Shown in pieces: positions 1 through 64,000 of a DNA stretch of 64,000 nt. This DNA comes from Rhodothermus marinus DSM 4252. Lineage in GTDB: Bacteria > Bacteroidota > Rhodothermia > Rhodothermales > Rhodothermaceae. Position 1 is the stretch's first letter. Each line of letters opens with the position of its first letter. Under the pieces are notes generated by a model. The model had not been told where the DNA came from, searched no databases, and saw only the letters and a list, made by a program, of their open reading frames with translations. Both the position numbers and the translations under genes were made by a program. The stretch covers positions 3,142,874-3,206,873 of the forward strand of contig NC_013501.1 in assembly GCF_000024845.1 (NCBI RefSeq). Reading direction: 5' to 3'.

Positions 1-1222
<1,222 letters not shown>

Positions 1223-1369
1223 TCAGACAGGCCCTACCAAGATACGCCGAAACGCCCGAAGGGATCAACCGCCGCCGTGGATTCTCCGCCAAGGAGACGT
1301 AGAGCGCCGGGAAAGCGCCCCATCCTCTTGCAACTCCGTGGCTGGTAACAGGTAGGAAAATGCAAGATC

Positions 1370-1603
1370 ATGCGTCTGGCTATGCGTCGCCGAACCATTA
1401 CCCTTCGCCGCCTTACGCGCGCGGAAGCCGAAGATTACGAAGAAGCCGTGCGGGACCTGACGCTGGCCGAGCGCATCGCGCTGGTCTGGCCGCTGACCGT
1501 CGAGGCCTGGTCGCTCCGACAACGCGATCCCGAAACGCCCGCCTTTGATGCGCAATCCCGACTACCGCGACATATTGTCCGCCTTTACCGACGCCGGCGC
1601 TAA
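1370..1603 (+). CDS. Small arginine-rich hypothetical protein, orphan
   Basis: A 77-residue basic protein with a run RLTRAEAEDYEEAVRDL, the phrase LTLAERIALVWPLTVEAW and an arginine-rich tail. From memory, short proteins with an AERIA-(M/L)VWPLT-AW core often stand just before a nucleotidyltransferase-like gene in other bacteria; I could not verify this. No such partner follows here: the next gene is convergent and the two stops overlap by 4 bp. An in-frame ATG at 1382 is an equally good start. It reads as a real coding sequence, but its function is unknown. Confidence 0.55.
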   Translation: MRLAMRRRTITLRRLTRAEAEDYEEAVRDLTLAERIALVWPLTVEAWSLRQRDPETPAFDAQSRLPRHIVRLYRRRR

Positions 1604-2424
1604 CCTTCCGGCTTGCGGGCCACCACGATCAACCCGGTGCCTGTCCGGTTTTCCCGTGCCAGGTCCAGCGCGTTCAGCACCAGTCCCACGGGCAACACGA
1701 CCAGGTAGTACACGGGAAGCAGCAGATAGGTCAGCGCGGTTCGGTTGAGCGCCAGCATGGGATATTTGATGAGCAGTCGCCAGGCCAGCGAGCCGAACGG
1801 GCCGTAGCTGTAGTGGCTTTCGACGGGCTCCAGGCCGGCTTCCCGGAGACGCGCCTCCAGCAGCTCGCGGCTGTAGCCCTCGCGCACATGCTCTTCGATG
1901 AAACTCTGCTGGCCGGGCGCCTGCACGTCGGAGCCGCCCTGGTCCGACGGCGTGTTGATGATCACGTAGCCACCGGGCCGCAACACGCGCGCAAAGTTGC
2001 GCAACACGGCCCGGTCGTCTTCGATGTGCTCCAGCACGTCCACCGACAGAATCAGGTCGAACGGCCCTTCGGTCTGGAGGCGCGTCAGGTCGTCCTGCGC
2101 AAAACGCACGCGGCCGGCCACGGGCGTGCGCGCCACGAAACGCCGGGCCTGCTCCAGATAATCGGTCTTGAGATCGACGCCGACGACTTCGGCCCGGGGA
2201 TATCGCCGGGCGATGTAGTAGGCGTACTGGCCGAAGCCCGTCCCGGCATCGAGCACGCGCACCGGCCGGTCGGCCGGCCAGCGGTCGAAGATCCGGCGCA
2301 GCGCCCGCCGCACGTACCAGCTTCGCAGAAAAATCAGGTGCAGCAGCGCAAAAAACAGCCGCTGCAGCAGCGGATGGCGTCCGAAGATCCGTCCCAGCCG
2401 ATCTTTGACCGGATCGTAGCGCAT
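1600..2424 (-). CDS. Class I SAM-dependent methyltransferase
   Basis: A 274-residue protein with the class I methyltransferase fold signatures: motif I VLDAGTGFGQYA near residue 55, the acidic end of beta-2 (VVGVDLK), and a later motif FDLILSVDVLEHIEDD like UbiE/Methyltransf_11 proteins. A hydrophobic C-terminal stretch (LTYLLLPVYYLVVLPVGLVL) suggests membrane association. The ATG at 2424 shares one base with the stop of the upstream glycosyltransferase (TGATG), which favours this start and translational coupling. The substrate is probably a glycan or lipid intermediate, inferred from its glycosyltransferase neighbours. Confidence 0.85.
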   Translation of the reverse strand: MRYDPVKDRLGRIFGRHPLLQRLFFALLHLIFLRSWYVRRALRRIFDRWPADRPVRVLDAGTGFGQYAYYIARRYPRAEVVGVDLKTDYLEQARRFVARTPVAGRVRFAQDDLTRLQTEGPFDLILSVDVLEHIEDDRAVLRNFARVLRPGGYVIINTPSDQGGSDVQAPGQQSFIEEHVREGYSRELLEARLREAGLEPVESHYSYGPFGSLAWRLLIKYPMLALNRTALTYLLLPVYYLVVLPVGLVLNALDLARENRTGTGLIVVARKPEG

Positions 2425-3551
2425 CAGTCGGATAGCATCTGTTCCAGCGTTTCGCACAGCGGCCCCCAGCCGTAGCGTGCGCGCAGGCGGCGCACGCCTT
2501 CGGTCAGGCGCTTGGCCCACCCCTCCCGGAAAAAGCGCACGACGGCCTCAGCCAGCGCGCCGGGATCACCCGGCGGCACGACAAAGCCGGCCACTTCGTG
2601 CGGCACCACCTCGGGGAGACCGCCCACGGCCGTCACCACCACCGGCCGCTCGAAGTGGAAGGCCATGGGCACGACGCCGCTCTGGGTGGCCGAAAGATAG
2701 GGCTGCACCACCAGATCCGCCGCCGAAAAATACCAGACCACCTCCGATTCGGGAATGTAGCGGTCGTGCACGTGCACGCAGGAGCTCAGGCCCAGCTCCC
2801 GGATGCGTGCCCGATAGCGATCCGCCGGCTCGTAGAACTCGCCCGCCACCAGGAGCTGCACGTCCGGCAGCGCCGTCCGGATCGCCGGCATCGCCTCCAG
2901 CAGCACGTCCAGCCCCTTGTAGCGACGCACAAATCCGAAGAACAACAGCACCGGCGCATCGGGCGGAAGGCCCAGCCGCCTGCGCGCTTCCGCGCGGGGA
3001 CGCACCGGGCCGTAGCGGGGATCGACGGGATGCACGAGCTGCACGTCGGCCGACAGGCCCAGCGTCGCGAGCTGGCGGGCGACCGCCTCCGAAAGCACGA
3101 TCCGCGCCCGACACCGACGCAGAAACCAGCGGCTGAGCGTGGCATCGAGCACGTGGCGTTCGTGCGGCAGCGCGTTGTGCACGAGCGCCACAGTGGGCAC
3201 ATCCCACCGACGCAGACGTCCGGCGATCGTCCCGTAGGCTGGCGCAAAGAACGGCATCCAGTACTGAAACACGACCAGGTCCGGCCGCTGCGCCTGAATC
3301 CAGCGGGCGGCCTTCGACCAGGTCCAGGGCCACAGCGGATCGAGCACGTAGGCGGCCGGCATCGACGGCGCGATCGGCTCCGGCTCGGTCTGAGCGCGGC
3401 CCGGAAAAAGCCACCGGGGATACTGGCGCCGGAAGCTCAGCGCCGTCACCTGGTGACCACGTTCCTGCAAGGCCTGTCCCAGCGCTTCGGTGAAATGGGC
3501 AATGCCCCCGCGGTAGGGCGCCACCGGACCGACCAGCGTCAGGCGAGCCAT
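2424..3551 (-). CDS. Glycosyltransferase family 4 protein
   Basis: A 375-residue GT-B glycosyltransferase. The N-terminus MARLTLVGPVAPYRGGIAHF carries the glycine-rich acceptor-side loop. The C-terminal half has FFGFVRRYKGLDVLLEA and the nucleotide-sugar binding region with the E-x7-E-like segment near VVPHEVAGFVVPPGDP. The ATG at 3551 is chosen because homology-like sequence begins exactly there; the upstream in-frame extension is low-complexity antisense of the neighbour. It sits 5 bp after a GT2 gene and overlaps the methyltransferase by one base, so the three probably form one operon for an envelope glycan or glycolipid. Confidence 0.87.
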   Translation of the reverse strand: MARLTLVGPVAPYRGGIAHFTEALGQALQERGHQVTALSFRRQYPRWLFPGRAQTEPEPIAPSMPAAYVLDPLWPWTWSKAARWIQAQRPDLVVFQYWMPFFAPAYGTIAGRLRRWDVPTVALVHNALPHERHVLDATLSRWFLRRCRARIVLSEAVARQLATLGLSADVQLVHPVDPRYGPVRPRAEARRRLGLPPDAPVLLFFGFVRRYKGLDVLLEAMPAIRTALPDVQLLVAGEFYEPADRYRARIRELGLSSCVHVHDRYIPESEVVWYFSAADLVVQPYLSATQSGVVPMAFHFERPVVVTAVGGLPEVVPHEVAGFVVPPGDPGALAEAVVRFFREGWAKRLTEGVRRLRARYGWGPLCETLEQMLSD

Positions 3552-3556
3552 GATCG

Positions 3557-4516
3557 TCAGACGGTTCGCACGACTTCCGGCGGGCGCTCCTCGACCACCT
3601 GATAGGTGGGCGTCCGCTCCATGCGCTCCCGGATGATCAGCTCGCCGAGCAGCCCCGTCGTGAACATCTGCACGCCCACCATGATCATCAGCACGCCCAG
3701 CAGTAGCAGCGGCCGGTTCGTGAGCGGCTGATTCCAGACGAGCTTTTCCAGCGAAAGCCACAGGCTGATGACAAAACCCGCCAGAAACGCCAGCACACCG
3801 AACGTTCCGAAAAAGTGCATGGGCCGCGACATGAACCGGGTCAGGAACAGCACCGTGATCAGGTCCAGAAAGCCCCGGATGAAGCGTTCCAGCCCGAATT
3901 TCGTGCGGCCGTACTTACGGGGCCGGTGGCGCACCGGCTTTTCGGTGATCCGCGTGAAGCCCTCCCAGTAGGCCAGCAGCGGAATGTAGCGGTGCAGCTC
4001 GCCGTAGACGCGCACCGCCTTCACCACTTCGCGCCGGTAGGCTTTCAAACCGCAGTTGAAGTCGTGCAGCGGAATGCCCGAGAGCTTCCGCGTGACGAAG
4101 TTGAAAAAGCGGCTCGGAATCGTCTTGCTCGGCGGGTCCTGGCGGCGTTTTTTCCATCCGCTGACCAGGTCGTAGCCCGATTCCAGCAGCTCGATCAGTC
4201 CCGGGATCTCGGCCGGGTCGTCCTGCAGATCGGCGTCGAGCGTGACCACATAGCGGCCGCGGGCCCGCTCGAAGCCCACCGCCAGCGCCGCGCTTTTGCC
4301 GTAGTTGCGCCGCAGGCGCACGCCGGCAAAGCGGGGATCCTCGGCGTGCAGCCGCTCGATGACCTCCCAGGAGCCGTCCCGCGAGCCGTCGTCCACGAAC
4401 CACACCTCGAAGCTGTAGCCGTGCGCCTCGCAGACGGCGCGGATCTCCTCGGCCAGCTCCGGAAGCGAAGCGGCCTCGTCGTAGACCGGGACGACGATGC
4501 TCAGATCGGGCGTCAT
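3557..4516 (-). CDS. Glycosyltransferase family 2, polyprenyl-phosphate sugar transferase type
   Basis: A 319-residue protein resembling dolichyl/undecaprenyl-phosphate mannosyltransferases and ArnC-like enzymes. The N-terminal GT-A domain has LSIVVPVYDEAASL, the VDDGSRDGS motif and the metal-binding LDADLQDDP. The C-terminus carries two hydrophobic segments (about residues 235-255 and 275-300), as in membrane-bound members that load sugar onto a polyprenyl phosphate at the inner membrane. The ATG at 4516 starts 18 bp after the gyrB stop on the same strand. Inferred role: supply of a lipid-linked sugar for the downstream GT4 and methyltransferase. Confidence 0.87.
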   Translation of the reverse strand: MTPDLSIVVPVYDEAASLPELAEEIRAVCEAHGYSFEVWFVDDGSRDGSWEVIERLHAEDPRFAGVRLRRNYGKSAALAVGFERARGRYVVTLDADLQDDPAEIPGLIELLESGYDLVSGWKKRRQDPPSKTIPSRFFNFVTRKLSGIPLHDFNCGLKAYRREVVKAVRVYGELHRYIPLLAYWEGFTRITEKPVRHRPRKYGRTKFGLERFIRGFLDLITVLFLTRFMSRPMHFFGTFGVLAFLAGFVISLWLSLEKLVWNQPLTNRPLLLLGVLMIMVGVQMFTTGLLGELIIRERMERTPTYQVVEERPPEVVRTV

Positions 4517-4533
4517 GGAAGCAGCCCGGCGCC

Positions 4534-6573
<2,040 letters not shown>

Positions 6574-7047
6574 TCAGCGCTTCCGGCGCAACGCACGCCG
6601 AACGGCCCGTAGCACGCGGTTTCCGAAATGCAGGGCCGCCTGCCACCGGATGGCGGGCGCTTCGGCGTCCAGGCGGTCGAATCGGCACGCCGCCCGCCGC
6701 ACCGCCTCCACCAGCGGGGCCGAAACCTCAGGGTACCATTGCAACAGATCCTGGTGGAGCGTGCGCCAGGCGTCGGCCACTTCCCGGGCGGTGAGCAGCA
6801 GATCGAAGCGCCGCAGCAGCGCGGCATCGAGCGTCTGGTCTCCGACGACGTCCGCGTAGAGCAGCGCCAGTTGCAGGCGGTCGAGCAACCGCCGCAGTCG
6901 GCGCACTTCCCGACGCAGCCGTACCCGAAGCGGTGGTGCTTCGCGTCGGGCGCGTACGGCGGCGGCCGTCCGGACCGCCACGCGCAGTGCGCTCAGCAGC
7001 CAGAACGCTTCGAGCAGGCCGGGACGCCCTGTCGGCGCTTTTTCCAT
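6574..7047 (-). CDS. Hypothetical basic helical protein upstream of gyrB
   Basis: A 157-residue protein, very rich in Arg, Leu and Ala and predicted mostly helical, with a basic stretch RLRREVRRLRRLLDRLQLAL and a basic C-terminus (RAVRRALRRKR). There are no catalytic motifs I recognise. The start at 7047 is supported by a perfect AGGAGG five bases upstream. It lies 90 bp before gyrB on the same strand and may be co-transcribed with it. Sequence style (long basic helices) would suit nucleic-acid or membrane-surface binding, but that is speculation; the function is unknown. Confidence 0.65.
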   Translation of the reverse strand: MEKAPTGRPGLLEAFWLLSALRVAVRTAAAVRARREAPPLRVRLRREVRRLRRLLDRLQLALLYADVVGDQTLDAALLRRFDLLLTAREVADAWRTLHQDLLQWYPEVSAPLVEAVRRAACRFDRLDAEAPAIRWQAALHFGNRVLRAVRRALRRKR

Positions 7048-7052
7048 GGGTT

Positions 7053-7058
7053 CCTCCT
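7053..7058 (-). promoter_or_regulatory. Shine-Dalgarno AGGAGG
   Basis: Perfect anti-16S match 5 bp before the ATG at 7047. It fixes the start of the hypothetical gene and shows that SD-led initiation operates here, although many neighbouring genes lack one. Confidence 0.75.
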
Positions 7059-7159
7059 GCATGGCAGCGCAAGCCTATGCGCGCCGCCGGAAGGTGTTCC
7101 TTCTGTGTGCGAAATGTCGTATGCTGAAGGCATCCGTGAACCACCAACCCGTTGCAGCC

Positions 7160-8482
7160 ATGCGCTGGAGCATTTTCCTGCTGCTACTTGGACTGGCCGC
7201 CGGTGTGCAGGCGCAGTCCGCTTCCGGCCGTCTGCTCGTGCATTGCGGCACAGTCATCGATCCCGGCGTCTCCCCGGAACCCATGTCCGAGCGCACCATC
7301 ATCGTGCGTGGTGAACGTATCGAAGCGGTACAGCCCGGCTTTGTCACGCCGCAGGAAGGCGATCAGGTGGTCGATCTACGCCGGGCTTACTGCCTGCCCG
7401 GCCTGATCGACATGCACACGCACCTGTCGATGGAAAGCCGGAAAGGGGGCTACCTGGATCGGTTTCAGATGTCGCCCGCGCTGCAGGCGCTCCGGGCTTC
7501 GGTCTATGCCCGGCGTACGCTGATGGCGGGCTTCACCACGGTACGCGACGTGGGCGGTAACGAAGGGATCGATCTGGCGCTCCGGGATGCGATCAACCAG
7601 GGCTGGATCGTCGGTCCCCGCATGTTCGTGGCGGGCAAAAGCCTGGCCATCATGGGCGGGCACGCCGATCCCACGAACGGCTTCCGCGAGGACATTCTGG
7701 GCATTCCGACCGAGGCCGAAGGCGTGGTCGACGGCGTGGCCAGCGCCCGCCGGGGTGCCCGGCTGGCCATCAAGCGCGGCGCCGACGTGATCAAGATCAC
7801 GGCCACCGGGGGCGTGCTCTCGATCGCCCGGGACGGCTCCTCGCCGCAGTTCTTTGAAGACGAGATCCGGGCGATCGTCGAAGTGGCCCGCGACTTCGGG
7901 CTGAAGGTGGCCGCCCACGCGCACGGCGACGAAGGCATGCAGCGCGCCATCCGGGCCGGCGTGGCCTCCATTGAACACGGCACGTTCATGAGCGACCAGA
8001 CCATGCAGATGATGAAGGAGTACGGCGTCTACCTGGTGCCGACGATCACGGCGGGCCGTAGCGTGGCCGACTCCGCCAAAATCCCCGGTTACTACGTGCC
8101 GGTGGTGGCCGAAAAGGCGCGGCGGATCGGACCGGTCATTCAGGAGACGTTCGCCCGAGCCTACCGGGCCGGCGTGCCCATCGCGTTCGGGACCGACGCG
8201 GGTGTCTTCCGCCACGGCCGCAACGCGCTGGAGTTCGTCTACATGGTCGAGGCCGGGATGCCGCCCATCGAAGCCATCAAGGCGGCCACTTACAACGCCG
8301 CCGATCTGCTGGGCCAGCTCGACAACCTGGGCACGCTCGAGCCCGGCAAATGGGCCGACGTGATCGCCGTCGAGCGCAATCCACTGGAAGACATCTCGGC
8401 ACTGCAGGAGGTGTCTTTCGTCATGAAGGCGGGCGTCATTTACAAGCAGAACGGCCAGCCTGTCCCGCAGCCCGTACGGTAA
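7160..8482 (+). CDS. Secreted amidohydrolase (imidazolonepropionase/prolidase-like)
   Basis: A 440-residue metal-dependent hydrolase of the amidohydrolase superfamily, the branch containing Xaa-Pro dipeptidases and imidazolonepropionase-like enzymes. It begins with a clear signal peptide (MRWSIFLLLLGLAAGVQA, cleavage after AQA/QS), so it acts outside the cytoplasm. Metal-ligand motifs visible: GLIDMHTHL (HxH), the lysine strand DVIKITATGG, AAHAHGDEG, SIEHGTFM and the late aspartate in AFGTDAG. The C-terminal composite beta-sandwich (GKWADVIAVERNPLEDI) is intact. The start was chosen from the signal peptide; an upstream ATG at 7121 has no support. Substrate unknown, perhaps a peptide or cyclic amide. 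A strong terminator follows. Confidence 0.88.
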   Translation: MRWSIFLLLLGLAAGVQAQSASGRLLVHCGTVIDPGVSPEPMSERTIIVRGERIEAVQPGFVTPQEGDQVVDLRRAYCLPGLIDMHTHLSMESRKGGYLDRFQMSPALQALRASVYARRTLMAGFTTVRDVGGNEGIDLALRDAINQGWIVGPRMFVAGKSLAIMGGHADPTNGFREDILGIPTEAEGVVDGVASARRGARLAIKRGADVIKITATGGVLSIARDGSSPQFFEDEIRAIVEVARDFGLKVAAHAHGDEGMQRAIRAGVASIEHGTFMSDQTMQMMKEYGVYLVPTITAGRSVADSAKIPGYYVPVVAEKARRIGPVIQETFARAYRAGVPIAFGTDAGVFRHGRNALEFVYMVEAGMPPIEAIKAATYNAADLLGQLDNLGTLEPGKWADVIAVERNPLEDISALQEVSFVMKAGVIYKQNGQPVPQPVR

Positions 8483-8501
8483 TCGTATGGCTTTTTCAAC
8501 G

Positions 8502-8528
8502 AAAAAGGGGCCGTACGGCCCCTTTTTT
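8502..8528. terminator. Bidirectional intrinsic terminator
   Basis: AAAAAGGGGCC and GGCCCCTTTTTT pair around a GTAC loop, giving an 11-bp stem with A-tract and T-tract flanks. It sits between the convergent amidohydrolase and CBS genes and can serve both. Confidence 0.9.
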
Positions 8529-8550
8529 CATGCTATAGTCCAGGAATTGG

Positions 8551-9213
8551 TCAGACTTCCAGGTAGCGCATGAAGGCTTCGATGCGCTGACGGAGTTCTT
8601 CGTCGTCTTCTTCGTTGTAGGCGGCCGCCACGTGGAAGCCGCGGTGCTCCAGCACGTGACGGATGCGGGCCGTGTCCTGCACGTTCAGTTTCAACGTCAC
8701 GCGGAAGCGGCTCTCGGAAGCGTCGAGCGGCTCGACGACCAGCGCCCGCACGCGCGCATCGCACTGCTCCACGCAGTAGAGCAGGTTGGAGAGTGCATAG
8801 TCGCGGGCGTCGATCTCCAGCTCCAGGATGGCCCCGGGCTCGTGCAGCGAGAGCATCCGGATGAGCTGTTCCAGCAGATGCTGAGCCGGCACGGCGCCCC
8901 GATAGTGGTGATTCGACTCCGCGACCGGGAGTACGGTCAGTCCGTGCTGCAATACCACGCGGGCGGCGTCGAACACGTGCAGGTCGGGCGTGACGCTAAC
9001 GGGCGTGCCACGCACCAGCATTGTCACCGGCAGGTTCGGATCATCCGCCAGATGCAGCTGCTCGTCCGAGACCACACCCAGCAATTCGCCCGCCTCGTCG
9101 ACCACCGGCAGGTGACGCACCCGCAGCGCGGCCATCTGCTCCCGGGCCCGATGCACGGTGTCATCGGGGCGCAGGGGCTGCAACCCTTCCTGAATCAGTT
9201 GCACAATCCGCAT
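8551..9213 (-). CDS. CBS-domain pair protein with C-terminal ACT-like region
   Basis: A 220-residue soluble protein. Residues about 1-55 and 65-120 form a tandem CBS (Bateman) module, seen in the phrases MAALRVRHLPVVDEAGELLGVVSD and VLQHGLTVLPVAE. Residues about 125-205 look like a ferredoxin-fold/ACT-type domain (GAILELEIDARDYALSNL followed by RVTLKLNV). Such proteins sense adenylates or other small ligands. No enzymatic domain is attached, so the output partner is unknown. The start is well supported by GGGAGGT 8 bp upstream. It stands alone, convergent with the amidohydrolase. Confidence 0.83.
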   Translation of the reverse strand: MRIVQLIQEGLQPLRPDDTVHRAREQMAALRVRHLPVVDEAGELLGVVSDEQLHLADDPNLPVTMLVRGTPVSVTPDLHVFDAARVVLQHGLTVLPVAESNHHYRGAVPAQHLLEQLIRMLSLHEPGAILELEIDARDYALSNLLYCVEQCDARVRALVVEPLDASESRFRVTLKLNVQDTARIRHVLEHRGFHVAAAYNEEDDEELRQRIEAFMRYLEV

Positions 9214-9423
9214 GGCAGTATACCTCCCACTTCATAGGGCCCGGCTCCTCTTCCGGAATACCGGGCAACCCCTGTACCGTTTCCCCGCGCTGACCGCCCC
9301 GAACCACAACTTACTGCTTCGTTGCAGGCCGGCGCTTCACCCAAGATTTACAGTAAGCATCGGTTGGATGCAAGGGATTTTTTAGTCCCTATCGCACGCA
9401 CTTCTGGCGCATGTCCCTGACGC

Positions 9424-10752
9424 TTACGACGACATATCCGGCAGAGGTTGCAACGAACGAAAGCGCATCAGCAGGCGTTCGACGGCCGCCTGGCGATGCA
9501 CCGGCACGCGCAACCGGAGCCGTGCGGCCGGCAGCGGCGTCTCGTCGTGGCCGTTGTGGGCGTAGAGATAGGTTTCTTCCAGTACATCGGCCACCTGGTA
9601 GAGATAGGAAAGCGTGCGCCCCTCGGTCAGCGGCACGCAGACGTCCAGCTCCAGCGCTTCGGCTTCGATACGCTCCTGCAGCCGCCGTTTGAGTTCTTCG
9701 AGCCCGATGCCACGCAGGGCCGAGATGAAAACGGCCTCGGGATACTCTGTCCGAAGCGCCTGCAGCAGTCCCAGATCGGCCAGTCTGTCTATTTTGTTGA
9801 ACACAAGAAGCATCGGTTTGTCGGCAGCGCCCAGCTCGGCCAGCGTCTCATGCACCACCTGGATGTGATCCTCGAAGCGCGGATGGGTGGCATCCACCAG
9901 GTGGAGCAGCACGTCGCTTTCGCGCACTTCGTCGAGCGTACTCTTGAAGCTTTCGATGAGCCGGTGGGGCAGTTTGCGGATGAACCCGACCGTGTCGGAC
10001 AGAAGCACGGGCTTGCCCGGCTCCAGATGAACCAGCCGGGTGGTGGCATCCAGCGTGGCAAAGAGCCGGTCTTCGGCCAGCACGTTGGTGCCGGCCAGCA
10101 CGTTCATCAGCGTCGATTTACCGGCGTTCGTGTAGCCGACCAGCGACACGCGGGTATAGCGCTGGCGCTTTTTGCGCTGGGTGGTCCGCTGCCGGTCGAT
10201 CCGTTCCAGGCGCTCCCGGAGCACGGCAATGCGCCGGGCAATCAGCCGCCGGTCCGTTTCGATCTGGGTTTCGCCCGGCCCTTTCGTACCGATACCGCCT
10301 TTCTGGCGGGACAGGTGCGTCCACTGGCGCGTCAGGCGCGTGCGCATGTATTCGAGCTGGGCCAGCTCGACCTGCGTTTTGGCCACGGCCGTACGGGCCC
10401 GCCGGGCGAAAATGTCCAGAATCAGACCGGTGCGGTCGAGCAGCTTGCAACCCAGCGCCCGTTCCAGGTTGCGCATCTGCGCGGGCGAGAGGTCGTCGTC
10501 GAAGATGACCAGATCGCTTTTACGCGCGGCCACCAGGCGTTTGAGTTCTTCGACCTTCCCACGGCCGACGTAGGTGGCGGCATGGACGCGCCGGAGCACC
10601 TGCAGCACACGATCGGTTACTTCGGCGCCTGCCGTGCGGGCAAGCTGCGCCAGTTCTTCCAGCGAATCCTCGACATCCCAGCGCGTCGTCTCGGGCGTTA
10701 CGACGCCCACCAGAATCGCGGTTTCCGGACGAGGTGCTGTGGCCGTGTACAA
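9424..10752 (-). CDS. hflX: GTPase HflX
   Basis: A 442-residue ribosome-associated GTPase that splits stalled or heat-damaged 70S ribosomes. The N-terminal HflX domain is visible through [13 protein letters not shown] and [13 protein letters not shown], followed by the coiled glycine-rich linker with [12 protein letters not shown]. The G domain has G1 [11 protein letters not shown]3 DTVGFI and G4 NKID. The first plausible initiator is a TTG at 10752 ([14 protein letters not shown]); no in-frame ATG or GTG lies upstream, so either TTG is used or the start is non-canonical. It lies 82 bp downstream of the membrane protein gene on the same strand. Confidence 0.94.
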
Positions 10753-10834
10753 CGCCGTATGCAGAATCGGTCTGGTTACTGTTTTCTTTTCACTTCCGGA
10801 AAGTTCAACGTTGCCCGGACGGCAAAGTGCCGGC

Positions 10835-11404
10835 CTATCCTTCGAGCGTTTTCCCGTAGCACTGCTGCACGGTCATTTCGAAGCGGGTATCCAGATAACG
10901 AGCCAATACGCGCCGGAAGGCCGGTTGCCGTGCAGGCGGAACGGCCAGGTTGAGCCGTCGCCGTCTGTTTCGCGCATCGACAAACAGAAACGCAAAGCCG
11001 CGCACGCGGCCGTTTGGATCCTGCCAGGGAAAATAGTCCAGGATCTGCCCCCAGCCCACGTAGCGATCGTGCCGGCTCAGCCCGTCGATGATGCCGCAAT
11101 TCGTGATCAACACCTGCTCCGACACAAGGGCCGCGCCCAGCCAGAAAAGTCCACCGGCAAAGTAGAGGCTCAGGCGCAAAATCGGAACAGGCTGCTCGCT
11201 CAGCGCGGCATAGGCACCCAGCGCAACGACGAGCAGCAGAAAGCCGGTAGGCAACAGCGGCCACCGACGAAGCCAGCGCAGGTGCACCTCCCGTATCTGC
11301 CAGTAATGAAAGAGCGTAACGACGAAAAAAAGCAGCGTGACCCCGAAAAAGCAGACCGGCAGAACGCCGTGCAGCGTGCGAAGAATTTCGGCCATCGCAT
11401 TCAT
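10835..11404 (-). CDS. Hypothetical membrane protein with cytoplasmic C-terminal domain
   Basis: A 189-residue protein. Two or three transmembrane segments occupy roughly residues 12-35, 48-68 and 75-95, followed by a soluble domain of about 90 residues with alternating beta-type sequence ([18 protein letters not shown], then [18 protein letters not shown]). That layout resembles bacterial PH-like (bPH) membrane proteins, which I offer only as a possibility. No catalytic motif is visible. It lies between the vWA/BatA-like gene and hflX on the same strand. Confidence 0.7.
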
Positions 11405-11443
11405 GGTGCTGCCTGCAATCGGGGCACGCGCAGGTGGGGAAAG

Positions 11444-13576
11444 CTACGCGTTGCCGGCAGTTACGGTTTCGATTCGCGTGCGGAGTGCCACCAGCATTTC
11501 CAGTACCAGAAGGCCCAACGCCAGCCCCAGCAAGACGTTCCAGAGTTCCACGCCGACCTGCGCCTGGCGAAGCGCCGCCGCGACGGCCTGCGGCGAAGCC
11601 TCCGGCACCTCCAGCAGCGTCACCGACAGGCCGGTCTGCTCCTGCAGGCGACGTACGGCCTCTTCGGGCGCTTCCGGCCGCAGATCCGACTCCGCCACCG
11701 CCGGGTTGACCGCCACGCGTCGCACCACCCGGTTGCCTGCTCGAAGCTCATAGATGCCCGGCTGCGCCGGACCCGGCTCGAAACGCGCCCAGCGTGCCCC
11801 GCCCTGTCGTTCCGGCTCGGCCCGATAGACCTGGCCGTCCGGCCCGACCAGCTCTGGGACGGCATCGGTCGGAAACGCCTGCAGCCGAATGCGGGCGGGC
11901 ATGCCGGCCGTCAGCGCGTCCTGCGCTTCTTCTTCGCTCCCCGACAGGTAGAACACCGATCGGTAAAGCAACGGCACGAACAGCCCGCGCAGCGGAAGCT
12001 CGCTCCAGGCCGGATCGGGGGCCGTCGTCCAGAGCAGCACACGCCCTGCGCCATGCCGAACCTCCTGCAGCAGAGGGAGTCCGTTGCTGAGCCGGATCAG
12101 CGTCTGCTCCAGGCCGCTGCCGGGCGCATAGTTCAGCGCGAAGTACACGGCCGGCCGCTCGGTCCGGATCTCACGCTGGCCGGGCAATCGCACGAACAGG
12201 CCCTCGAAGAGCGGATGCGCCAGGTCCATCCGGTCGAACGTCCCGATTGGCGTCGTGCCGTTCCAATTGCCGACCAACCCGCGTACCTGTCCGGCACCCA
12301 GCGCCTCCAGCAGACGCCGGTAGTCTTCCAGTCGCCCGTCGGCACCGGGGAAAAACAGCAGGCCGCCGCCTTCGGCCACGTAACGGGCCAGCGCCGCCAC
12401 CTCGCCGCTCGAAAGGTCGTGCAGGCCGACCAGCCCCACCACATCGTAGCTATCGAGCGCGGTGGCCGGGAGCGCCTCCTCTGCGATCCGGGTGATCTCG
12501 AAGCGCACGCGCTCCTGGCGGATCTCCGGCGAAAGCGCCAGCTCCAGGTAGTCGGTGCGGGCCTGCATGCCGGCCACCAGCAGCACGCGACGCACTTCCG
12601 GCACATGCAGCACCAGATAGCGCGTGTTGTCTTCGAGCAGCGCATCAGGCTGGAGCAGTTCCACCACGCCGGACAGCCAGCCCCGGCGGGCCGGCGTGGT
12701 GGTAAACGTAACCCGGGCGGTGCCGCCGGGCGGGAGATCGACCGAAGCCTGTGCCACCCGCTGCTCTTCCAGCGAAAGCGTCGCCACCACACCCTCGGCG
12801 ACGGCCGTCCCGAAGTTGGCCAGCGTGGCTTCGATCCGCACGGGTTGCCCCTGTTCGATGATGCGGCTGGTGATCCGAACGTCCATAATGGCCAGGTTGG
12901 CGGGCGTCTGGCCACCGACGGGAATCAGCAGCGCGGGCAGCGGCTCCGGGACGGGCTGCGCCAGCGAATCGACCAGCGTCGAAGCCTGCAGGTCGCCGAT
13001 CGCATACAGCACGGCCGGAGCCTGCGCCTGCTGCACGCAGGCGTAGGCCTCGCGCAGTGCAGCCGCAAGCGTCCGGGCACCGTGCCGGATTGTCAGCAGG
13101 CGCAGTTGCTCTTCGGCCACGTCGCGCGGCACCGGCTCCGGCGTCATCGCCGCACCGGCCATCGGCACCAGGCAGACGCGGGCATCGGCGTCGAGCTGCG
13201 CCAGAATCCCCGCAGCGATGGTCCGGGCCTGCGCAAAATAGGCCCCACCGGCATCCCGCACGGCCATCGAGGGCGAATTATCCACGACCAGCCCCACGAC
13301 CGTAGCCGTTCCGCCCCCGGTCCAGGACGCCAGCGGTCCCCGGAGGACCGGCCGGGCGAACGCCAGCACCAGGCACACCAGCGCCAGCGTGCGCAGCAGC
13401 AACAGCAGCCACTGGCGGATGCGCAGCCGCTGCAGGGCCGTCTGCTGCAGTTCCTTCAGAAAGGCCAGCGAACTGAAGGCCACACGCTGCGGCCGCCGAA
13501 AATGAAACAGATGAATCAGAACAGGAATGGCGGCCGCTGCCAGTGCCAGGAGTGCCAGGGGATTCAGAAACGTCAT
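11444..13576 (-). CDS. BatA-like vWA membrane protein
   Basis: A 710-residue inner-membrane protein. The N-terminal double-transmembrane BatA domain is clear (MTFLNPLALLALAAAAIPV, then the typical LIHLFHFRRP and LLLLLRTLALVCLVLAFARP). A vWA domain follows with a MIDAS-type VVDNSPSMAV. Then come a CARDB-like beta domain and a glutamine-amidotransferase-like region (SYDVVGLVGLHDLSSGEV), and a C-terminal transmembrane helix (LLGLALGLLVLEMLVAL). This is the common layout of Bacteroidota BatA-domain proteins. Relatives work beside MoxR ATPases and DUF58 proteins, but neither is present here, so this copy is an orphan. Proposed role: periplasmic stress or chaperone-like function. Confidence 0.85.
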   Translation of the reverse strand: MTFLNPLALLALAAAAIPVLIHLFHFRRPQRVAFSSLAFLKELQQTALQRLRIRQWLLLLLRTLALVCLVLAFARPVLRGPLASWTGGGTATVVGLVVDNSPSMAVRDAGGAYFAQARTIAAGILAQLDADARVCLVPMAGAAMTPEPVPRDVAEEQLRLLTIRHGARTLAAALREAYACVQQAQAPAVLYAIGDLQASTLVDSLAQPVPEPLPALLIPVGGQTPANLAIMDVRITSRIIEQGQPVRIEATLANFGTAVAEGVVATLSLEEQRVAQASVDLPPGGTARVTFTTTPARRGWLSGVVELLQPDALLEDNTRYLVLHVPEVRRVLLVAGMQARTDYLELALSPEIRQERVRFEITRIAEEALPATALDSYDVVGLVGLHDLSSGEVAALARYVAEGGGLLFFPGADGRLEDYRRLLEALGAGQVRGLVGNWNGTTPIGTFDRMDLAHPLFEGLFVRLPGQREIRTERPAVYFALNYAPGSGLEQTLIRLSNGLPLLQEVRHGAGRVLLWTTAPDPAWSELPLRGLFVPLLYRSVFYLSGSEEEAQDALTAGMPARIRLQAFPTDAVPELVGPDGQVYRAEPERQGGARWARFEPGPAQPGIYELRAGNRVVRRVAVNPAVAESDLRPEAPEEAVRRLQEQTGLSVTLLEVPEASPQAVAAALRQAQVGVELWNVLLGLALGLLVLEMLVALRTRIETVTAGNA

Positions 13577-13639
13577 GAGCCGGTTCCGCCGCTATCGTGC
13601 ATCGGCTTTCCGTACCGTGGCCTCGCCGATCCGTTCCGC

Positions 13640-14443
13640 CTACAGCCAGGCAAAATGCACCTCGGCGCCGCGTTCGGCGGGCGCGAAGCGCAGCCGGAAG
13701 CGATCGCCCATGCGCGGCGTCCATACGTAGGGCCAGTTCGGGCAGCGTCCGGCCTGGCAGATCAGCCGATCCCCGTGGTAGATCTGAAGCCCCAGGTACA
13801 GCAGGTCACCCTCCCGTCCGCTCAGGTCGCACACGACCTCACGCTCGGCCTGTCCGAACGCCCATCGGACCACCGGAAATTGCAGCGGCAGGTCGCCTTC
13901 GTCGAACAGCCCGGACACCAGCGCCCCTTCGAGCCGGCGTACGACGGCCGGCGTGACGGTTTCGTCGGCTACCTGCTCGGTCCAGGCCAACCCGCCCATC
14001 AGCACGGCCCGATCCGGCAACACAAGCCGGGGACGAAAACGGAGCGCTTCGAGCACATGCAGGTCTTCGTCATAGAGCAGCGGTCCGAAGAATTCGTGGA
14101 CGAGCACATCGACCGGTTCTTCCGGCTCGAACTGCTGGATTTCCTGATGAACGCAGACCACCTCCGGGTAGGCGGCCAGTCGTTCCGAAGCCAGCGCGTA
14201 CAGGTGGGGGTTGGCCTCGACCGCATAGACACGTCGGGCACCCAGACGCACCAGCTCCTCGCTGAAGTAGCCCATCCCGCACCCGGCATCCACGCACACG
14301 GCCCCGGCGATGGTGCGGCGATGCGCCCGCAGCAGCCGCAGGTAGGCGCGCGTGCGCGCCCGATCGTCGTAGATGCTGATGAACGTCAGCAGATCGTCCA
14401 ACGCGGCGAACGTCGCTTCGGGCAGGACGTTGAGAATGTCCAT
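13640..14443 (-). CDS. Protein arginine methyltransferase-like enzyme
   Basis: A 267-residue class I methyltransferase with several PRMT hallmarks. An N-terminal YDDRARTRAYLRLL resembles the PRMT substrate-gating helix. Motif I is VDAGCGMGYFS and post-I is VYAVEANP. VHEFFGPLLYDED matches the PRMT double-E loop, with glutamates at about 117 and 126, the same spacing of nine as eukaryotic PRMTs. A C-terminal NWPYVWTP may stand for the THW loop, and the remaining beta-barrel is short. Known bacterial PRMT-like proteins are few and mostly uncharacterised. Substrate unknown. It lies between the HDOD and BatA-like genes. Confidence 0.75.
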   Translation of the reverse strand: MDILNVLPEATFAALDDLLTFISIYDDRARTRAYLRLLRAHRRTIAGAVCVDAGCGMGYFSEELVRLGARRVYAVEANPHLYALASERLAAYPEVVCVHQEIQQFEPEEPVDVLVHEFFGPLLYDEDLHVLEALRFRPRLVLPDRAVLMGGLAWTEQVADETVTPAVVRRLEGALVSGLFDEGDLPLQFPVVRWAFGQAEREVVCDLSGREGDLLYLGLQIYHGDRLICQAGRCPNWPYVWTPRMGDRFRLRFAPAERGAEVHFAWL

Positions 14444-14501
14444 CGTTTCGACGCCAGGCCTTTCCGTCCGGAGTCGAAAGATAGGACGTGTCGGTTATCG
14501 C

Positions 14502-15395
14502 TCAGAAGTGCGCGTCGACGTAGTTCTGCAGGATTTCGCGAGCCGCTTCCACGGTCTGCCAGACGGCCTCGGCATCCGGATAGCCGAAGAGCTGGGCGGT
14601 CAGCTCCCAATCGGCGTCCAGCGGTTCTTCTTCCCTGCGCATCGGCTCGTCGAAGCCGTAGTCCAGCCAGGTAGCGCCCAGGCTCGCCACCCGCAGCAGG
14701 GCACCCGGCGTGGCGGCCACGCCGTCGCCGCGTCCTTCGCCGTACAGGTCCATCAGCGCCCGGAAGAGCGGCTCGGGTAGCTTCATGTGCAGTGCCAGCG
14801 CCTGGGTGATCACCTCCAGGCTGTAGCCAAAGACGGCCTCCTGTTCTTCGGGCGTATGCGGACCGGCACCCGGCTGGAAGGCGGCCAGTGCCGCGTCGGG
14901 CTTGTTGTAAAGCAGCAGAAGTTTGGCAAAGTCGTGCAGCAGTCCGGCCGTGTAGGCCGACTCCGGCCGCCAGTCGCCCGGCCGGGGTGCGCGCTGAATG
15001 AGCAAACGGGCCAGGTAGGCGGTGGCCGCGCAATGGCGCACCAGATTCAGAAATGGCGCGGCCGTCCGGGCATCGAAGGCGCTCTTCATCGAGAGCATCC
15101 CCATGCTCATGACCATCCCGACCACGGCGGGCGGCCCCAGTACGACAATGGCATGGTGCACCTCGCCGATGCGTCCCCGGAGTCCGTAATAGGCCGAGTT
15201 GGCCACGCGCAACAGGCGGGCTACCGCTGCCGGATCATGCTGCAGCAGGGCCTCCACTTCCTCAGGCTCGGGCGGCTCTGGTCGTTCCATAAGCTGAATG
15301 GCCTCCAGCAGCGTCTGCGGAAGCGGCGGGCACTCCAGCTCCAGGTCGGTCAGCGTCGGGATATGCTCTGAAGGAGTGAGTGCGGTCGGGGTCAT
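14502..15395 (-). CDS. HDOD-domain signalling protein
   Basis: A 297-residue protein dominated by an HDOD (metal-independent HD-related output) domain: CPPLPQTLLEAIQLM, HDPAAVARLLRVANSAYYGL and IVVLGPPAVVGMV are typical, and LLHDFAKLLLLYN preserves an HD-like pair. HDOD proteins link two-component or c-di-GMP signals to outputs such as motility or competence; no receiver or GGDEF domain is fused here. The ATG at 15395 was chosen because upstream in-frame sequence is intergenic in character. Divergent from the T9SS cargo gene, with about 290 bp between them. Confidence 0.84.
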   Translation of the reverse strand: MTPTALTPSEHIPTLTDLELECPPLPQTLLEAIQLMERPEPPEPEEVEALLQHDPAAVARLLRVANSAYYGLRGRIGEVHHAIVVLGPPAVVGMVMSMGMLSMKSAFDARTAAPFLNLVRHCAATAYLARLLIQRAPRPGDWRPESAYTAGLLHDFAKLLLLYNKPDAALAAFQPGAGPHTPEEQEAVFGYSLEVITQALALHMKLPEPLFRALMDLYGEGRGDGVAATPGALLRVASLGATWLDYGFDEPMRREEEPLDADWELTAQLFGYPDAEAVWQTVEAAREILQNYVDAHF

Positions 15396-15684
15396 CGGGG
15401 TGCCAGACTGTAAACGGTTTCGCGCCAGAAAGTATCGCTTAATCCCGGTGAAACTTAAAAAAACTCCTGTCACACAGCCTCCTCGCACGCAGGTTTTCCT
15501 GTTTTCTAATTCCATGCCAGCCCACGACCAACACCCCACTGGTGATGCGGCCTTGCTTTTCTGTGCGGAAAAACCTACCCTCCCGATATAAGTCGTCCAT
15601 AGCCGGATAACGTTTTCGAAACGGAACCTTTTTTCCTTTTACGCCCCTCCGCGCCGGGTTTTCTTTCACCAACAACGACCTGTC
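15396..15684. other. Divergent intergenic region
   Basis: A 289-bp AT-richer spacer between the divergent HDOD and HAF-repeat genes. It must hold both promoters. On the minus strand TAAGTTTC (about 15449-15456) is one mismatch from the Bacteroidota -7 box, without an obvious TTG partner. No RNA structure or ORF stands out. Confidence 0.5.
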
Positions 15685-17112
15685 ATGAACATGCACAGCC
15701 GCTCCGCTTTCTGGTCTATCCTGCTGAGCCTCCTGCTGATCAGTGGCATGCCCGATGCACGGGCACAGATCGGCACGCCCGGTCCGCGCCTGACCTGGCT
15801 CGGCACGGCCGACGGCAACTGGAGCATTGCCTACGACGTCTCGGCCTTCGGCCACATCGTGGTCGGCTACTATCAGCAGGTCGAAGGGCTCTCGGTGCAA
15901 AACATACGGCTGTTCCGGTGGACGAAAAGCGACGGCATGGAGACCGCCATCCTGCCCGATCGCACCGGTCGTGCCCGGGGGCTCTCGCACGACGGAACCA
16001 CGTTCGTGGGATCTGCCCTCCTGACGCTCACCCAGGCGTTCCGGTGGCACCCGGACAATCCGGATCAGGACCAGAACGGCCAGCCGGACGTGCTTCCGCT
16101 GGAAACGCCCGGCTACAATTCCGGCGAGGCCCGGGCCGTCTCGTCCGACGGCGGCGTCATCGTGGGCGCCGTTTACAACTGGTCGCTCCTGGGAGGCGCT
16201 TCTCCCCGCGAAGCCTTTCGCTGGACGGAAACCGACGGACTGCAGCTGCTCGGCACGCTGGGCGGCGAGGCAAGTCTGGCCGAAAACGTGTCGGCCGACG
16301 GAGCGATCGTCGTGGGCAGCGCGCAGAACCAGTTCGGAAAATACCATGCGTTTCGCTGGACGGCGGCCGATGGCATGCAGCCGCTCGGAACGCTGATGTA
16401 CGTGCTCTACGACTCCAGCACCGCCACGGCCGTCTCGGACGATGGTAGCGTGGTCGTTGGCTGGGCCCACGTGCCCGGCAACGACGTGCTGGTTGCCTTT
16501 CGCGTGGACAACGGGGTGCTCAGCGAGCTGGCCGGGCCGACCGCATACCCGCAGACGCAGGCCTACGACGTGACGGCCGACGGCTCGATGGTGGTCGGCG
16601 TGATGTTCAACGAAAACGGTGAGCGTCGGGCTTTTCGCTGGACCGACGGGGTCGGCCTGGAAGATCTGAGCGCGGTCTATGCCGATCTGCTCACGCCGGT
16701 CGGATCTTACCTGCGCACGGCGCAGGCGATCTCCCCGAACGGACGCTACATCGTGGGCCAGGGCTTCAACGCGGCGACCGGCCGTTTCGAGGCGTTTCTG
16801 CTCGACACCTGGCAGACGACGGCGGCCGACGCGACCCCAATGCTGCCGACCGCGGCCGAACTGCTACCGCCGGCGCCCAATCCGTTCACCCGCGCCACGA
16901 CCATTACGCTGCGACTACCGGTCGCGCAGCCGGTGCGTCTGGAAGTGATCGATCTGCAGGGGCGCAGCGTGCGCACCCTGATAGATGGCTGGCTTCCCGA
17001 GGGCACGCATCGCGTCCGTTTCGAATCCAGGAGCCTGGCCCCCGGACTTTACCTCTGTCGGCTGCAGGCTACCTCCGGCCCTACCTACCGCACGCTTCTC
17101 CTGCTGCGTTAA
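15685..17112 (+). CDS. Secreted HAF-repeat protein with T9SS type A sorting domain
   Basis: A 475-residue exported protein. It has a signal peptide (LLSLLLISGMPDARA, cleaved before Q), then about six HAF repeats (pattern: LGTLGG, A-x-VS-x-DG-x-VVVG, FRWT) from residue 35 to 350, for example AENVSADGAIVVGSAQN. The last 80 residues form a type IX secretion C-terminal domain (PPAPNPFTRATTITLRL, then LEVIDLQGRSVRTL and LAPGLYLCRL). It is likely moved through the T9SS to the surface. It is convergent with a paralogue whose stop codon overlaps its own. Function of HAF repeats unknown; beta-propeller-like folding is plausible. Confidence 0.86.
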   Translation: MNMHSRSAFWSILLSLLLISGMPDARAQIGTPGPRLTWLGTADGNWSIAYDVSAFGHIVVGYYQQVEGLSVQNIRLFRWTKSDGMETAILPDRTGRARGLSHDGTTFVGSALLTLTQAFRWHPDNPDQDQNGQPDVLPLETPGYNSGEARAVSSDGGVIVGAVYNWSLLGGASPREAFRWTETDGLQLLGTLGGEASLAENVSADGAIVVGSAQNQFGKYHAFRWTAADGMQPLGTLMYVLYDSSTATAVSDDGSVVVGWAHVPGNDVLVAFRVDNGVLSELAGPTAYPQTQAYDVTADGSMVVGVMFNENGERRAFRWTDGVGLEDLSAVYADLLTPVGSYLRTAQAISPNGRYIVGQGFNAATGRFEAFLLDTWQTTAADATPMLPTAAELLPPAPNPFTRATTITLRLPVAQPVRLEVIDLQGRSVRTLIDGWLPEGTHRVRFESRSLAPGLYLCRLQATSGPTYRTLLLLR

Positions 17113-18515
17113 CGCACCAGCAGCAGGCGACGCGTCAGTACGACTCGGGCCGTCTCCAGTCGATACAGGTAGAGGCCGCCTGCCACCGGGTGCCCGGCCT
17201 CGTCGCGTCCGTCCCACTGCACTGTGTGTAATCCGGCGGCCAGCCTTGCATGCACCAGCGTCCGAACTTCTCGTCCCAGCAGATCCAGCACTTTCAGTGT
17301 TACCCACCCTGGATCTGCCGTTTCGAAGGACACCTGAGTCGTCGAGCGGAAAGGATTGGGATAGTTCTGTATCAGTACAGTTTTCTGACGCAATGGCCGC
17401 TGATCGTCGACCGCCGTAACGCCCTGCGTGTCAAGCAGAAAGCCTTCGGTGCGTCCGGTCTCCGCATTGAAGCCATGCCCGACAATATATCGACCGTCCG
17501 GGGATATGGCGGTAGCACGCTCCAGATACGAACCGGGTGTCAGCAAACTGGCGTAGTGGCTGGTCAGATTCCGCATGGTGGGCGGCACAGTAAAGGCATC
17601 CCAGAGCAGCGCGCGTTCCTCCGTGGTATTGTTAATCACATAGTAACCAACCACATAGCGTCCATTTGCGGAAACGTCAAGCGCGGCACTATTGACCCCG
17701 AGGCTGGGCAATTCGACCATACCGCTTGCGGCTCGCCAACGAAAAGGCCGCAGGTCGCCATTGTTGTTTGAAGAAAAGCCTACAATGACCGTCCCGTCTG
17801 CCGAAACGGCACGGGCCTCGCTCCAGCTTCCTCCCAGCGTGCCCAGGTCCTGCATGACCCAGTTTTCCCAGCGAAATGCCCGCATCGTCATATCTGAATT
17901 CATTGCCTGACCTACAACGACAGCCCCATCGGCGGAAGCATCGTAGGCATATGCCTGGAAACCACCCAGCGTGCCCAGATCCTCCATCTGAGTGGTCCAA
18001 CGATAAGCCCGCGGATCACCGGGATCCCAGTACTCTCCTACGATGACCAGACCATCGTCTGAAATGCCGTGTGCTCTATTTTCCCGGTCAGCCACCAGAC
18101 TCTGTATTTCTTGCATTCCTGTGGTAGCCGTCCATCGAAATGAGCGAGGGGAGGCATCTCCGGGCTTATAGGCCCAGCCAACGATCACGTTGCCGTCACT
18201 GGAAACTGCCCGGGCACTACTTTGACTTCCTCCCAGAGTCCCCAGGTCCTGCAAGCCCGTCCCCGGCGTCCAGAAAAAGGCACGGATCTGCTGGCTGGCG
18301 TTTGCGGAAGTGCCCACCACCACCGGTCCTTCATTGGACACATCATAGGCCCGGCTGCTATTCCCACCCAGCGTGCCCAGCCAGGTGAGCGTCTGTGCCT
18401 GCGTGCTCAGAGACACCAGCATGCCTGAAAGCAGCAATCCTGTAAGACTGATCCGAACCGCCGCCGAAGCGACGGGAAGGGCTGGCAGCAGCAGTCGAGC
18501 CATGCGTCGTTTCAT
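17109..18515 (-). CDS. Secreted HAF-repeat protein with T9SS type A sorting domain (paralogue)
   Basis: A 468-residue paralogue of the facing gene. A twin-arginine-free signal peptide (LTGLLLSGMLVSLSTQAQ) is followed by about seven cleaner HAF repeats, such as LGTLGGSQSSARAVSSDGN and DLGTLGGSWSEARAVSADGT. The C-terminal sorting domain has QNYPNPFRSTTQVSFET, LKVLDLLGREVRTLV and GGLYLYRLET. The ATG at 18515 fits the signal peptide; an upstream in-frame codon at 18557 would add an unlikely leader. Its base composition is a little more AT-rich than its neighbour, hinting at separate histories. Surface or secreted role inferred. Confidence 0.86.
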   Translation of the reverse strand: MKRRMARLLLPALPVASAAVRISLTGLLLSGMLVSLSTQAQTLTWLGTLGGNSSRAYDVSNEGPVVVGTSANASQQIRAFFWTPGTGLQDLGTLGGSQSSARAVSSDGNVIVGWAYKPGDASPRSFRWTATTGMQEIQSLVADRENRAHGISDDGLVIVGEYWDPGDPRAYRWTTQMEDLGTLGGFQAYAYDASADGAVVVGQAMNSDMTMRAFRWENWVMQDLGTLGGSWSEARAVSADGTVIVGFSSNNNGDLRPFRWRAASGMVELPSLGVNSAALDVSANGRYVVGYYVINNTTEERALLWDAFTVPPTMRNLTSHYASLLTPGSYLERATAISPDGRYIVGHGFNAETGRTEGFLLDTQGVTAVDDQRPLRQKTVLIQNYPNPFRSTTQVSFETADPGWVTLKVLDLLGREVRTLVHARLAAGLHTVQWDGRDEAGHPVAGGLYLYRLETARVVLTRRLLLVR

Positions 18516-18763
18516 GAGTGCGCTCCAGTTGGTTGAGACTGTTCCGAAAACAAGCACGCAGTTTTCTCAAGGTCAACCGGGTGCGCCGCAGCAACTACTT
18601 TCTGCAACGTGCAGACTCAACCCTCAAGCATGGCTCTCCGGCGCCCGAACCTCCTGTGTAAGCTGCGCGCGAGCGAAAACAGAGCTTTTGAAGCACCATA
18701 CTTGCCCCGAGCGACCCGCCAGTAGGCGTTTTGGCGCGGGTCGGGGGACAACTCTGGCGCATT

Positions 18764-19138
18764 TCACCGCAGCAGCACCAGGCGTCCGCTGCGCACATGG
18801 GCAGCCGCATTTTCCCGGCGCACCGTCAGTCGGTAGAGATAGACCCCGGCCGCCAGTCCGAGCGTCTCCAGCACCACAACGCGGGCTGCGCCCGCCCCCG
18901 CCTGCTCGCAACGCCCCCGCAGGCGACGTCCCAGCAGATCATACACCGCCCAGCACACTTCCGCCCTCCACGGCAAATCCAGCTGCACCTGCGCCCGATC
19001 CGCCGTCGGATTCGGGTACGGACTGCCCACCACCAGGCGCTCCGGCAACCCGCCCGCCTCGGAGGCCGTCAGCTGGCCCCGCTCCAGCGTGATCCGAAAC
19101 CCCGGCCCTGCTACTTCTACCGTGCCGTCACTCACCAC
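18764..19138 (-). pseudogene. T9SS sorting-domain ORF, probable 3' half of a frameshifted gene
   Basis: A 124-residue frame opening at a GTG (VSDGTVEVAGPGFRITLERG) and ending in a full type IX sorting domain (VGSPYPNPTADRAQVQL, WAVYDLLGRRLRG, LAAGVYLYRL). It has no signal peptide of its own, yet T9SS cargo needs one. It overlaps the 3' end of the preceding lipoprotein frame by 7 bp in another frame. Reading back past the GTG, this frame continues as FFHRVVVSDGTVEV, which joins smoothly to the upstream frame if one base is added in the A5 run at 19149-19153. I therefore regard both as one broken or mis-sequenced gene. Confidence 0.7.
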
Positions 19139-19470
19139 GACCCGGTGGAAAAATCGCCCGACGTCGAGTTGCAGCCCGTCGAGCAGAAGACGATCATGGT
19201 GATCCCTGCCTCGCCTTCGGGCACCTGCACCGGGAAGATTTTTGTCTGACCGGCCTCCAGGTTGGGCTCCAGACAGGGCTCAAAGGCAATGTCGGCCAGC
19301 GCCGCACTGCGCTCATCGATCATCCACACGCAAAGGGGCACACCGGCCCGGTTTTCCACCACGATCTGTGCAGGTCCTGACTCGATGAGCACCGCCCCTC
19401 TTTCCGAACCTACCAGCTGACATCCAGCCAGCACAAACAGGATCAGCAGCCACCCACCGTGCCCCGGCAT
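19132..19470 (-). pseudogene. Lipoprotein-type ORF, probable 5' half of the same frameshifted gene
   Basis: A 112-residue frame with a lipoprotein or hydrophobic signal sequence (WLLILFVLAGCQLVGSE; lipobox LAGC) followed by a small beta-rich region (AQIVVENRAGVPLCVWMIDE) and a cysteine pair CSTGC. The last seven or so residues before the stop (DFSTGSW) look unnatural, whereas one extra base in the nearby homopolymer would continue as GDFFHRVVVSDGTVEV into the downstream sorting-domain frame. The combined product would be about 235 residues. A lipobox plus T9SS domain is an unusual pairing. If no error is present, this is a short lipoprotein. Confidence 0.65.
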
Positions 19471-19510
19471 ATCCGACGATAATTGTAGCGTCTTTTTGCT
19501 TCATCAACTC

Positions 19511-19541
19511 TTGATTTAAAGAATCAACGAATTTATGTTTA
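19511..19541 (+). promoter_or_regulatory. Predicted Bacteroidota-type promoter for doxX
   Basis: TTG at 19511-19513 and TATGTTTA at 19534-19541 are 20 bp apart, matching the TTG-N17-23-TAnnTTTG consensus with one mismatch. It lies 40 bp before the DoxX-like start. Confidence 0.5.
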
Positions 19542-19580
19542 AACAGTTCATAACCTCCCCCACCAAACCCCTTAAGCGCC

Positions 19581-19961
19581 ATGAACTTCTCGACGCTCAA
19601 AATCGGCCGGATTCTCTACGGGCTCACGTTCATCCTTTTCGGCCTGAACCACTTTATCAATGCTTCCATGATGAGCGGCATCGTGCCGATTCCCGGCGGG
19701 GTATTCTGGGTGTATCTGACGGGGTTGGCCATGCTGGCGGCGGCCATCGCCATCCTGACGGGTAAGCAGGCGCGGCTGGCCTGCCAGCTACTCGGCATTC
19801 TGCTGTTCATCTTTGCCCTGACCATCCACCTGCCGGCCATGATCAACCAGGGCGTCATGGCCGGGCTGACAAACTTCCTGAAAGACACGGCGCTGGGCGG
19901 CGCCGCCTGGGTCATCGCTGAAACCTATGCCGAACAACCCAAACAGGCGGAAGCGGCCTGA
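19581..19961 (+). CDS. DoxX-like family membrane protein
   Basis: A 126-residue protein with four transmembrane helices at about residues 8-28, 42-60, 67-87 and 105-118, and the DoxX-type opening IGRILYGLTFILFGLNHF. The mid-protein VYLTGLAMLAAAIAILTGK fits the second and third helices of that family. DoxX relatives are small quinone-pathway or redox-stress membrane proteins; the role of this branch is poorly defined. It is monocistronic: a predicted promoter precedes it and a strong terminator follows 20 bp after the stop. Confidence 0.82.
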   Translation: MNFSTLKIGRILYGLTFILFGLNHFINASMMSGIVPIPGGVFWVYLTGLAMLAAAIAILTGKQARLACQLLGILLFIFALTIHLPAMINQGVMAGLTNFLKDTALGGAAWVIAETYAEQPKQAEAA

Positions 19962-19981
19962 ACCAAGAGGGTTTCCGTCAG

Positions 19982-20015
19982 AAAAGGCCGGCTCCATCGG
20001 GAGCCGGCCTTTTTT
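19982..20015. terminator. Bidirectional intrinsic terminator
   Basis: AAAAGGCCGGCTCC pairs with GGAGCCGGCCTTTTTT around ATCG. It serves doxX and, on the other strand, overlaps the stop of the cupin gene. Confidence 0.92.
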
Positions 20016-20355
20016 ACGACAACCAGTCCTGCCTCGGTGGACTGAACACGTCGAGCGAGACGGTTGCTTCGAGGGCTTCGGCCTCGTGCGGAACGTTGGC
20101 GGGAATGCAGACCACGTCGCCCGCAGCCAGCACCACCTCGCGCGAAGGCTCCTCACCGATCCGAAGCCGCAGGCGGCCCTGCAGTACGTAGGTAAACTGC
20201 TCGTTTTCGTGCCGGTGCCAGGGCACGCGGGCGCCCGGCTCGAACTCGAACCAGGCCAGCATGGCCTGCTTGCCACTCATCAGCCGGCGCGCCATGCCGG
20301 GCGCGGGCTCCACCACCGGCAACGCCTTCCAGGCGCTTACCTGAACGTCGTCCAT
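20014..20355 (-). CDS. Cupin-domain protein
   Basis: A 113-residue single-domain cupin. Cupin motif 1 is visible as GARVPWHRHENEQFTYVLQG (His-x-His, Glu and the spaced residues) and motif 2 as GDVVCIPANVPHEAEAL with the last histidine ligand. Such proteins bind a divalent metal and may be isomerases, dioxygenases or small-molecule binding proteins; the substrate cannot be deduced. The ATG at 20355 is supported by GGGAGG 5 bp upstream. Divergent from uvrA. Confidence 0.88.
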   Translation of the reverse strand: MDDVQVSAWKALPVVEPAPGMARRLMSGKQAMLAWFEFEPGARVPWHRHENEQFTYVLQGRLRLRIGEEPSREVVLAAGDVVCIPANVPHEAEALEATVSLDVFSPPRQDWLS

Positions 20356-20469
20356 CGTCGCCTCCCGTGTTTTTGCGTCCAAGATCGGACGTGCCGGACG
20401 CCGACGCAACGCATCTATCGGGCCGGCTGCGCGTTAACGGAAAACGCATCGCAAACGTGCTGTGGATCC

Positions 20470-23358
<2,889 letters not shown>

Positions 23359-23360
23359 GC

Positions 23361-23777
23361 CTACTCCAGAAAACGGGCAAAAACGGCGGCCAGAGCCCTC
23401 AGGTCGTCCAGATGCTCTTGAAGCACCCGATACACAACACGCCGGTCCAGATCGAGATAGTCGTGGACCAGAATGTTGCGAAAGCCGATCATCTGAAGCC
23501 AGATCGACTCCAGGTGGGGATCCAGGTATCCTTTTTCTCGAAGCAGCCGGGGGATATCTCGTGCCCATTGAACTCGCCCGAGCTGCAGGTCGGCCACGAC
23601 GTGACCGCCCATGTCGTTCAGCGCTTCGATGGCCAGCTGTAAAAAGCGCTCGGCACTCCCGTAATGCTCCGGATCGGCCAGAAAGGTGGCTTCATCGTAG
23701 CGGCGCAGGCGTTCCAGCACCTCCAGATAGAAGGCGAGCTGTTCCAGACGACGTTGTAAAACTTCAGGGCGTACCAT
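23361..23777 (-). CDS. hepT: HepT-like HEPN ribonuclease toxin (DUF86)
   Basis: A 138-residue HEPN-fold protein. The RNase motif R-x4-H-x-Y is intact: Arg100, His105 and Tyr107 in FRNILVHDYLDLD. In HepT/MntA systems this protein is an RNA-cleaving toxin, neutralised by AMPylation of the tyrosine next to the catalytic histidine by the nucleotidyltransferase partner. Its gene overlaps the upstream partner by 14 bp, so the two are translated together. It ends 2 bp from the uvrA stop in convergent orientation. Confidence 0.87.
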   Translation of the reverse strand: MVRPEVLQRRLEQLAFYLEVLERLRRYDEATFLADPEHYGSAERFLQLAIEALNDMGGHVVADLQLGRVQWARDIPRLLREKGYLDPHLESIWLQMIGFRNILVHDYLDLDRRVVYRVLQEHLDDLRALAAVFARFLE

Positions 23778-24198
23778 CCGACCCGGGTTTCAGAAAATAT
23801 TGCTGCAGCGTTCGGCGAAACGGCTTCAGGTACTTCAATTCGTCCCAGCAGCGGCGGATTGTGCGGGAAAAATAGCTTCCGACGTCGAAGTCCGGTCGGG
23901 CATAGAGCAGACAGTTTGGCCGCAGGGCTTCGAGCGTCAGCACCATGTCGGCTTCTTCGAGCAACACCGGATCGGCACGCTCCAGACCGGCTTCCACCAG
24001 CGCCTGCAGCAGCGCAAGATACCGGGCACGAAGCGCCTCGGCCGGCCCGACCAGCGCCAGATCGACATCACTGTCGGGCCGGGCTCGCCCCTCGGCGACG
24101 GACCCGAACAGGTAAACGGCCTGAAGCGCCGGAAAGCGCGGGCCGATCTGTTGCAGGTGCGCGCGGAGTTGCTCGGGTGTCAGTTCGTCGGTGCCCAT
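23764..24198 (-). CDS. mntA: MntA-like minimal nucleotidyltransferase antitoxin
   Basis: A 144-residue protein of the polymerase-beta superfamily. The active-site signature G-S-x10-D-x-D is present (Ser33, Asp44, Asp46 in LFGSVAEGRARPDSDVDLAL), so it should be catalytically competent. Relatives AMPylate the HepT toxin to inactivate it. The gene precedes hepT and overlaps it by 14 bp, the standard order. The C-terminal third carries FDVGSYFSRTIRRCWDELKY, helical and probably for HepT contact. No promoter features stand out. Confidence 0.86.
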   Translation of the reverse strand: MGTDELTPEQLRAHLQQIGPRFPALQAVYLFGSVAEGRARPDSDVDLALVGPAEALRARYLALLQALVEAGLERADPVLLEEADMVLTLEALRPNCLLYARPDFDVGSYFSRTIRRCWDELKYLKPFRRTLQQYFLKPGSDGTP

Positions 24199-24225
24199 GT
24201 TCTGCGCAAAAGCCGGGGACTGCTC

Positions 24226-24810
24226 TTACGCGATCGGCGGTGGTTCGCTCCAGGGCCATCGGCGCGCTTCGGGACTGTCGGGGTAGCGGCGAAGTAGCTC
24301 GAGCATGTCTTCGCGGAACTGACGACTGTCGCCACCGGACTTCAGGTAGCGCGCCATCGCCCACCAGAGCATCACCTGCGCGGCCATCGGATGCTTCGGA
24401 AACAGGCCCAACGCCTCCTCCAGCAGCGCAATGGCCTCGGTGTACCGCCCGCGCGGCACCAGCTCTTTGGCGCGTCCCAGCCGGAGCACCAGACGCAGAT
24501 CGTCGGGCGGCAGGTAGCCCAGTTCGACGTGGTGCACCATGCCGCGCGCATCGAGCACGTAAAACGAGGGCGTCCAGACCGCCGCATACCGGGCCCGCAC
24601 AACCCGGTCGCGCCGGATGTCCTGACGCAACAGCACGAACGCCTCACCCAACTCGGCCTGCACCTGCGCATCGCGATAGGAGACCGCCTCCATCCGAGCA
24701 CACCCGGCGCACCCTTCCCGCACGAACATCAGCCACACAGGACGATGCGTCCGACGCGCTTCGGCCAATGCCGCGTCCAGATCGTGCAACCAGTTCAACG
24801 GTTCGTTCAT
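24226..24810 (-). CDS. Thioredoxin-like protein with TPR-like tail
   Basis: A 194-residue protein. Residues 1-115 are a thioredoxin-like fold of the Thioredoxin_7/DUF255-like type: RPVWLMFVREGCAGCARME carries a CxxC (CAGC) redox site and TPSFYVLDARG the cis-proline strand. Residues about 120-180 form TPR-like helices (PRGRYTEAIALLEEALGLFP). No signal peptide, so cytoplasmic. It is divergent from msrA with only 46 bp between, which suggests a shared oxidative-stress theme, though that is inference. Confidence 0.82.
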   Translation of the reverse strand: MNEPLNWLHDLDAALAEARRTHRPVWLMFVREGCAGCARMEAVSYRDAQVQAELGEAFVLLRQDIRRDRVVRARYAAVWTPSFYVLDARGMVHHVELGYLPPDDLRLVLRLGRAKELVPRGRYTEAIALLEEALGLFPKHPMAAQVMLWWAMARYLKSGGDSRQFREDMLELLRRYPDSPEARRWPWSEPPPIA

Positions 24811-24856
24811 AACAGCCTGCCTAAAAAGTCAGCGCTAACCCTCTGCAAAGCAAAAT

Positions 24857-25408
<552 letters not shown>

Positions 25409-25611
25409 AACGTCTGTTACTTTTGGCGGCGCTGCCGCGGCTTTTTACAGGCCGGCGGCGGGAAAGCCCCGTGATGCTCCGATGAATTTACCGGGGTTTC
25501 TGAAAGGAATGCCGCGGCCGGCGAATCTAAGGGACGGGCGGATCCGTTTGTGCCGCGTTGTGCGATTCGTCCGGGCCCGATGCCCCCGCAAACCAAAGCC
25601 GGACGCCCGGC

Positions 25612-26862
25612 ATGTATACACCCGTAACGACCGAACGCAAGGAGGCCCCGATCCATGCCCTGCCACGGGCGCCGCGCATCGCGCTGTTCACCGGCGCCTA
25701 CAACCACATTGCCGACGGCGTCTCGCGCACGTTGAACCGTCTGGTGGGCTACCTGGAACGGCGGGGCGCCTCGGTGCTTGTGTTCGCGCCCACCATTCCC
25801 AATCCGCCCGTCCGGCACGAGGGCACGCTGGTGCCGGTGCCGTCGATTCCGGTGCCCGGGCGCTCGGAATACCGCATCAGCCTGGGGCTCACCTCGCGCC
25901 ATCGCAGACTGCTGGCGGCCTTCGAGCCCGACCTGATCCACATCGCCACGCCCGATCTGCTGGGTCTGCAGGCGCTATTGCTGGCCCGCCGCCGGGGCAT
26001 TCCGGTAGTGGCCTCTTACCATACCCACTTCAGCGCCTACCTGAAGTACTACCACCTCCAGTGGTCCGAGCGCATGCTCTGGGCCTACCTGCGCTGGTTC
26101 TACCGGCAGTGCCGGCAGATCTATGTGCCCTCCACCTCCATGATCGAGATTCTGCAGGCGCACGGCATCGACCAGAACCTCTACCTCTGGGAACGGGGTG
26201 TCGATACCGGCCTGTTCAACCCGGCGCAGCGCTCGTCCGCCTGGCGGCGCAACGTGCTGGGCGTGGCCGACGACGAAGTGGTGGTGGCCTACGTGGGAAG
26301 GCTGGTCTGGGAAAAAGGGCTGGACGTGCTGGCCGCCACGATCAACCGGCTCCAGAAGGAGCAGGTGCCCCACCGTTGCCTAATCGTGGGCGAAGGGCCG
26401 GCCCGGCACGAACTGGAAGCGCGGCTTCCGGAAGCGATCTTCACCGGCTATCTGGAAGGACGCGAGCTGGCCCGGGCTTACGCTTCGGCCGACGTGTTTT
26501 TCTTCCCGAGCGAAACGGAAACGTTCGGCAACGTCACGCTCGAAGCGATGGCCTCGGGCCTGCCGGCCGTCTGCGCCGATGCGCCGGGCAGCAACATGCT
26601 CATCGAGCACGGCCGCACGGGCTTTCTGGCCACACCGGGCCGCGTCGAAGAATTCGCCGACTACCTGCGACGGTTGATCCTCGACGCCGAACTGCGCCGC
26701 ACCATGGGCCATCAGGCGCTGCAGCGCGCCCGGCACTTCGACTGGGAGGCCGTGCTGAACCGCCTCTACGGCTACTATCTGGACGTGCTCGCCCCGACCC
26801 TGTTGCCGACCGGCGACGGCGTTGCCACCGAACTGCCTGAACTGACGGCCACGGCTGCCTGA
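25612..26862 (+). CDS. Glycosyltransferase family 4, mannosyltransferase-like
   Basis: A 416-residue GT-B enzyme. N-terminal FTGAYNHIADGVSRTL fits the acceptor-side loop, and DLIHIATPDLLGLQALLLA and VVASYHTHFSAYL are typical of diacylglycerol- or GDP-mannose-dependent alpha-mannosyltransferases. The C-terminal domain has YVGRLVWEKGLDVLA and the E-x7-E region FPSETETFGNVTLEAMASG. The ATG at 25612 (MYTPVTTERKEA) is chosen, but an ATG at 25558 in frame is possible. It starts the forward envelope cluster and is followed 10 bp later by another GT4. Specific sugar unknown. Confidence 0.86.
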   Translation: MYTPVTTERKEAPIHALPRAPRIALFTGAYNHIADGVSRTLNRLVGYLERRGASVLVFAPTIPNPPVRHEGTLVPVPSIPVPGRSEYRISLGLTSRHRRLLAAFEPDLIHIATPDLLGLQALLLARRRGIPVVASYHTHFSAYLKYYHLQWSERMLWAYLRWFYRQCRQIYVPSTSMIEILQAHGIDQNLYLWERGVDTGLFNPAQRSSAWRRNVLGVADDEVVVAYVGRLVWEKGLDVLAATINRLQKEQVPHRCLIVGEGPARHELEARLPEAIFTGYLEGRELARAYASADVFFFPSETETFGNVTLEAMASGLPAVCADAPGSNMLIEHGRTGFLATPGRVEEFADYLRRLILDAELRRTMGHQALQRARHFDWEAVLNRLYGYYLDVLAPTLLPTGDGVATELPELTATAA

Positions 26863-26872
26863 GCGTTTCGGC

Positions 26873-28075
26873 ATGGCCTCGCCGCTCCGGCTCCTGTTCG
26901 TCTCGCACTCGTTCCCACCGCCCGGCCGTCCGCTGGCCAACATCGGCGGCATGCAGCGCGTGGCGACCGAACTCGACGCCGCGCTGGCCCGCCATCCGGA
27001 CGTCGCCTACCACCATCTGGTGCTGCGCACCTCCTGGCGCTGGACGCACGTGCGCGTGGTGCCTTTCCTCCTTCGGCTGGCGCTTCAGATTCCCCGCATG
27101 GTGGCACGCCACAGGATCGACGTGGTGCTGTTTTCGTCCATGGTGACGGCCCCGCTGGCCCTGCTACTGCACCGCAAACTGAACGGCACGCGTCTGGTAG
27201 CCATTGCGCATGGACGCGACGTGACCCTCCCGGTGGCCCCCTACCAGCGCTTCCTGCCTCACGTGTTTGCGCACCTCGACGCCGTGCTGGCCGTCAGTCG
27301 GGCCACGGGCGAAGCCTGCCGGCAGCGCGGTCTTCCCCCGGAGCGACTGCACGTGATCCCGAACGGCATCGATCCGGCCCGTTTTGCCCGGCCGCTCGAC
27401 CGCCGGGCCGCCCGCCACGCGCTGAGCCGAACGCTCGGCCTGCCGCTTCCGGACGATGCCCTGCTGCTCTGCAGCGTGGGCCGACAGGTTCCCCGCAAGG
27501 GCTTCGCCTGGTTCGTCGAGGCCGTCATGCCCCGCCTGCCCGCCCACATTCACTACTGGCTGGCCGGCGACGGACCCGACGCCTCCGCCATCGAAGCCGC
27601 CATCGAACGTCACCGGCTTCAGAAGCGCGTGCGACGGCTGGGCCGCGTGCCCGACGACGTGCTGCACCAGCTCTACCGGGCCGCCGACCTGTTCATCATG
27701 CCCAACCGCCCCGTACCCGGCGACCTGGAAGGCTTCGGCGTGGTCATGCTCGAAGCGGCCCTGTGCGGCGCGCCCGTGCTGGCCGCCCGTCTGGAAGGGA
27801 TTCAGGACGTGGTGGCCGAAGGCAAAAACGGCCACCTCATCGAAAGCGGCGATGCGGACGGCTTCGTGCGCTGGATCCTGCACTACGACCGGGACCGCGC
27901 GGCACTCCAGGCGCTTTCGGAGCGAGCCGCCGCCTACGTGCGCGCGCACTTCAGCTGGGACGTGGTGGCCGACCGCTACGTGCAGACGCTCCGGGCTATT
28001 TGCTCAGCGACGTCGTCGGCGCCGCCTCCGGCTCGGGCGCCGGACGCTTCTCCCGATCCTCCAGCCACTGAATGA
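26873..28075 (+). CDS. Glycosyltransferase family 4 protein
   Basis: A 400-residue GT-B enzyme. It opens with LLFVSHSFPPPGRPLANIGG and has a typical C-terminal domain: CSVGRQVPRKGFAWFVEAV, then the donor-binding EGFGVVMLEAALCGAPVLA. It follows the previous GT4 by 10 bp and is likely co-transcribed. The last 26 residues (SSAPPPARAPDASPDPPATE) run antisense over the 3' end of the convergent MMPL gene, an 80-bp overlap; they are low complexity and probably not functional. Confidence 0.85.
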   Translation: MASPLRLLFVSHSFPPPGRPLANIGGMQRVATELDAALARHPDVAYHHLVLRTSWRWTHVRVVPFLLRLALQIPRMVARHRIDVVLFSSMVTAPLALLLHRKLNGTRLVAIAHGRDVTLPVAPYQRFLPHVFAHLDAVLAVSRATGEACRQRGLPPERLHVIPNGIDPARFARPLDRRAARHALSRTLGLPLPDDALLLCSVGRQVPRKGFAWFVEAVMPRLPAHIHYWLAGDGPDASAIEAAIERHRLQKRVRRLGRVPDDVLHQLYRAADLFIMPNRPVPGDLEGFGVVMLEAALCGAPVLAARLEGIQDVVAEGKNGHLIESGDADGFVRWILHYDRDRAALQALSERAAAYVRAHFSWDVVADRYVQTLRAICSATSSAPPPARAPDASPDPPATE

Positions 28076-30533
28076 GCGCGGGCAGAAAGACCAGCGCGGC
28101 CAGTAGCGTGGTCCCGATGCCCACGACGGCCAGCTCACCGATCGAGCGCAGCCCCGGATGGAAGCTGAGCAGCAGCCCGGCAAAGCCCATCATGGTGGTC
28201 AGCGAGGCCATTGTCACGTGCTCGCCCGTCGAGCGCAGCACCTGCAGGATGCTCCCCGGTCCCCGCTCCCGATAACGGTGCACCAGGTGTGCCCCTGCAT
28301 CATTGCCGATGCCCAGCACGGCCGGCAACACCACCATGTTGTAAAAGTTGAGTTTCATGCCGAGCAGCTCCATCACCAGCAGCATCCAGAGCACGCCCAC
28401 CACGAGCGGAAGCAGCGCCAGCATTGTCCAGCGGGGCGTGCGGAAGTTCAGCCACATGAGCAGCGTGACGGCCACGAACGTCAGCAGCACCATCCAGGGT
28501 GCTTCTTTGAGCAGGAGCCGGAGCATGTCGGCCGCCACCAGCGACGTGGAGCCCGCGTAGTACACCTTGCCGTTCACCTCCACACGCCCGACGTCCTCGG
28601 CAAACGCCATCGAGTTGCGGCCGTCGGCCAGTCGCACCGAAGGATAGATCAGCACGAAGTTGCCGATCTCGCCGGTCTTCGACGTGAAACGTGCTTTCAG
28701 AAAGTCCGGCACCTCGTCGATCGAGATCGGCCGCCTGGTCTGGGCTGCCTCGCGCAGGCGCTGGATCCAGACCGACGTGTCGGCCCGCAGGAACGGATCG
28801 TCGAGCAATTCCCGGATGCGGGCAATACGGGCCAGTTTGGCCTGCTGCGCCTCGGGCGTCATCGGAAAGCGATCCTGCAGGCTTTCCACGTCCAGAATGG
28901 TGGGCGAGAGCGTATCCTTTGCCGCCCGTTCCTTCAGCGCGGCCACCACAGCCGGCACCTCCGCGGGATCGTCCACCACGATGTAGGCCGGATTACGTCG
29001 GCCGTGCGTCTGATAGACCCGCTCCACGTAATCCTGACGCGCTTCGTAGTCTTCGTAGCGCGGCTCCAGCTTGCCGAAATCCCACTCGAACGACACGCGC
29101 GGCAGGAACAGCAACGCCAGCACGACGGCCGCCACGCTGGCCAGCACCACACCACGCGCCGCCGGGAAACGCCCGCGCCCCACCTGATGCACGGGGGCCG
29201 CATGGCCGGCCTCCAGGTTCAGCAGCCGGAAGCGCTCGGCCAGCGAAAGCAGCGCCGGCATCACCACGAGCATGGCCACCAGCGCGAACAGAATCCCGCT
29301 CCCCGCGATAAAGCCGAACTCGCTGAAGCCCCTGAAGTCCGCGATCATCAGCACGTAGAGCGAGACGGCCGTGGTCAGCGCTCCGATCGTAATGGCCTGG
29401 CCCGTGCTCAGAAACGTGATCTCGGCCGCCTCGGCCACGCCGCGTCCCTCGGCCCGCTCCTCGGCATAGCGCGCGTAGAAGTGAATGCCGTAGTCGATCC
29501 CCAGGCCGAAGAGCACCAGCCCGAGCGTCGAGGTCATCAGGTTCAGCGTCTTGAAGGCCACGTAGGCGAGCCCGAACGACCATGACAGGCTCATCAGCAA
29601 TGGCAGGCCGATCAGCACGGCCATCACGGGCATGCGGCCCAGCTCGGCCAGCAGCACGCGTCGGTCGAAGCGACGCCCGGCCCGCGCCCGGTACGACTTG
29701 TACGTGAAGTACAGCACCACCAGCAGCAGCACGGCCGTCACGCCCGCCCCGAACGAGCTGAACACGTCGCCGGTGATGGCCCGCACCTCGACGAGCTGGC
29801 GCAGCAGCCGTCCGGCCAGGACGACCTGCATCTCCGGATGATAGCGGTGCGGCTGCATCTCGTCGACCAGCCGCTCGAGGTCCCGGTACAGATCCGCGAT
29901 GTAGCCGATGTTCGTCTGAGAGTTCGTCGGGTAGAAGCGCACGACCAGCGTCGTGCTGTCGTCCGAGATCGGATATTCCTTGCCAATCAGCTCTTCGTAG
30001 ACGACCTGCAGCGCCTCGACCGTCGTGTCCTCTTCGGCCTCCTCTTCTTCCTCCAGTTCAAAAAAGAACGGATTGGCCTTCAGACGTGCCTCCTCGATCT
30101 TTTCCTGCAGAAACTGCTCCAGCTCATTTAACTCTTCCTCGGAGGCAAAGTAGAGGGCGTTCTGTTGTAGAAAGGAAGTCTCGCGGCGGTACTCGACGCG
30201 GCCCAGGTAGGGTTCGTCGTAGCCTTCCCCTTTGAGCGCCAGCGCTTTCGGGATCAGATCCTCGGCGAAACGCCGGTTGGCCTCGAACGACGGGCTGACG
30301 ATGGCCACATCCACCGTGCTCTCGCCGCCGACCATCTCGCGCAGCCGCTCGAGCGCCTGCACGCTGGGATAGGATTTCGGAATCAGCTTGGAGAAATCCG
30401 TGTCGATGCGCAGCCGCATCGCGAGCGACACGCCGAGCACCGAAAGCGCCAGCGCCAGCAGCAACACCTGGCCGGGCCGACGAACGGCCCAGCGAATGAC
30501 CGGACGCAACCGCTGAAACACCTGCTCCATCAT
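27996..30533 (-). CDS. MMPL/RND-family lipid exporter
   Basis: An 845-residue inner-membrane transporter of the MMPL (patched-like, HpnN-type) RND group. It shows one N-terminal helix (VLLLALALSVLGVSLAM), a large periplasmic domain, a block of five helices (about residues 265-435), a second periplasmic domain and a final block of five helices (about 690-830). RIDTDFSKLIPKSYP resembles the opening periplasmic strand of this family. Helix 4-type GLGIDYGIHFYARY and VLGIGNDAGAHLVHRY carry the acidic residues typical of proton coupling. It closes a three-gene operon (2-bp spacing to the DUF3047 gene). Cargo probably a lipid or hopanoid, unproven. Confidence 0.86.
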   Translation of the reverse strand: MMEQVFQRLRPVIRWAVRRPGQVLLLALALSVLGVSLAMRLRIDTDFSKLIPKSYPSVQALERLREMVGGESTVDVAIVSPSFEANRRFAEDLIPKALALKGEGYDEPYLGRVEYRRETSFLQQNALYFASEEELNELEQFLQEKIEEARLKANPFFFELEEEEEAEEDTTVEALQVVYEELIGKEYPISDDSTTLVVRFYPTNSQTNIGYIADLYRDLERLVDEMQPHRYHPEMQVVLAGRLLRQLVEVRAITGDVFSSFGAGVTAVLLLVVLYFTYKSYRARAGRRFDRRVLLAELGRMPVMAVLIGLPLLMSLSWSFGLAYVAFKTLNLMTSTLGLVLFGLGIDYGIHFYARYAEERAEGRGVAEAAEITFLSTGQAITIGALTTAVSLYVLMIADFRGFSEFGFIAGSGILFALVAMLVVMPALLSLAERFRLLNLEAGHAAPVHQVGRGRFPAARGVVLASVAAVVLALLFLPRVSFEWDFGKLEPRYEDYEARQDYVERVYQTHGRRNPAYIVVDDPAEVPAVVAALKERAAKDTLSPTILDVESLQDRFPMTPEAQQAKLARIARIRELLDDPFLRADTSVWIQRLREAAQTRRPISIDEVPDFLKARFTSKTGEIGNFVLIYPSVRLADGRNSMAFAEDVGRVEVNGKVYYAGSTSLVAADMLRLLLKEAPWMVLLTFVAVTLLMWLNFRTPRWTMLALLPLVVGVLWMLLVMELLGMKLNFYNMVVLPAVLGIGNDAGAHLVHRYRERGPGSILQVLRSTGEHVTMASLTTMMGFAGLLLSFHPGLRSIGELAVVGIGTTLLAALVFLPALIQWLEDREKRPAPEPEAAPTTSLSK

Positions 30534-30535
30534 GA

Positions 30536-31264
30536 TTATCGAACCGCAGCAGCGGCGGGTAAGAGTTCAAAGTCGTCGAAATCGACCACGGCGTAGTCTT
30601 TCGTGTTGTCCGAGTCGCTCCAGATCGTGATCGATAGCGGACGCGCGGGCGGCTCCTTGCCGAACACGCGCCGGTAGTCGGCCACCACGTCGCGCTCGAC
30701 CGTAACCCAGCGCCCGAAACCCTCCCGTCCGGAAGAAACCACAATCACCTTCAACGGACCGTAATCCACCACAGTCTCGCGGGGCAGCAGCGCGCTGTAG
30801 GTGTACTTGATGCTGATCGGGCGGCCCAGCCAGTCGGAGCCGAACGTCACGTAGACCGCGCCGCCGCTGTCGTTCCAGCGGCGGCTGTCCTCACGGGCGC
30901 CGGCCGGGAGGTGGATGGCCCGCCAGCGCCAGCGTAGCCTGGGGTGCGTGCGCAGGTCCCAGTCCAGCCCGAAGTCTTCCCGGTTGGCCAGCGTGATGCG
31001 CTGGGCTTCGGCCCGCGTGATGCAGCGCAGAAACCTGTTGTCCGTCTCGGCCTGCACGCGACACTCTTCCCGCTCGTTCATGAACTCCTCCAGGGGCCGG
31101 AACTCCCGACCGCTGGTAAGAAACTTCCAGCGCGAGGGATAGGCCCCGACCGGATAAGCCTCGAAGTCCTCGACGCGCACGCGCTGGGGGTCCGGCGCCG
31201 ATCCGGGCGCCAGGCCCTGCAGCAGCAGGCCGATGCACAGCAGTAAAGTCAGACGGCGTAGCAT
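30536..31264 (-). CDS. DUF3047-family exported protein
   Basis: A 242-residue protein with a signal peptide (MLRRLTLLLCIGLLLQGLAPG) and a DUF3047-like jelly-roll-type domain: VRVEDFEAYPVGAYPSRWKF, then LRWRWRAIHLPAGA and SIKYTYSALLP, ending VDFDDFELLP. DUF3047 proteins are periplasmic and of unknown function, sometimes next to MMPL exporters. It is 1 bp from the flippase-like gene upstream and 2 bp from the MMPL gene downstream, so the three are almost certainly one transcript. Inference: a periplasmic binding partner for the exported lipid. Confidence 0.82.
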   Translation of the reverse strand: MLRRLTLLLCIGLLLQGLAPGSAPDPQRVRVEDFEAYPVGAYPSRWKFLTSGREFRPLEEFMNEREECRVQAETDNRFLRCITRAEAQRITLANREDFGLDWDLRTHPRLRWRWRAIHLPAGAREDSRRWNDSGGAVYVTFGSDWLGRPISIKYTYSALLPRETVVDYGPLKVIVVSSGREGFGRWVTVERDVVADYRRVFGKEPPARPLSITIWSDSDNTKDYAVVDFDDFELLPAAAAVR

Positions 31265-31265
31265 C

Positions 31266-32258
31266 TCATTCGGTCGGAGTGGTCAGGGGCTGTTCGGCGT
31301 CGGCCGAGGGGACCGGGGCCACCGGCACGGTGGGCCGCCGACGCTCCAGCCAGCTCGTCAGCACGAAGAGCACGGCGTTGGCCGTGCGATCCAGTACGCT
31401 CCGGACAACAAGCATGCCGGCCAGCACGGCCGCCGAAGCCTCCAGCAGGTGCGTCATGCCCAGCACGGCCCCCAGCGCCAGCAGGTCGGTGGCGGGCAGA
31501 AACGGAATCCGATTCGTGACGGTGCCCACCACCAGAATCGTGGCCCACACGCGCAGCGGAGCCTCGGGCAGCACCACCCACCACTGGAGCACCTGCAGCG
31601 CATACATGGCAAAAAACCGGAGCACGTGCACGCCCAGCAGCACCGCGGCCGTCCGCCCCGGCACGTAAAAAATGGCCCGGCGGAACCGCACGGCCAGCGC
31701 ACCCAGCACGCCGAAGGCCAGCCCCCCCGCCGCGATGTAGACCGGATCGGCCGCCTGGCCCAGCAGATCCACCAGCGCAAACTGACCGCTCAGCACGGCC
31801 CCGGCCACCAGCAGCACCACGGCTACCGTCGAGGCCACCGACGACAGGATCGTGTTGTCCTTGATCGTGCGCAGCAGGTGCCCATCCGGCCGGTCGGTGT
31901 GGCGGCGTGCCCACAGGTACAGGTACACCTCGCCCGAGTAGCCCAGCACGTCGGTGTTCAGTACGCGCTTGCGCACAAGCACCGGAAACACACGCCGCCA
32001 GCGAATCTTCCAGAGCGTCCGGTAGATGAACGCCTCGGTGGCCGGCAGCAGAAAGTACAGACCCAGCCAGAGCACGTAGAACCAGGGCGTGCGCGGCAGC
32101 CCTTCGTACACGTCCCGCCAGCCGATCTGCGTCAGCCGGTACAGCAACCACCCCACCACGCCAGTCACGAACAGCAGCCGCCCGTAGCGCTGCATTCGGC
32201 GCCCGGCGGGCGTCTGCAACCACGATCGCACCTGCTGCACCCTGGTTTTGAGCGACAT
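31266..32258 (-). CDS. Polytopic flippase-like membrane protein
   Basis: A 330-residue protein with about eight transmembrane segments and basic loops; a short cytoplasmic start (MSLKTRVQQVRSWLQT) is followed by GRLLFVTGVVGWLLYRL and the later phrase WVVLPEAPLRVWATILVVGT. It recalls lysylphosphatidylglycerol-synthase-TM/UPF0104 flippase-type proteins, though I could not confirm that. An upstream GTG at 32291 is an alternative start. It leads the operon with DUF3047 and MMPL genes, downstream of the Wzi-like gene by about 95 bp. Role in lipid translocation is inferred. Confidence 0.65.
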   Translation of the reverse strand: MSLKTRVQQVRSWLQTPAGRRMQRYGRLLFVTGVVGWLLYRLTQIGWRDVYEGLPRTPWFYVLWLGLYFLLPATEAFIYRTLWKIRWRRVFPVLVRKRVLNTDVLGYSGEVYLYLWARRHTDRPDGHLLRTIKDNTILSSVASTVAVVLLVAGAVLSGQFALVDLLGQAADPVYIAAGGLAFGVLGALAVRFRRAIFYVPGRTAAVLLGVHVLRFFAMYALQVLQWWVVLPEAPLRVWATILVVGTVTNRIPFLPATDLLALGAVLGMTHLLEASAAVLAGMLVVRSVLDRTANAVLFVLTSWLERRRPTVPVAPVPSADAEQPLTTPTE

Positions 32259-32353
32259 GCCGCGCGTCGGCTCTGGCTGTTCGAATCGCACGTGCTAACG
32301 GCGGCGGCCGGGCTCGTGTTGCCGACCGGCCCGCGAACTTTTCGCAGAAGCCT

Positions 32354-33784
32354 TTATGGCATCGGACGATAGCGCACGCCCAGCGCAAGGCCCAGGTTGT
32401 CGGGGTAGAGCTGGCCGACGTCGCCGGCCAGCGCCACCTGCACGGCCAGCGGCCGGCCGTCGGGCTGCCAGTCCAGCACCATCAGCACCGAGAGCTGCTC
32501 GGGCGGCGGCTCGAAGCGATAGGTGGCGCCCGGCTGCTGGAGCACGTCGCGTCCGTTGTAGGTGCCGTAGTTGCGCGAGTAGGTGGCCAGCAATCGGTAG
32601 CGCAGCGCCGGGGCCAGCCGTCCGGCCAGTCCCAGGTGATGTGCCACGACGCGGTTGTTTTCCACGCCGCCGGTCAACCGCTTTGCCCGATCCTCGAAGG
32701 CGAACATCAGCGGCGAGCCGACCGTACGCCCGTAGTGCGTCCAGCCCGTGCGGTAGATGTAATGGTTGTAGTAGTTGTCGCGGCCGCCCGGCCCTCCACG
32801 TCCCGGTCCGGGACCGATCGGCCCGCTCTGACGCTTCGTGTAGAGAAACTCGTAAACGACGCGCTCGACGAGGCGCCCTTCCCGATCCCGAAGCGCCAGC
32901 CCCAGCAATCCGTCCTGAGGATTTTTGAACTTGAGCCCGTCCCGGTCTTCGTAAAAGAAGTGCCGGTAGACAAGCAACCCGAAGCGCCGCCCCTCCAGCG
33001 AAAAGCCGAAATCGTACGTCCCGAAGTGATCGCCCTGGATGTAGATCTGCTCGCCCCGGGGCGCGCCTTCTCCGGCATTGAGCGCGAAAAATGTTCTGAA
33101 ATAGTCGTCCAACCCCTGCGGAAGGCGACCGATGGAAGGATTGCGTGAGGTACCGCCCCAGAAGGCCTGATGCACGAGCCCGGCGTAGATGCGCCAGCTG
33201 CCCGGCCCGAAGCGGAGGTAGAGATACTTCTGGTGCAGGTAGGTGTCTTCGACCTGCCGCACGTCTTTCATCCAGCCGTGCGCCCAGTAGCCGTGAAACT
33301 GCACCCAGCCGCGCGTGCCGGGCACCGACGTGTAATGCGGCGTGCGCACCACGATCTTGGGAATGGGCGTGGCGTTCGGGCTGACATCCGGTGCGCCGGA
33401 AGACAGCAGCGTATCGACCGTGCCGACGATCTCACGCCGACGCCCCACATGGGCTTCCAGGAAACCCACCCGTACCCGACCGTAGGCTTCGACGAAGTGC
33501 GCGGACGGATCGTGCGCCCGCCGCAGCAGCAGCTCGCCGCCGACGCCGTAGGAAAGCCAGGCGTGCGGCTGTCGCTCCCACTGGCCGTTTAGCAGGACGT
33601 ACCCGTTTGCCGACTTCGGATCGAACCGCCCCCACTGGTTGGCGGCCAGCCAGAACGGCAACCGACCCGCCGTGGCCGCCCGCACACCCAGTTCACCTTC
33701 TAGCCGAAGGGATGAGAGCGCCTGGGCCCGGACTAACGAGGCGCTCAAACCGCCCAGCAACAGAACGATCAGGACCTTCCGCAT
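32354..33784 (-). CDS. Capsule assembly Wzi-family outer-membrane protein
   Basis: A 476-residue protein with a signal peptide (VLIVLLLGGLSASLVRAQ) and the Wzi-type beta-barrel pattern: alternating aromatic strands such as LEAHVGRRREIVGTVDTLLS and GTRGWVQFHGYWAHGWM, then YLHQKYLYLRFGPGSWRIYAGLVHQAF. Wzi proteins bind or organise capsular polysaccharide at the outer membrane. The first ATG at 33784 gives a clean signal peptide. It precedes the flippase/DUF3047/MMPL genes on the same strand and diverges from the GT4 at 33848, consistent with a polysaccharide-export theme. Confidence 0.84.
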   Translation of the reverse strand: MRKVLIVLLLGGLSASLVRAQALSSLRLEGELGVRAATAGRLPFWLAANQWGRFDPKSANGYVLLNGQWERQPHAWLSYGVGGELLLRRAHDPSAHFVEAYGRVRVGFLEAHVGRRREIVGTVDTLLSSGAPDVSPNATPIPKIVVRTPHYTSVPGTRGWVQFHGYWAHGWMKDVRQVEDTYLHQKYLYLRFGPGSWRIYAGLVHQAFWGGTSRNPSIGRLPQGLDDYFRTFFALNAGEGAPRGEQIYIQGDHFGTYDFGFSLEGRRFGLLVYRHFFYEDRDGLKFKNPQDGLLGLALRDREGRLVERVVYEFLYTKRQSGPIGPGPGRGGPGGRDNYYNHYIYRTGWTHYGRTVGSPLMFAFEDRAKRLTGGVENNRVVAHHLGLAGRLAPALRYRLLATYSRNYGTYNGRDVLQQPGATYRFEPPPEQLSVLMVLDWQPDGRPLAVQVALAGDVGQLYPDNLGLALGVRYRPMP

Positions 33785-33847
33785 AAACAAGCAGGTTGAT
33801 GCTCGAAAACAACCGTGAACGGTTCAGACGATTGCAGGAAAATACAC

Positions 33848-34951
33848 ATGCAGCCGGTTGTGTTGCACTTCAAATCGGTCTATCTCAACCTTTCCGAAAC
33901 CTTCATCGACCGGCTCGTGCGGCACCATGAGCGGTACCGGCCGGTGGTGGGCACACTGCATCCTCGCCACTATCTGGACGGTCTGCCGGTCTATGCGCCG
34001 AGCGGCCTGGCGGCCTGGCGCGACCGCCTGCTTCAGCAGCTCAATCGCACGCCCCGCTTCCTCTTCGCGGTCTGTCGCCGGGAGCAGCCCACCGTGCTGC
34101 ATGCCCATTTCGGGCTGGACGGCTACCGGCTGCTGGGTCTGGCCCGTCGCACCCGCCTGCCGCTCGTGGTCAGCTTCTACGGACACGACGTATCGCGGCT
34201 GCCGGACGAGCCGGGCTGGCGCCGACGCTACCGGCGTCTGGCCCGCGAGGGAACGCGCTTCATCGCGGCCACCGACTTCATGCGGCGTCAACTGGTGGCG
34301 TTGGGATTCCCGGAGGAAAAAATCGACGTGGTACGCTTCGGGCTCGATCTACGCGCCTTTCCCTTTCAGCCACGGACGCAGGCCGGTCTGCGCCTGCTTA
34401 TGATCGGGCGTCTGGTGGAAAAAAAGGGCCATCGTACGGCGCTCGAAGCGGTGGCGCGTCTGCGGGCGGCCGGCTACGCCGTCGAACTGCACTGCTACGG
34501 CGACGGACCGCTCTGCGCGGCGCTTCAGGCCGAAGCCCGTCGGCTGGGCATCGCCGCCTGCGTGTCATTTCACGGAGCCGTTACAAACGAGGTGGTGCGC
34601 CAGACGTACTACACGCACGACGTGCTGCTCGTGCCGAGCCAGACAGCGGCCGACGGCGACCAGGAAGGCCTGCCCAACGTGATCATCGAGGGGCTGGCCG
34701 CCGGCATTCCCGTGGTGGCCACGCGGCACGCCGGCATTCCGGAACTGGTCGTCCCTGAAAAGACCGGCCTGTTGATCCCGGAACGGGATGCCGAGGCGCT
34801 GGCGCGCGCCGTGGTGCGGCTGCTCGAAACGCCGGCGCTGGTGGAACGGCTCAGCCGGGCCGGACGGACGGCCGTCGAACAACGGCACAGCCTGACGCGC
34901 ATGGTGCGCGACACCGAGGCCGTCTACGACGCGGTCCGCCACTCCCGATGA
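33848..34951 (+). CDS. Glycosyltransferase family 4 protein (WcaL/colanic-acid type)
   Basis: A 367-residue GT-B enzyme resembling colanic-acid-type transferases. N-terminal SVYLNLSETFIDRLVRHH and HAHFGLDGYRLLGLARR fit the group. The C-terminal domain has LLMIGRLVEKKGHRTALEAV, the E-x7-E region QEGLPNVIIEGLAAGIPVVAT and TGLLIPERDAEALA. AGGA 8 bp before the ATG supports this start. Its stop overlaps the next start (ATGA), so it heads the four-gene operon with two HTTM proteins. Confidence 0.88.
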   Translation: MQPVVLHFKSVYLNLSETFIDRLVRHHERYRPVVGTLHPRHYLDGLPVYAPSGLAAWRDRLLQQLNRTPRFLFAVCRREQPTVLHAHFGLDGYRLLGLARRTRLPLVVSFYGHDVSRLPDEPGWRRRYRRLAREGTRFIAATDFMRRQLVALGFPEEKIDVVRFGLDLRAFPFQPRTQAGLRLLMIGRLVEKKGHRTALEAVARLRAAGYAVELHCYGDGPLCAALQAEARRLGIAACVSFHGAVTNEVVRQTYYTHDVLLVPSQTAADGDQEGLPNVIIEGLAAGIPVVATRHAGIPELVVPEKTGLLIPERDAEALARAVVRLLETPALVERLSRAGRTAVEQRHSLTRMVRDTEAVYDAVRHSR

Positions 34952-35436
34952 ATCGCACCCGCATCCGCCGGCTTTTCTGGACGCTGGCCGTGCTGCTTCC
35001 GCTGCAGTACGCGCTGGTGGGGCTCGTGCAGCTCGGCGGTGGCCGGGAGCCCTGGCCCCTGCTGGTCATGCCGGGCTTCAAGGCCACCTGGCACGAAGGC
35101 ATGCCGCTGCTTTCGCAGCGGGTGACGTTCGCCATCCACCGGCCCGACGGTACGATCCAGCGCCTTCCGGCCGACACCGTGCTGGCCGTGCTGCCCTACT
35201 CCCACCACCGCGCCATGCTCGAGCACTTCTTCCGGCCGGCCTCGCTCAGCGGCACGCCGGAGACCGAACGCATTCGCCACGCGGACGCCAGGCGCTGGCT
35301 GTGGGATCGGATCCAGGCGCTGACGGGAAGTGCACCCGTCCAGGTGAACATCGTCTGGGAAGCGCTGCGTATCGATCCGAAAACGGGCGCACTGCAGACG
35401 CAACCGCTCGACACGCTCACGCTGCAACGGCCATGA
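34948..35436 (+). CDS. Hypothetical single-pass membrane protein in HTTM operon
   Basis: A 162-residue protein with one N-terminal hydrophobic helix (FWTLAVLLPLQYALVGLVQLG) and a soluble remainder with a GREPWPLLVMPGFKATW segment; the tail PVQVNIVWEALRIDP is strand-like. It overlaps both neighbours by ATGA junctions, so it is translationally coupled with GT4 upstream and HTTM downstream. The 36-nt region after the helix suggests an exported domain. No family recognised. Confidence 0.7.
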   Translation: MNRTRIRRLFWTLAVLLPLQYALVGLVQLGGGREPWPLLVMPGFKATWHEGMPLLSQRVTFAIHRPDGTIQRLPADTVLAVLPYSHHRAMLEHFFRPASLSGTPETERIRHADARRWLWDRIQALTGSAPVQVNIVWEALRIDPKTGALQTQPLDTLTLQRP

Positions 35437-36995
35437 ATACCGATCGGCTCGATCGCTGGCTGTTCGATTCGTTCCGCCCGACGGCCCGCGGGCTGGCCGC
35501 CTATCGGATCGCCTACGCGCTGTTCGTCCTGCTGCTCATCGATCCGGGCCACAGTCCGTACTTCAACTTTCACCCGCTCGCCGGGCTGCCCGACAGCTTC
35601 TTCCTGCCGCCGCCCGGCCCCATGCAGCTTTTCTCGGGCTTCCCGCCGCGCTGGTTCTTCGCCGGACTGCACCTGCTGCTCGATCTGAGCCTGGTGGCAC
35701 TGCTTTTCGGCTATCGGACGCGGCTGGCCTCCTGGATGACCGGCCTGCTGTTTCTGATCGGCTTCGGGTTCCTGTTTTCGGCCGGCAAGATCAACCACGT
35801 GATCCTGTTCGTGCTGCTGCCCTGGGTGATGAGCTTCAGCAACTGGGGCGCCGCCTGGTCGCTGGACGCCCGGCTGGGCCGTGCTCGCCCCACCGTCGAG
35901 GGCTGGCCGCTGGCGCTGCTGGCCCTGCTGACCGGCTTTGCCATGTTCACGGCCGGCTTCACAAAGCTGCTGGGCGGCTGGCTCGACCCCGCCACGCAGG
36001 CCACCCGCGGCCACTGGCTCAAGCAGTACTTCGTGGTCGGTCGCCAGGACCTGCTGGCCGATCTGGTAACCGCGCCGCTCCCTGCCGGTCTCTGGGAGCT
36101 GATGGACTGGGGCACCGTGCTGCTGGAGATCGGCCTGCTGCCGGCCGTGCTCGTTCCGGGGTTGTTTCGCATGTTGCTGAGCCTGATGGTGCTGTTTCAC
36201 CTGGGCACCGCGCTGCTCTTCAACATCACATTTGTCCAGAACCTGATCGTCTATGCCGCCTTTCTGAACTGGGATCGCGTGGCCACCCGTTTCCCCCGCA
36301 TTCGCCTATCGCCGCGACCGGCCTTCGTGCTGATCCCGTTGCTGGGCCTGGCCTTCTATTTCTTCGGCTCGCCGCTGCGCCGCCTCGATGCGCTTGCCAC
36401 GTTCTCGTCCGATCTGTCGCTGACCGAACTGCTGGCCAACATCACGGCCGCGCTGGTCGTGCTCGGCCTCGCGCTTTCCCGCGCTCGACATCTGCTCCGC
36501 CGTCCGCTTCCGCTGACGCCGCCGGCGGCCGGGGCCTATCGCCGGGCTCGCCGTGCCCTGGCGGTCGTACTCGTACTCTATGCCGCCCTGGTGGGCACAC
36601 ACGCTGGAGAGTTCTGGCCGATGAGCGTGTTTCCCATGTTCTCGCGCGCCGGCCAGCCCTGGACGCGGGCCGTGGTGCGTGCGCTTGAAGCCACCGAGCC
36701 CGTGCGCTGGGACACGCTGCAGGCGCCGGCGACCCTGCCCGGCCGACCGTTCCCGCTGAACACGACCGCACTGGATCCGGTCGATCTAATCAACTTCGTC
36801 ACACACCCGGAGCCCTGGGACGCCCGAAGGCGCCAGACGCTGCAGCAGCTCTTCGGCCCGGAACTGGAAGGCCGCCGCCTGCTCGTGCTGCAGGTGCAGG
36901 GCGCGCCGAGCGCCGAAGGGGTGCAGCTTCGCTACGTCCCGATTCTGGTGCTGACCGCCGATACCGTTCAGGTTCATCCTGCGCTGCAGCCATGA
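35433..36995 (+). CDS. HTTM-domain membrane protein (VKG carboxylase-like)
   Basis: A 520-residue polytopic protein with the HTTM pattern shared with vitamin-K-dependent gamma-carboxylase. RPTARGLAAYRIAYALFVLL is the family opening, KINHVILFVLLPWVMSFS a conserved lysine/histidine-bearing helix, and TAGFTKLLGGWLDPATQ the later conserved segment. About eight to ten helices, then a C-terminal soluble part of about 120 residues (from EFWPMSVFPMFSRAGQP). HTTM proteins have unknown activity in bacteria. ATGA junctions link it to both neighbours. Confidence 0.85.
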   Translation: MNTDRLDRWLFDSFRPTARGLAAYRIAYALFVLLLIDPGHSPYFNFHPLAGLPDSFFLPPPGPMQLFSGFPPRWFFAGLHLLLDLSLVALLFGYRTRLASWMTGLLFLIGFGFLFSAGKINHVILFVLLPWVMSFSNWGAAWSLDARLGRARPTVEGWPLALLALLTGFAMFTAGFTKLLGGWLDPATQATRGHWLKQYFVVGRQDLLADLVTAPLPAGLWELMDWGTVLLEIGLLPAVLVPGLFRMLLSLMVLFHLGTALLFNITFVQNLIVYAAFLNWDRVATRFPRIRLSPRPAFVLIPLLGLAFYFFGSPLRRLDALATFSSDLSLTELLANITAALVVLGLALSRARHLLRRPLPLTPPAAGAYRRARRALAVVLVLYAALVGTHAGEFWPMSVFPMFSRAGQPWTRAVVRALEATEPVRWDTLQAPATLPGRPFPLNTTALDPVDLINFVTHPEPWDARRRQTLQQLFGPELEGRRLLVLQVQGAPSAEGVQLRYVPILVLTADTVQVHPALQP

Positions 36996-37897
36996 GATCT
37001 CCCCTGCGCGACCTGTTCGACTTCGAGCGCCCGGAAACGCCGGGCGAGCGGCTGTTTTTCTGGCTGTTCGAGCTGTTCGTGGTCCTTGCCCTGAGCGGAC
37101 ACGCCTGGAGCTGGGCCGTCTATCTGGGCCGGATGGAAGCGTCGCTGTACCCGACCGGGCTGGCGCGCTACCTGGACGTATCGCTGCTGATGGAGCCCGG
37201 CGTCGCGCTCGGCGTGGCGGCCGTCGTCACGGTGCTGTTGCTGCTGGGCCTGACGCATCGCTGGCCACTGGCCTACCTGCTGGCCCTGCTGGGCCTGCAT
37301 CTGCTATACGTGAGCCGCTTCTCGCTGGGCAAAACGCCGCACGGCACCCATCTGCTGGGGCTGACGCTGCTGAGCCTGGCGCTGGGCTCGTTGCTGTTTC
37401 GGACGCCGCTGCACCGTCGCCGCGCGGCCATGGGGTTCACCTTCTTCTTCGTGGGGCTGAGCTACACGCTCGCGGCGCTCAGCAAGCTGGTGGCTACCGG
37501 TCCGGGCTGGGCCGACGGCACCCACCTGACGCTCTGGATCCTGGAAAAAGGCACCGACATGATGGCCCGAACGGGCGCCTGGGCGCCCAACCCGGTGCAG
37601 CAACTGCTGCTGGCTTATCCCGAGCTGAGCACGATCCTGCTCGCCGGCGCGCTCCTGCTGGAGCTGCTGGCCTTCACCGTCTGGTGGCGGCCGTTTCGTC
37701 TTCCGATCCTGCTGGCGCTGGTGGGCATGCATGCCGGCATCTATGCCGCCATGCAGATCGCTTTCCACTTCGCCGCCCTCGAGCTGCTGCTTCTGGCACT
37801 TCCCTGGAGCAGATGGCTGGACCGCCTGCTTCAAGTGCAATGGGCCGCTCGGATCGGCCGGCCGCTCCTTCGGCTGGCTCAGTGGTGCAACGCCTGA
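36992..37897 (+). CDS. Second HTTM-like membrane protein
   Basis: A 301-residue polytopic protein with about seven helices. The segment YTLAALSKLVATGPGWADGT resembles the conserved SK-L...GW region of HTTM proteins, and LLMEPGVALGVAAVVTVLLLL and HAGIYAAMQIAFHFAALELLLL fit the helical core. It lacks the extra soluble C-terminus of the neighbour. ATGA overlap with the first HTTM gene implies a co-translated pair, possibly a heterodimer. The 3' end overlaps a convergent GT2 gene by 19 bp. Confidence 0.75.
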   Translation: MRSPLRDLFDFERPETPGERLFFWLFELFVVLALSGHAWSWAVYLGRMEASLYPTGLARYLDVSLLMEPGVALGVAAVVTVLLLLGLTHRWPLAYLLALLGLHLLYVSRFSLGKTPHGTHLLGLTLLSLALGSLLFRTPLHRRRAAMGFTFFFVGLSYTLAALSKLVATGPGWADGTHLTLWILEKGTDMMARTGAWAPNPVQQLLLAYPELSTILLAGALLLELLAFTVWWRPFRLPILLALVGMHAGIYAAMQIAFHFAALELLLLALPWSRWLDRLLQVQWAARIGRPLLRLAQWCNA

Positions 37898-38712
37898 AGT
37901 CGCTCCAGATCGAAGACCCCGGTCTCAATTGAATCCTGCAGATAGCGCTCGAAGGCTGCCTGCATAGCCGGTGTCAGCCGGAAGCGCGGATGATCAAACT
38001 CGTTTCCGCGAACGTACCGGTACCAGAGATAGGCCAGAAAATCCCGGGGTGTGTTGCGCATGCGGCGCAGAAAGTGTTCCTGCTCCCACAGGTTGCCGCC
38101 GTGGAAATAACGCAGATACAGGTAGGATTCGGACGGCGGCAAAATCACGTAGCGGCCGGTGCGACGCCAGGCCTCGACGTAGTGCGTGTCGCTGGTGCGT
38201 CGCAGATCCGGGTAGCGAATCGTCGCGTTGCGCCGGTGCACGATGGTGGGCGGCACACCGTGACGAAGCAGCCCGATGAAGGGATAGAAAAAGTAGGCCG
38301 GATGGTTGACGTGCATGAGCGTACCGGCCAGCGTGCAGGCGTCGTAGTCGCCCGAAAGCAACACCTGCATCTGGCGCATTAGCCGTTCGGGATGCGACCA
38401 GTCGTCGTCGTCCCACTGGGGCGCAACGTAGTCGCCCCGTGCCAGCTCCAGCGCCTGATTGCGCAGCGTACCGATCACCAGATCAGGCCGGGGTTCGACG
38501 CGCGCATAGACCAGCTCGTCGGCAGGAACCTCGGCGAGCAGCGCCTCGTCGAGCGGCTGCCGTCCGTTGTCGAGCACCACCAGCTCGCGGTTGGGATAGG
38601 TCTGCTGCAGATAGGACCGGATGGCCCGCCGCACCAGATGCGGCCGGTCGGCCGTTACCATCAGGCAACTGACCTTCGGCCAGCGCTGCTTTTCCTGAAG
38701 CTCCTGTGCCAT
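37879..38712 (-). CDS. Glycosyltransferase family 2 protein
   Basis: A 277-residue GT-A enzyme: VSCLMVTADRPHLVRRAIRS, then LVVLDNGRQPLDEAL and a DD-type metal site in PQWDDDDWSHPERL. The mid-region YVEAWRRTGRYVILPP is common in family 2 glycosyltransferases acting on envelope glycans. It has no membrane segments. It lies convergent with and overlapping the HTTM operon, and divergent from the MaoC gene, with 150 bp between. Confidence 0.83.
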   Translation of the reverse strand: MAQELQEKQRWPKVSCLMVTADRPHLVRRAIRSYLQQTYPNRELVVLDNGRQPLDEALLAEVPADELVYARVEPRPDLVIGTLRNQALELARGDYVAPQWDDDDWSHPERLMRQMQVLLSGDYDACTLAGTLMHVNHPAYFFYPFIGLLRHGVPPTIVHRRNATIRYPDLRRTSDTHYVEAWRRTGRYVILPPSESYLYLRYFHGGNLWEQEHFLRRMRNTPRDFLAYLWYRYVRGNEFDHPRFRLTPAMQAAFERYLQDSIETGVFDLERLQALHH

Positions 38713-38864
38713 CGCATTTTCCGTTTACACAACCTCTCCCACGCTACCCCCTCTGTCCACGTTCCTTGCGAAAAGAATGAAGCGGCCTTCGGGCATTTCG
38801 TTTTTGGCCGCGGCTTCGTTTATTCAGAGTCTCTTCCCGCTCAAAAAAGCCGAAAAAACGCACC

Positions 38865-39287
38865 ATGTACACCTACGAGACGTTGCAGGTAGGCGATCGC
38901 TTCACGGCCACGCGCCGCATTACGGCCGAAGACGTGCGCAAATTTGCCGAGCTGACCGGCGACGACAATCCCATCCACCTCGATCCGGAATACGCCAGAC
39001 GCACCCGGTTCGGCCGTCCCATCGTGCACGGCGTGCTGCTGCTGGGCATCATCTCCAAGGTGCTGGGCCGGGACTTTCCCGGCCACGGAAGCATCGCCGT
39101 GGCGCTCTCGTGCCGGTTTCTGCGTCCGGTGCCCGTCGATTCGGAAATCACCGTCGAGGTCAAAATCGCCGAAAAAATCGAGAAGCACCGTCACATCCGG
39201 GCCAAGGTGTACATCTACCTGGACGGCAAGATCGCCGTGGGCGGCGAAGCCACGCTGATCCCTCCATCGCCCGAAACGGCTCCGTAA
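38865..39287 (+). CDS. MaoC-like (R)-specific enoyl-CoA hydratase
   Basis: A 140-residue hot-dog-fold hydratase. The catalytic Asp/His signature of (R)-hydratases is visible as AELTGDDNPIHLDPEYA, followed by RPIVHGVLLLGIISKVLG. Such enzymes hydrate 2-enoyl-CoA to (R)-3-hydroxyacyl-CoA in fatty-acid or polyhydroxyalkanoate metabolism (PhaJ type). Length is normal for single-domain members. It is monocistronic: the following M48 gene is convergent 7 bp away. Confidence 0.9.
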   Translation: MYTYETLQVGDRFTATRRITAEDVRKFAELTGDDNPIHLDPEYARRTRFGRPIVHGVLLLGIISKVLGRDFPGHGSIAVALSCRFLRPVPVDSEITVEVKIAEKIEKHRHIRAKVYIYLDGKIAVGGEATLIPPSPETAP

Positions 39288-39294
39288 ACCGGTT

Positions 39295-40779
39295 TTATCG
39301 CTGCGGAAGCTTCAGCGGCGTACCAGCCTGCACGACGGCGTCCAGCTCCACCTGGTTCATGATCGCGACCGCCTCCGGCGTGAACGCTTCGGGCAGGGCG
39401 GGAAGCAGCGCGCGGAACGGGGCCGTGCGCTCGGCCGGACGAATCGCCAGCACGACCGGCTGTACGTTCAACCGCGCCGGATCCCGGAGCGGCGCAAAGC
39501 CGCGCATCACCTGCAGAAACACGGGTCGGTAACGCGCATACTGCGCGGCCAGCGTGTAGCCGGCCAGACTGTAGACGCGCCCTTCGTGCTCGATGAAATA
39601 CCGGAGCACGCGCACGGTCTGTCCCTCGGACGTCTGCCCCTCGGCCACCACATAGACGGCGGGCAGACCGTTCACGCGTTCGCTGCCCCGATCCAGCACG
39701 GTCAGCCCTTCCTGGGCCGCCCACGCCCGGGCGGCCTCAGCGGCCGACGACTCGGAGGCCAGTGTCAGCACCAGCACGGCCTGCTGTTCCGCTTCGACCA
39801 GCAATACCTGGCTGGGCTGGTTGATCACCTGAAAGTCGGCCGGCACGGGAAACCAGAACCGCAGCGTCGGATGGTAGAAGGCCCCGTCGGCCACGTAGCC
39901 CTGCCGGGGATCTTCGCCCAGCACGATGCCCTCGATGCGGGCGTAGTAAACAACCTGGTTTTCCCGTGTGGCCAGCCCCACCTCCTGCATCCAGCGGGCG
40001 GCCAGCTCGCGGATGGTCTGCTCGCGCTCACCCGGGTCGGGATGCGTCGAGAGAAACGACGGCAGGCTGGCGCCGCTCTGCTCGCTGAGGCGCTTCAGCG
40101 ACCGGAAGAAGGCGGCGGCCTCGGCCGCGTCGTAGCCGGCCCGAACGGCGTACTCGACGCCCAGCCGGTCCGACTCGCGCTCGTCGTCCCGGCTGTACTT
40201 CAGGAACAGCAGCTGCGCAACGGTCCCGCCCAGTTGCAGCACGTCGCCACCGGGCAGCCCCAGCACCTCCTGGCCGAGCACCGCCCCGCCCAGCAGGGCC
40301 ACCTGTCCGAGCTGCAGTTCGAAGGCCCGCTGCGAGGCGTGGCGGGCGGCCACGTGGCCGATCTCGTGGCCCAGCACGACGGCCAGCTGCGCCTCGTTGT
40401 TCAGGTGCGCCAGTAGCCCCCGCGTCACGTACACGTACCCGCCCGGCAACGCGAAGGCATTCACCACCGGACTGTCGAGCACCCGGAAAACAAACGGCGT
40501 CTCGCGAAACTCTTTCGGCGTATCCGAGCGGCGCAGGTGGCTGTGGGCCAGGATGACCTGTCCCAGGCTGTCCACGTAGGCGGCCAGCGCCGGATCGTCG
40601 TAGAGACCGTACTGGGCCACGATCTGGCGGTCGGCTTCCTGACCGATCCGGCGTTCTTCGGCCCACGAGTAGCCGTAAAGCCGCCGGCGTCCGCTGACCG
40701 GATTCGTCGAAACGGCACACCCTTCCGCAAAAAGAACAAGCACCGAAAATACAACCAGATAAACCCTTGCACGTCTCAT
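39295..40779 (-). CDS. M48-family metalloprotease lipoprotein
   Basis: A 494-residue Zn-protease. The N-terminus (YLVVFSVLVLFAEGCAV) carries a lipobox-like AEGC, so it is anchored in the envelope. The M48 domain has VVLGHEIGHVAARHASQ (HExxH) and the third ligand in DERESDRLGVEYAVRAGYD; STHPDPGEREQTIREL is the BepA/LoiP-type loop. The C-terminal 200 residues are a separate domain (FHPTLRFWFPVPADFQ-like strands) with ...GTPLKLPQR at the end, of unknown role. Relatives are outer-membrane quality-control proteases (BepA). It starts 22 bp after the recF stop on the same strand. Confidence 0.87.
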   Translation of the reverse strand: MRRARVYLVVFSVLVLFAEGCAVSTNPVSGRRRLYGYSWAEERRIGQEADRQIVAQYGLYDDPALAAYVDSLGQVILAHSHLRRSDTPKEFRETPFVFRVLDSPVVNAFALPGGYVYVTRGLLAHLNNEAQLAVVLGHEIGHVAARHASQRAFELQLGQVALLGGAVLGQEVLGLPGGDVLQLGGTVAQLLFLKYSRDDERESDRLGVEYAVRAGYDAAEAAAFFRSLKRLSEQSGASLPSFLSTHPDPGEREQTIRELAARWMQEVGLATRENQVVYYARIEGIVLGEDPRQGYVADGAFYHPTLRFWFPVPADFQVINQPSQVLLVEAEQQAVLVLTLASESSAAEAARAWAAQEGLTVLDRGSERVNGLPAVYVVAEGQTSEGQTVRVLRYFIEHEGRVYSLAGYTLAAQYARYRPVFLQVMRGFAPLRDPARLNVQPVVLAIRPAERTAPFRALLPALPEAFTPEAVAIMNQVELDAVVQAGTPLKLPQR

Positions 40780-40801
40780 ACTTTTTCGATGGTTGCGTCA
40801 C

Positions 40802-41965
40802 TCAGGACAAAGATAGGGACGGATCGGGCTCGCGCACCCGACCGGCTTCTACCCAGAAGATGCGATTTTCCGGCGCGGCCAGCGTCTGCAGTTCCTGCAG
40901 CAGATCCAGCCGGGCCGACGTGACGAAGCTCTGTTCGATCTGCTCGCCGTGCTGGAGCAGTTCCAGAATGCGTTGCGTGCGGTAGCGATCCAGGCCATCG
41001 AACACGTCGTCGAGCAGCAACAGCGGCGTTTCGTCGCGGCGAGCCCGCAGGTAGAAGAACTTGGCCAGCTTGAGCGCCAGCCCCATGATGCGGTGCTGTC
41101 CCTGCGAGGCGTAGCGCCGCACTTCGAGGCCGTTCAGCCGAAGGACCAGCTCATCGCGGTGAGGTCCCGTAAGGGTACGGCCCTGCTCGCGCTCGCGCGG
41201 TGCCAGCCGCTGCAGACGAGCCCGAAAGGCGGCCGCGATCGCTTCCGGATCGGCCTCCGGGTCGAGCGGCGCCACCGTGACGTATTCGATGCGGGGGATT
41301 TCGGCGGACAGTCCCAGGCAGGCATGCGCTTCGGCCAGATAGGCGGCAAATTCCTGCACGAAACGCAGCCGTCGGTGAATCAGCCGGCTGCCGAGCGCGA
41401 CAAGCTCTTCCTGCCAGGACTCCAGCAGCGACGGTTGCACGGAGGCCGGATGACGGCGCCACCGGGCCAGGAGTTCGTTGCGCTGACGCAGCGCCCGTCG
41501 GTACTGCAGCAGGTCCTGGAGGTAGGCCGGATAGGCCTGGCTGAGCAGGTTGTCGAGAAAGCGCCGACGTTCTTCGGGCGGTCCGCCCGTCAGCGCCTGA
41601 TCGGCCGGCGAGAGCACCACGACCGGTAGTTCGCCCACCAGATCGGCCAGGCGCTCCAGCGGCGCCCCGTTGAAAAAGACCCGCTTGCCCTCGCCGGGCA
41701 CATAGATGAGCCGCACGACCAGCTCCGGCCGCTGCGTCCCGGCAAAGACTCCTTCCAGTTCAAAAAAAGGGGCGCCCTCACGCAGGGCATAACTATCCTG
41801 CGCCGCCAGAAAGCTCTTCGAGAGGCACAGATAGTGAATGGCCTCCAGCAGGTTCGTCTTTCCGGCGCCGTTGGGTCCCCCGATCAGGTTGATACGCGGG
41901 GCAAACGTTACCCGTGTGTCTTCGTGTGCGCGAAAGTTACGCACCCGAAGCGATCGCAACAGCAT
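40802..41965 (-). CDS. recF: DNA replication and repair protein RecF
   Basis: A 387-residue RecF. N-terminal LRVRNFRAHEDTRVTF is followed by Walker A GGPNGAGKTNLLEAI, the LSPADQALTGGPPEERRRFLD segment, signature-like ASQGQHRIMGLALKLA and Walker B PLLLLDDVFDGLD. It helps load RecA at gaps. In many bacteria it lies beside dnaA, dnaN and gyrB; here dnaA and dnaN are absent and gyrB is 36 kb away. The M48 protease follows with 22 bp spacing. Confidence 0.95.
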   Translation of the reverse strand: MLLRSLRVRNFRAHEDTRVTFAPRINLIGGPNGAGKTNLLEAIHYLCLSKSFLAAQDSYALREGAPFFELEGVFAGTQRPELVVRLIYVPGEGKRVFFNGAPLERLADLVGELPVVVLSPADQALTGGPPEERRRFLDNLLSQAYPAYLQDLLQYRRALRQRNELLARWRRHPASVQPSLLESWQEELVALGSRLIHRRLRFVQEFAAYLAEAHACLGLSAEIPRIEYVTVAPLDPEADPEAIAAAFRARLQRLAPREREQGRTLTGPHRDELVLRLNGLEVRRYASQGQHRIMGLALKLAKFFYLRARRDETPLLLLDDVFDGLDRYRTQRILELLQHGEQIEQSFVTSARLDLLQELQTLAAPENRIFWVEAGRVREPDPSLSLS

Positions 41966-42020
41966 ACGCGTACAGGCGATTCAGCGTGTTGCCTGTACGC
42001 CTGCACGACTGTTTCGTTCT

Positions 42021-42134
42021 TTACGAGGCACTCTTCTCCGGGTCGTCCGGGGGATCAGGATCGGCGCCTCCGTCACCCTCAGGAGGATCGGCCTGTGGTT
42101 GCTCCTGGAGAAGCATGCGTTTCCACAGTTCCAT
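42021..42134 (-). CDS. Possible tiny acidic protein upstream of recF
   Basis: A 37-residue frame starting MELWKRMLLQEQPQ and ending in a Pro/Asp/Glu-rich tail. It lies on the same strand 55 bp upstream of recF and would fit as a short leader ORF. There is no convincing Shine-Dalgarno sequence, so it may be a chance frame. Confidence 0.3.
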   Translation of the reverse strand: MELWKRMLLQEQPQADPPEGDGGADPDPPDDPEKSAS

Positions 42135-42189
42135 GGTAGTAGATCCGGTTGATTATGGAGGGGACCATAAAGAAAGTTACAAATTACGC

Positions 42190-42219
42190 TTGCATCTTCA
42201 AATAGTTGTGCTACATTTT
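42190..42219 (+). promoter_or_regulatory. Predicted Bacteroidota-type promoter for the CHAT gene
   Basis: TTG at 42190-42192, 19 bp, then TACATTTT at 42212-42219, one mismatch from the TAnnTTTG box. The start codon at 42254 lies about 35 bp downstream, giving a short leader. Confidence 0.5.
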
Positions 42220-42253
42220 TCTACTACCTGAACGGCCCCACCCAGTACCTTTG

Positions 42254-44935
42254 ATGTGGCTTCTGGCCCTGTTCCTCTGGTTCAGTCTGCCGTCCTGGCC
42301 GCTTGCCGCGAATCCGTGCGATTCGCTACGCCAGGTCGTGGCACAGCTGCCACGCGATGCACGCGACGCGCCCGGTGAGCTTCGGCCACATGCCGTTCAG
42401 GCCCTACGGCGCTACCGCCAGTGCCCGGGGCTGACGCGGGAGCAGCTCATGCAACTCTATCGACAGGAAGCCAGCTACCTCCATGCGCTGCATCGCTATG
42501 CGGACGTGCTGGCGCTGGTGGATACCTTCCTGACCCGCTTTGCCCGCCAGCCCGATTCCATGATGTTCTACCAGATGTACCGCTGGCGAGGCTATGAATA
42601 CTACTTGCTGGGTGATCTTCCGGCCGCCGTCGTGGCCTACAATCAGGCGCTTCGTTATCTACCGGCCCGAGAAATTCGGGCGCGGGTCAGTCGATTGACC
42701 GACCTCGGGGCCATCTACTCCCGCATCCAGGATTACGAAACAGCCTATCAGCATTACCTGCAGGCCTATCATCTGTGGGAGCAAATTCCTTCCGACGACT
42801 CTTTGCGCCTCTGGGCGCGTCTGGACGTACTGCATGGCCTGGCCAGCCTACTGGTAGCACATCCTACGACGGGGCATCGCTCTCGCGAAGCAGGACTTGC
42901 AGAAGCCGACCGACTGATTGCCGAGGCCAGACGTCTGCTTCCCCGCGTGGACATCTCCCGGCGCCTACGCGCGCGCATCGAATTAGAACTGGGGCTTGCG
43001 GAAGCCGCACAGCGCTACCTGTCCGGCCGTCCGGAGCAGGCGCTTCAGATCCTGGACGAGCTACTTCGACGCTCCCGGCAACTTAACGAGCCGCACTGGC
43101 GCGTGGAGATTCTTTATCGTCGGGGAGTGGCCTTCTGGCATGCAGAACGCCTACAGGAAGCCGAGCAGTCCTTTTTAGAAGCACAGGCACATGCTGATGA
43201 AGCACTGCACGATGACACCCGTCGCCTGGTGCTGACCCGACTGGCTCAACTGTACGAGGATCAGGAGCGCCTGGACGAGGCCGAACGGTTTTTCCGGAAA
43301 GCCATTCCCTACACGGAGACGTATCTGACGCGCCTGCAGACCACACGCTGGGCGTCCCTGCCGACGGCCGACTGGTACGAAGCCTATCGCGGACTGGTCC
43401 GCATCCTGTTGCGTCAGGGCCGTCAGGCCGAAGCGCTGCAGTGGCTGGAGCGCAGCCGCGCGCGTAACCTGCAGGCCTTTCGTATCTATCACGCCAAGAC
43501 GCGACAGATGCCACTACACCAGCAGCAGCGCCGCGACAGTCTGGTCCACGCGCTCAACCGGCTCCGCACACGCCTGAGTGATCCGAACCTGCCCGCCAAC
43601 GAAGTCCTGAGCCTGAAAAGCCAGGAAGCAGCGCTTGAACTTCAGCTGCGCAATCTGCTGGCGCTGCCTTCGAAACCACCGGAAACACCTCTCGCCACCC
43701 TGCGGCAACGCCTGGCCCGACTCGGAGCTTCTGCGCTGGTCTACTTCATGGACTCGGTGAGCGGCCTTTTTCTGCTGACGACCGATACGCTCCGCTTTTT
43801 CCCCCTGGCACTCACGCCCGACAGCCTGGAGCATCTTTTGCGCCAGGTCAGTCCGATCTTCGATCCGGCGGGATCCGGTTCGATACGTGGCGCCCGCCAT
43901 TTCAACCTGCGCGCGCTGCACCGGCTCTTCGAACTGCTCGTCGCTCCGGCGCTCCCGTATCTGTTGCCCGACAGTCCGCTTTTTATTGTCCCCGACGGGC
44001 CCCTCTTCCGTCTACCGTTTGCCGCCCTGGTGCTCGACTTTCAACGCCCTTATGCTTACGACCGCGCCACCTATCTGACCGAGCGTCACCCGATCAGCAT
44101 CCTGCCGGCGCTGGGATTGCTGCTGGATAGCCTGCAGGCGCTCCCCTTCTCGCTGGACGTCAGCGGCCTGGGTCGCGCGCGCTTTACCGACGACCCGCGC
44201 CTGCGTGAGGTACTGCCCGTGGTCTTTCGCCGCCAGCCGCTGCCGGATCTCCCCGGCGTGCACGAAGAACTGGAGCGGATCACCCGACGCTTTGCCCACA
44301 CGCAGCGCTGGGAGGACTACCGGGCCACCGAGCCCCGCCTGCGCCAGGCGGCCGCCAGCAGCCGCGTGCTTCACCTGGCCTCGCACGTGCTGCTGCATCC
44401 GACCAGCTCAGCCTTCCACGCCATGGTGCTTTCTCCTTCACCCGGCGACGACGGCGTGCTCTTTCTGCATGAACTGCTCCGTCACCCGCTCGCTTCCGAT
44501 CTGGTGGTGCTCAGCGGCTGCAACACGGCCGCCGGCGAGGTCCTGCCCGGCGAAGGGCTCGAAGGACTGCAGTACGCCATCCTGGCGGCCGGTGCCCGCG
44601 GTGTGGTCGCCACGCGCTGGCTGGTGGAAGACCGCTCCATGGCCGACCTGATGGATCGGTTCTACGGGTACCTGGCGGCCGGGCTGCCGCTGGACCGGGC
44701 GCTCCAGCAGGCCCGGCTGGCCTTTTTGAAAGACGCTCCCTCCGAACTTCAGAGCCCCTTCTACTGGGCGGCGCCCGCCTTCTTTGGCGCGCCCCGCGTG
44801 CTCCCGCTGACGCCGCGGCCGTCATCGTTTCTGTCCCGGAGCTGGATCCTGCTGCTCCTGCTCGGGGTTGGCCTGGGCGTATGGCTTCACTACCGCAAAC
44901 GCCGTCGTGCCCATGGAGCGTCCCGCGCTGTTTGA
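42254..44935 (+). CDS. TPR-CHAT protein with signal peptide and C-terminal membrane anchor
   Basis: An 893-residue protein. A signal peptide (MWLLALFLWFSLPSWPLAA) leads into TPR-like helical repeats (about residues 60-400, for example YYLLGDLPAAVVAYNQAL). The C-terminal CHAT domain, a caspase-fold relative, has its His at 711 (LHLASHVLLHP) and Cys at 756 (VLSGCNTAAGE), so the catalytic dyad is intact. A last helix (WILLLLLGVGLGVWLHY) and a basic tail RKRRR suggest anchoring with the active domain outside the cytoplasm. The start at 42254 fits the signal peptide and promoter. The gene overlaps murQ by 23 bp. Protease activity is inferred; the target is unknown. Confidence 0.86.
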   Translation: MWLLALFLWFSLPSWPLAANPCDSLRQVVAQLPRDARDAPGELRPHAVQALRRYRQCPGLTREQLMQLYRQEASYLHALHRYADVLALVDTFLTRFARQPDSMMFYQMYRWRGYEYYLLGDLPAAVVAYNQALRYLPAREIRARVSRLTDLGAIYSRIQDYETAYQHYLQAYHLWEQIPSDDSLRLWARLDVLHGLASLLVAHPTTGHRSREAGLAEADRLIAEARRLLPRVDISRRLRARIELELGLAEAAQRYLSGRPEQALQILDELLRRSRQLNEPHWRVEILYRRGVAFWHAERLQEAEQSFLEAQAHADEALHDDTRRLVLTRLAQLYEDQERLDEAERFFRKAIPYTETYLTRLQTTRWASLPTADWYEAYRGLVRILLRQGRQAEALQWLERSRARNLQAFRIYHAKTRQMPLHQQQRRDSLVHALNRLRTRLSDPNLPANEVLSLKSQEAALELQLRNLLALPSKPPETPLATLRQRLARLGASALVYFMDSVSGLFLLTTDTLRFFPLALTPDSLEHLLRQVSPIFDPAGSGSIRGARHFNLRALHRLFELLVAPALPYLLPDSPLFIVPDGPLFRLPFAALVLDFQRPYAYDRATYLTERHPISILPALGLLLDSLQALPFSLDVSGLGRARFTDDPRLREVLPVVFRRQPLPDLPGVHEELERITRRFAHTQRWEDYRATEPRLRQAAASSRVLHLASHVLLHPTSSAFHAMVLSPSPGDDGVLFLHELLRHPLASDLVVLSGCNTAAGEVLPGEGLEGLQYAILAAGARGVVATRWLVEDRSMADLMDRFYGYLAAGLPLDRALQQARLAFLKDAPSELQSPFYWAAPAFFGAPRVLPLTPRPSSFLSRSWILLLLLGVGLGVWLHYRKRRRAHGASRAV

Positions 44936-45845
44936 CGAACTGAAAGCCCTGGCCACCGAGCAGCGAAACCCGCATTCCATGCACATCGACACGGCCCCGG
45001 TGCGGGAGATCCTGGAAATCATCAACACCGAAGACCACCTGGTGCCCATCGCCGTACGCCGTGAAATCCCCTATATCGAGCAGGCGGTGCATCTGATCGT
45101 GGAGGCCTTCAAGCAGGGCGGCCGCCTGTTCTACGTGGGGGCTGGCACCAGCGGCCGGCTGGGCATTCTGGATGCGGCCGAATGTCCACCCACGTTCGGC
45201 ACGCCGCCCGAGATGGTCCAGGGCCTGATCGCGGGCGGCCCGGAGGCCGTCTTCCGGGCGCAGGAAGGGGCCGAAGACCGGGAAGAAGACGGCGCGCGCG
45301 ACCTGAAGCGGGCCGGCGTCACGCCGCGCGATGTGGTCTGCGGACTGGCCGCCAGCCGTCGCACGCCGTACGTGGTGGGGGCCATTCGCTACGCCCGCCA
45401 GCTCGGCTGCCGCACGATCTTCATCACCTGCACGCCCCGCGAGGAATTTCCCCTGGAAGTGGACGTGGCGATCTGCCCGGTCGTCGGTCCCGAAGTGATC
45501 ATGGGCTCCACGCGCATGAAAAGCGGCACAGCCCAGAAGCTCGTGCTCAACATGCTCTCGACGGCCGCCATGATCCGGCTCGGCAAGGTCTACGAGAACA
45601 TGATGGTGGACCTGCAGATGACGAACCAGAAACTGCGCGAGCGGGCCAAGCGCACCGTCATGATCGTGACCGGGCTGGACTACGAGGCGGCCTCGCGCCT
45701 GCTCGAAGCGGCCGGTGGGCACGTCAAGACGGCCATCGTGATGGCGCTGGCCGGCGTTTCAGCCGAGGAGGCCCGGCGTCGGCTGGCCCGGGCCGACGGG
45801 TTCGTGCGCGCCGCCATCGCCAACGAAGGCCCACCGCCTGCCTGA
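44913..45845 (+). CDS. murQ: N-acetylmuramic acid 6-phosphate etherase
   Basis: A 310-residue SIS-domain enzyme that cleaves the lactyl ether of MurNAc-6-P during peptidoglycan recycling. Characteristic stretches: GRLFYVGAGTSGRLGILDAAE, PPTFGTPPEMVQGLIAGG and MGSTRMKSGTAQKLVLNML. The EDREEDG segment holds catalytic acidic residues. The ATG at 44913 (MERPALFDELKALATEQRN) gives normal length, and the gene overlaps the CHAT gene by 23 bp, so translation is coupled. A cluster of four parS sites begins right after its stop. Confidence 0.95.
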   Translation: MERPALFDELKALATEQRNPHSMHIDTAPVREILEIINTEDHLVPIAVRREIPYIEQAVHLIVEAFKQGGRLFYVGAGTSGRLGILDAAECPPTFGTPPEMVQGLIAGGPEAVFRAQEGAEDREEDGARDLKRAGVTPRDVVCGLAASRRTPYVVGAIRYARQLGCRTIFITCTPREEFPLEVDVAICPVVGPEVIMGSTRMKSGTAQKLVLNMLSTAAMIRLGKVYENMMVDLQMTNQKLRERAKRTVMIVTGLDYEAASRLLEAAGGHVKTAIVMALAGVSAEEARRRLARADGFVRAAIANEGPPPA

Positions 45846-45846
45846 A

Positions 45847-45862
45847 TGTTTCACGTGAAACG
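45847..45862. other. parS-like site A1
   Basis: TGTTTCACGTGAAACG: 15 of 16 bases of the bacterial parS consensus (TGTTTCACGTGAAACA). It begins 2 bp after the murQ stop. Confidence 0.88.
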
Positions 45863-45895
45863 TCTGGTCGGATCGGAGGCGCGGGGTTGCCGCAG

Positions 45896-45911
45896 TGTTT
45901 CACGTGAAACG
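45896..45911. other. parS-like site A2
   Basis: TGTTTCACGTGAAACG, one mismatch from the consensus, 49 bp from the first site (start to start). Confidence 0.88.
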
Positions 45912-45937
45912 CTGCGGAGAAGCCGAGTGCCCGACAA

Positions 45938-45953
45938 TGTTTCACGTGAAACA
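45938..45953. other. parS site A3 (perfect)
   Basis: TGTTTCACGTGAAACA, a perfect 16-bp palindrome, 42 bp from A2 (start to start). Confidence 0.93.
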
Positions 45954-45973
45954 GGAGCGTCGCCGGCGCCGAA

Positions 45974-45989
45974 CGTTTCACGTGAAACA
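45974..45989. other. parS-like site A4
   Basis: CGTTTCACGTGAAACA, one mismatch from the consensus, 36 bp from A3 (start to start). Confidence 0.88.
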
Positions 45990-46070
45990 CCCGGGGCGAA
46001 CCCGACGCCCGCTTGCTCGTTCTACCGCGCGCAACGTACGGGTACCTGAGCCGAGGTTCACCTGCCTTCC

Positions 46071-49000
46071 GTGAAACTGACCGATCTGCACCACCGCCTG
46101 GCATCGGCGGCCTTCTTCGAGCCGCTGCACGCGCACCTGGAATCCCTGACCCCTTCGACCCGCCTGCACCTGCGCGGGCTGGCGGGCTCGCTGCCCGCCT
46201 TCGTGCTCTACGAGCTGAGCCGACACCTCCGCCGTCCTGTCCTCTGTCTGACGCCCGACGAAGAACAGGCCGCCTATCTCTTCAGCGACCTGGAACAGCT
46301 GCTGGGCGTCTCGGATCGCCTGCTGCGCTTTCCGGCCACCGGCCAGAAGCCCTACGACCCGGAGCAGATCCCCGACTCCGCTCCGCTTATCGAACGCACC
46401 GACGTGCTGCGCCGCCTGGCCGAAGGCTTCGACGGACTGCTCCTCGCCAGTGCCGAGGCCATCGCCGAACGCGTTCCCCCACCCGACCGGGTCCGCCAGG
46501 AAACGCTCGTGCTCAGCCCGGGCATGGTGATCGATCCTGCCCAACTTCTGGCCCACCTCATCGCCCGCGGCTTCGAGCGCGTGGAGTTCGTCGAGGCCCC
46601 CGGCGAGGTGGCCCTCCGCGGCGGCATCCTCGACGTGTACCCCTTCACCGGCACGCACCCGATCCGCGTCGAATTCTTCGGGGACGAGATCGACACGATC
46701 CGGGAATTCGACCCGCGCACGCAACGCTCCATCAGCCGCCTGACCTCGGCCCAGATCGTCCCGAACCTGTCGGCGGCCGACTCCGAGGAGGCGGCCCACA
46801 CGCTCTTCGAGCACCTGCCCGATCATGCGCTGCTCGTCCTCTTCGAGGAGGGCGCCCTCTTCGACGCCGTGCAGGCCCGCTTTGCCGAGGCCGAACAGGC
46901 CTACGCCCGCCTGAACGCGCCCGACGAACAGCCCCGCCCGGAAGCCCGCTACCTGCCCCCGGCCGAACTGGCCGCCCACCTGAACCGCTACCCGGCCCTG
47001 CTCTTCGGTACGCTGGCCGAAGCCGAACGGACGCTGACCTGGGACACCCACCCGCAGCCCGCCTTCCACGGCAACCTGAACCTGCTGCGCGAGCGCCTGC
47101 ACGAAAACGCTCGGCGCGGCTGGGAAACCGTCATCCTGTGCGACAGCCGGAGCCAGGAGGCCCGCCTGCACGACCTGCTCCAGGAAGAAATCGAAGCGGG
47201 CGGTGTGCGCCTGCTCGTCGAATCGCTCCACGAAGGCTTCGAGGTGCCCGAAGCCCGTCTGGCCGTCTACACGGACCACCAGATCTTCGGCCGCTACCAC
47301 CGCCCCACCACCCGGCGTCGGCGCCACCTGCTGGGCGGCCTGTCGCTCCGCGCCCTGCAGAACCTCCAGCCCGGCGACTACGTGGTGCACGTCGATTTCG
47401 GCATCGGCCAGTTCGCCGGCCTGCAGCGCATCACCATACGGGGCAAGCAGCAGGAGGTCGTCCGCCTCCACTACGCCGACGGCGACGTGCTCTACGTGAG
47501 CGTCAACGCGCTCCACAAGCTGCACCGCTACACGGGTCGAGAGGGCCATCAGCCCCGCCTGACCAAGCTGGGCTCGGGCCAGTGGGAAAAGGTCAAGGCC
47601 CGCACGAAAAAACGCGTCAAGGACATCGCGCGCGACCTGATCCGACTCTACGCGAAACGCAAGGCCTCCCGCGGCTTCGCCTTCTCGCCCGACACGGTCT
47701 GGCAACGCGAAATGGAAGCGGCCTTCGAGTACGAGGATACGCCCGACCAGGCCGCCGCGGCCGAGGCCGTCAAGCGCGACATGGAGCAGCCCGTGCCCAT
47801 GGACCGGCTCGTGTGCGGCGACGTGGGCTTCGGCAAGACCGAGATCGCCATCCGCGCCGCCTTCAAAGCCGTACAGGACGGCAAGCAGGTGGCCGTGCTC
47901 GTGCCCACCACGATCCTGGCCGACCAGCACTACGAGACGTTCACGCGTCGGCTGGCCCCCTACCCGGTCCGCATCGAAGTGCTTTCGCGCTTCCGCTCGC
48001 CCGCCCGGCAACGGGCCGTCCTGCGCGATCTGGCCGCCGGCAAGGTGGACATCATCATCGGCACGCACCGCCTGCTCTCGAAAGACGTGCAGTTCAAAGA
48101 CCTGGGCCTGCTCATCATCGACGAAGAGCAGCGCTTCGGGGTGGCCGCCAAAGAGCGCCTGCGCCAGCTCCGCGTCGAGGTGGACACGCTCACGCTGACG
48201 GCCACGCCCATCCCCCGCACGCTCCAGTTTGCCCTGATGGGCGCCCGCGATCTGTCGATCATCTCCACGCCGCCGCCCAACCGCCAGCCCATCGTCACCG
48301 AGATCCATACGTTCGACGAAACGCTCATCCGCGACGCCATCCGCTACGAGATCAGCCGCGGCGGTCAGGTCTTCTTCATCCACAACCGCGTGCAGTCCAT
48401 CTACGAGATGGCCGCCCGCCTGCAGGCCATCGTACCGGACGTGCGCATCGCCGTGGCACACGGTCAGATGAAGCCCCGCGAGCTGGAGCGCGTCATGCAC
48501 GACTTCATGGCGCGCAAGTACGACGTGCTCGTCTCGACGAACATCATCGAAAGCGGCCTGGACATCCCCAACGCGAACACGATCATCATCAACCACGCCG
48601 AGCAGTTCGGACTGGCCGACCTGCACCAGCTCCGCGGCCGCGTCGGACGCTCCGACCGCAAGGCCTTCTGCTACCTGCTCGTGCCCTCCATTCACGGGCT
48701 CACACGCGAGGCGCGCCAGCGCCTGCAGGCCATCGAGGAATTCAGCGAGCTGGGGAGCGGCTTTTCCATCGCGATGCGCGACCTGGACATCCGCGGCGCG
48801 GGCAACCTGCTGGGCGCCGAGCAGAGCGGCTTCATCGAAGAGATCGGCTTTGAAACCTATCAGCAGATTCTCGACGAGGCGATCCGCGAGCTGCGCGAGG
48901 AGGAATTTGCGGACGTGCTGGGCGCCCCGCCTCCGAAGCCGCCCGAAACGAGCGTGGACGTCGAGGCCGATGCGTTCATCCCGGAAACCTACGTCAGCAG

Positions 49001-49409
49001 CAACGTGGAGCGGCTCAACCTGTACCGCCGCCTGAGCGAGGCGACCGACGAAGCGGCCATCGAAGCCTTCCGCGAGGAGCTGGCCGACCGGTTCGGGCCG
49101 GTTCCGCCCGAAGTGGACAACCTGCTCTGGGCCGCCCGCCTCAAACTGCTGGGCCAGGCGCTGCGCCTGCCGAAGGTGCTCTTCAAAAATCGGCGGCTCT
49201 TTCTGGAATTTCCGCTCCAGGACGAAGACCCGCACTTCTACGCGCACCATTTCATGCCGCTACTGGAACGGCTGAGCCAGCTCGACCGCCGCTACGTGCT
49301 GAAGGACCAGAACAGAAAGCTGCGGGCCATCGTGCAGGACGTGCCCGATCTGGAAACGGCCTATCAGGTGCTTCGCCAGCTTCAGCCCGCCGAAGTGCCG
49401 GTCTCCTGA
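46071..49409 (+). CDS. mfd: Transcription-repair coupling factor
   Basis: A 1112-residue Mfd that removes stalled RNA polymerase and recruits UvrA. The N-terminal UvrB-like module spans about 1-380, followed by the RNAP-interaction (CarD-like) domain [20 protein letters not shown]. The RecG-like translocase has [16 protein letters not shown] (Walker A), [25 protein letters not shown] and the TRG region with [17 protein letters not shown]. The C-terminal D7 ends near [13 protein letters not shown]. Initiation is a GTG ([10 protein letters not shown]). uvrA is also in this window. The 3' end overlaps the convergent WYL regulator by 28 bp. Confidence 0.96.
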
Positions 49410-50392
49410 GCGGCCTCCGGTTCGTAGCGGGCCAGGATGGCGCGCGCCTGCGCGCGGAGCTGCGCCCGGAGCGCCTCGGGCTCCAGCACCTCGACCTCCG
49501 TCCCGTAGCGCAACAGCCAGCGCGCCAGGTATTCCAGGTTTTCGAACGAAAAGGTCACCTCGATGCCTTCGGCCGTTTCCTGCTCCGACTCGATCCGGGC
49601 CGGAATGCTGCGCCGCGCCCAGCGATAGGTGGGTCGGGCAAAGCGCAGCCGGATGCGATACGCCTCGGTCGGAGCGCCCTGCGCCTCCAGGTAGGCGTTC
49701 AGGTCGAAGTCGCGCGGCGGTGTGAAGCGCTCGCGAAGCACGGTCAGCCGCTGAATCCGATCGAGCCGGAAGTTGCGGATGTCTTTGCGGAGATGGTCGT
49801 AGGCGATCAGGTTCCAGTGGTCCGTGTAGTAGACGAGCCCCAGCGGGTCCACCCTGCGCTGCGTCAGCTCGTCGCGGCTGGGCACGTAGTATTCGAGGTG
49901 CACGGACTGCTGGCGGGCGATGGCCTCGCTGAGTTCGTACCAGTAGCCGGCCTCTTCGTCCGATCCCTGCATGGTCTGCAGCCAGTAGGGATCGATCACG
50001 ATACGCTCCTGCAGGCGGTCGATGTATTCGCGAATGGACCGGGGTAGCACGGAGCGGATCTTGAGCGCGACCGCGTCGGCGTCGGCCCGGAGCGAGGCGT
50101 CCGGCTGGCGTTTCATGAATTCGGTGCCGATGAGCAGCGTGGCCGCCTCGCGGGCCGTGAACATAAGCGGCGGGAGCTGATAACCTTCGAGGATCTCGTA
50201 GCCGCCGCCCTCGGCGTAGGTCAGCGGCACGTTCGCCTCGCTGAGCGCCCGCAGATCCCGGAAGATGGTGCGGCGGCTCACACCGAAATGCTCGGCCAGT
50301 TGCCGGGCCGTAAGGCCGGGCCGCGTCTGCAGCAGCAGAATCAGCGCAAAAAGACGTTCGGTGCGATTCCGGGTGCGTTCGGCCAGTTTCAT
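49382..50392 (-). CDS. DeoR-type HTH, WYL-domain regulator
   Basis: A 336-residue transcription factor. The N-terminal winged HTH is FALILLLQTRPGLTARQLAE then FGVSRRTIFRDLRALSEANV; the middle has the WYL-type EGYQLPPLMFTAREAATLLI and the WYL module LVYYTDHWNLIAYDHLRKD near residue 200, then the WCX-like end LEYLARWLLRYGTEVEVLEP. WYL domains sense nucleic-acid or small ligands and often control DNA-damage or defence loci. The ATG at 50392 was chosen as the conserved sequence begins KLAERTRNRTERLF. It is convergent with mfd. Target unknown. Confidence 0.88.
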   Translation of the reverse strand: MKLAERTRNRTERLFALILLLQTRPGLTARQLAEHFGVSRRTIFRDLRALSEANVPLTYAEGGGYEILEGYQLPPLMFTAREAATLLIGTEFMKRQPDASLRADADAVALKIRSVLPRSIREYIDRLQERIVIDPYWLQTMQGSDEEAGYWYELSEAIARQQSVHLEYYVPSRDELTQRRVDPLGLVYYTDHWNLIAYDHLRKDIRNFRLDRIQRLTVLRERFTPPRDFDLNAYLEAQGAPTEAYRIRLRFARPTYRWARRSIPARIESEQETAEGIEVTFSFENLEYLARWLLRYGTEVEVLEPEALRAQLRAQARAILARYEPEAAQETGTSAG

Positions 50393-50431
50393 GCGATCGG
50401 CGGGCAACGCGCTTTTTCGGGCGTTTCGCCG

Positions 50432-51118
50432 TTACCGAACCGAGGCGTCCGCTTCCGGTTCCGGCGCGACGTGGACCAGGTATTTCTCCGCGAAGAGCGG
50501 ATCGCCCAGCAGCCGGTCCAGCGGCCAGAGCCTGACGTGCAGGTGCGGATCCAGCCGCTCGAGCGCGGCCAGTTCGTCGGTCAGATCGCCGCCTTTGAGG
50601 GCCAGCAGGCCGGGCGGCCAGGCGTCCGGCGACGCCGCAAGCGGTCGGGCCACGCGGCGGTGCCATTGCCAGAGCGTGGCGAGCGGGGCCGTGGCCCGCG
50701 AGACGCTGTAGTGCGCCGCGCCCTCCCAGCGCTCGGCGCGCGCGTGGTGGACCTGCAGGTTCGCCAGTCCCAGCCGTCGGGCCATCGTGCGCACGGCCAG
50801 CACCTTCTTCTGCGCGGCATCGACGGCGTGCACGGTGACCTCGGGAAAGGCGATGGCGAGCGGCACGGCCGGCAAGCCCCCGCCCGTGCCCCAGTCCACC
50901 ACGACGCTGCCCGGCGGAAACGGGCGCCACGTCAACGCCAGACAGTGCAGCAGATGGCGGCGGTGCAGCTCGGGGAGTGTTTCACGTGAAACAAGATTGT
51001 GATGCCGCCCCAGCTCCTGCAACAGCCGGGCATAATGCTCCAGTTGCTCCCGCTGCGCCGGATCGAGCTGCTCCCAGGGATCCCAGCTCACAGACGGTGT
51101 TTCACGTGAAACACGCAT
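50432..51118 (-). CDS. rsmG: 16S rRNA (guanine527-N7)-methyltransferase RsmG
   Basis: A 228-residue RsmG (GidB) that methylates G527 of 16S rRNA. Motifs: LPELHRRHLLHCLAL, VVDWGTGGGLPAVPLAIAFP (SAM binding), VHAVDAAQKKVLAV and RAERWEGAAHYSVSRATAP. Its 5' part contains two perfect parS sites which it translates as VSRET: codons 3-7 (MRVSRETP) and again in HNLVSRETLPEL. A start at 51151 would add the parS-derived MFHVKH and 0-bp spacing from mnmG, so I prefer 51118. It follows mnmG directly, the usual order, but parA and parB do not follow. Confidence 0.92.
   Translation of the reverse strand: MRVSRETPSVSWDPWEQLDPAQREQLEHYARLLQELGRHHNLVSRETLPELHRRHLLHCLALTWRPFPPGSVVVDWGTGGGLPAVPLAIAFPEVTVHAVDAAQKKVLAVRTMARRLGLANLQVHHARAERWEGAAHYSVSRATAPLATLWQWHRRVARPLAASPDAWPPGLLALKGGDLTDELAALERLDPHLHVRLWPLDRLLGDPLFAEKYLVHVAPEPEADASVR
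50978..50993. other. parS site B1 (perfect), within rsmG
   Basis: TGTTTCACGTGAAACA. It lies inside rsmG codons and is translated there as part of LVSRETL. Confidence 0.93.
51098..51113. other. parS site B2 (perfect), within rsmG
   Basis: TGTTTCACGTGAAACA immediately after the chosen rsmG start, translated as RVSRETP; 120 bp from B1 (start to start). Confidence 0.93.
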
Positions 51119-51134
51119 GGAGCCCCGCGCCGGA

Positions 51135-51150
51135 TGTTTCACGTGAAACA
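51135..51150. other. parS site B3 (perfect), between mnmG and rsmG
   Basis: TGTTTCACGTGAAACA in the 33-bp gap between the mnmG stop and the preferred rsmG start; 37 bp from B2. Confidence 0.93.
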
Positions 51151-51151
51151 T

Positions 51152-53053
51152 TCAGGCGGCCTGCGGACGCCGGTAGCGACGAAGCAGCACCATCAGCACC
51201 GAGATGTCGGCCGGACGCACCCCGCTGATGCGCGAGGCCTGCCCCAGATTCTCCGGCCGGATTTTGCTGAGCTTTTCGCGGGCCTCCTTCGAGATGGTCT
51301 CGACCGCCTCGTAGTCGAAGTCCGGCGGAATGCGCCAGTCCTCCAGCTCCCGCATCTTCTCGACCAGCTCCCGCTCCCGGTCCATGTAGCCCTCGTACTT
51401 CAGCTCGATCTCCACGAGCATTTCGACGGGCTCCATGCCCGGCGCCGGCACCACCACCTGCTCGCGCAGCCCGGTGGCCTCGAGCAAATCCCGCAGGTTG
51501 ACCTGCGGCCTGAGCGCCAGCCGCACCAGCCGCTCGGGCCGATCGATCGGCGAGGTGCCCACCCGCTCCAGGTAGCCGTTCACCTGCTCCGGCCGCACGG
51601 TCGTCTCCTCCAGCGCCCGGCGCGTGCGCGCGATCGCCTCCTTCTTTTTCAGCATGCGCTCGTAGCGCTCGCGCGTGGCCAGTCCCAGCCGATAGCCCAG
51701 CTCGGTCAGCCGGAGGTCGGCGTTGTCCTGGCGCAGGAGAATCCGGTGCTCGGCCCGCGAGGTGAACATCCGGTAGGGCTCGTCCGTCCCCTTCGCCACC
51801 AGATCGTCAATCAGTACGCCGATGTAGGCCTCGGAACGCCGCAGCACGACCGGCTCGGCGCCCCGGAGCTTCTGCACGGCGTTGATCCCGGCCATGAGAC
51901 CCTGTGCGGCCGCCTCCTCGTAGCCCGTCGTGCCGTTGATCTGTCCCGCAAAGAACAGCCCCTCGACGTACTTCGTCTCCAGGCTGTAACGAATCTGATA
52001 GGGCGGAAAGTAATCGTACTCGATGGCATAGCCCGGCCGCAACACGTGCACGCGCTCCAGACCGGGAATCTTCCGGAGCGCGGCCACCTGCACCTCCTCG
52101 GGAAGACTCGTCGAAAAGCCGTTCACGTAAACCTCGTAGGTGTCCCAGCCCTCGGGCTCCAGAAAGATGGGATGGCGGTCCCGCTCCGCGAAGCGCTCGA
52201 TCTTGTCTTCGATGGACGGACAGTAGCGCGGTCCCCGGCCTTTGATCCGGCCCGTGAACATGGGACTGCGGTCGAAGCCGGTGCGCAGAATGGCATGCAC
52301 CTCGGGCGTCGTGTAGGTGAGCCAGCAGCTGAGCTGGCGATCCGGGAGCCGGTCCGTCATGTAGGAAAACGGGAGCGGCTCCGAATCGCCCGGCTGTTCC
52401 TGCAACCGGCTGTAGTCGATCGTGCGGCCGTCGATGCGGGGCGGCGTGCCCGTCTTGAGCCGCCCGCTCTCGAAGCCCAGCCGTTCCAGACAGGCCGTCA
52501 GTCCGGTGGCCGCCCGCTCACCCATACGGCCGCCGCCGAGCTGGCGCTCGCCCACGTGAATGACGCCGTTCAGAAACGTGCCGTTCGTCAGAATCACACA
52601 CGGCGCATAGAAGGTCTTGCCGAGCTGCGTGCGCACCCCCTTCACGCGACGGTCTTCGACGAGCACCTCGGTGACCGTGTCGGCCCGCATCCACAGGTTC
52701 GGGATCGACTCCAGCTCGTGCCGCACGGCCTCCGCATAGCGCTTGCGGTCGCACTGGGCGCGCGGCCCCCAGACGGCCGGCCCCTTGCTCCGGTTGAGCA
52801 TCCGGAACTGAATGCCGGTCTGATCGGCCATCCGCCCCATGATCCCGCCCAGCGCATCGATCTCCCGCACCAGGTGCCCCTTGCCGATTCCCCCGATGGC
52901 CGGGTTGCACGACATGCGGCCGATCGTCTCCAGGCTCATCGTGATCAGCAGCGTGCGGGCTCCCATCCGCGCCGCAGCCGCGGCCGCCTCGGCCCCGGCA
53001 TGGCCGCCCCCCACCACGATCACATCGTACCGCTCGTCCGAAAAAATCTCCAT
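51152..53053 (-). CDS. mnmG: tRNA U34 carboxymethylaminomethyl-modifying enzyme MnmG (GidA)
   Basis: A 633-residue FAD enzyme that, with MnmE, modifies wobble U34 in tRNAs. FAD motif [21 protein letters not shown]; conserved [40 protein letters not shown]; and [15 protein letters not shown]-terminal helical domain ending [20 protein letters not shown]. The ATG at 53053 ([11 protein letters not shown]) gives the standard length; an in-frame ATG at 53086 exists. Its partner mnmE is 5 kb away in the same window. Divergent from the histidine kinase genes. Confidence 0.96.
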
Positions 53054-53220
53054 CGCACTTTTTTCCAGTTCGTTACCGGAGACCATGCTTAAAACACCGG
53101 AGCCGGCAACGGTTTCGCCTGACCGAACGGGACCGTTCACACTTTCTTTACAGTTGAAAGTTTGGAGAAACACGGGAATGTTTTTTGTTTGAACAACAGG
53201 GTGAACCACCCTTTCCGCGC

Positions 53221-55794
53221 ATGGAAGCCGTATCCATCACCTGCTGGACACCGACGGCGGAGGCGCCGCTTCCGGCGGAGCTGGCCGAGCGACTGCCGCC
53301 GGAGGCCCGGCGCTGGATCGAAACGCTGCGCGAAAACCCGCCCCAGGCGCCGCTGGCCCATCCGTTCGACACGGCCACCGGTCCGCTGCTGCTGCTGGCC
53401 CTTCCCTACCCCTCGGACCCGCCGCTGCTGGTGGTCGCGCTGGACCTGCGCACGATTTTCCCGGAAACGGACACATTTTTCCGCACGCTCGTGCAGAGCC
53501 TGCGGGCCGTGCTCTGGGAAGCCGACGCGCGCACGTTCCGCTTCACCTACGTCAGCCCTCAGGCCGAGGAGCTGCTGGGCTACCCGGTCCATCGCTGGCT
53601 GGAGGAGCCGGACTTCTGGACCGCCCACATCCATCCGGAAGACCGCGACCGAGCCGTCGCCTACTGCCGCGAAACGACCGACCGGGGTGAGGACCACGAC
53701 TTCACCTACCGGATGATTTGCGCCGATGGCCGGGTGGTCTGGGTGCGCGACATCGTCACCGTGGTGCCGGACGAACAGGGGCGCCCGCACCGCCTGCGCG
53801 GCCTGCTGCTGGACATCACCGAGGAGCAGGAAACACGTCGGGAGCTGGAAGTCTTCCGGCAACGCTATCAGGACCTGATCTCGAATAACCCCATCGCCAC
53901 CGGGGTTTACTGCCGCGGCCAGGTGGTCTATGCCAACCCGGCCATGGCCCGGCTTTTCGGCGCAGAGCGGCCCGAAGACCTGCTGGGCAAAACCGCCACC
54001 GACCTGATCCATCCCAGCAATCTGGAGGCGGCGCTGGAAAACGCTCGCAAAGTCGTCGAGCGGCGCGAACCCGTTTCCTACGGCCGCGGCCGCATTCAAC
54101 GGCTGGACGGCCGCTCGGCCATCGTGGACTTCCGGGGCGTGCCCATCACCTGGGAAGGCGCGCGGGCCGTGCTGTTCTTCATGTGGGACGTCAGCGAGCA
54201 GCTCCGCACGGCCCGACGCCTGGCCGAACGCGAAGCCCAGTATCAGGCGCTCTTTGAAAACGCCCCGGCGCCCATGTACGTGCGGCGCGACCGCCAATTC
54301 CTGCTGGTCAACCCGGCCTTCGTCCGCCTGACGGGCTACACGGCCGAGGAGCTGACCGCACCCGGGTTCGACGCAATGCGCCTGATTGCGCCCCAGAGCA
54401 TCCCCGTCGTTCAGGAACGCCTGGCCCGGCGGCGACAGGGTCTTCCTGTACCTCCGCGCTATGAACTCTGGATCCGACGCAAAGACGGGAAGGAAATTCT
54501 CGTCGAGGCCATCTCCATCAACATCCGCTGGGAAGGCGAGCCGGCCGTGCTGGGCTTCTTCCGGGACCTGAGCGCCCAGCATGAAGCGGAAACGTACCTG
54601 CAACAGGCCCGCAGACAGGCCGAAGAGGCCAGTCAGCTCAAAAGCCGCTTCCTGGAGCTGATGACGCACGAGATCCGCACGCCGATCAGCACCATTCTGG
54701 GCTATGCAGATTTGCTCCGGGACGAACTGGCCGACAGGATCCCGCCGGAGCTGCTGGAATTCATCGACGTCATCCGCGAAAGCGGTCGCCGGCTGCTGGG
54801 CACCCTTTCCGACGTGCTGGACCTGAGCCTGCTCGAAACGCAACGCCGCCGGCTGGAAACCGAAGCGGTCAACCTGAACGAGCTGGCGCGCCGACTGGAG
54901 ACCGACTTTGCCCCGATGGCCCGGGCGAAAGGCCTTCGCTGGGAAACGGAAGTGCCCGAGCAGCCGGTGCGCGTGGTGGCCGACGAAGAGGCATTGCACC
55001 GGGCGCTGGCCAACATCGTGCACAACGCCGTCAAGTTCACCGAAAGCGGCACGGTGCAGCTGCGCGTCGGCCAGCACGGCGGGGAGGGCTGGATCCAGGT
55101 ACGCGACACCGGTCCCGGCATGGATCCGGCGTTCGCCCGCACCGGACTGTTCGAGCCATTCCGTCAGGAATCGGAAGGCACGAACCGCCACCATGAAGGG
55201 GCCGGGCTGGGCATGACCGTCGCCCGCCGCTTCGTCGAGGCCATGCGGGGCCGCATTGAAGTGGACACGGCGCCCGGACGGGGCACCACCGTAACGGTGC
55301 ATCTGCCCCTGCTCGAAGCGCAACCGTCGCCCACGGCCTCGGCGCTGCATCCGGAAGCCCCCGACCTGCGCCGGCTCCAGCAGCGCCTTCGGGCGCACCA
55401 TCCGCGCATCCTGATCGTCGAAGACAACCCGGAAAATGCCCGCTTTCTGGAACTGGCGCTGCAGGACGTGGCCGAGGTGACGGTGGCCGCCGACGCCACA
55501 CGGGCCCTGGAAGCGATCGACGCCCATCTGCTGGAAAACAGGCGCTTCGATCTGATTCTGCTGGACCTGAATCTGCCCGGCGACTTCAACGGCCAGGCGC
55601 TGCTCCATGAGATCCGCCGGCGTCCGGCCTACCACCACGTGCCCGTTGTCGCCCAGACCGCCTATGCCGAGCCCTTCCGGCCGGAAGACTTCCTGGCCGA
55701 AGGGTTCGACGGCTTTCTGATCAAACCCATCGACCGCCTGACGCTCTACCGCGAACTGGACCGCCTGCTGACCCGGCAACCGACGCCCTCCTGA
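53221..55794 (+). CDS. Soluble multi-PAS hybrid histidine kinase
   Basis: An 857-residue hybrid kinase with no transmembrane segment. After an N-terminal region of about 85 residues come three PAS domains (about 95-215, 225-335 and 340-460), HisKA with the phospho-His at 483 ([17 protein letters not shown]), HATPase_c with DTGPGMD, and a C-terminal receiver with Asp782 ([12 protein letters not shown]). PAS motifs include [19 protein letters not shown]. Start chosen at ATG 53221; a TTG at 53185 extends it. It reads divergent from mnmG and 1 bp before the second kinase. No separate response regulator lies nearby. Confidence 0.86.
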
Positions 55795-55795
55795 G

Positions 55796-58129
<2,334 letters not shown>

Positions 58130-58153
<24 letters not shown>

Positions 58154-59518
58154 GAAGATCTGGTCGAGCACGTCTTCGGTGGTGATCTCGCCGGTGATGG
58201 CGCCCAGCTCGTGAAGGGCGCGGCGAAGTTCAAGCGCCAGCAGGTCGCCGCTAAGCCCCTGATCGAGCGCGGCCCGCGCGGCCTGCACCGCCTCGCGGGC
58301 ACGCGCCAGATGCTGACGGTGGCGCTGGTTCATCACGACGGCCGAGTCGTCCATGCTGCCCAGGTCAGCCGTCACGGCCGCCACCAGCTCCCGGACGAGC
58401 GGCTGCAACTCGGCGGCATCCTCGCGGGCCCTGCGGGCCGAAAGCGCCAGCACCGGACGGTCCAGCGCGAGAAGCTCCGGGGCCGAGTCGAGCAGGTCCC
58501 GCTTGTTGCCCACCACGATGACCGGAAGCGCCGGCTGCTCAGTGCGGAGCCGGGTCAGGTAGGCCTGCTCGTCGGGCGCCAGCCCCACGGTCAGGTCGAA
58601 GACGTACACGAGCACCTCGGCCGCCGCGATGGCCTGCTGCGCCCGGCGCACGCCCTCGGCCTCGATCTCGTCGGCCGTCGCGCGAAGCCCGGCCGTGTCC
58701 ACGAACCGAAAGCGAAGGCCTTCGATCTCCGCTTCGGCCTCGATCTGGTCGCGCGTGGTGCCCGGCACAGGACTGACGATAGCACGGTCCTGTCCCAGCA
58801 GGGCATTGAGCAGCGTCGATTTGCCGGCGTTCGGCCGCCCGCCGATCACCACACGCACGCCATCGCGGAGCAACTCACCCAGCCGGTAGGAGCGCAACAG
58901 TTCGTCGAGCAGCCGCCCGGTGCGGTCCAGCAGCGCCTCGAGCTGCGCGCGGTCGGCGAACTCCACGTCTTCGTCCGAGAAGTCCAGCTCCAGCTCCACG
59001 TAGGCGCACAGCTCCAGCAGGTCGCTGCGGAGGCGCTGCAGTTGCTCGGAGTAGCGGCCCTGCAGGTGCGCCAGCGACACGCGGTGGGCCCGGGTGGAGC
59101 CCGCGTGGATCAGATCGGCGACGGCCTCGGCCTGCGCCAGATCGAGCTTGCCGTTCAGAAACGCCCGGAGCGTGAACTCGCCGGGCTCGGCCAGCCGCGC
59201 CCCGTGGTGCAGGAGCGTCTCCAGAATGAGCTGCGGTGCCAGGTCGCCGCCGTGACAGGTCAGTTCCACCACGTCCTCGCCCGTGTAGGAGCGCGGCGTC
59301 CGGAAGACCGTGGCCACCACCTGATCGATGGGCTCACCGTCCGGGCTCAGCACGTAGCCGAAATGCGCCGTGTGCGAGGGCACCGCCTGCAGGTCGGCCC
59401 CCCGGAAGCAGGCCGCCGCAATCCGGCATGCCTCCGGTCCCGACAGCCGCACAATGGCCAGAGCCGCCCGTCCGCGGGCCGTGGCAATGGCCGCGATCGT
59501 GTCGCCCCGCTGCCGCAT
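58130..59518 (-). CDS. mnmE: tRNA modification GTPase MnmE
   Basis: A 462-residue GTPase that forms, with MnmG, the cmnm5U34 tRNA modification complex. N-terminal TrmE domain opens GDTIAAIATARGRAALAIVRLS, with folate-site residues; the inserted G domain has GRPNAGKSTLLNALLGQDRA, PGTTRD and DTAGLRATAD; the C-terminal end is the family CIGK motif (FSRFCIGK). Full length. It precedes yidC in the minus-strand reading order by convention; here it lies downstream of yidC with 18 bp spacing, so yidC and mnmE are likely co-transcribed. Confidence 0.96.
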
Positions 59519-59536
59519 CGCCCCACACCTGCTACG

Positions 59537-61360
59537 TTATCGACGGGTCCGGGCTTGCTTCCTGCGCCGGGCTTCGGCCGCTTTACGGGCCGCCTTCTGC
59601 GCGGCCCGGCGATCTCCCTGCCCGTCCACCGCCGCCTTCGTTTTTTCTTTCTCCAGCGAGCGATTGATCCAGAACTGCTGAATCGCCGAGAAGATGTTGT
59701 AGCAGAGGTAGTAGAGGTTCAGCGCCGAGGACAGCCGGTTGAAAATCGCGAAGATAAAGACCGGGAAGACGTAGGTCAGGATCTTCGTCTGCGGGTTCGA
59801 GGGCGTCGAGGCGGACTGAATGCGCATCTGGATGATCATGGAAAGACCCATCAGCAGCGTGAAGCCCGCCACGAAGTCGCCGTAGAGCGGAATCTTGAAC
59901 GGAAGGTGCAGGATGGGATCCGGCGCCGAGAGGTCCTTCGCCCAGAGGAAGGCCTGCTGGCGCACGATGAGCGACTGCTGGAAGTACTGCCAGAGCGCGA
60001 TCAGCACGGGCCACTGCAGCAGCATCGGGAGGCATCCGCCCAGCGGATTGATCTTCTTCTCCCGATAGAGCTTCATCAGGGCTTCCTGCTGCTTCTGGGG
60101 ATTGTCCGCGTACTTTTCGCGGATGGCCTCCAGCTCGGGCTGCAGCTCCCGCATCTTTGCCATGTTGCGGAACGAAGCCCGCGTGAGCGGATAGAGCGCG
60201 ATCTTGACCAGCAGCGCGAAGACGATGATGGCCAGCCCGTAGTTGCCCAGCAGGCGCCCCAGCAGCGTGAAGAGCGGAATGAAGACGAACTTGGCCAGCG
60301 GCCGGGTCATCCACTCGAAGGCGTCCCAGCCGTAATCGACCATGTCGTAGAGCCCCAGATCGTAGCGAGCCAGGCGGAAGTATTCCATGGGGCCCAGGTA
60401 GAGCCGGAATTCATCCACCTGCCCGTCTTCGGGCCGGGGCATCAACAGCCGCGCGGCGTAGTCTTCCCAGTACGAGGGATCTTCGGGTTCGCCCAGTCGC
60501 TCGCCGACCAGCTCGGCCCCCCGGGTCTCGCCGGAGGGTATCATCACGGCCGTGAAGAACTTGTTCTTGACGGCCACCCAGTCGACCTGTCCGGCCAGGC
60601 GCTTTTCCTCGGTGCGCTGTCCGTCGAGCGTGATCTTTTCCAGCTCGCCGCCGCTGCGGGCGAAGGCGCCGCTGTGCCGGGCCTCGTCGTCACGGTCGCG
60701 CTCGGCGAACGGCACGCCACCGTTCCAGACCAGCTCGTAGCCTTCGATGGTGCTGAAGGTGGCCGCGCCCTCCTGCTCGACGCGAAGCCGGACCTCGTAG
60801 TCGCCTGGAAGGAACGTGTAAACCTGGCGAATGCGGCCGTCGCCGACGGGCACCTCGAAGGCCACCTCGACCGGCTCGTCGGCCACGCGGATCGTGTCGG
60901 CCGTCGTGGCCGTCCGGAAGTACAGCGCGCGCGTATCGACCAGGTGGTTGGTCGGTGTGGTGAAGACCAGACTCAGCGCACCGGGTTTGGTGGTATCGAC
61001 GAGCTGGACGGGCGTCTCGAAGTCGTACTGTTTGTATTTCTTGAGCTTCAGCGAGACCAGCGTGGCCCCTTTCGTGGAGAGCTGCGCCTCGTAGAGATCG
61101 GTTTCGATCGTGATGGTGCGGGCCCGGCCGTTGCGGGCGGCGGCCAGCAGCGTGTCGTTCAACGGGCCCGCCAGCAGCGGCGCGCCGGGAGCGGTTGGAG
61201 CTTCTTCCTGAGCGATGACTTCCTGCGCGGCGGTATCCTCCTGCTGGAGCGAGTCGCGCGCGGCCGTCGTCGGCGGTGGCGGCGGTGGGGCCAGCCACCA
61301 CAGCCAGACGAACATGATCAGCGCGGTCAGGATCGTGGCGATGACAACGTTGCGGTCCAC
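59537..61360 (-). CDS. yidC: Membrane protein insertase YidC
   Basis: A 607-residue insertase. N-terminal TM (VVIATILTALIMFVWLWWLA), large periplasmic beta-sandwich domain (about 60-350), then the conserved five-helix core: RPLAKFVFIPLFTLLGRLLGNYG, then YPLTRASFRNMAKM and PLGGCLPMLLQWPVLIALWQYF, ending in a basic tail with the K/R cluster that contacts ribosomes. GTG start (MDRNVVIATI). Usually rnpA and yidD precede; yidD is absent between rnpA and yidC here (75 bp). Confidence 0.96.
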   Translation of the reverse strand: MDRNVVIATILTALIMFVWLWWLAPPPPPPTTAARDSLQQEDTAAQEVIAQEEAPTAPGAPLLAGPLNDTLLAAARNGRARTITIETDLYEAQLSTKGATLVSLKLKKYKQYDFETPVQLVDTTKPGALSLVFTTPTNHLVDTRALYFRTATTADTIRVADEPVEVAFEVPVGDGRIRQVYTFLPGDYEVRLRVEQEGAATFSTIEGYELVWNGGVPFAERDRDDEARHSGAFARSGGELEKITLDGQRTEEKRLAGQVDWVAVKNKFFTAVMIPSGETRGAELVGERLGEPEDPSYWEDYAARLLMPRPEDGQVDEFRLYLGPMEYFRLARYDLGLYDMVDYGWDAFEWMTRPLAKFVFIPLFTLLGRLLGNYGLAIIVFALLVKIALYPLTRASFRNMAKMRELQPELEAIREKYADNPQKQQEALMKLYREKKINPLGGCLPMLLQWPVLIALWQYFQQSLIVRQQAFLWAKDLSAPDPILHLPFKIPLYGDFVAGFTLLMGLSMIIQMRIQSASTPSNPQTKILTYVFPVFIFAIFNRLSSALNLYYLCYNIFSAIQQFWINRSLEKEKTKAAVDGQGDRRAAQKAARKAAEARRRKQARTRR

Positions 61361-61435
61361 GGCAGGGCCTTCTTCTGGCTCGGCAATTCAAACGGAGCAG
61401 GATACGGAGCGGATGACCCGCTGTTCCGTCTCCGC

Positions 61436-61840
61436 TCAGCCTTCAAGTAGTGTGTTTTTGAGCTGTTCCGTCAGGCGCCGGAGCGCCTCGGGCAGGTCGC
61501 GGCGAATGCATTCGCGGGCGACGGCCGGATCGGCCCGGTAGAGAATCATCAGCGTGAGCGTGTCGGGCCGATTCCGGAACAACTCCACCAGCGGATGCTG
61601 GTGCAGGCGGTAGGTTTCGCGGAGCAGGCGGCGAATGCGGTTGCGCACCACGGCGCGTCGGGCCTGGCGTCCGGCCGAAAAGCCCACCTGTACCGGCACG
61701 TCGGCGCCCACTTCGCTACGCGGCACCACGCGGTAGAGCAGCCGCACGCACCCCCTGGCGACGGTGCCGACGTCGGTCCGCGATCGGTCGAATAACGGAC
61801 GAATCAGGCGCTGACGCCGCAACCGAAAGGCGCGCGGCAA
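61436..61840 (-). CDS. rnpA: Ribonuclease P protein component
   Basis: A 134-residue RNase P protein for tRNA 5' maturation. The signature RNR-type motif is clear: QARRAVVRNRIRRLLRETYR near residue 75, with upstream FSAGRQ. It appears to begin at a TTG in LPRAFRLRRQRLIRPLF, but the family's opening residues (typically N-R-LP) extend into the upstream DNA, which stays in frame with no ATG or GTG as far as a TGA just before a C9 run (61860-61868). A base change in that run would link a GTG frame to it. The start is therefore doubtful. Confidence 0.92.
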   Translation of the reverse strand: MPRAFRLRRQRLIRPLFDRSRTDVGTVARGCVRLLYRVVPRSEVGADVPVQVGFSAGRQARRAVVRNRIRRLLRETYRLHQHPLVELFRNRPDTLTLMILYRADPAVARECIRRDLPEALRRLTEQLKNTLLEG

Positions 61841-61908
61841 CCGGTTCGTGCCCCGCGGGCCCCCCCCCGGATGGTGCCTGCTCCTGCGGCGTCACCCTGA
61901 AGACGGGT

Positions 61909-62067
61909 TCACTTGCCCGACATCCGGTCGCTGACGGTCAGGCTCTTACGGCCTTTTTTGCGGCGGCGGGCCAGAATCTTGCGGCCGTCCTTCGTCTTCA
62001 TCCGGGCCCGGAAGCCGTGCGTGTTCAGACGCTTGCGACGGCTCGGCTGATACGTACGCTTGGGCAT
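61909..62067 (-). CDS. rpmH: 50S ribosomal protein L34
   Basis: A 52-residue L34. The sequence starts [20 protein letters not shown], the family signature, followed by [20 protein letters not shown]. It ends in SGK, a few residues longer than usual at the C-terminus. It is followed downstream by rnpA in the usual order (68 bp to its chosen start). In most bacteria dnaA lies upstream of rpmH in divergent orientation; here two tRNA genes occupy that side. Confidence 0.97.
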
Positions 62068-62124
62068 GGCGTGTTCGGGTCTATTTCAGGAAGCCTTTTT
62101 CGCTCGAAAACGGCTGCTGAAACG

Positions 62125-62163
62125 CCCGCCCGACGGTCAGGTTGCCTGGAACCTGCGGGCGGG
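62125..62163. other. Long imperfect inverted repeat upstream of rpmH
   Basis: CCCGCCCG at 62125-62132 pairs with CGGGCGGG at 62156-62163, and inside them AGGTT pairs with AACCT around a GCCTGG loop. No T-tract follows. It lies in the rpmH leader or between divergent promoters and may be an RNA regulatory element; function is unknown. Confidence 0.6.
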
Positions 62164-62223
62164 ATCAGGCGATAGAAGGATCCGGAATTTACAATGCACC
62201 GGCAACGTGCGGCACGGGTCCTC

Positions 62224-62253
62224 TTGACATTCACCGAAAACCTGCAGTAAACT
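62224..62253 (+). promoter_or_regulatory. Predicted promoter for the tRNA genes
   Basis: TTGACA at 62224-62229 and TAAACT at 62248-62253, 18 bp apart, resembling a strong vegetative promoter. It lies 39 bp before tRNA-Gly. Confidence 0.65.
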
Positions 62254-62292
62254 TAATGTTGCCCGTGCCTGGAAAGGGCCGGTGACGAACGA

Positions 62293-62365
62293 GCGGAAGT
62301 AGCTCAGTTGGTAGAGCATCAGCTTCCCAAGCTGAGGGTCGCGGGTTCGAGTCCCGTCTTCCGCT
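62293..62365 (+). tRNA. tRNA-Gly (anticodon CCC)
   Basis: A 73-nt cloverleaf: acceptor GCGGAAG with CTTCCGC, D stem GCTC-GAGC, anticodon stem TCAGC-GCTGA with loop TTCCCAA (anticodon CCC, reading GGG), T stem GCGGG-CCCGT with TTCGAGT. Discriminator T as usual for Gly. CCA is not encoded. Confidence 0.93.
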
Positions 62366-62379
62366 CCCACGCGAATGTG

Positions 62380-62420
62380 GCGATTGCCCCCCGAATGCCG
62401 GGCGCGGCAATCGCTTTTTT
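62380..62420 (+). terminator. Terminator-like hairpin between the two tRNA genes
   Basis: GCGATTGCC and GGCAATCGC form a 9-bp stem followed by TTTTTT. The loop of about 17 nt is CG-rich. It ends 11 bp before tRNA-Val. Confidence 0.8.
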
Positions 62421-62431
62421 CGTGAACACGC

Positions 62432-62505
62432 GGGCGGTTAGCTCAGCTGGTTAGAGCGCCTGCCTTACAAGCAGGAGGTCAGTGGTTCGAGTCCACTACC
62501 GCCCA
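62432..62505 (+). tRNA. tRNA-Val (anticodon TAC)
   Basis: A 74-nt cloverleaf: acceptor GGGCGGT with ACCGCCC, D stem GCTC-GAGC, anticodon stem CCTGC-GCAGG with loop CTTACAA (anticodon TAC), T stem AGTGG-CCACT with TTCGAGT. Discriminator A. CCA not encoded. Only 11 bp separate it from the preceding terminator-like hairpin. Confidence 0.94.
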
Positions 62506-62534
62506 CGTTCGATTCATGGCGCCCTCCTGTGTTT

Positions 62535-62562
62535 GCCCGTGCTCCGGCACGGGCTTTTTTTT
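62535..62562 (+). terminator. Intrinsic terminator after the tRNA genes
   Basis: GCCCGTGC and GGCACGGGC-type arms (8-bp stem, TCCG loop) followed by eight T residues, 30 bp after tRNA-Val. Confidence 0.9.
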
Positions 62563-62594
62563 ATTGCCTCAAAGCGCTCCGTCACTTCTTCTTC

Positions 62595-62632
62595 TTACAG
62601 GTCATTACAACTACGTTACAAGATCGTTACAA
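62595..62632 (+). repeat. Phased TTACAA repeats, possible operator
   Basis: TTACAG at 62595 and TTACAA at 62605, 62616 and 62627: the last three are exactly 11 bp apart, on one face of the helix. A perfect 12-bp palindrome CTGTTGCAACAG follows at 62659-62670. They lie before the CoxM-type operon and suggest a regulator-binding array. Confidence 0.55.
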
Positions 62633-62742
62633 TTCTAACCGGTTCACCTTTTCATCATCTGTTGCAACAGCAAGACTCAATCGATTATTCATGATTCCTT
62701 AGAAGTTGCTTCACCATCTGTGTTCATCAGCCGGGAGACATC

Positions 62743-63618
62743 ATGATTCCCCCACCCTTCACGTACGCGGCGCCTGCCAGTCTGGAGGAAGCGCTTGCGC
62801 TGCTGCAGCAGCACGGCCCGATGGCCAAAATCCTGGCCGGCGGCCACAGTCTGCTGCCCATGATGAAGCTCCGCCTGCTGGAGCCCGAAGTGCTCATCGA
62901 CCTGCGACGCGTGCCCGGCCTGGCCGACATCCGCGAGGAGAACGGCTACCTGCACATCGGGGCCATGGTGCGCGAGGTCGAACTCGAAGAACACCCGCTC
63001 ATCCGGGAGAAATACCCGCTGCTCCACGAAACGACGCGCTGGATCGCCGATCCCCAGGTCCGCAACATGGGCACCGTCGGGGGCAACCTGGCCCACGGCG
63101 ACCCGGGCAACGACCACCCGGCCACCATGATGGCCTACGACGCGCAATTCGTGGTGGTCGGGCCGCGCGGCGAGCGCGTCATCCCGGCGCGGGAGTTTTT
63201 CCTGGACTTCTACACGACGGCGCTGGAGTCGGACGAAATCCTCACGGCCATCCGCATCCCGACGCCACCTCCGCGCAGCGGCGGCGCCTACGAAAAACTG
63301 GAACGCAAGGTGGGCGACTACGCGGCGGCCGCCGTGGCCGTGCAGCTCTCGCTGGCTGAGGACGGCACACTCAGCTACGTGGGCATCGGGCTGACGAACG
63401 TCGCCCACGTGCCGCTGTTTGCCGCCCGCTCCTGCGCCCATCTGCAGGGCCAGCGCCCCACGCCGGAGCGCATCGACGAGGCGGCCCGGATGGCCTCGGA
63501 AGACTGCAACCCGCGGTCGGACCTGCGCGGTTCGGCCGAATACAAACGCGCGATGGTGCGGGAGCTGACCCATCGCGCTTTTCGTCGAGCCCTCGAGCGA
63601 GCCCAGGGAGGTCAATAA
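62743..63618 (+). CDS. Molybdenum hydroxylase FAD-binding (medium) subunit, CoxM-type
   Basis: A 291-residue FAD-binding subunit of the xanthine dehydrogenase/CO dehydrogenase family. FAD signatures: ILAGGHSLLPMMKLRLLEPE (AGGQSLxPxMxxR-type) and NMGTVGGNLAHGDPGNDHPA (second FAD loop, TVGG-N). The C-terminal domain is normal. GGGAG before the ATG supports the start. It passes electrons between the 2Fe-2S subunit and an acceptor. The small subunit follows by 3 bp; the large Mo-subunit gene should be beyond the window. The substrate cannot be assigned without it. Confidence 0.92.
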   Translation: MIPPPFTYAAPASLEEALALLQQHGPMAKILAGGHSLLPMMKLRLLEPEVLIDLRRVPGLADIREENGYLHIGAMVREVELEEHPLIREKYPLLHETTRWIADPQVRNMGTVGGNLAHGDPGNDHPATMMAYDAQFVVVGPRGERVIPAREFFLDFYTTALESDEILTAIRIPTPPPRSGGAYEKLERKVGDYAAAAVAVQLSLAEDGTLSYVGIGLTNVAHVPLFAARSCAHLQGQRPTPERIDEAARMASEDCNPRSDLRGSAEYKRAMVRELTHRAFRRALERAQGGQ

Positions 63619-63621
63619 GCC

Positions 63622-64000
63622 ATGGCAAAGCAAACGGTAATGGTAACCCTTACGGTCAACGGGGAAACGCACACGGCCGAAGTCGAACCCCGCCTGCTGC
63701 TCGTGCATTTTCTGCGGGAGCACCTGAACCTGACCGGCACGCACATCGGCTGCGACACGACGCACTGCGGCGCCTGCACCGTGCTGATGAACGGCCGGGC
63801 CGTCAAGTCCTGCACCGTGCTCACCGTACAGGCCGACGGCGCCACGATCAAGACGATCGAGGGCATGGCCGAAAACGGCAAAATGCACCCGTTGCAGGAG
63901 GGCTTTCACGTGGAGCACGGGCTACAGTGCGGCTACTGCACGCCCGGCATGATCATGCGGGCCGCCGAGTTGCTGGCGAAAAATCCCGATCCCACGGAGG
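63622..64000 (+). CDS. Molybdenum hydroxylase 2Fe-2S (small) subunit, CoxS-type, cut by window edge
   Basis: At least 126 residues. The plant-ferredoxin-type cluster is visible as [22 protein letters not shown] (Cys at the first, later and CxxC positions, with a fourth further on), and the second, C-terminal cluster as [19 protein letters not shown]. It carries electrons from the Mo-site to FAD in an aldehyde/CO/xanthine-type hydroxylase. GGGAGGT 9 bp upstream supports the ATG. The last part and the large subunit are missing. Confidence 0.93.

Follow-up and report, generated by a model that had tools for sequence, protein, structure and literature searches.

A compact PRMT-fold protein of Rhodothermus marinus as a candidate bacterial protein-arginine methyltransferase

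The gene, its neighbours and its distribution

The window analyzed here, the whole stretch of 64,000 nucleotides from Rhodothermus marinus, belongs to a genome of 3,386,737 bases in two contigs. A gene for a PRMT-like methyltransferase of 267 amino acids is located on the minus strand of the window (13640..14443, ATG start, stop included). At the N-terminus of 19 relatives, M1, I3 and N5 were invariant, and D2 was found in at least 90%. Since the N-terminus is conserved in the relatives, the ATG start of this ORF is supported. The gene is apparently present in a single copy; the sole other match in the genome was a 30% local match (7e-4). A 94% identical copy was found in a Rhodothermus MAG (L010). 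The gene is under purifying selection and strongly conserved in Rhodothermus, with dN/dS values of 0.041-0.075 in 17 of the 21 pairs formed by seven sequences; the synonymous sites of the other four pairs were saturated and gave no value.

An HDOD-domain protein (14502..15395, minus strand; PF08668, 1.4e-31) is encoded upstream of the PRMT-like gene, and a BatA/vWA membrane protein (11444..13576, minus strand; BatA 2.7e-22, VWA_2 9.2e-7) is encoded downstream. The order on one strand in Rhodothermus is HDOD, the PRMT-like gene, BatA/vWA, a membrane-type protein of 189 residues and HflX, and some 60 bases separate the PRMT-like gene from either neighbour. It is plausible that the row from HDOD to HflX forms an operon. 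The genes for HDOD, BatA, the 189-residue protein, HflX and a CBS protein were linked in two of 16 loci, both of them from Rhodothermus, and HDOD, BatA, HflX and CBS were absent beside the gene in all 14 loci from other organisms. The HDOD and vWA/BatA neighbours pointed out in the original prediction are thus present on the same strand, but of 32 loci, just the two from Rhodothermus have them linked to the gene. Since the linkage is confined to this genus, the neighbours do not indicate the function or the substrate. Neither a universal neighbour nor a recurring biosynthetic partner was found among the 32 loci. One neighbour cluster (15 loci) was set aside, as it was joined partly through shared secretion-tail domains.

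Several other genes were seen near the PRMT-like gene. A secreted-type homologue with an RPYEPV-like start, as read from the sequence, is encoded immediately after the gene, in the same orientation, in seven of the 32 loci (L020, L022, L025, L079, L080, L081 and L082). These loci apparently represent one or two subclades, and several of them had scores for tails of the type IX sorting or FlgD-like kind. In the window itself, two convergent genes beside the HDOD gene (15685-17112 and 17109-18557) encode related secreted-type repeat proteins whose tails read as type IX-like. In bacterium KatS3mg041, a gene of the deoxyhypusine synthase family (L019, 7505-8638; PF01916, 4.9e-102) is located near the PRMT-like gene.

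The distribution of the gene is patchy and concentrated in one KSB1-like phylum. Genome contigs were scanned with two peptide patterns that require near-exact peptides, so that distant forms could escape; the 82 pattern matches were reduced to 16 loci from Rhodothermus, Bacteroidetes, Saprospiraceae, Calditrichota, KSB1, Ignavibacteriae and an unclassified bacterium. Within the order of R. marinus, the family profile matched eight of 114 genomes; seven of these are Rhodothermus, and the eighth (G326) has a different PRMT-like protein. The profile also matched four of 40 genomes in the phylum of L012 and 24 of 82 in the phylum of L020, where 21 matches were full length and three were weak and partial. 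A search with the single protein gave matches in eight of 296 genomes of the R. marinus phylum; a further search for relatives mostly returned genes of these same genomes and is not independent. Searches of phages, plasmids and viral contigs returned no relatives, and a mobile origin is therefore unsupported. In the phylogenetic tree, which was rooted at the midpoint, three outgroup rows formed very long branches, and the origin of the family was not inferred from it.

Relationship to the PRMT superfamily

Pfam and NCBIfam gave only generic class I SAM matches for the 267-residue protein (Methyltransf_25, 3.4e-7; FtsJ, 4.8e-7), and the Erm and BchM models scored far under their cut-offs. The original prediction had staked the assignment on the absence of a better-matching methyltransferase family, and no such family appeared among the generic SAM-domain matches of Pfam. 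A match to Mad2 from PADLOC (residues 31-115, 1e-13) covers the SAM half of a model of 492 residues and was read as a generic SAM-domain likeness.

In a phmmer search against all PDB chains, CARM1, PRMT7, PRMT3 and PRMT6 ranked highest (CARM1, 8.5e-8). In the alignment to CARM1, the two glutamates of its double-E loop stand opposite E117 and E126, and its D, R, T and Y residues stand opposite D27, R30, T31 and Y34. A profile built from the 19 relatives matched PRMT3 in the PDB at 1.3e-14 over residues 26-150, and 58 of 60 among the matches listed are PRMTs by name. In a profile-profile comparison, the N-terminal half matched three other bacterial PRMT-like sequences with an E-value of 4.2e-20, with both glutamates aligned.

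Two AlphaFold models were calculated, one from an alignment of eight rows (pLDDT 84) and one from an alignment of 19 rows (pLDDT 90, pTM 0.86). Foldseek searches with both models gave PRMTs for 50 of 50 among the matches listed, and the best of these for the model with pLDDT 90 was T. brucei PRMT7 (4m38/4m36/5eku, 3.7e-15). With VIA-align, all 50 entries among the matches listed had Z scores of 20.4-21.4, with ranges reaching residue 267. The alignment of the model to PRMTs covered 255 of 267 residues (Z 21, model 5-267) with the barrel included; PRMT6 was superposed over 248 residues at 2.9 Å (model range 10-267), and PRMT3 over 238 residues at 2.6 Å. The expectation that the best fold match would be a PRMT with its barrel was thus borne out on the predicted models. 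The fold match is strong, but it is not an independent proof because AlphaFold was trained on PRMT structures. In the model, helices 9-26 and 28-40 lie in the N-terminal region of the D..RT..Y pattern. A check for the dimerization arm showed that the strands 145-153 and 189-195 are separated by some 35 residues, which include two short helices.

The C-terminal half (residues 140-267; 13643..14026, minus strand) is a PRMT-like beta-barrel in the predicted fold, and its sequence has drifted beyond detection. This half had no sequence match among PDB chains at E-values up to 10, and its comparison with bacterial PRMT-like sequences by hhalign reached a probability of 0.2 at best. The Pfam model PRMT_C (PF22528) was not scored for the protein at E-values up to 10 and had no match in its own genome, while it does score other bacterial PRMT-like proteins. 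Taken together, sequence and model place the protein in the PRMT superfamily, and we consider it highly probable that it is a PRMT-fold methyltransferase.

Active-site residues and the Asn-Trp loop

Conservation was analyzed in 26 sequences, namely the 19 relatives and seven from further loci; L063 was omitted because it has the same genome place as L025. The residues S23, I24, Y25, D27, R30, G54, G56, E76, G120, L123, D125 and E126 are found in all 26 sequences, as are C229, A231, C234, N236, W237, W241 and T242 in the C-terminal half. Position 117 is Glu in 22 of the 26 and Asp in the other four.

The motifs read in the original prediction were found in the protein. Motif I, which is predicted to bind SAM, is CVDAGCGMG at residues 50-58 (14270..14296, minus strand). 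The helix described as D-RART-AY is D26-D27-R28-A29-R30-T31-R32-A33-Y34, in which the codons of D27-R28-A29-R30 occupy 14354..14365 (minus strand), and it aligns to the D..RT..Y of CARM1. In PRMTs this helix contacts SAM and caps the pocket. E76, the acidic residue after motif I (VYAVE; 14216..14218, minus strand), is expected to contact SAM. A study of PRMT1 gives the post-motif I counterpart as VIGIE and the further motifs as SEWMGYCLFYESM and YTHWK (PMC8619983).

The two glutamates nine residues apart, E117 and E126, are carried by VHEFFGPLLYDED, and the double-E loop, E117-FFGPLLYD-E126, occupies 14066..14095 on the minus strand. The sequence alignment of the loop to PRMT loops places both glutamates at the PRMT guanidinium site. 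The loop had been described as intact, which is true of the 267-residue protein but not of the whole family, with its four Asp-bearing members.

The segment C229-QAGR-C234-P-N236-W237 (C-x4-C-x-N-W; 13733..13759, minus strand) is a signature of the family, with both cysteines, N236 and W237 invariant. N236-W237 is probably the counterpart of the THW loop. This proposal follows from the strand order of the model and from GDRF after it, which matches the GD after THW. The correspondence of GDRF to GD was given by hhalign at a probability of 0.2, which is very weak and makes the THW register an inference, and MAFFT of the C-terminal half with other bacterial PRMT-like proteins sets NW against a different strand. 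It was also observed that the C-x4-C pair precedes NW in 26 of 26 sequences and is not seen in the PRMT-like proteins L028 and L061.

The invariant I24 probably occupies the F71/M48 site, F71 being the residue of T. brucei PRMT7. T. brucei PRMT7 belongs to type III; its double-E loop has E172 and E181, and the guanidino group is contacted by Gln329, which lies in the THW loop. Its E181D variant yields ADMA, E181D/Q329A yields SDMA, and F71I allows dimethylation (PMC8226133). The likeness to type I/II PRMTs claimed in the original prediction held for the double-E spacing, but the His-Trp of THW is apparently replaced by the invariant Asn-Trp, which is nearer to T. brucei PRMT7. As to mono- versus dimethylation, Asn236 would resemble the type III Gln329, and I24 would sit at the F71 site, where F71I permits dimethylation. 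Given an Asn in the Gln/His position and an Ile in the F71/M48 position, the product may be mono- or dimethylated. As a natural variant, the altered THW loop could help in probing the rules of mono- and dimethylation.

Proposed reaction, alternative readings and comparison with known systems

On the basis of the motifs and the model, the following reaction may be proposed. Motif I and E76 of the Rossmann half would hold SAM, as alignment and fold both show, and the N-terminal helix with D27 and R30 would, by alignment, close over it. E117 and E126, which are placed by alignment, would clamp the guanidinium between the Rossmann domain and the barrel. The amide of Asn236 may touch the guanidinium in the manner of the Gln of T. 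brucei PRMT7. The methyl group would then be moved to the omega-nitrogen of arginine, the likeliest target being a single bacterial protein or a small number of them.

The substrate is probably a guanidine. The double-E loop alone is no proof of an arginine substrate, since NRPS PRMT-like domains share the spacing. We favour an arginine-guanidino methyltransferase for which a protein is a more likely target than free arginine, and we put the probability that the protein is a compact, single-core bacterial PRMT member acting as a protein-arginine methyltransferase at roughly 0.55. A protein substrate is weakly favoured over a natural-product substrate because there is no conserved biosynthetic neighbourhood in the 32 loci. 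A search of the genome for the RRM protein family gave no match (the control was positive in two of 14 genomes). The RGGxRGG DNA pattern with one mismatch gave 160/187 against 179/177 for the reversed control and was not above it. Inspection of 20 RGGxRGG loci on the forward strand (10 exact and 10 with one mismatch) gave no convincing glycine-arginine-rich protein. This RGG/GAR search is a weak negative, since inspection covered forward-strand matches and the reverse-strand ones entered the counts only.

There are other possible interpretations of these results. As with SznE/StzE, which act in streptozotocin biosynthesis, the guanidino group that is methylated may be that of a small molecule such as free arginine or agmatine. 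SznE, a known bacterial arginine-guanidino methyltransferase, makes N-omega-methyl-L-arginine (PMC11705231), and a 31% identical relative is located in the saskemycin cluster (PMC12637814). The small barrel of the family and the lack of an evident protein substrate would agree with this reading, but no biosynthetic partner recurs in the 32 loci, and the long-term conservation amid varied, unrelated neighbours fits a stand-alone enzyme. We regard a small guanidine as a rather unlikely substrate. Another reading is that a PRMT-fold methyltransferase has shifted to a hydroxyl, an amine or another nucleophile, as presumed for NRPS domains. In work on lyngbyapeptin synthesis, the LynB3 domains are presumed to be Tyr O-methyltransferases because they resemble arginine methyltransferases (PMC10127204). 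The family profile picks up giant ORFs of the NRPS type (L038 and L039); L038, to which the LynB3 domains are similar, keeps the double-E spacing, and the barrel and THW loop are strongly altered in the 267-residue family. The guanidinium site is nevertheless kept, with E126, R30 and D27 invariant and E117 nearly so, and two carboxylates are not obviously needed by an O-methyltransferase; such a shift is unlikely.

Two further readings are very improbable. An ordinary class I methyltransferase, acting on rRNA, a ribosomal protein or another substrate, could carry a double-E by chance, and the generic Pfam/NCBIfam matches would permit this; the matches in the PDB, however, are to PRMTs both by sequence and by fold, the latter over both halves, and the double-E is conserved. 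The replacement of E117 by Asp in four of 26 sequences and the altered THW loop might instead indicate a partner with little or no catalytic activity, comparable to the PRMT1 prozyme of trypanosomes (named TbPRMT3 in the review). Against this reading stand the invariant SAM motifs, E126, D27 and R30, and no active paralogue was found in the genome, where the one other match is the 30% local match.

As a more specific and tentative form of the protein-arginine methyltransferase reading, it is possible, if somewhat doubtful, that the family represents a separate lineage of true protein arginine methyltransferases in FCB-type bacteria, with a rebuilt barrel, the Asn-Trp and C-x4-C loop and a specific conserved protein target. 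Activity might then be gated by the redox state of the invariant cysteine pair. Protein arginine methylation has been studied almost wholly in eukaryotes. Methylated arginine is reported in a few bacterial proteins (PMC8466066). In a literature search that covered subscription journals thinly, no protein-acting bacterial PRMT enzyme was named among the papers listed, the family was not described and no paper on a Rhodothermus arginine methyltransferase was found; bacterial PRMTs were mentioned as a group in a plant study and in a paper that cites methylarginine proteomics of bacteria. With a small and strongly conserved enzyme of the PRMT type in a thermophile, bacterial arginine methylation would become directly testable.

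The family can be compared with several known systems. The bacterial PRMT-like proteins L028 (320 residues) and L061 (348 residues) are homologous to it in the N-terminal half, with both glutamates aligned. Unlike the 267-residue family, however, L028 and the genome of L061 (G273) keep a barrel that is recognized by PRMT_C, and in the alignment their THW loop reads SW or HW instead of the proposed NW. The match of the L028 gene (913-1875, minus strand) to PRMT6 extends across both halves (1.8e-32); the L061 gene (1078-2124, minus strand) has an intact THW and, from the reading of ORFs, adjoins formyltransferase-like and acyltransferase-like genes. The PRMT-like domains embedded in NRPSs have in common with the family the PRMT-like SAM half and the double-E spacing, but they reside in megasynthases and presumably catalyze O-methylation. 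The giant ORFs L038 (G380:C47) and L039 (G382:C49), which gave scores with the family profile, have about 4,360 residues and come from Calditrichota-like genomes. In L038, an NRPS, the PRMT-like domain is set in an adenylation domain, with the glutamates nine apart and a PRMT6 match of 7.7e-19. SznE/StzE, likened here by description, is also bacterial and methylates the guanidine of arginine, namely free arginine in a biosynthetic cluster.

Among eukaryotic enzymes, the type I PRMTs (PRMT6, PRMT1, PRMT3 and CARM1) match the predicted fold over the whole length and have motif I, post-I and the double-E in common with the bacterial protein, whereas the latter apparently has Asn for the His of THW and has a shorter barrel. 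Type I PRMTs have N-terminal tyrosines in helix X, which are not seen in the bacterial protein. T. brucei PRMT7 resembles the bacterial protein in having two glutamates nine apart, and its amide in the THW loop, Gln329, would correspond to Asn236. The identity is about 16%, the PRMT7 chain has 334 residues against 267, and the barrel is unalignable by sequence; on the bacterial side, the loop region carries in addition two invariant cysteines.

Follow-up and report, generated by a model that had tools for sequence, protein, structure and literature searches.

In Pseudomonas, four parS sites are located near oriC (PMC4368675), and Myxococcus carries 22 parS sites, most of them within a 3-kb cluster. 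In Thermus thermophilus, parS is located within gidB, and parAB lies immediately downstream (PMC4409726). The par operons are said to lie in the origin domain, which is 20% wide (±10%) (PMC7022226). Our literature search returned no paper on the placement of parS in Rhodothermus or on the separation of parAB from parS in Bacteroidota; the survey of parS published by Livny et al. in 2007 lay outside this search, and earlier reports are possible.

Here, we analyzed a 64,000-nucleotide stretch of DNA from Rhodothermus marinus DSM 4252 (hereafter, the window), which corresponds to positions 3,142,874–3,206,873 of a contig of 3,261,604 bp; the genome comprises two contigs and totals 3,386,737 bp. 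An earlier note based on the letters of this DNA had read the gap between murQ and mfd as a dedicated centromere-like array. The present results support this reading and widen it, with the gap holding one half of a two-part cluster and the coding sequence of rsmG holding the other. We consider it very probable (about 0.95) that the array is half of a chromosomal centromere composed of seven parS sites in two clusters, which would load ParB produced from an unlinked parAB operon.

Identification of parS sites in the gap between murQ and mfd

The 16-bp palindrome TGTTTCACGTGAAACA was taken as the parS reference. Four copies with start positions of 45847, 45896, 45938, and 45974 and start-to-start spacings of 49, 42, and 36 bp were found in the gap between murQ and mfd, which covers 45846–46070, from the murQ stop codon (45843–45845) to the mfd start (46071). 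This arrangement is as described in the earlier note, and its count of one perfect copy and three copies with a single mismatch was confirmed, each mismatch being at an outermost base. The features of this region are as follows.

44868..45845, + strand: murQ, SIS-domain sugar-phosphate etherase, flanking the gap array on the left
45847..45862, no strand: parS-1, TGTTTCACGTGAAACG, 1 mismatch, one base past the murQ stop codon
45896..45911, no strand: parS-2, TGTTTCACGTGAAACG, 1 mismatch
45938..45953, no strand: parS-3, perfect, extra copy present only in this genome and its closest relative (G003)
45974..45989, no strand: parS-4, CGTTTCACGTGAAACA, 1 mismatch
46071..49409, + strand: mfd, transcription-repair coupling factor, flanking the gap array on the right

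The palindromic 14-bp core GTTTCACGTGAAAC is unbroken in all four copies. On the other side of murQ, the 3′ end of a gene for a TPR-CHAT protein (window positions 42206–44935) overlaps the called murQ start, and this pair of neighbors is retained across the order, despite divergence of the TPR-CHAT protein to ~33% identity.

Identification of parS sites in rsmG

Three further perfect parS sites, starting at 50978, 51098, and 51135, were found 5 kb from the gap array at the 5′ end of rsmG. The four-site array described in the earlier note is real but constitutes only half of the cluster; these three copies in the same window had been overlooked. The features of this region are as follows.

49382..50407, − strand: WYL/WCX transcriptional regulator, between mfd and rsmG
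50432..51151, − strand: rsmG (gidB), its 5′ end holding parS-5 to parS-7
50978..50993, no strand: parS-5, perfect, within rsmG, encodes VSRET in the motif NLVSRETL
51098..51113, no strand: parS-6, perfect, in the N-terminal leader of rsmG, encodes VSRET
51135..51150, no strand: parS-7, perfect, at the rsmG start, encodes MFHVKH in a reading frame unlike that of parS-5 and parS-6
51152..53209, − strand: mnmG (gidA), the gene beside which parS recurs across the phylum

The WYL/WCX regulator is located beside rsmG across most of the class, even without the mfd–murQ neighborhood.

Because the third frame of parS contains a stop codon (TGA), the site can be encoded in two frames only. With the GidB domain beginning at residue 33, the N-terminal leader contains two of the sites and the domain contains the other; parS-7 begins at base 2 of the rsmG start codon. 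The RsmG of a Rhodothermus MAG is 93% identical to that encoded here. The frequencies of the codons GTT, TCA, CGT, and GAA were 0.06, 0.03, 0.09, and 0.41, respectively, in a small sample of five neighboring genes, and the joint frequency of this spelling of VSRE in the same genes was ~8e-5 for that peptide. Because this joint frequency is so low, selection at VSRE appears to act on the DNA word rather than on the peptide. The spacing of the rsmG sites (120/37 bp) recurs unchanged at L026, L028, and L029, which belong to another family of this class, and MnmG is only ~60% identical between that family and this genome.

The palindromes might instead serve as operators through which a local transcription factor, such as the WYL regulator, or some other global regulator controls mfd, rsmG, and mnmG. 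Several genes are flanked by the sites, and in many relatives the two clusters have a WYL regulator between them. However, the sequence is the one established for ParB binding, three of the copies are within a coding sequence, the sites persist in genomes in which the WYL gene was undetected (G028 and G036), no promoter-like site was found in the murQ–mfd gap, and the ParB of this genome has residues of the parS type, as described below. We rejected this reading, which we regard as highly improbable.

Distribution of parS sites in the genome and their position relative to the origin

A whole-genome scan, which the earlier note had proposed as a check on the centromere reading, revealed clustering near the origin. 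In the whole genome (3.39 Mb), seven parS sites were found at 0–1 mismatch, none at 2 mismatches, and five, which were scattered, at 3 mismatches. All seven good sites, four perfect and three with one mismatch, are located within one 5.3-kb stretch near dnaA and are not spread evenly around the genome. The window contained seven matches at ≤3 mismatches against an expected 0.09, and no dinucleotide-preserving shuffle reached seven. The seven sites are 68–73 kb from dnaA, which starts at base 189 and has six DnaA boxes within ~240 bp of its start. The GC skew, sampled in 20-kb stretches, changed from negative on the left to positive on the right and reached a local minimum at ~32 kb, ~100–105 kb from parS. 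An opposed pair of DnaA boxes was also observed at C1:32329–32368 (L090), less than 0.4 kb from the local skew minimum at 32,002 and 32 kb from dnaA.

In three relatives (G017, G060, and G030), dnaA and parS are 270–480 kb apart. The skew of the relatives was read from samples ~175–240 kb apart and one 18–19-kb stretch at parS. The sampled skew flip was located between 940 and 1047 kb in G017 (parS, 930 kb; dnaA, 1301 kb) and between 207 and 340 kb in G060 (parS, 349 kb; dnaA, 3618 kb of 3747 kb), being nearer parS in each genome, and the flip between 982 and ~1184 kb in G030 (parS, 1188 kb; dnaA, 924 kb) fits either parS or a site nearer dnaA. In parts of the class, dnaA may not mark the origin, for which the skew of G017 and G060 is suggestive only. 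No convincing cluster of DnaA boxes was found at parS in the relatives. Two full-length DnaA genes per genome, both over the family cut-off, were observed in G024, G034, and G112, which belong to a Salinibacter-like genus (g7), and also in G067; the second DnaA of G065 and G077 is without the N-terminal part.

ParB, ParA, and SMC

The chromosome encodes both ParA and ParB, the latter being the homologue whose absence the earlier note had named as evidence against its reading. The only ParB-family match in the genome, at 495 kb on the contig, has N-terminal, HTH, and C-terminal dimerization domains, and the gene order is ParA, ParB directly downstream, and a DUF5683 protein. One full-length SMC was found at 728 kb (1080 bits). 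The residues that determine specificity were identified by aligning this ParB with Noc and other entries of the ParB family and are numbered according to PMC7383237. Positions 173, 179, 184, and 201 are R, F, K, and G, respectively, in this ParB and Q, K, K, and R, respectively, in the aligned Noc entries. R173 and G201 are described as absolutely conserved in ParB, and position 184 as varying among ParBs (PMC7383237); this ParB has K at position 184, as does Noc. Because the equivalents of R173 and G201 are present, this ParB is predicted to read parS.

These residues also bear on the possibility that the sites are of the Noc type, serving nucleoid occlusion, and are not parS. Noc, a paralogue of ParB, has a 16-bp palindrome that resembles parS, and the top phmmer matches of the ParB of this genome were Noc structures; however, the sites agree with parS and not with the Noc site at both separating positions, the sole ParB-family protein found has R/G at 173/201 and not Q/R (PMC7383237), and the sites are grouped by the origin and not dispersed. 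With neither a Noc-type site nor the Noc set Q-K-K-R found, this reading was rejected, and we regard it as extremely improbable.

Conservation of parS sites in the genus, class, and phylum

The gap array, read as part of the centromere, is kept in six Rhodothermus genomes, with four copies in this genome and G003 and three copies in the others. The core columns of the gap were identical in 644 of 644 pairwise comparisons among these genomes, and identity in the remainder of the gap was 52%; a column counted as core if any one sequence had the core there, and the informative part is that every sequence aligned there keeps the core. The spacing of the gap sites differs by several bases between Rhodothermus species, which would be expected were the sites important and the spacers not. 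Elsewhere in the order, parS was also found between murQ and mfd (G008, G024, G028, G030, G036, G112, G118, and G120), and parS adjoins mfd in G130.

These data are relevant to whether the gap copies, taken as parS, are redundant and add little, with the rsmG sites, or any one site, being sufficient. A single origin-proximal parS suffices in Pseudomonas (PMC4368675), and the number of gap copies varies from three to four within the genus. Against this, every gap core is invariant in the six genomes despite diverged spacers, and murQ–mfd sites recur across the order. We regard redundancy of the gap array as rather unlikely, giving it roughly one chance in four.

At ≤1 mismatch, parS was found in 131 of the 146 genomes of the class, reversed-pattern controls being nearly all zero, and ParB was found in all 146. 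Nearly all parS loci fetched from the class (51/53) are within 1.5 kb of mnmG, rsmG, murQ, or mfd, and 26 of the 30 loci fetched from the rest of the phylum adjoin mnmG. Sites at mnmG–rsmG recur across the class, and those next to mnmG recur phylum-wide. Three class members with a strong ParB (G063, G043, and G102; L116, L130, and L131) had no parS-like site at ≤3 mismatches near rsmG, and their centromere may have moved or changed in sequence.

Separation of parAB from parS

As the earlier note had stated, parA and parB are located outside the window. The parB gene maps to ~495 kb of the contig, which puts ~565 kb (17% of the chromosome) between it and parS; its distance from dnaA is 495 kb, or ~15% of the 3.26-Mb chromosome, and parAB falls outside the ±10% origin domain according to the rule in PMC7022226. 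The distance between parAB and parS was 327–1361 kb in all 13 single-contig genomes compared across the phylum, six in the class (G000, with its chromosome in a single contig, G003, G008, G030, G017, and G060) and seven outside it (G189, G168, G217, G193, G185, G225, and G202), the distances for the latter being differences of listed coordinates. This long separation of the centromere from the partition genes, present in every one of these genomes, is the less usual feature of the system. None of the 27 parB loci had parS at ≤2 mismatches within 1.5 kb of parB; ParA and ParB were adjacent at all 27, and DUF5683 was detected at most of them. Thermus shows the linked state, with parS in gidB and parAB right after it, and from this comparison we infer that parAB may have left and parS stayed at mnmG–rsmG.

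Discussion

The parS sites were directly observed to be conserved and, at ≤2 mismatches, exclusive to this stretch of the genome; the genes for ParA, ParB, and SMC and the residues of the parS type in ParB were likewise observed. Judged by these findings, the locus is in kind an ordinary chromosomal parS cluster of a ParABS/SMC system, presumably occupied by ParB. By analogy with described systems, each parS would catalyze a CTP-dependent reaction in which a ParB dimer closes to form a clamp, and the closed clamp would slide onto the adjoining DNA. The two clusters would jointly build one partition complex over the murQ–mnmG region near the origin, which ParA would pull and at which SMC would be loaded. 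In the phylum, parS would be held at mnmG–rsmG, and parAB would be located elsewhere as a ParA–ParB–DUF5683 block.

A broader proposal, which we put forward tentatively and to which we give somewhat less than an even chance, is that this uncoupling is Bacteroidota-wide. According to this proposal, parS would lie at mnmG(–rsmG), joined in Rhodothermales by another cluster at murQ–mfd, and would mark the true origin even where dnaA is hundreds of kb away, and parAB would lie in the conserved ParA–ParB–DUF5683 block outside the origin domain. The probable centromere of one Rhodothermus genome is now defined to the base, with three sites written into the codons of a gene. Whether parS must sit near parAB, dnaA, or the origin finds a natural test in this phylum, in which the three separate.

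The parS clusters of Bacillus, Caulobacter, Pseudomonas (parS1–4), and Myxococcus consist of the same 16-bp site as that in Rhodothermus and resemble the present locus in having several copies in a short origin-proximal stretch and in the accompanying ParA, ParB, and SMC genes. The Myxococcus cluster is ~4 kb from parA, whereas parAB in Rhodothermus is ~565 kb, or ~17% of the chromosome, away. Thermus thermophilus resembles Rhodothermus in having parS inside the rsmG/gidB coding sequence near the origin (PMC4409726). However, Thermus has one site beside parA, whereas Rhodothermus has three sites in rsmG and four in the murQ–mfd gap, with parAB elsewhere.
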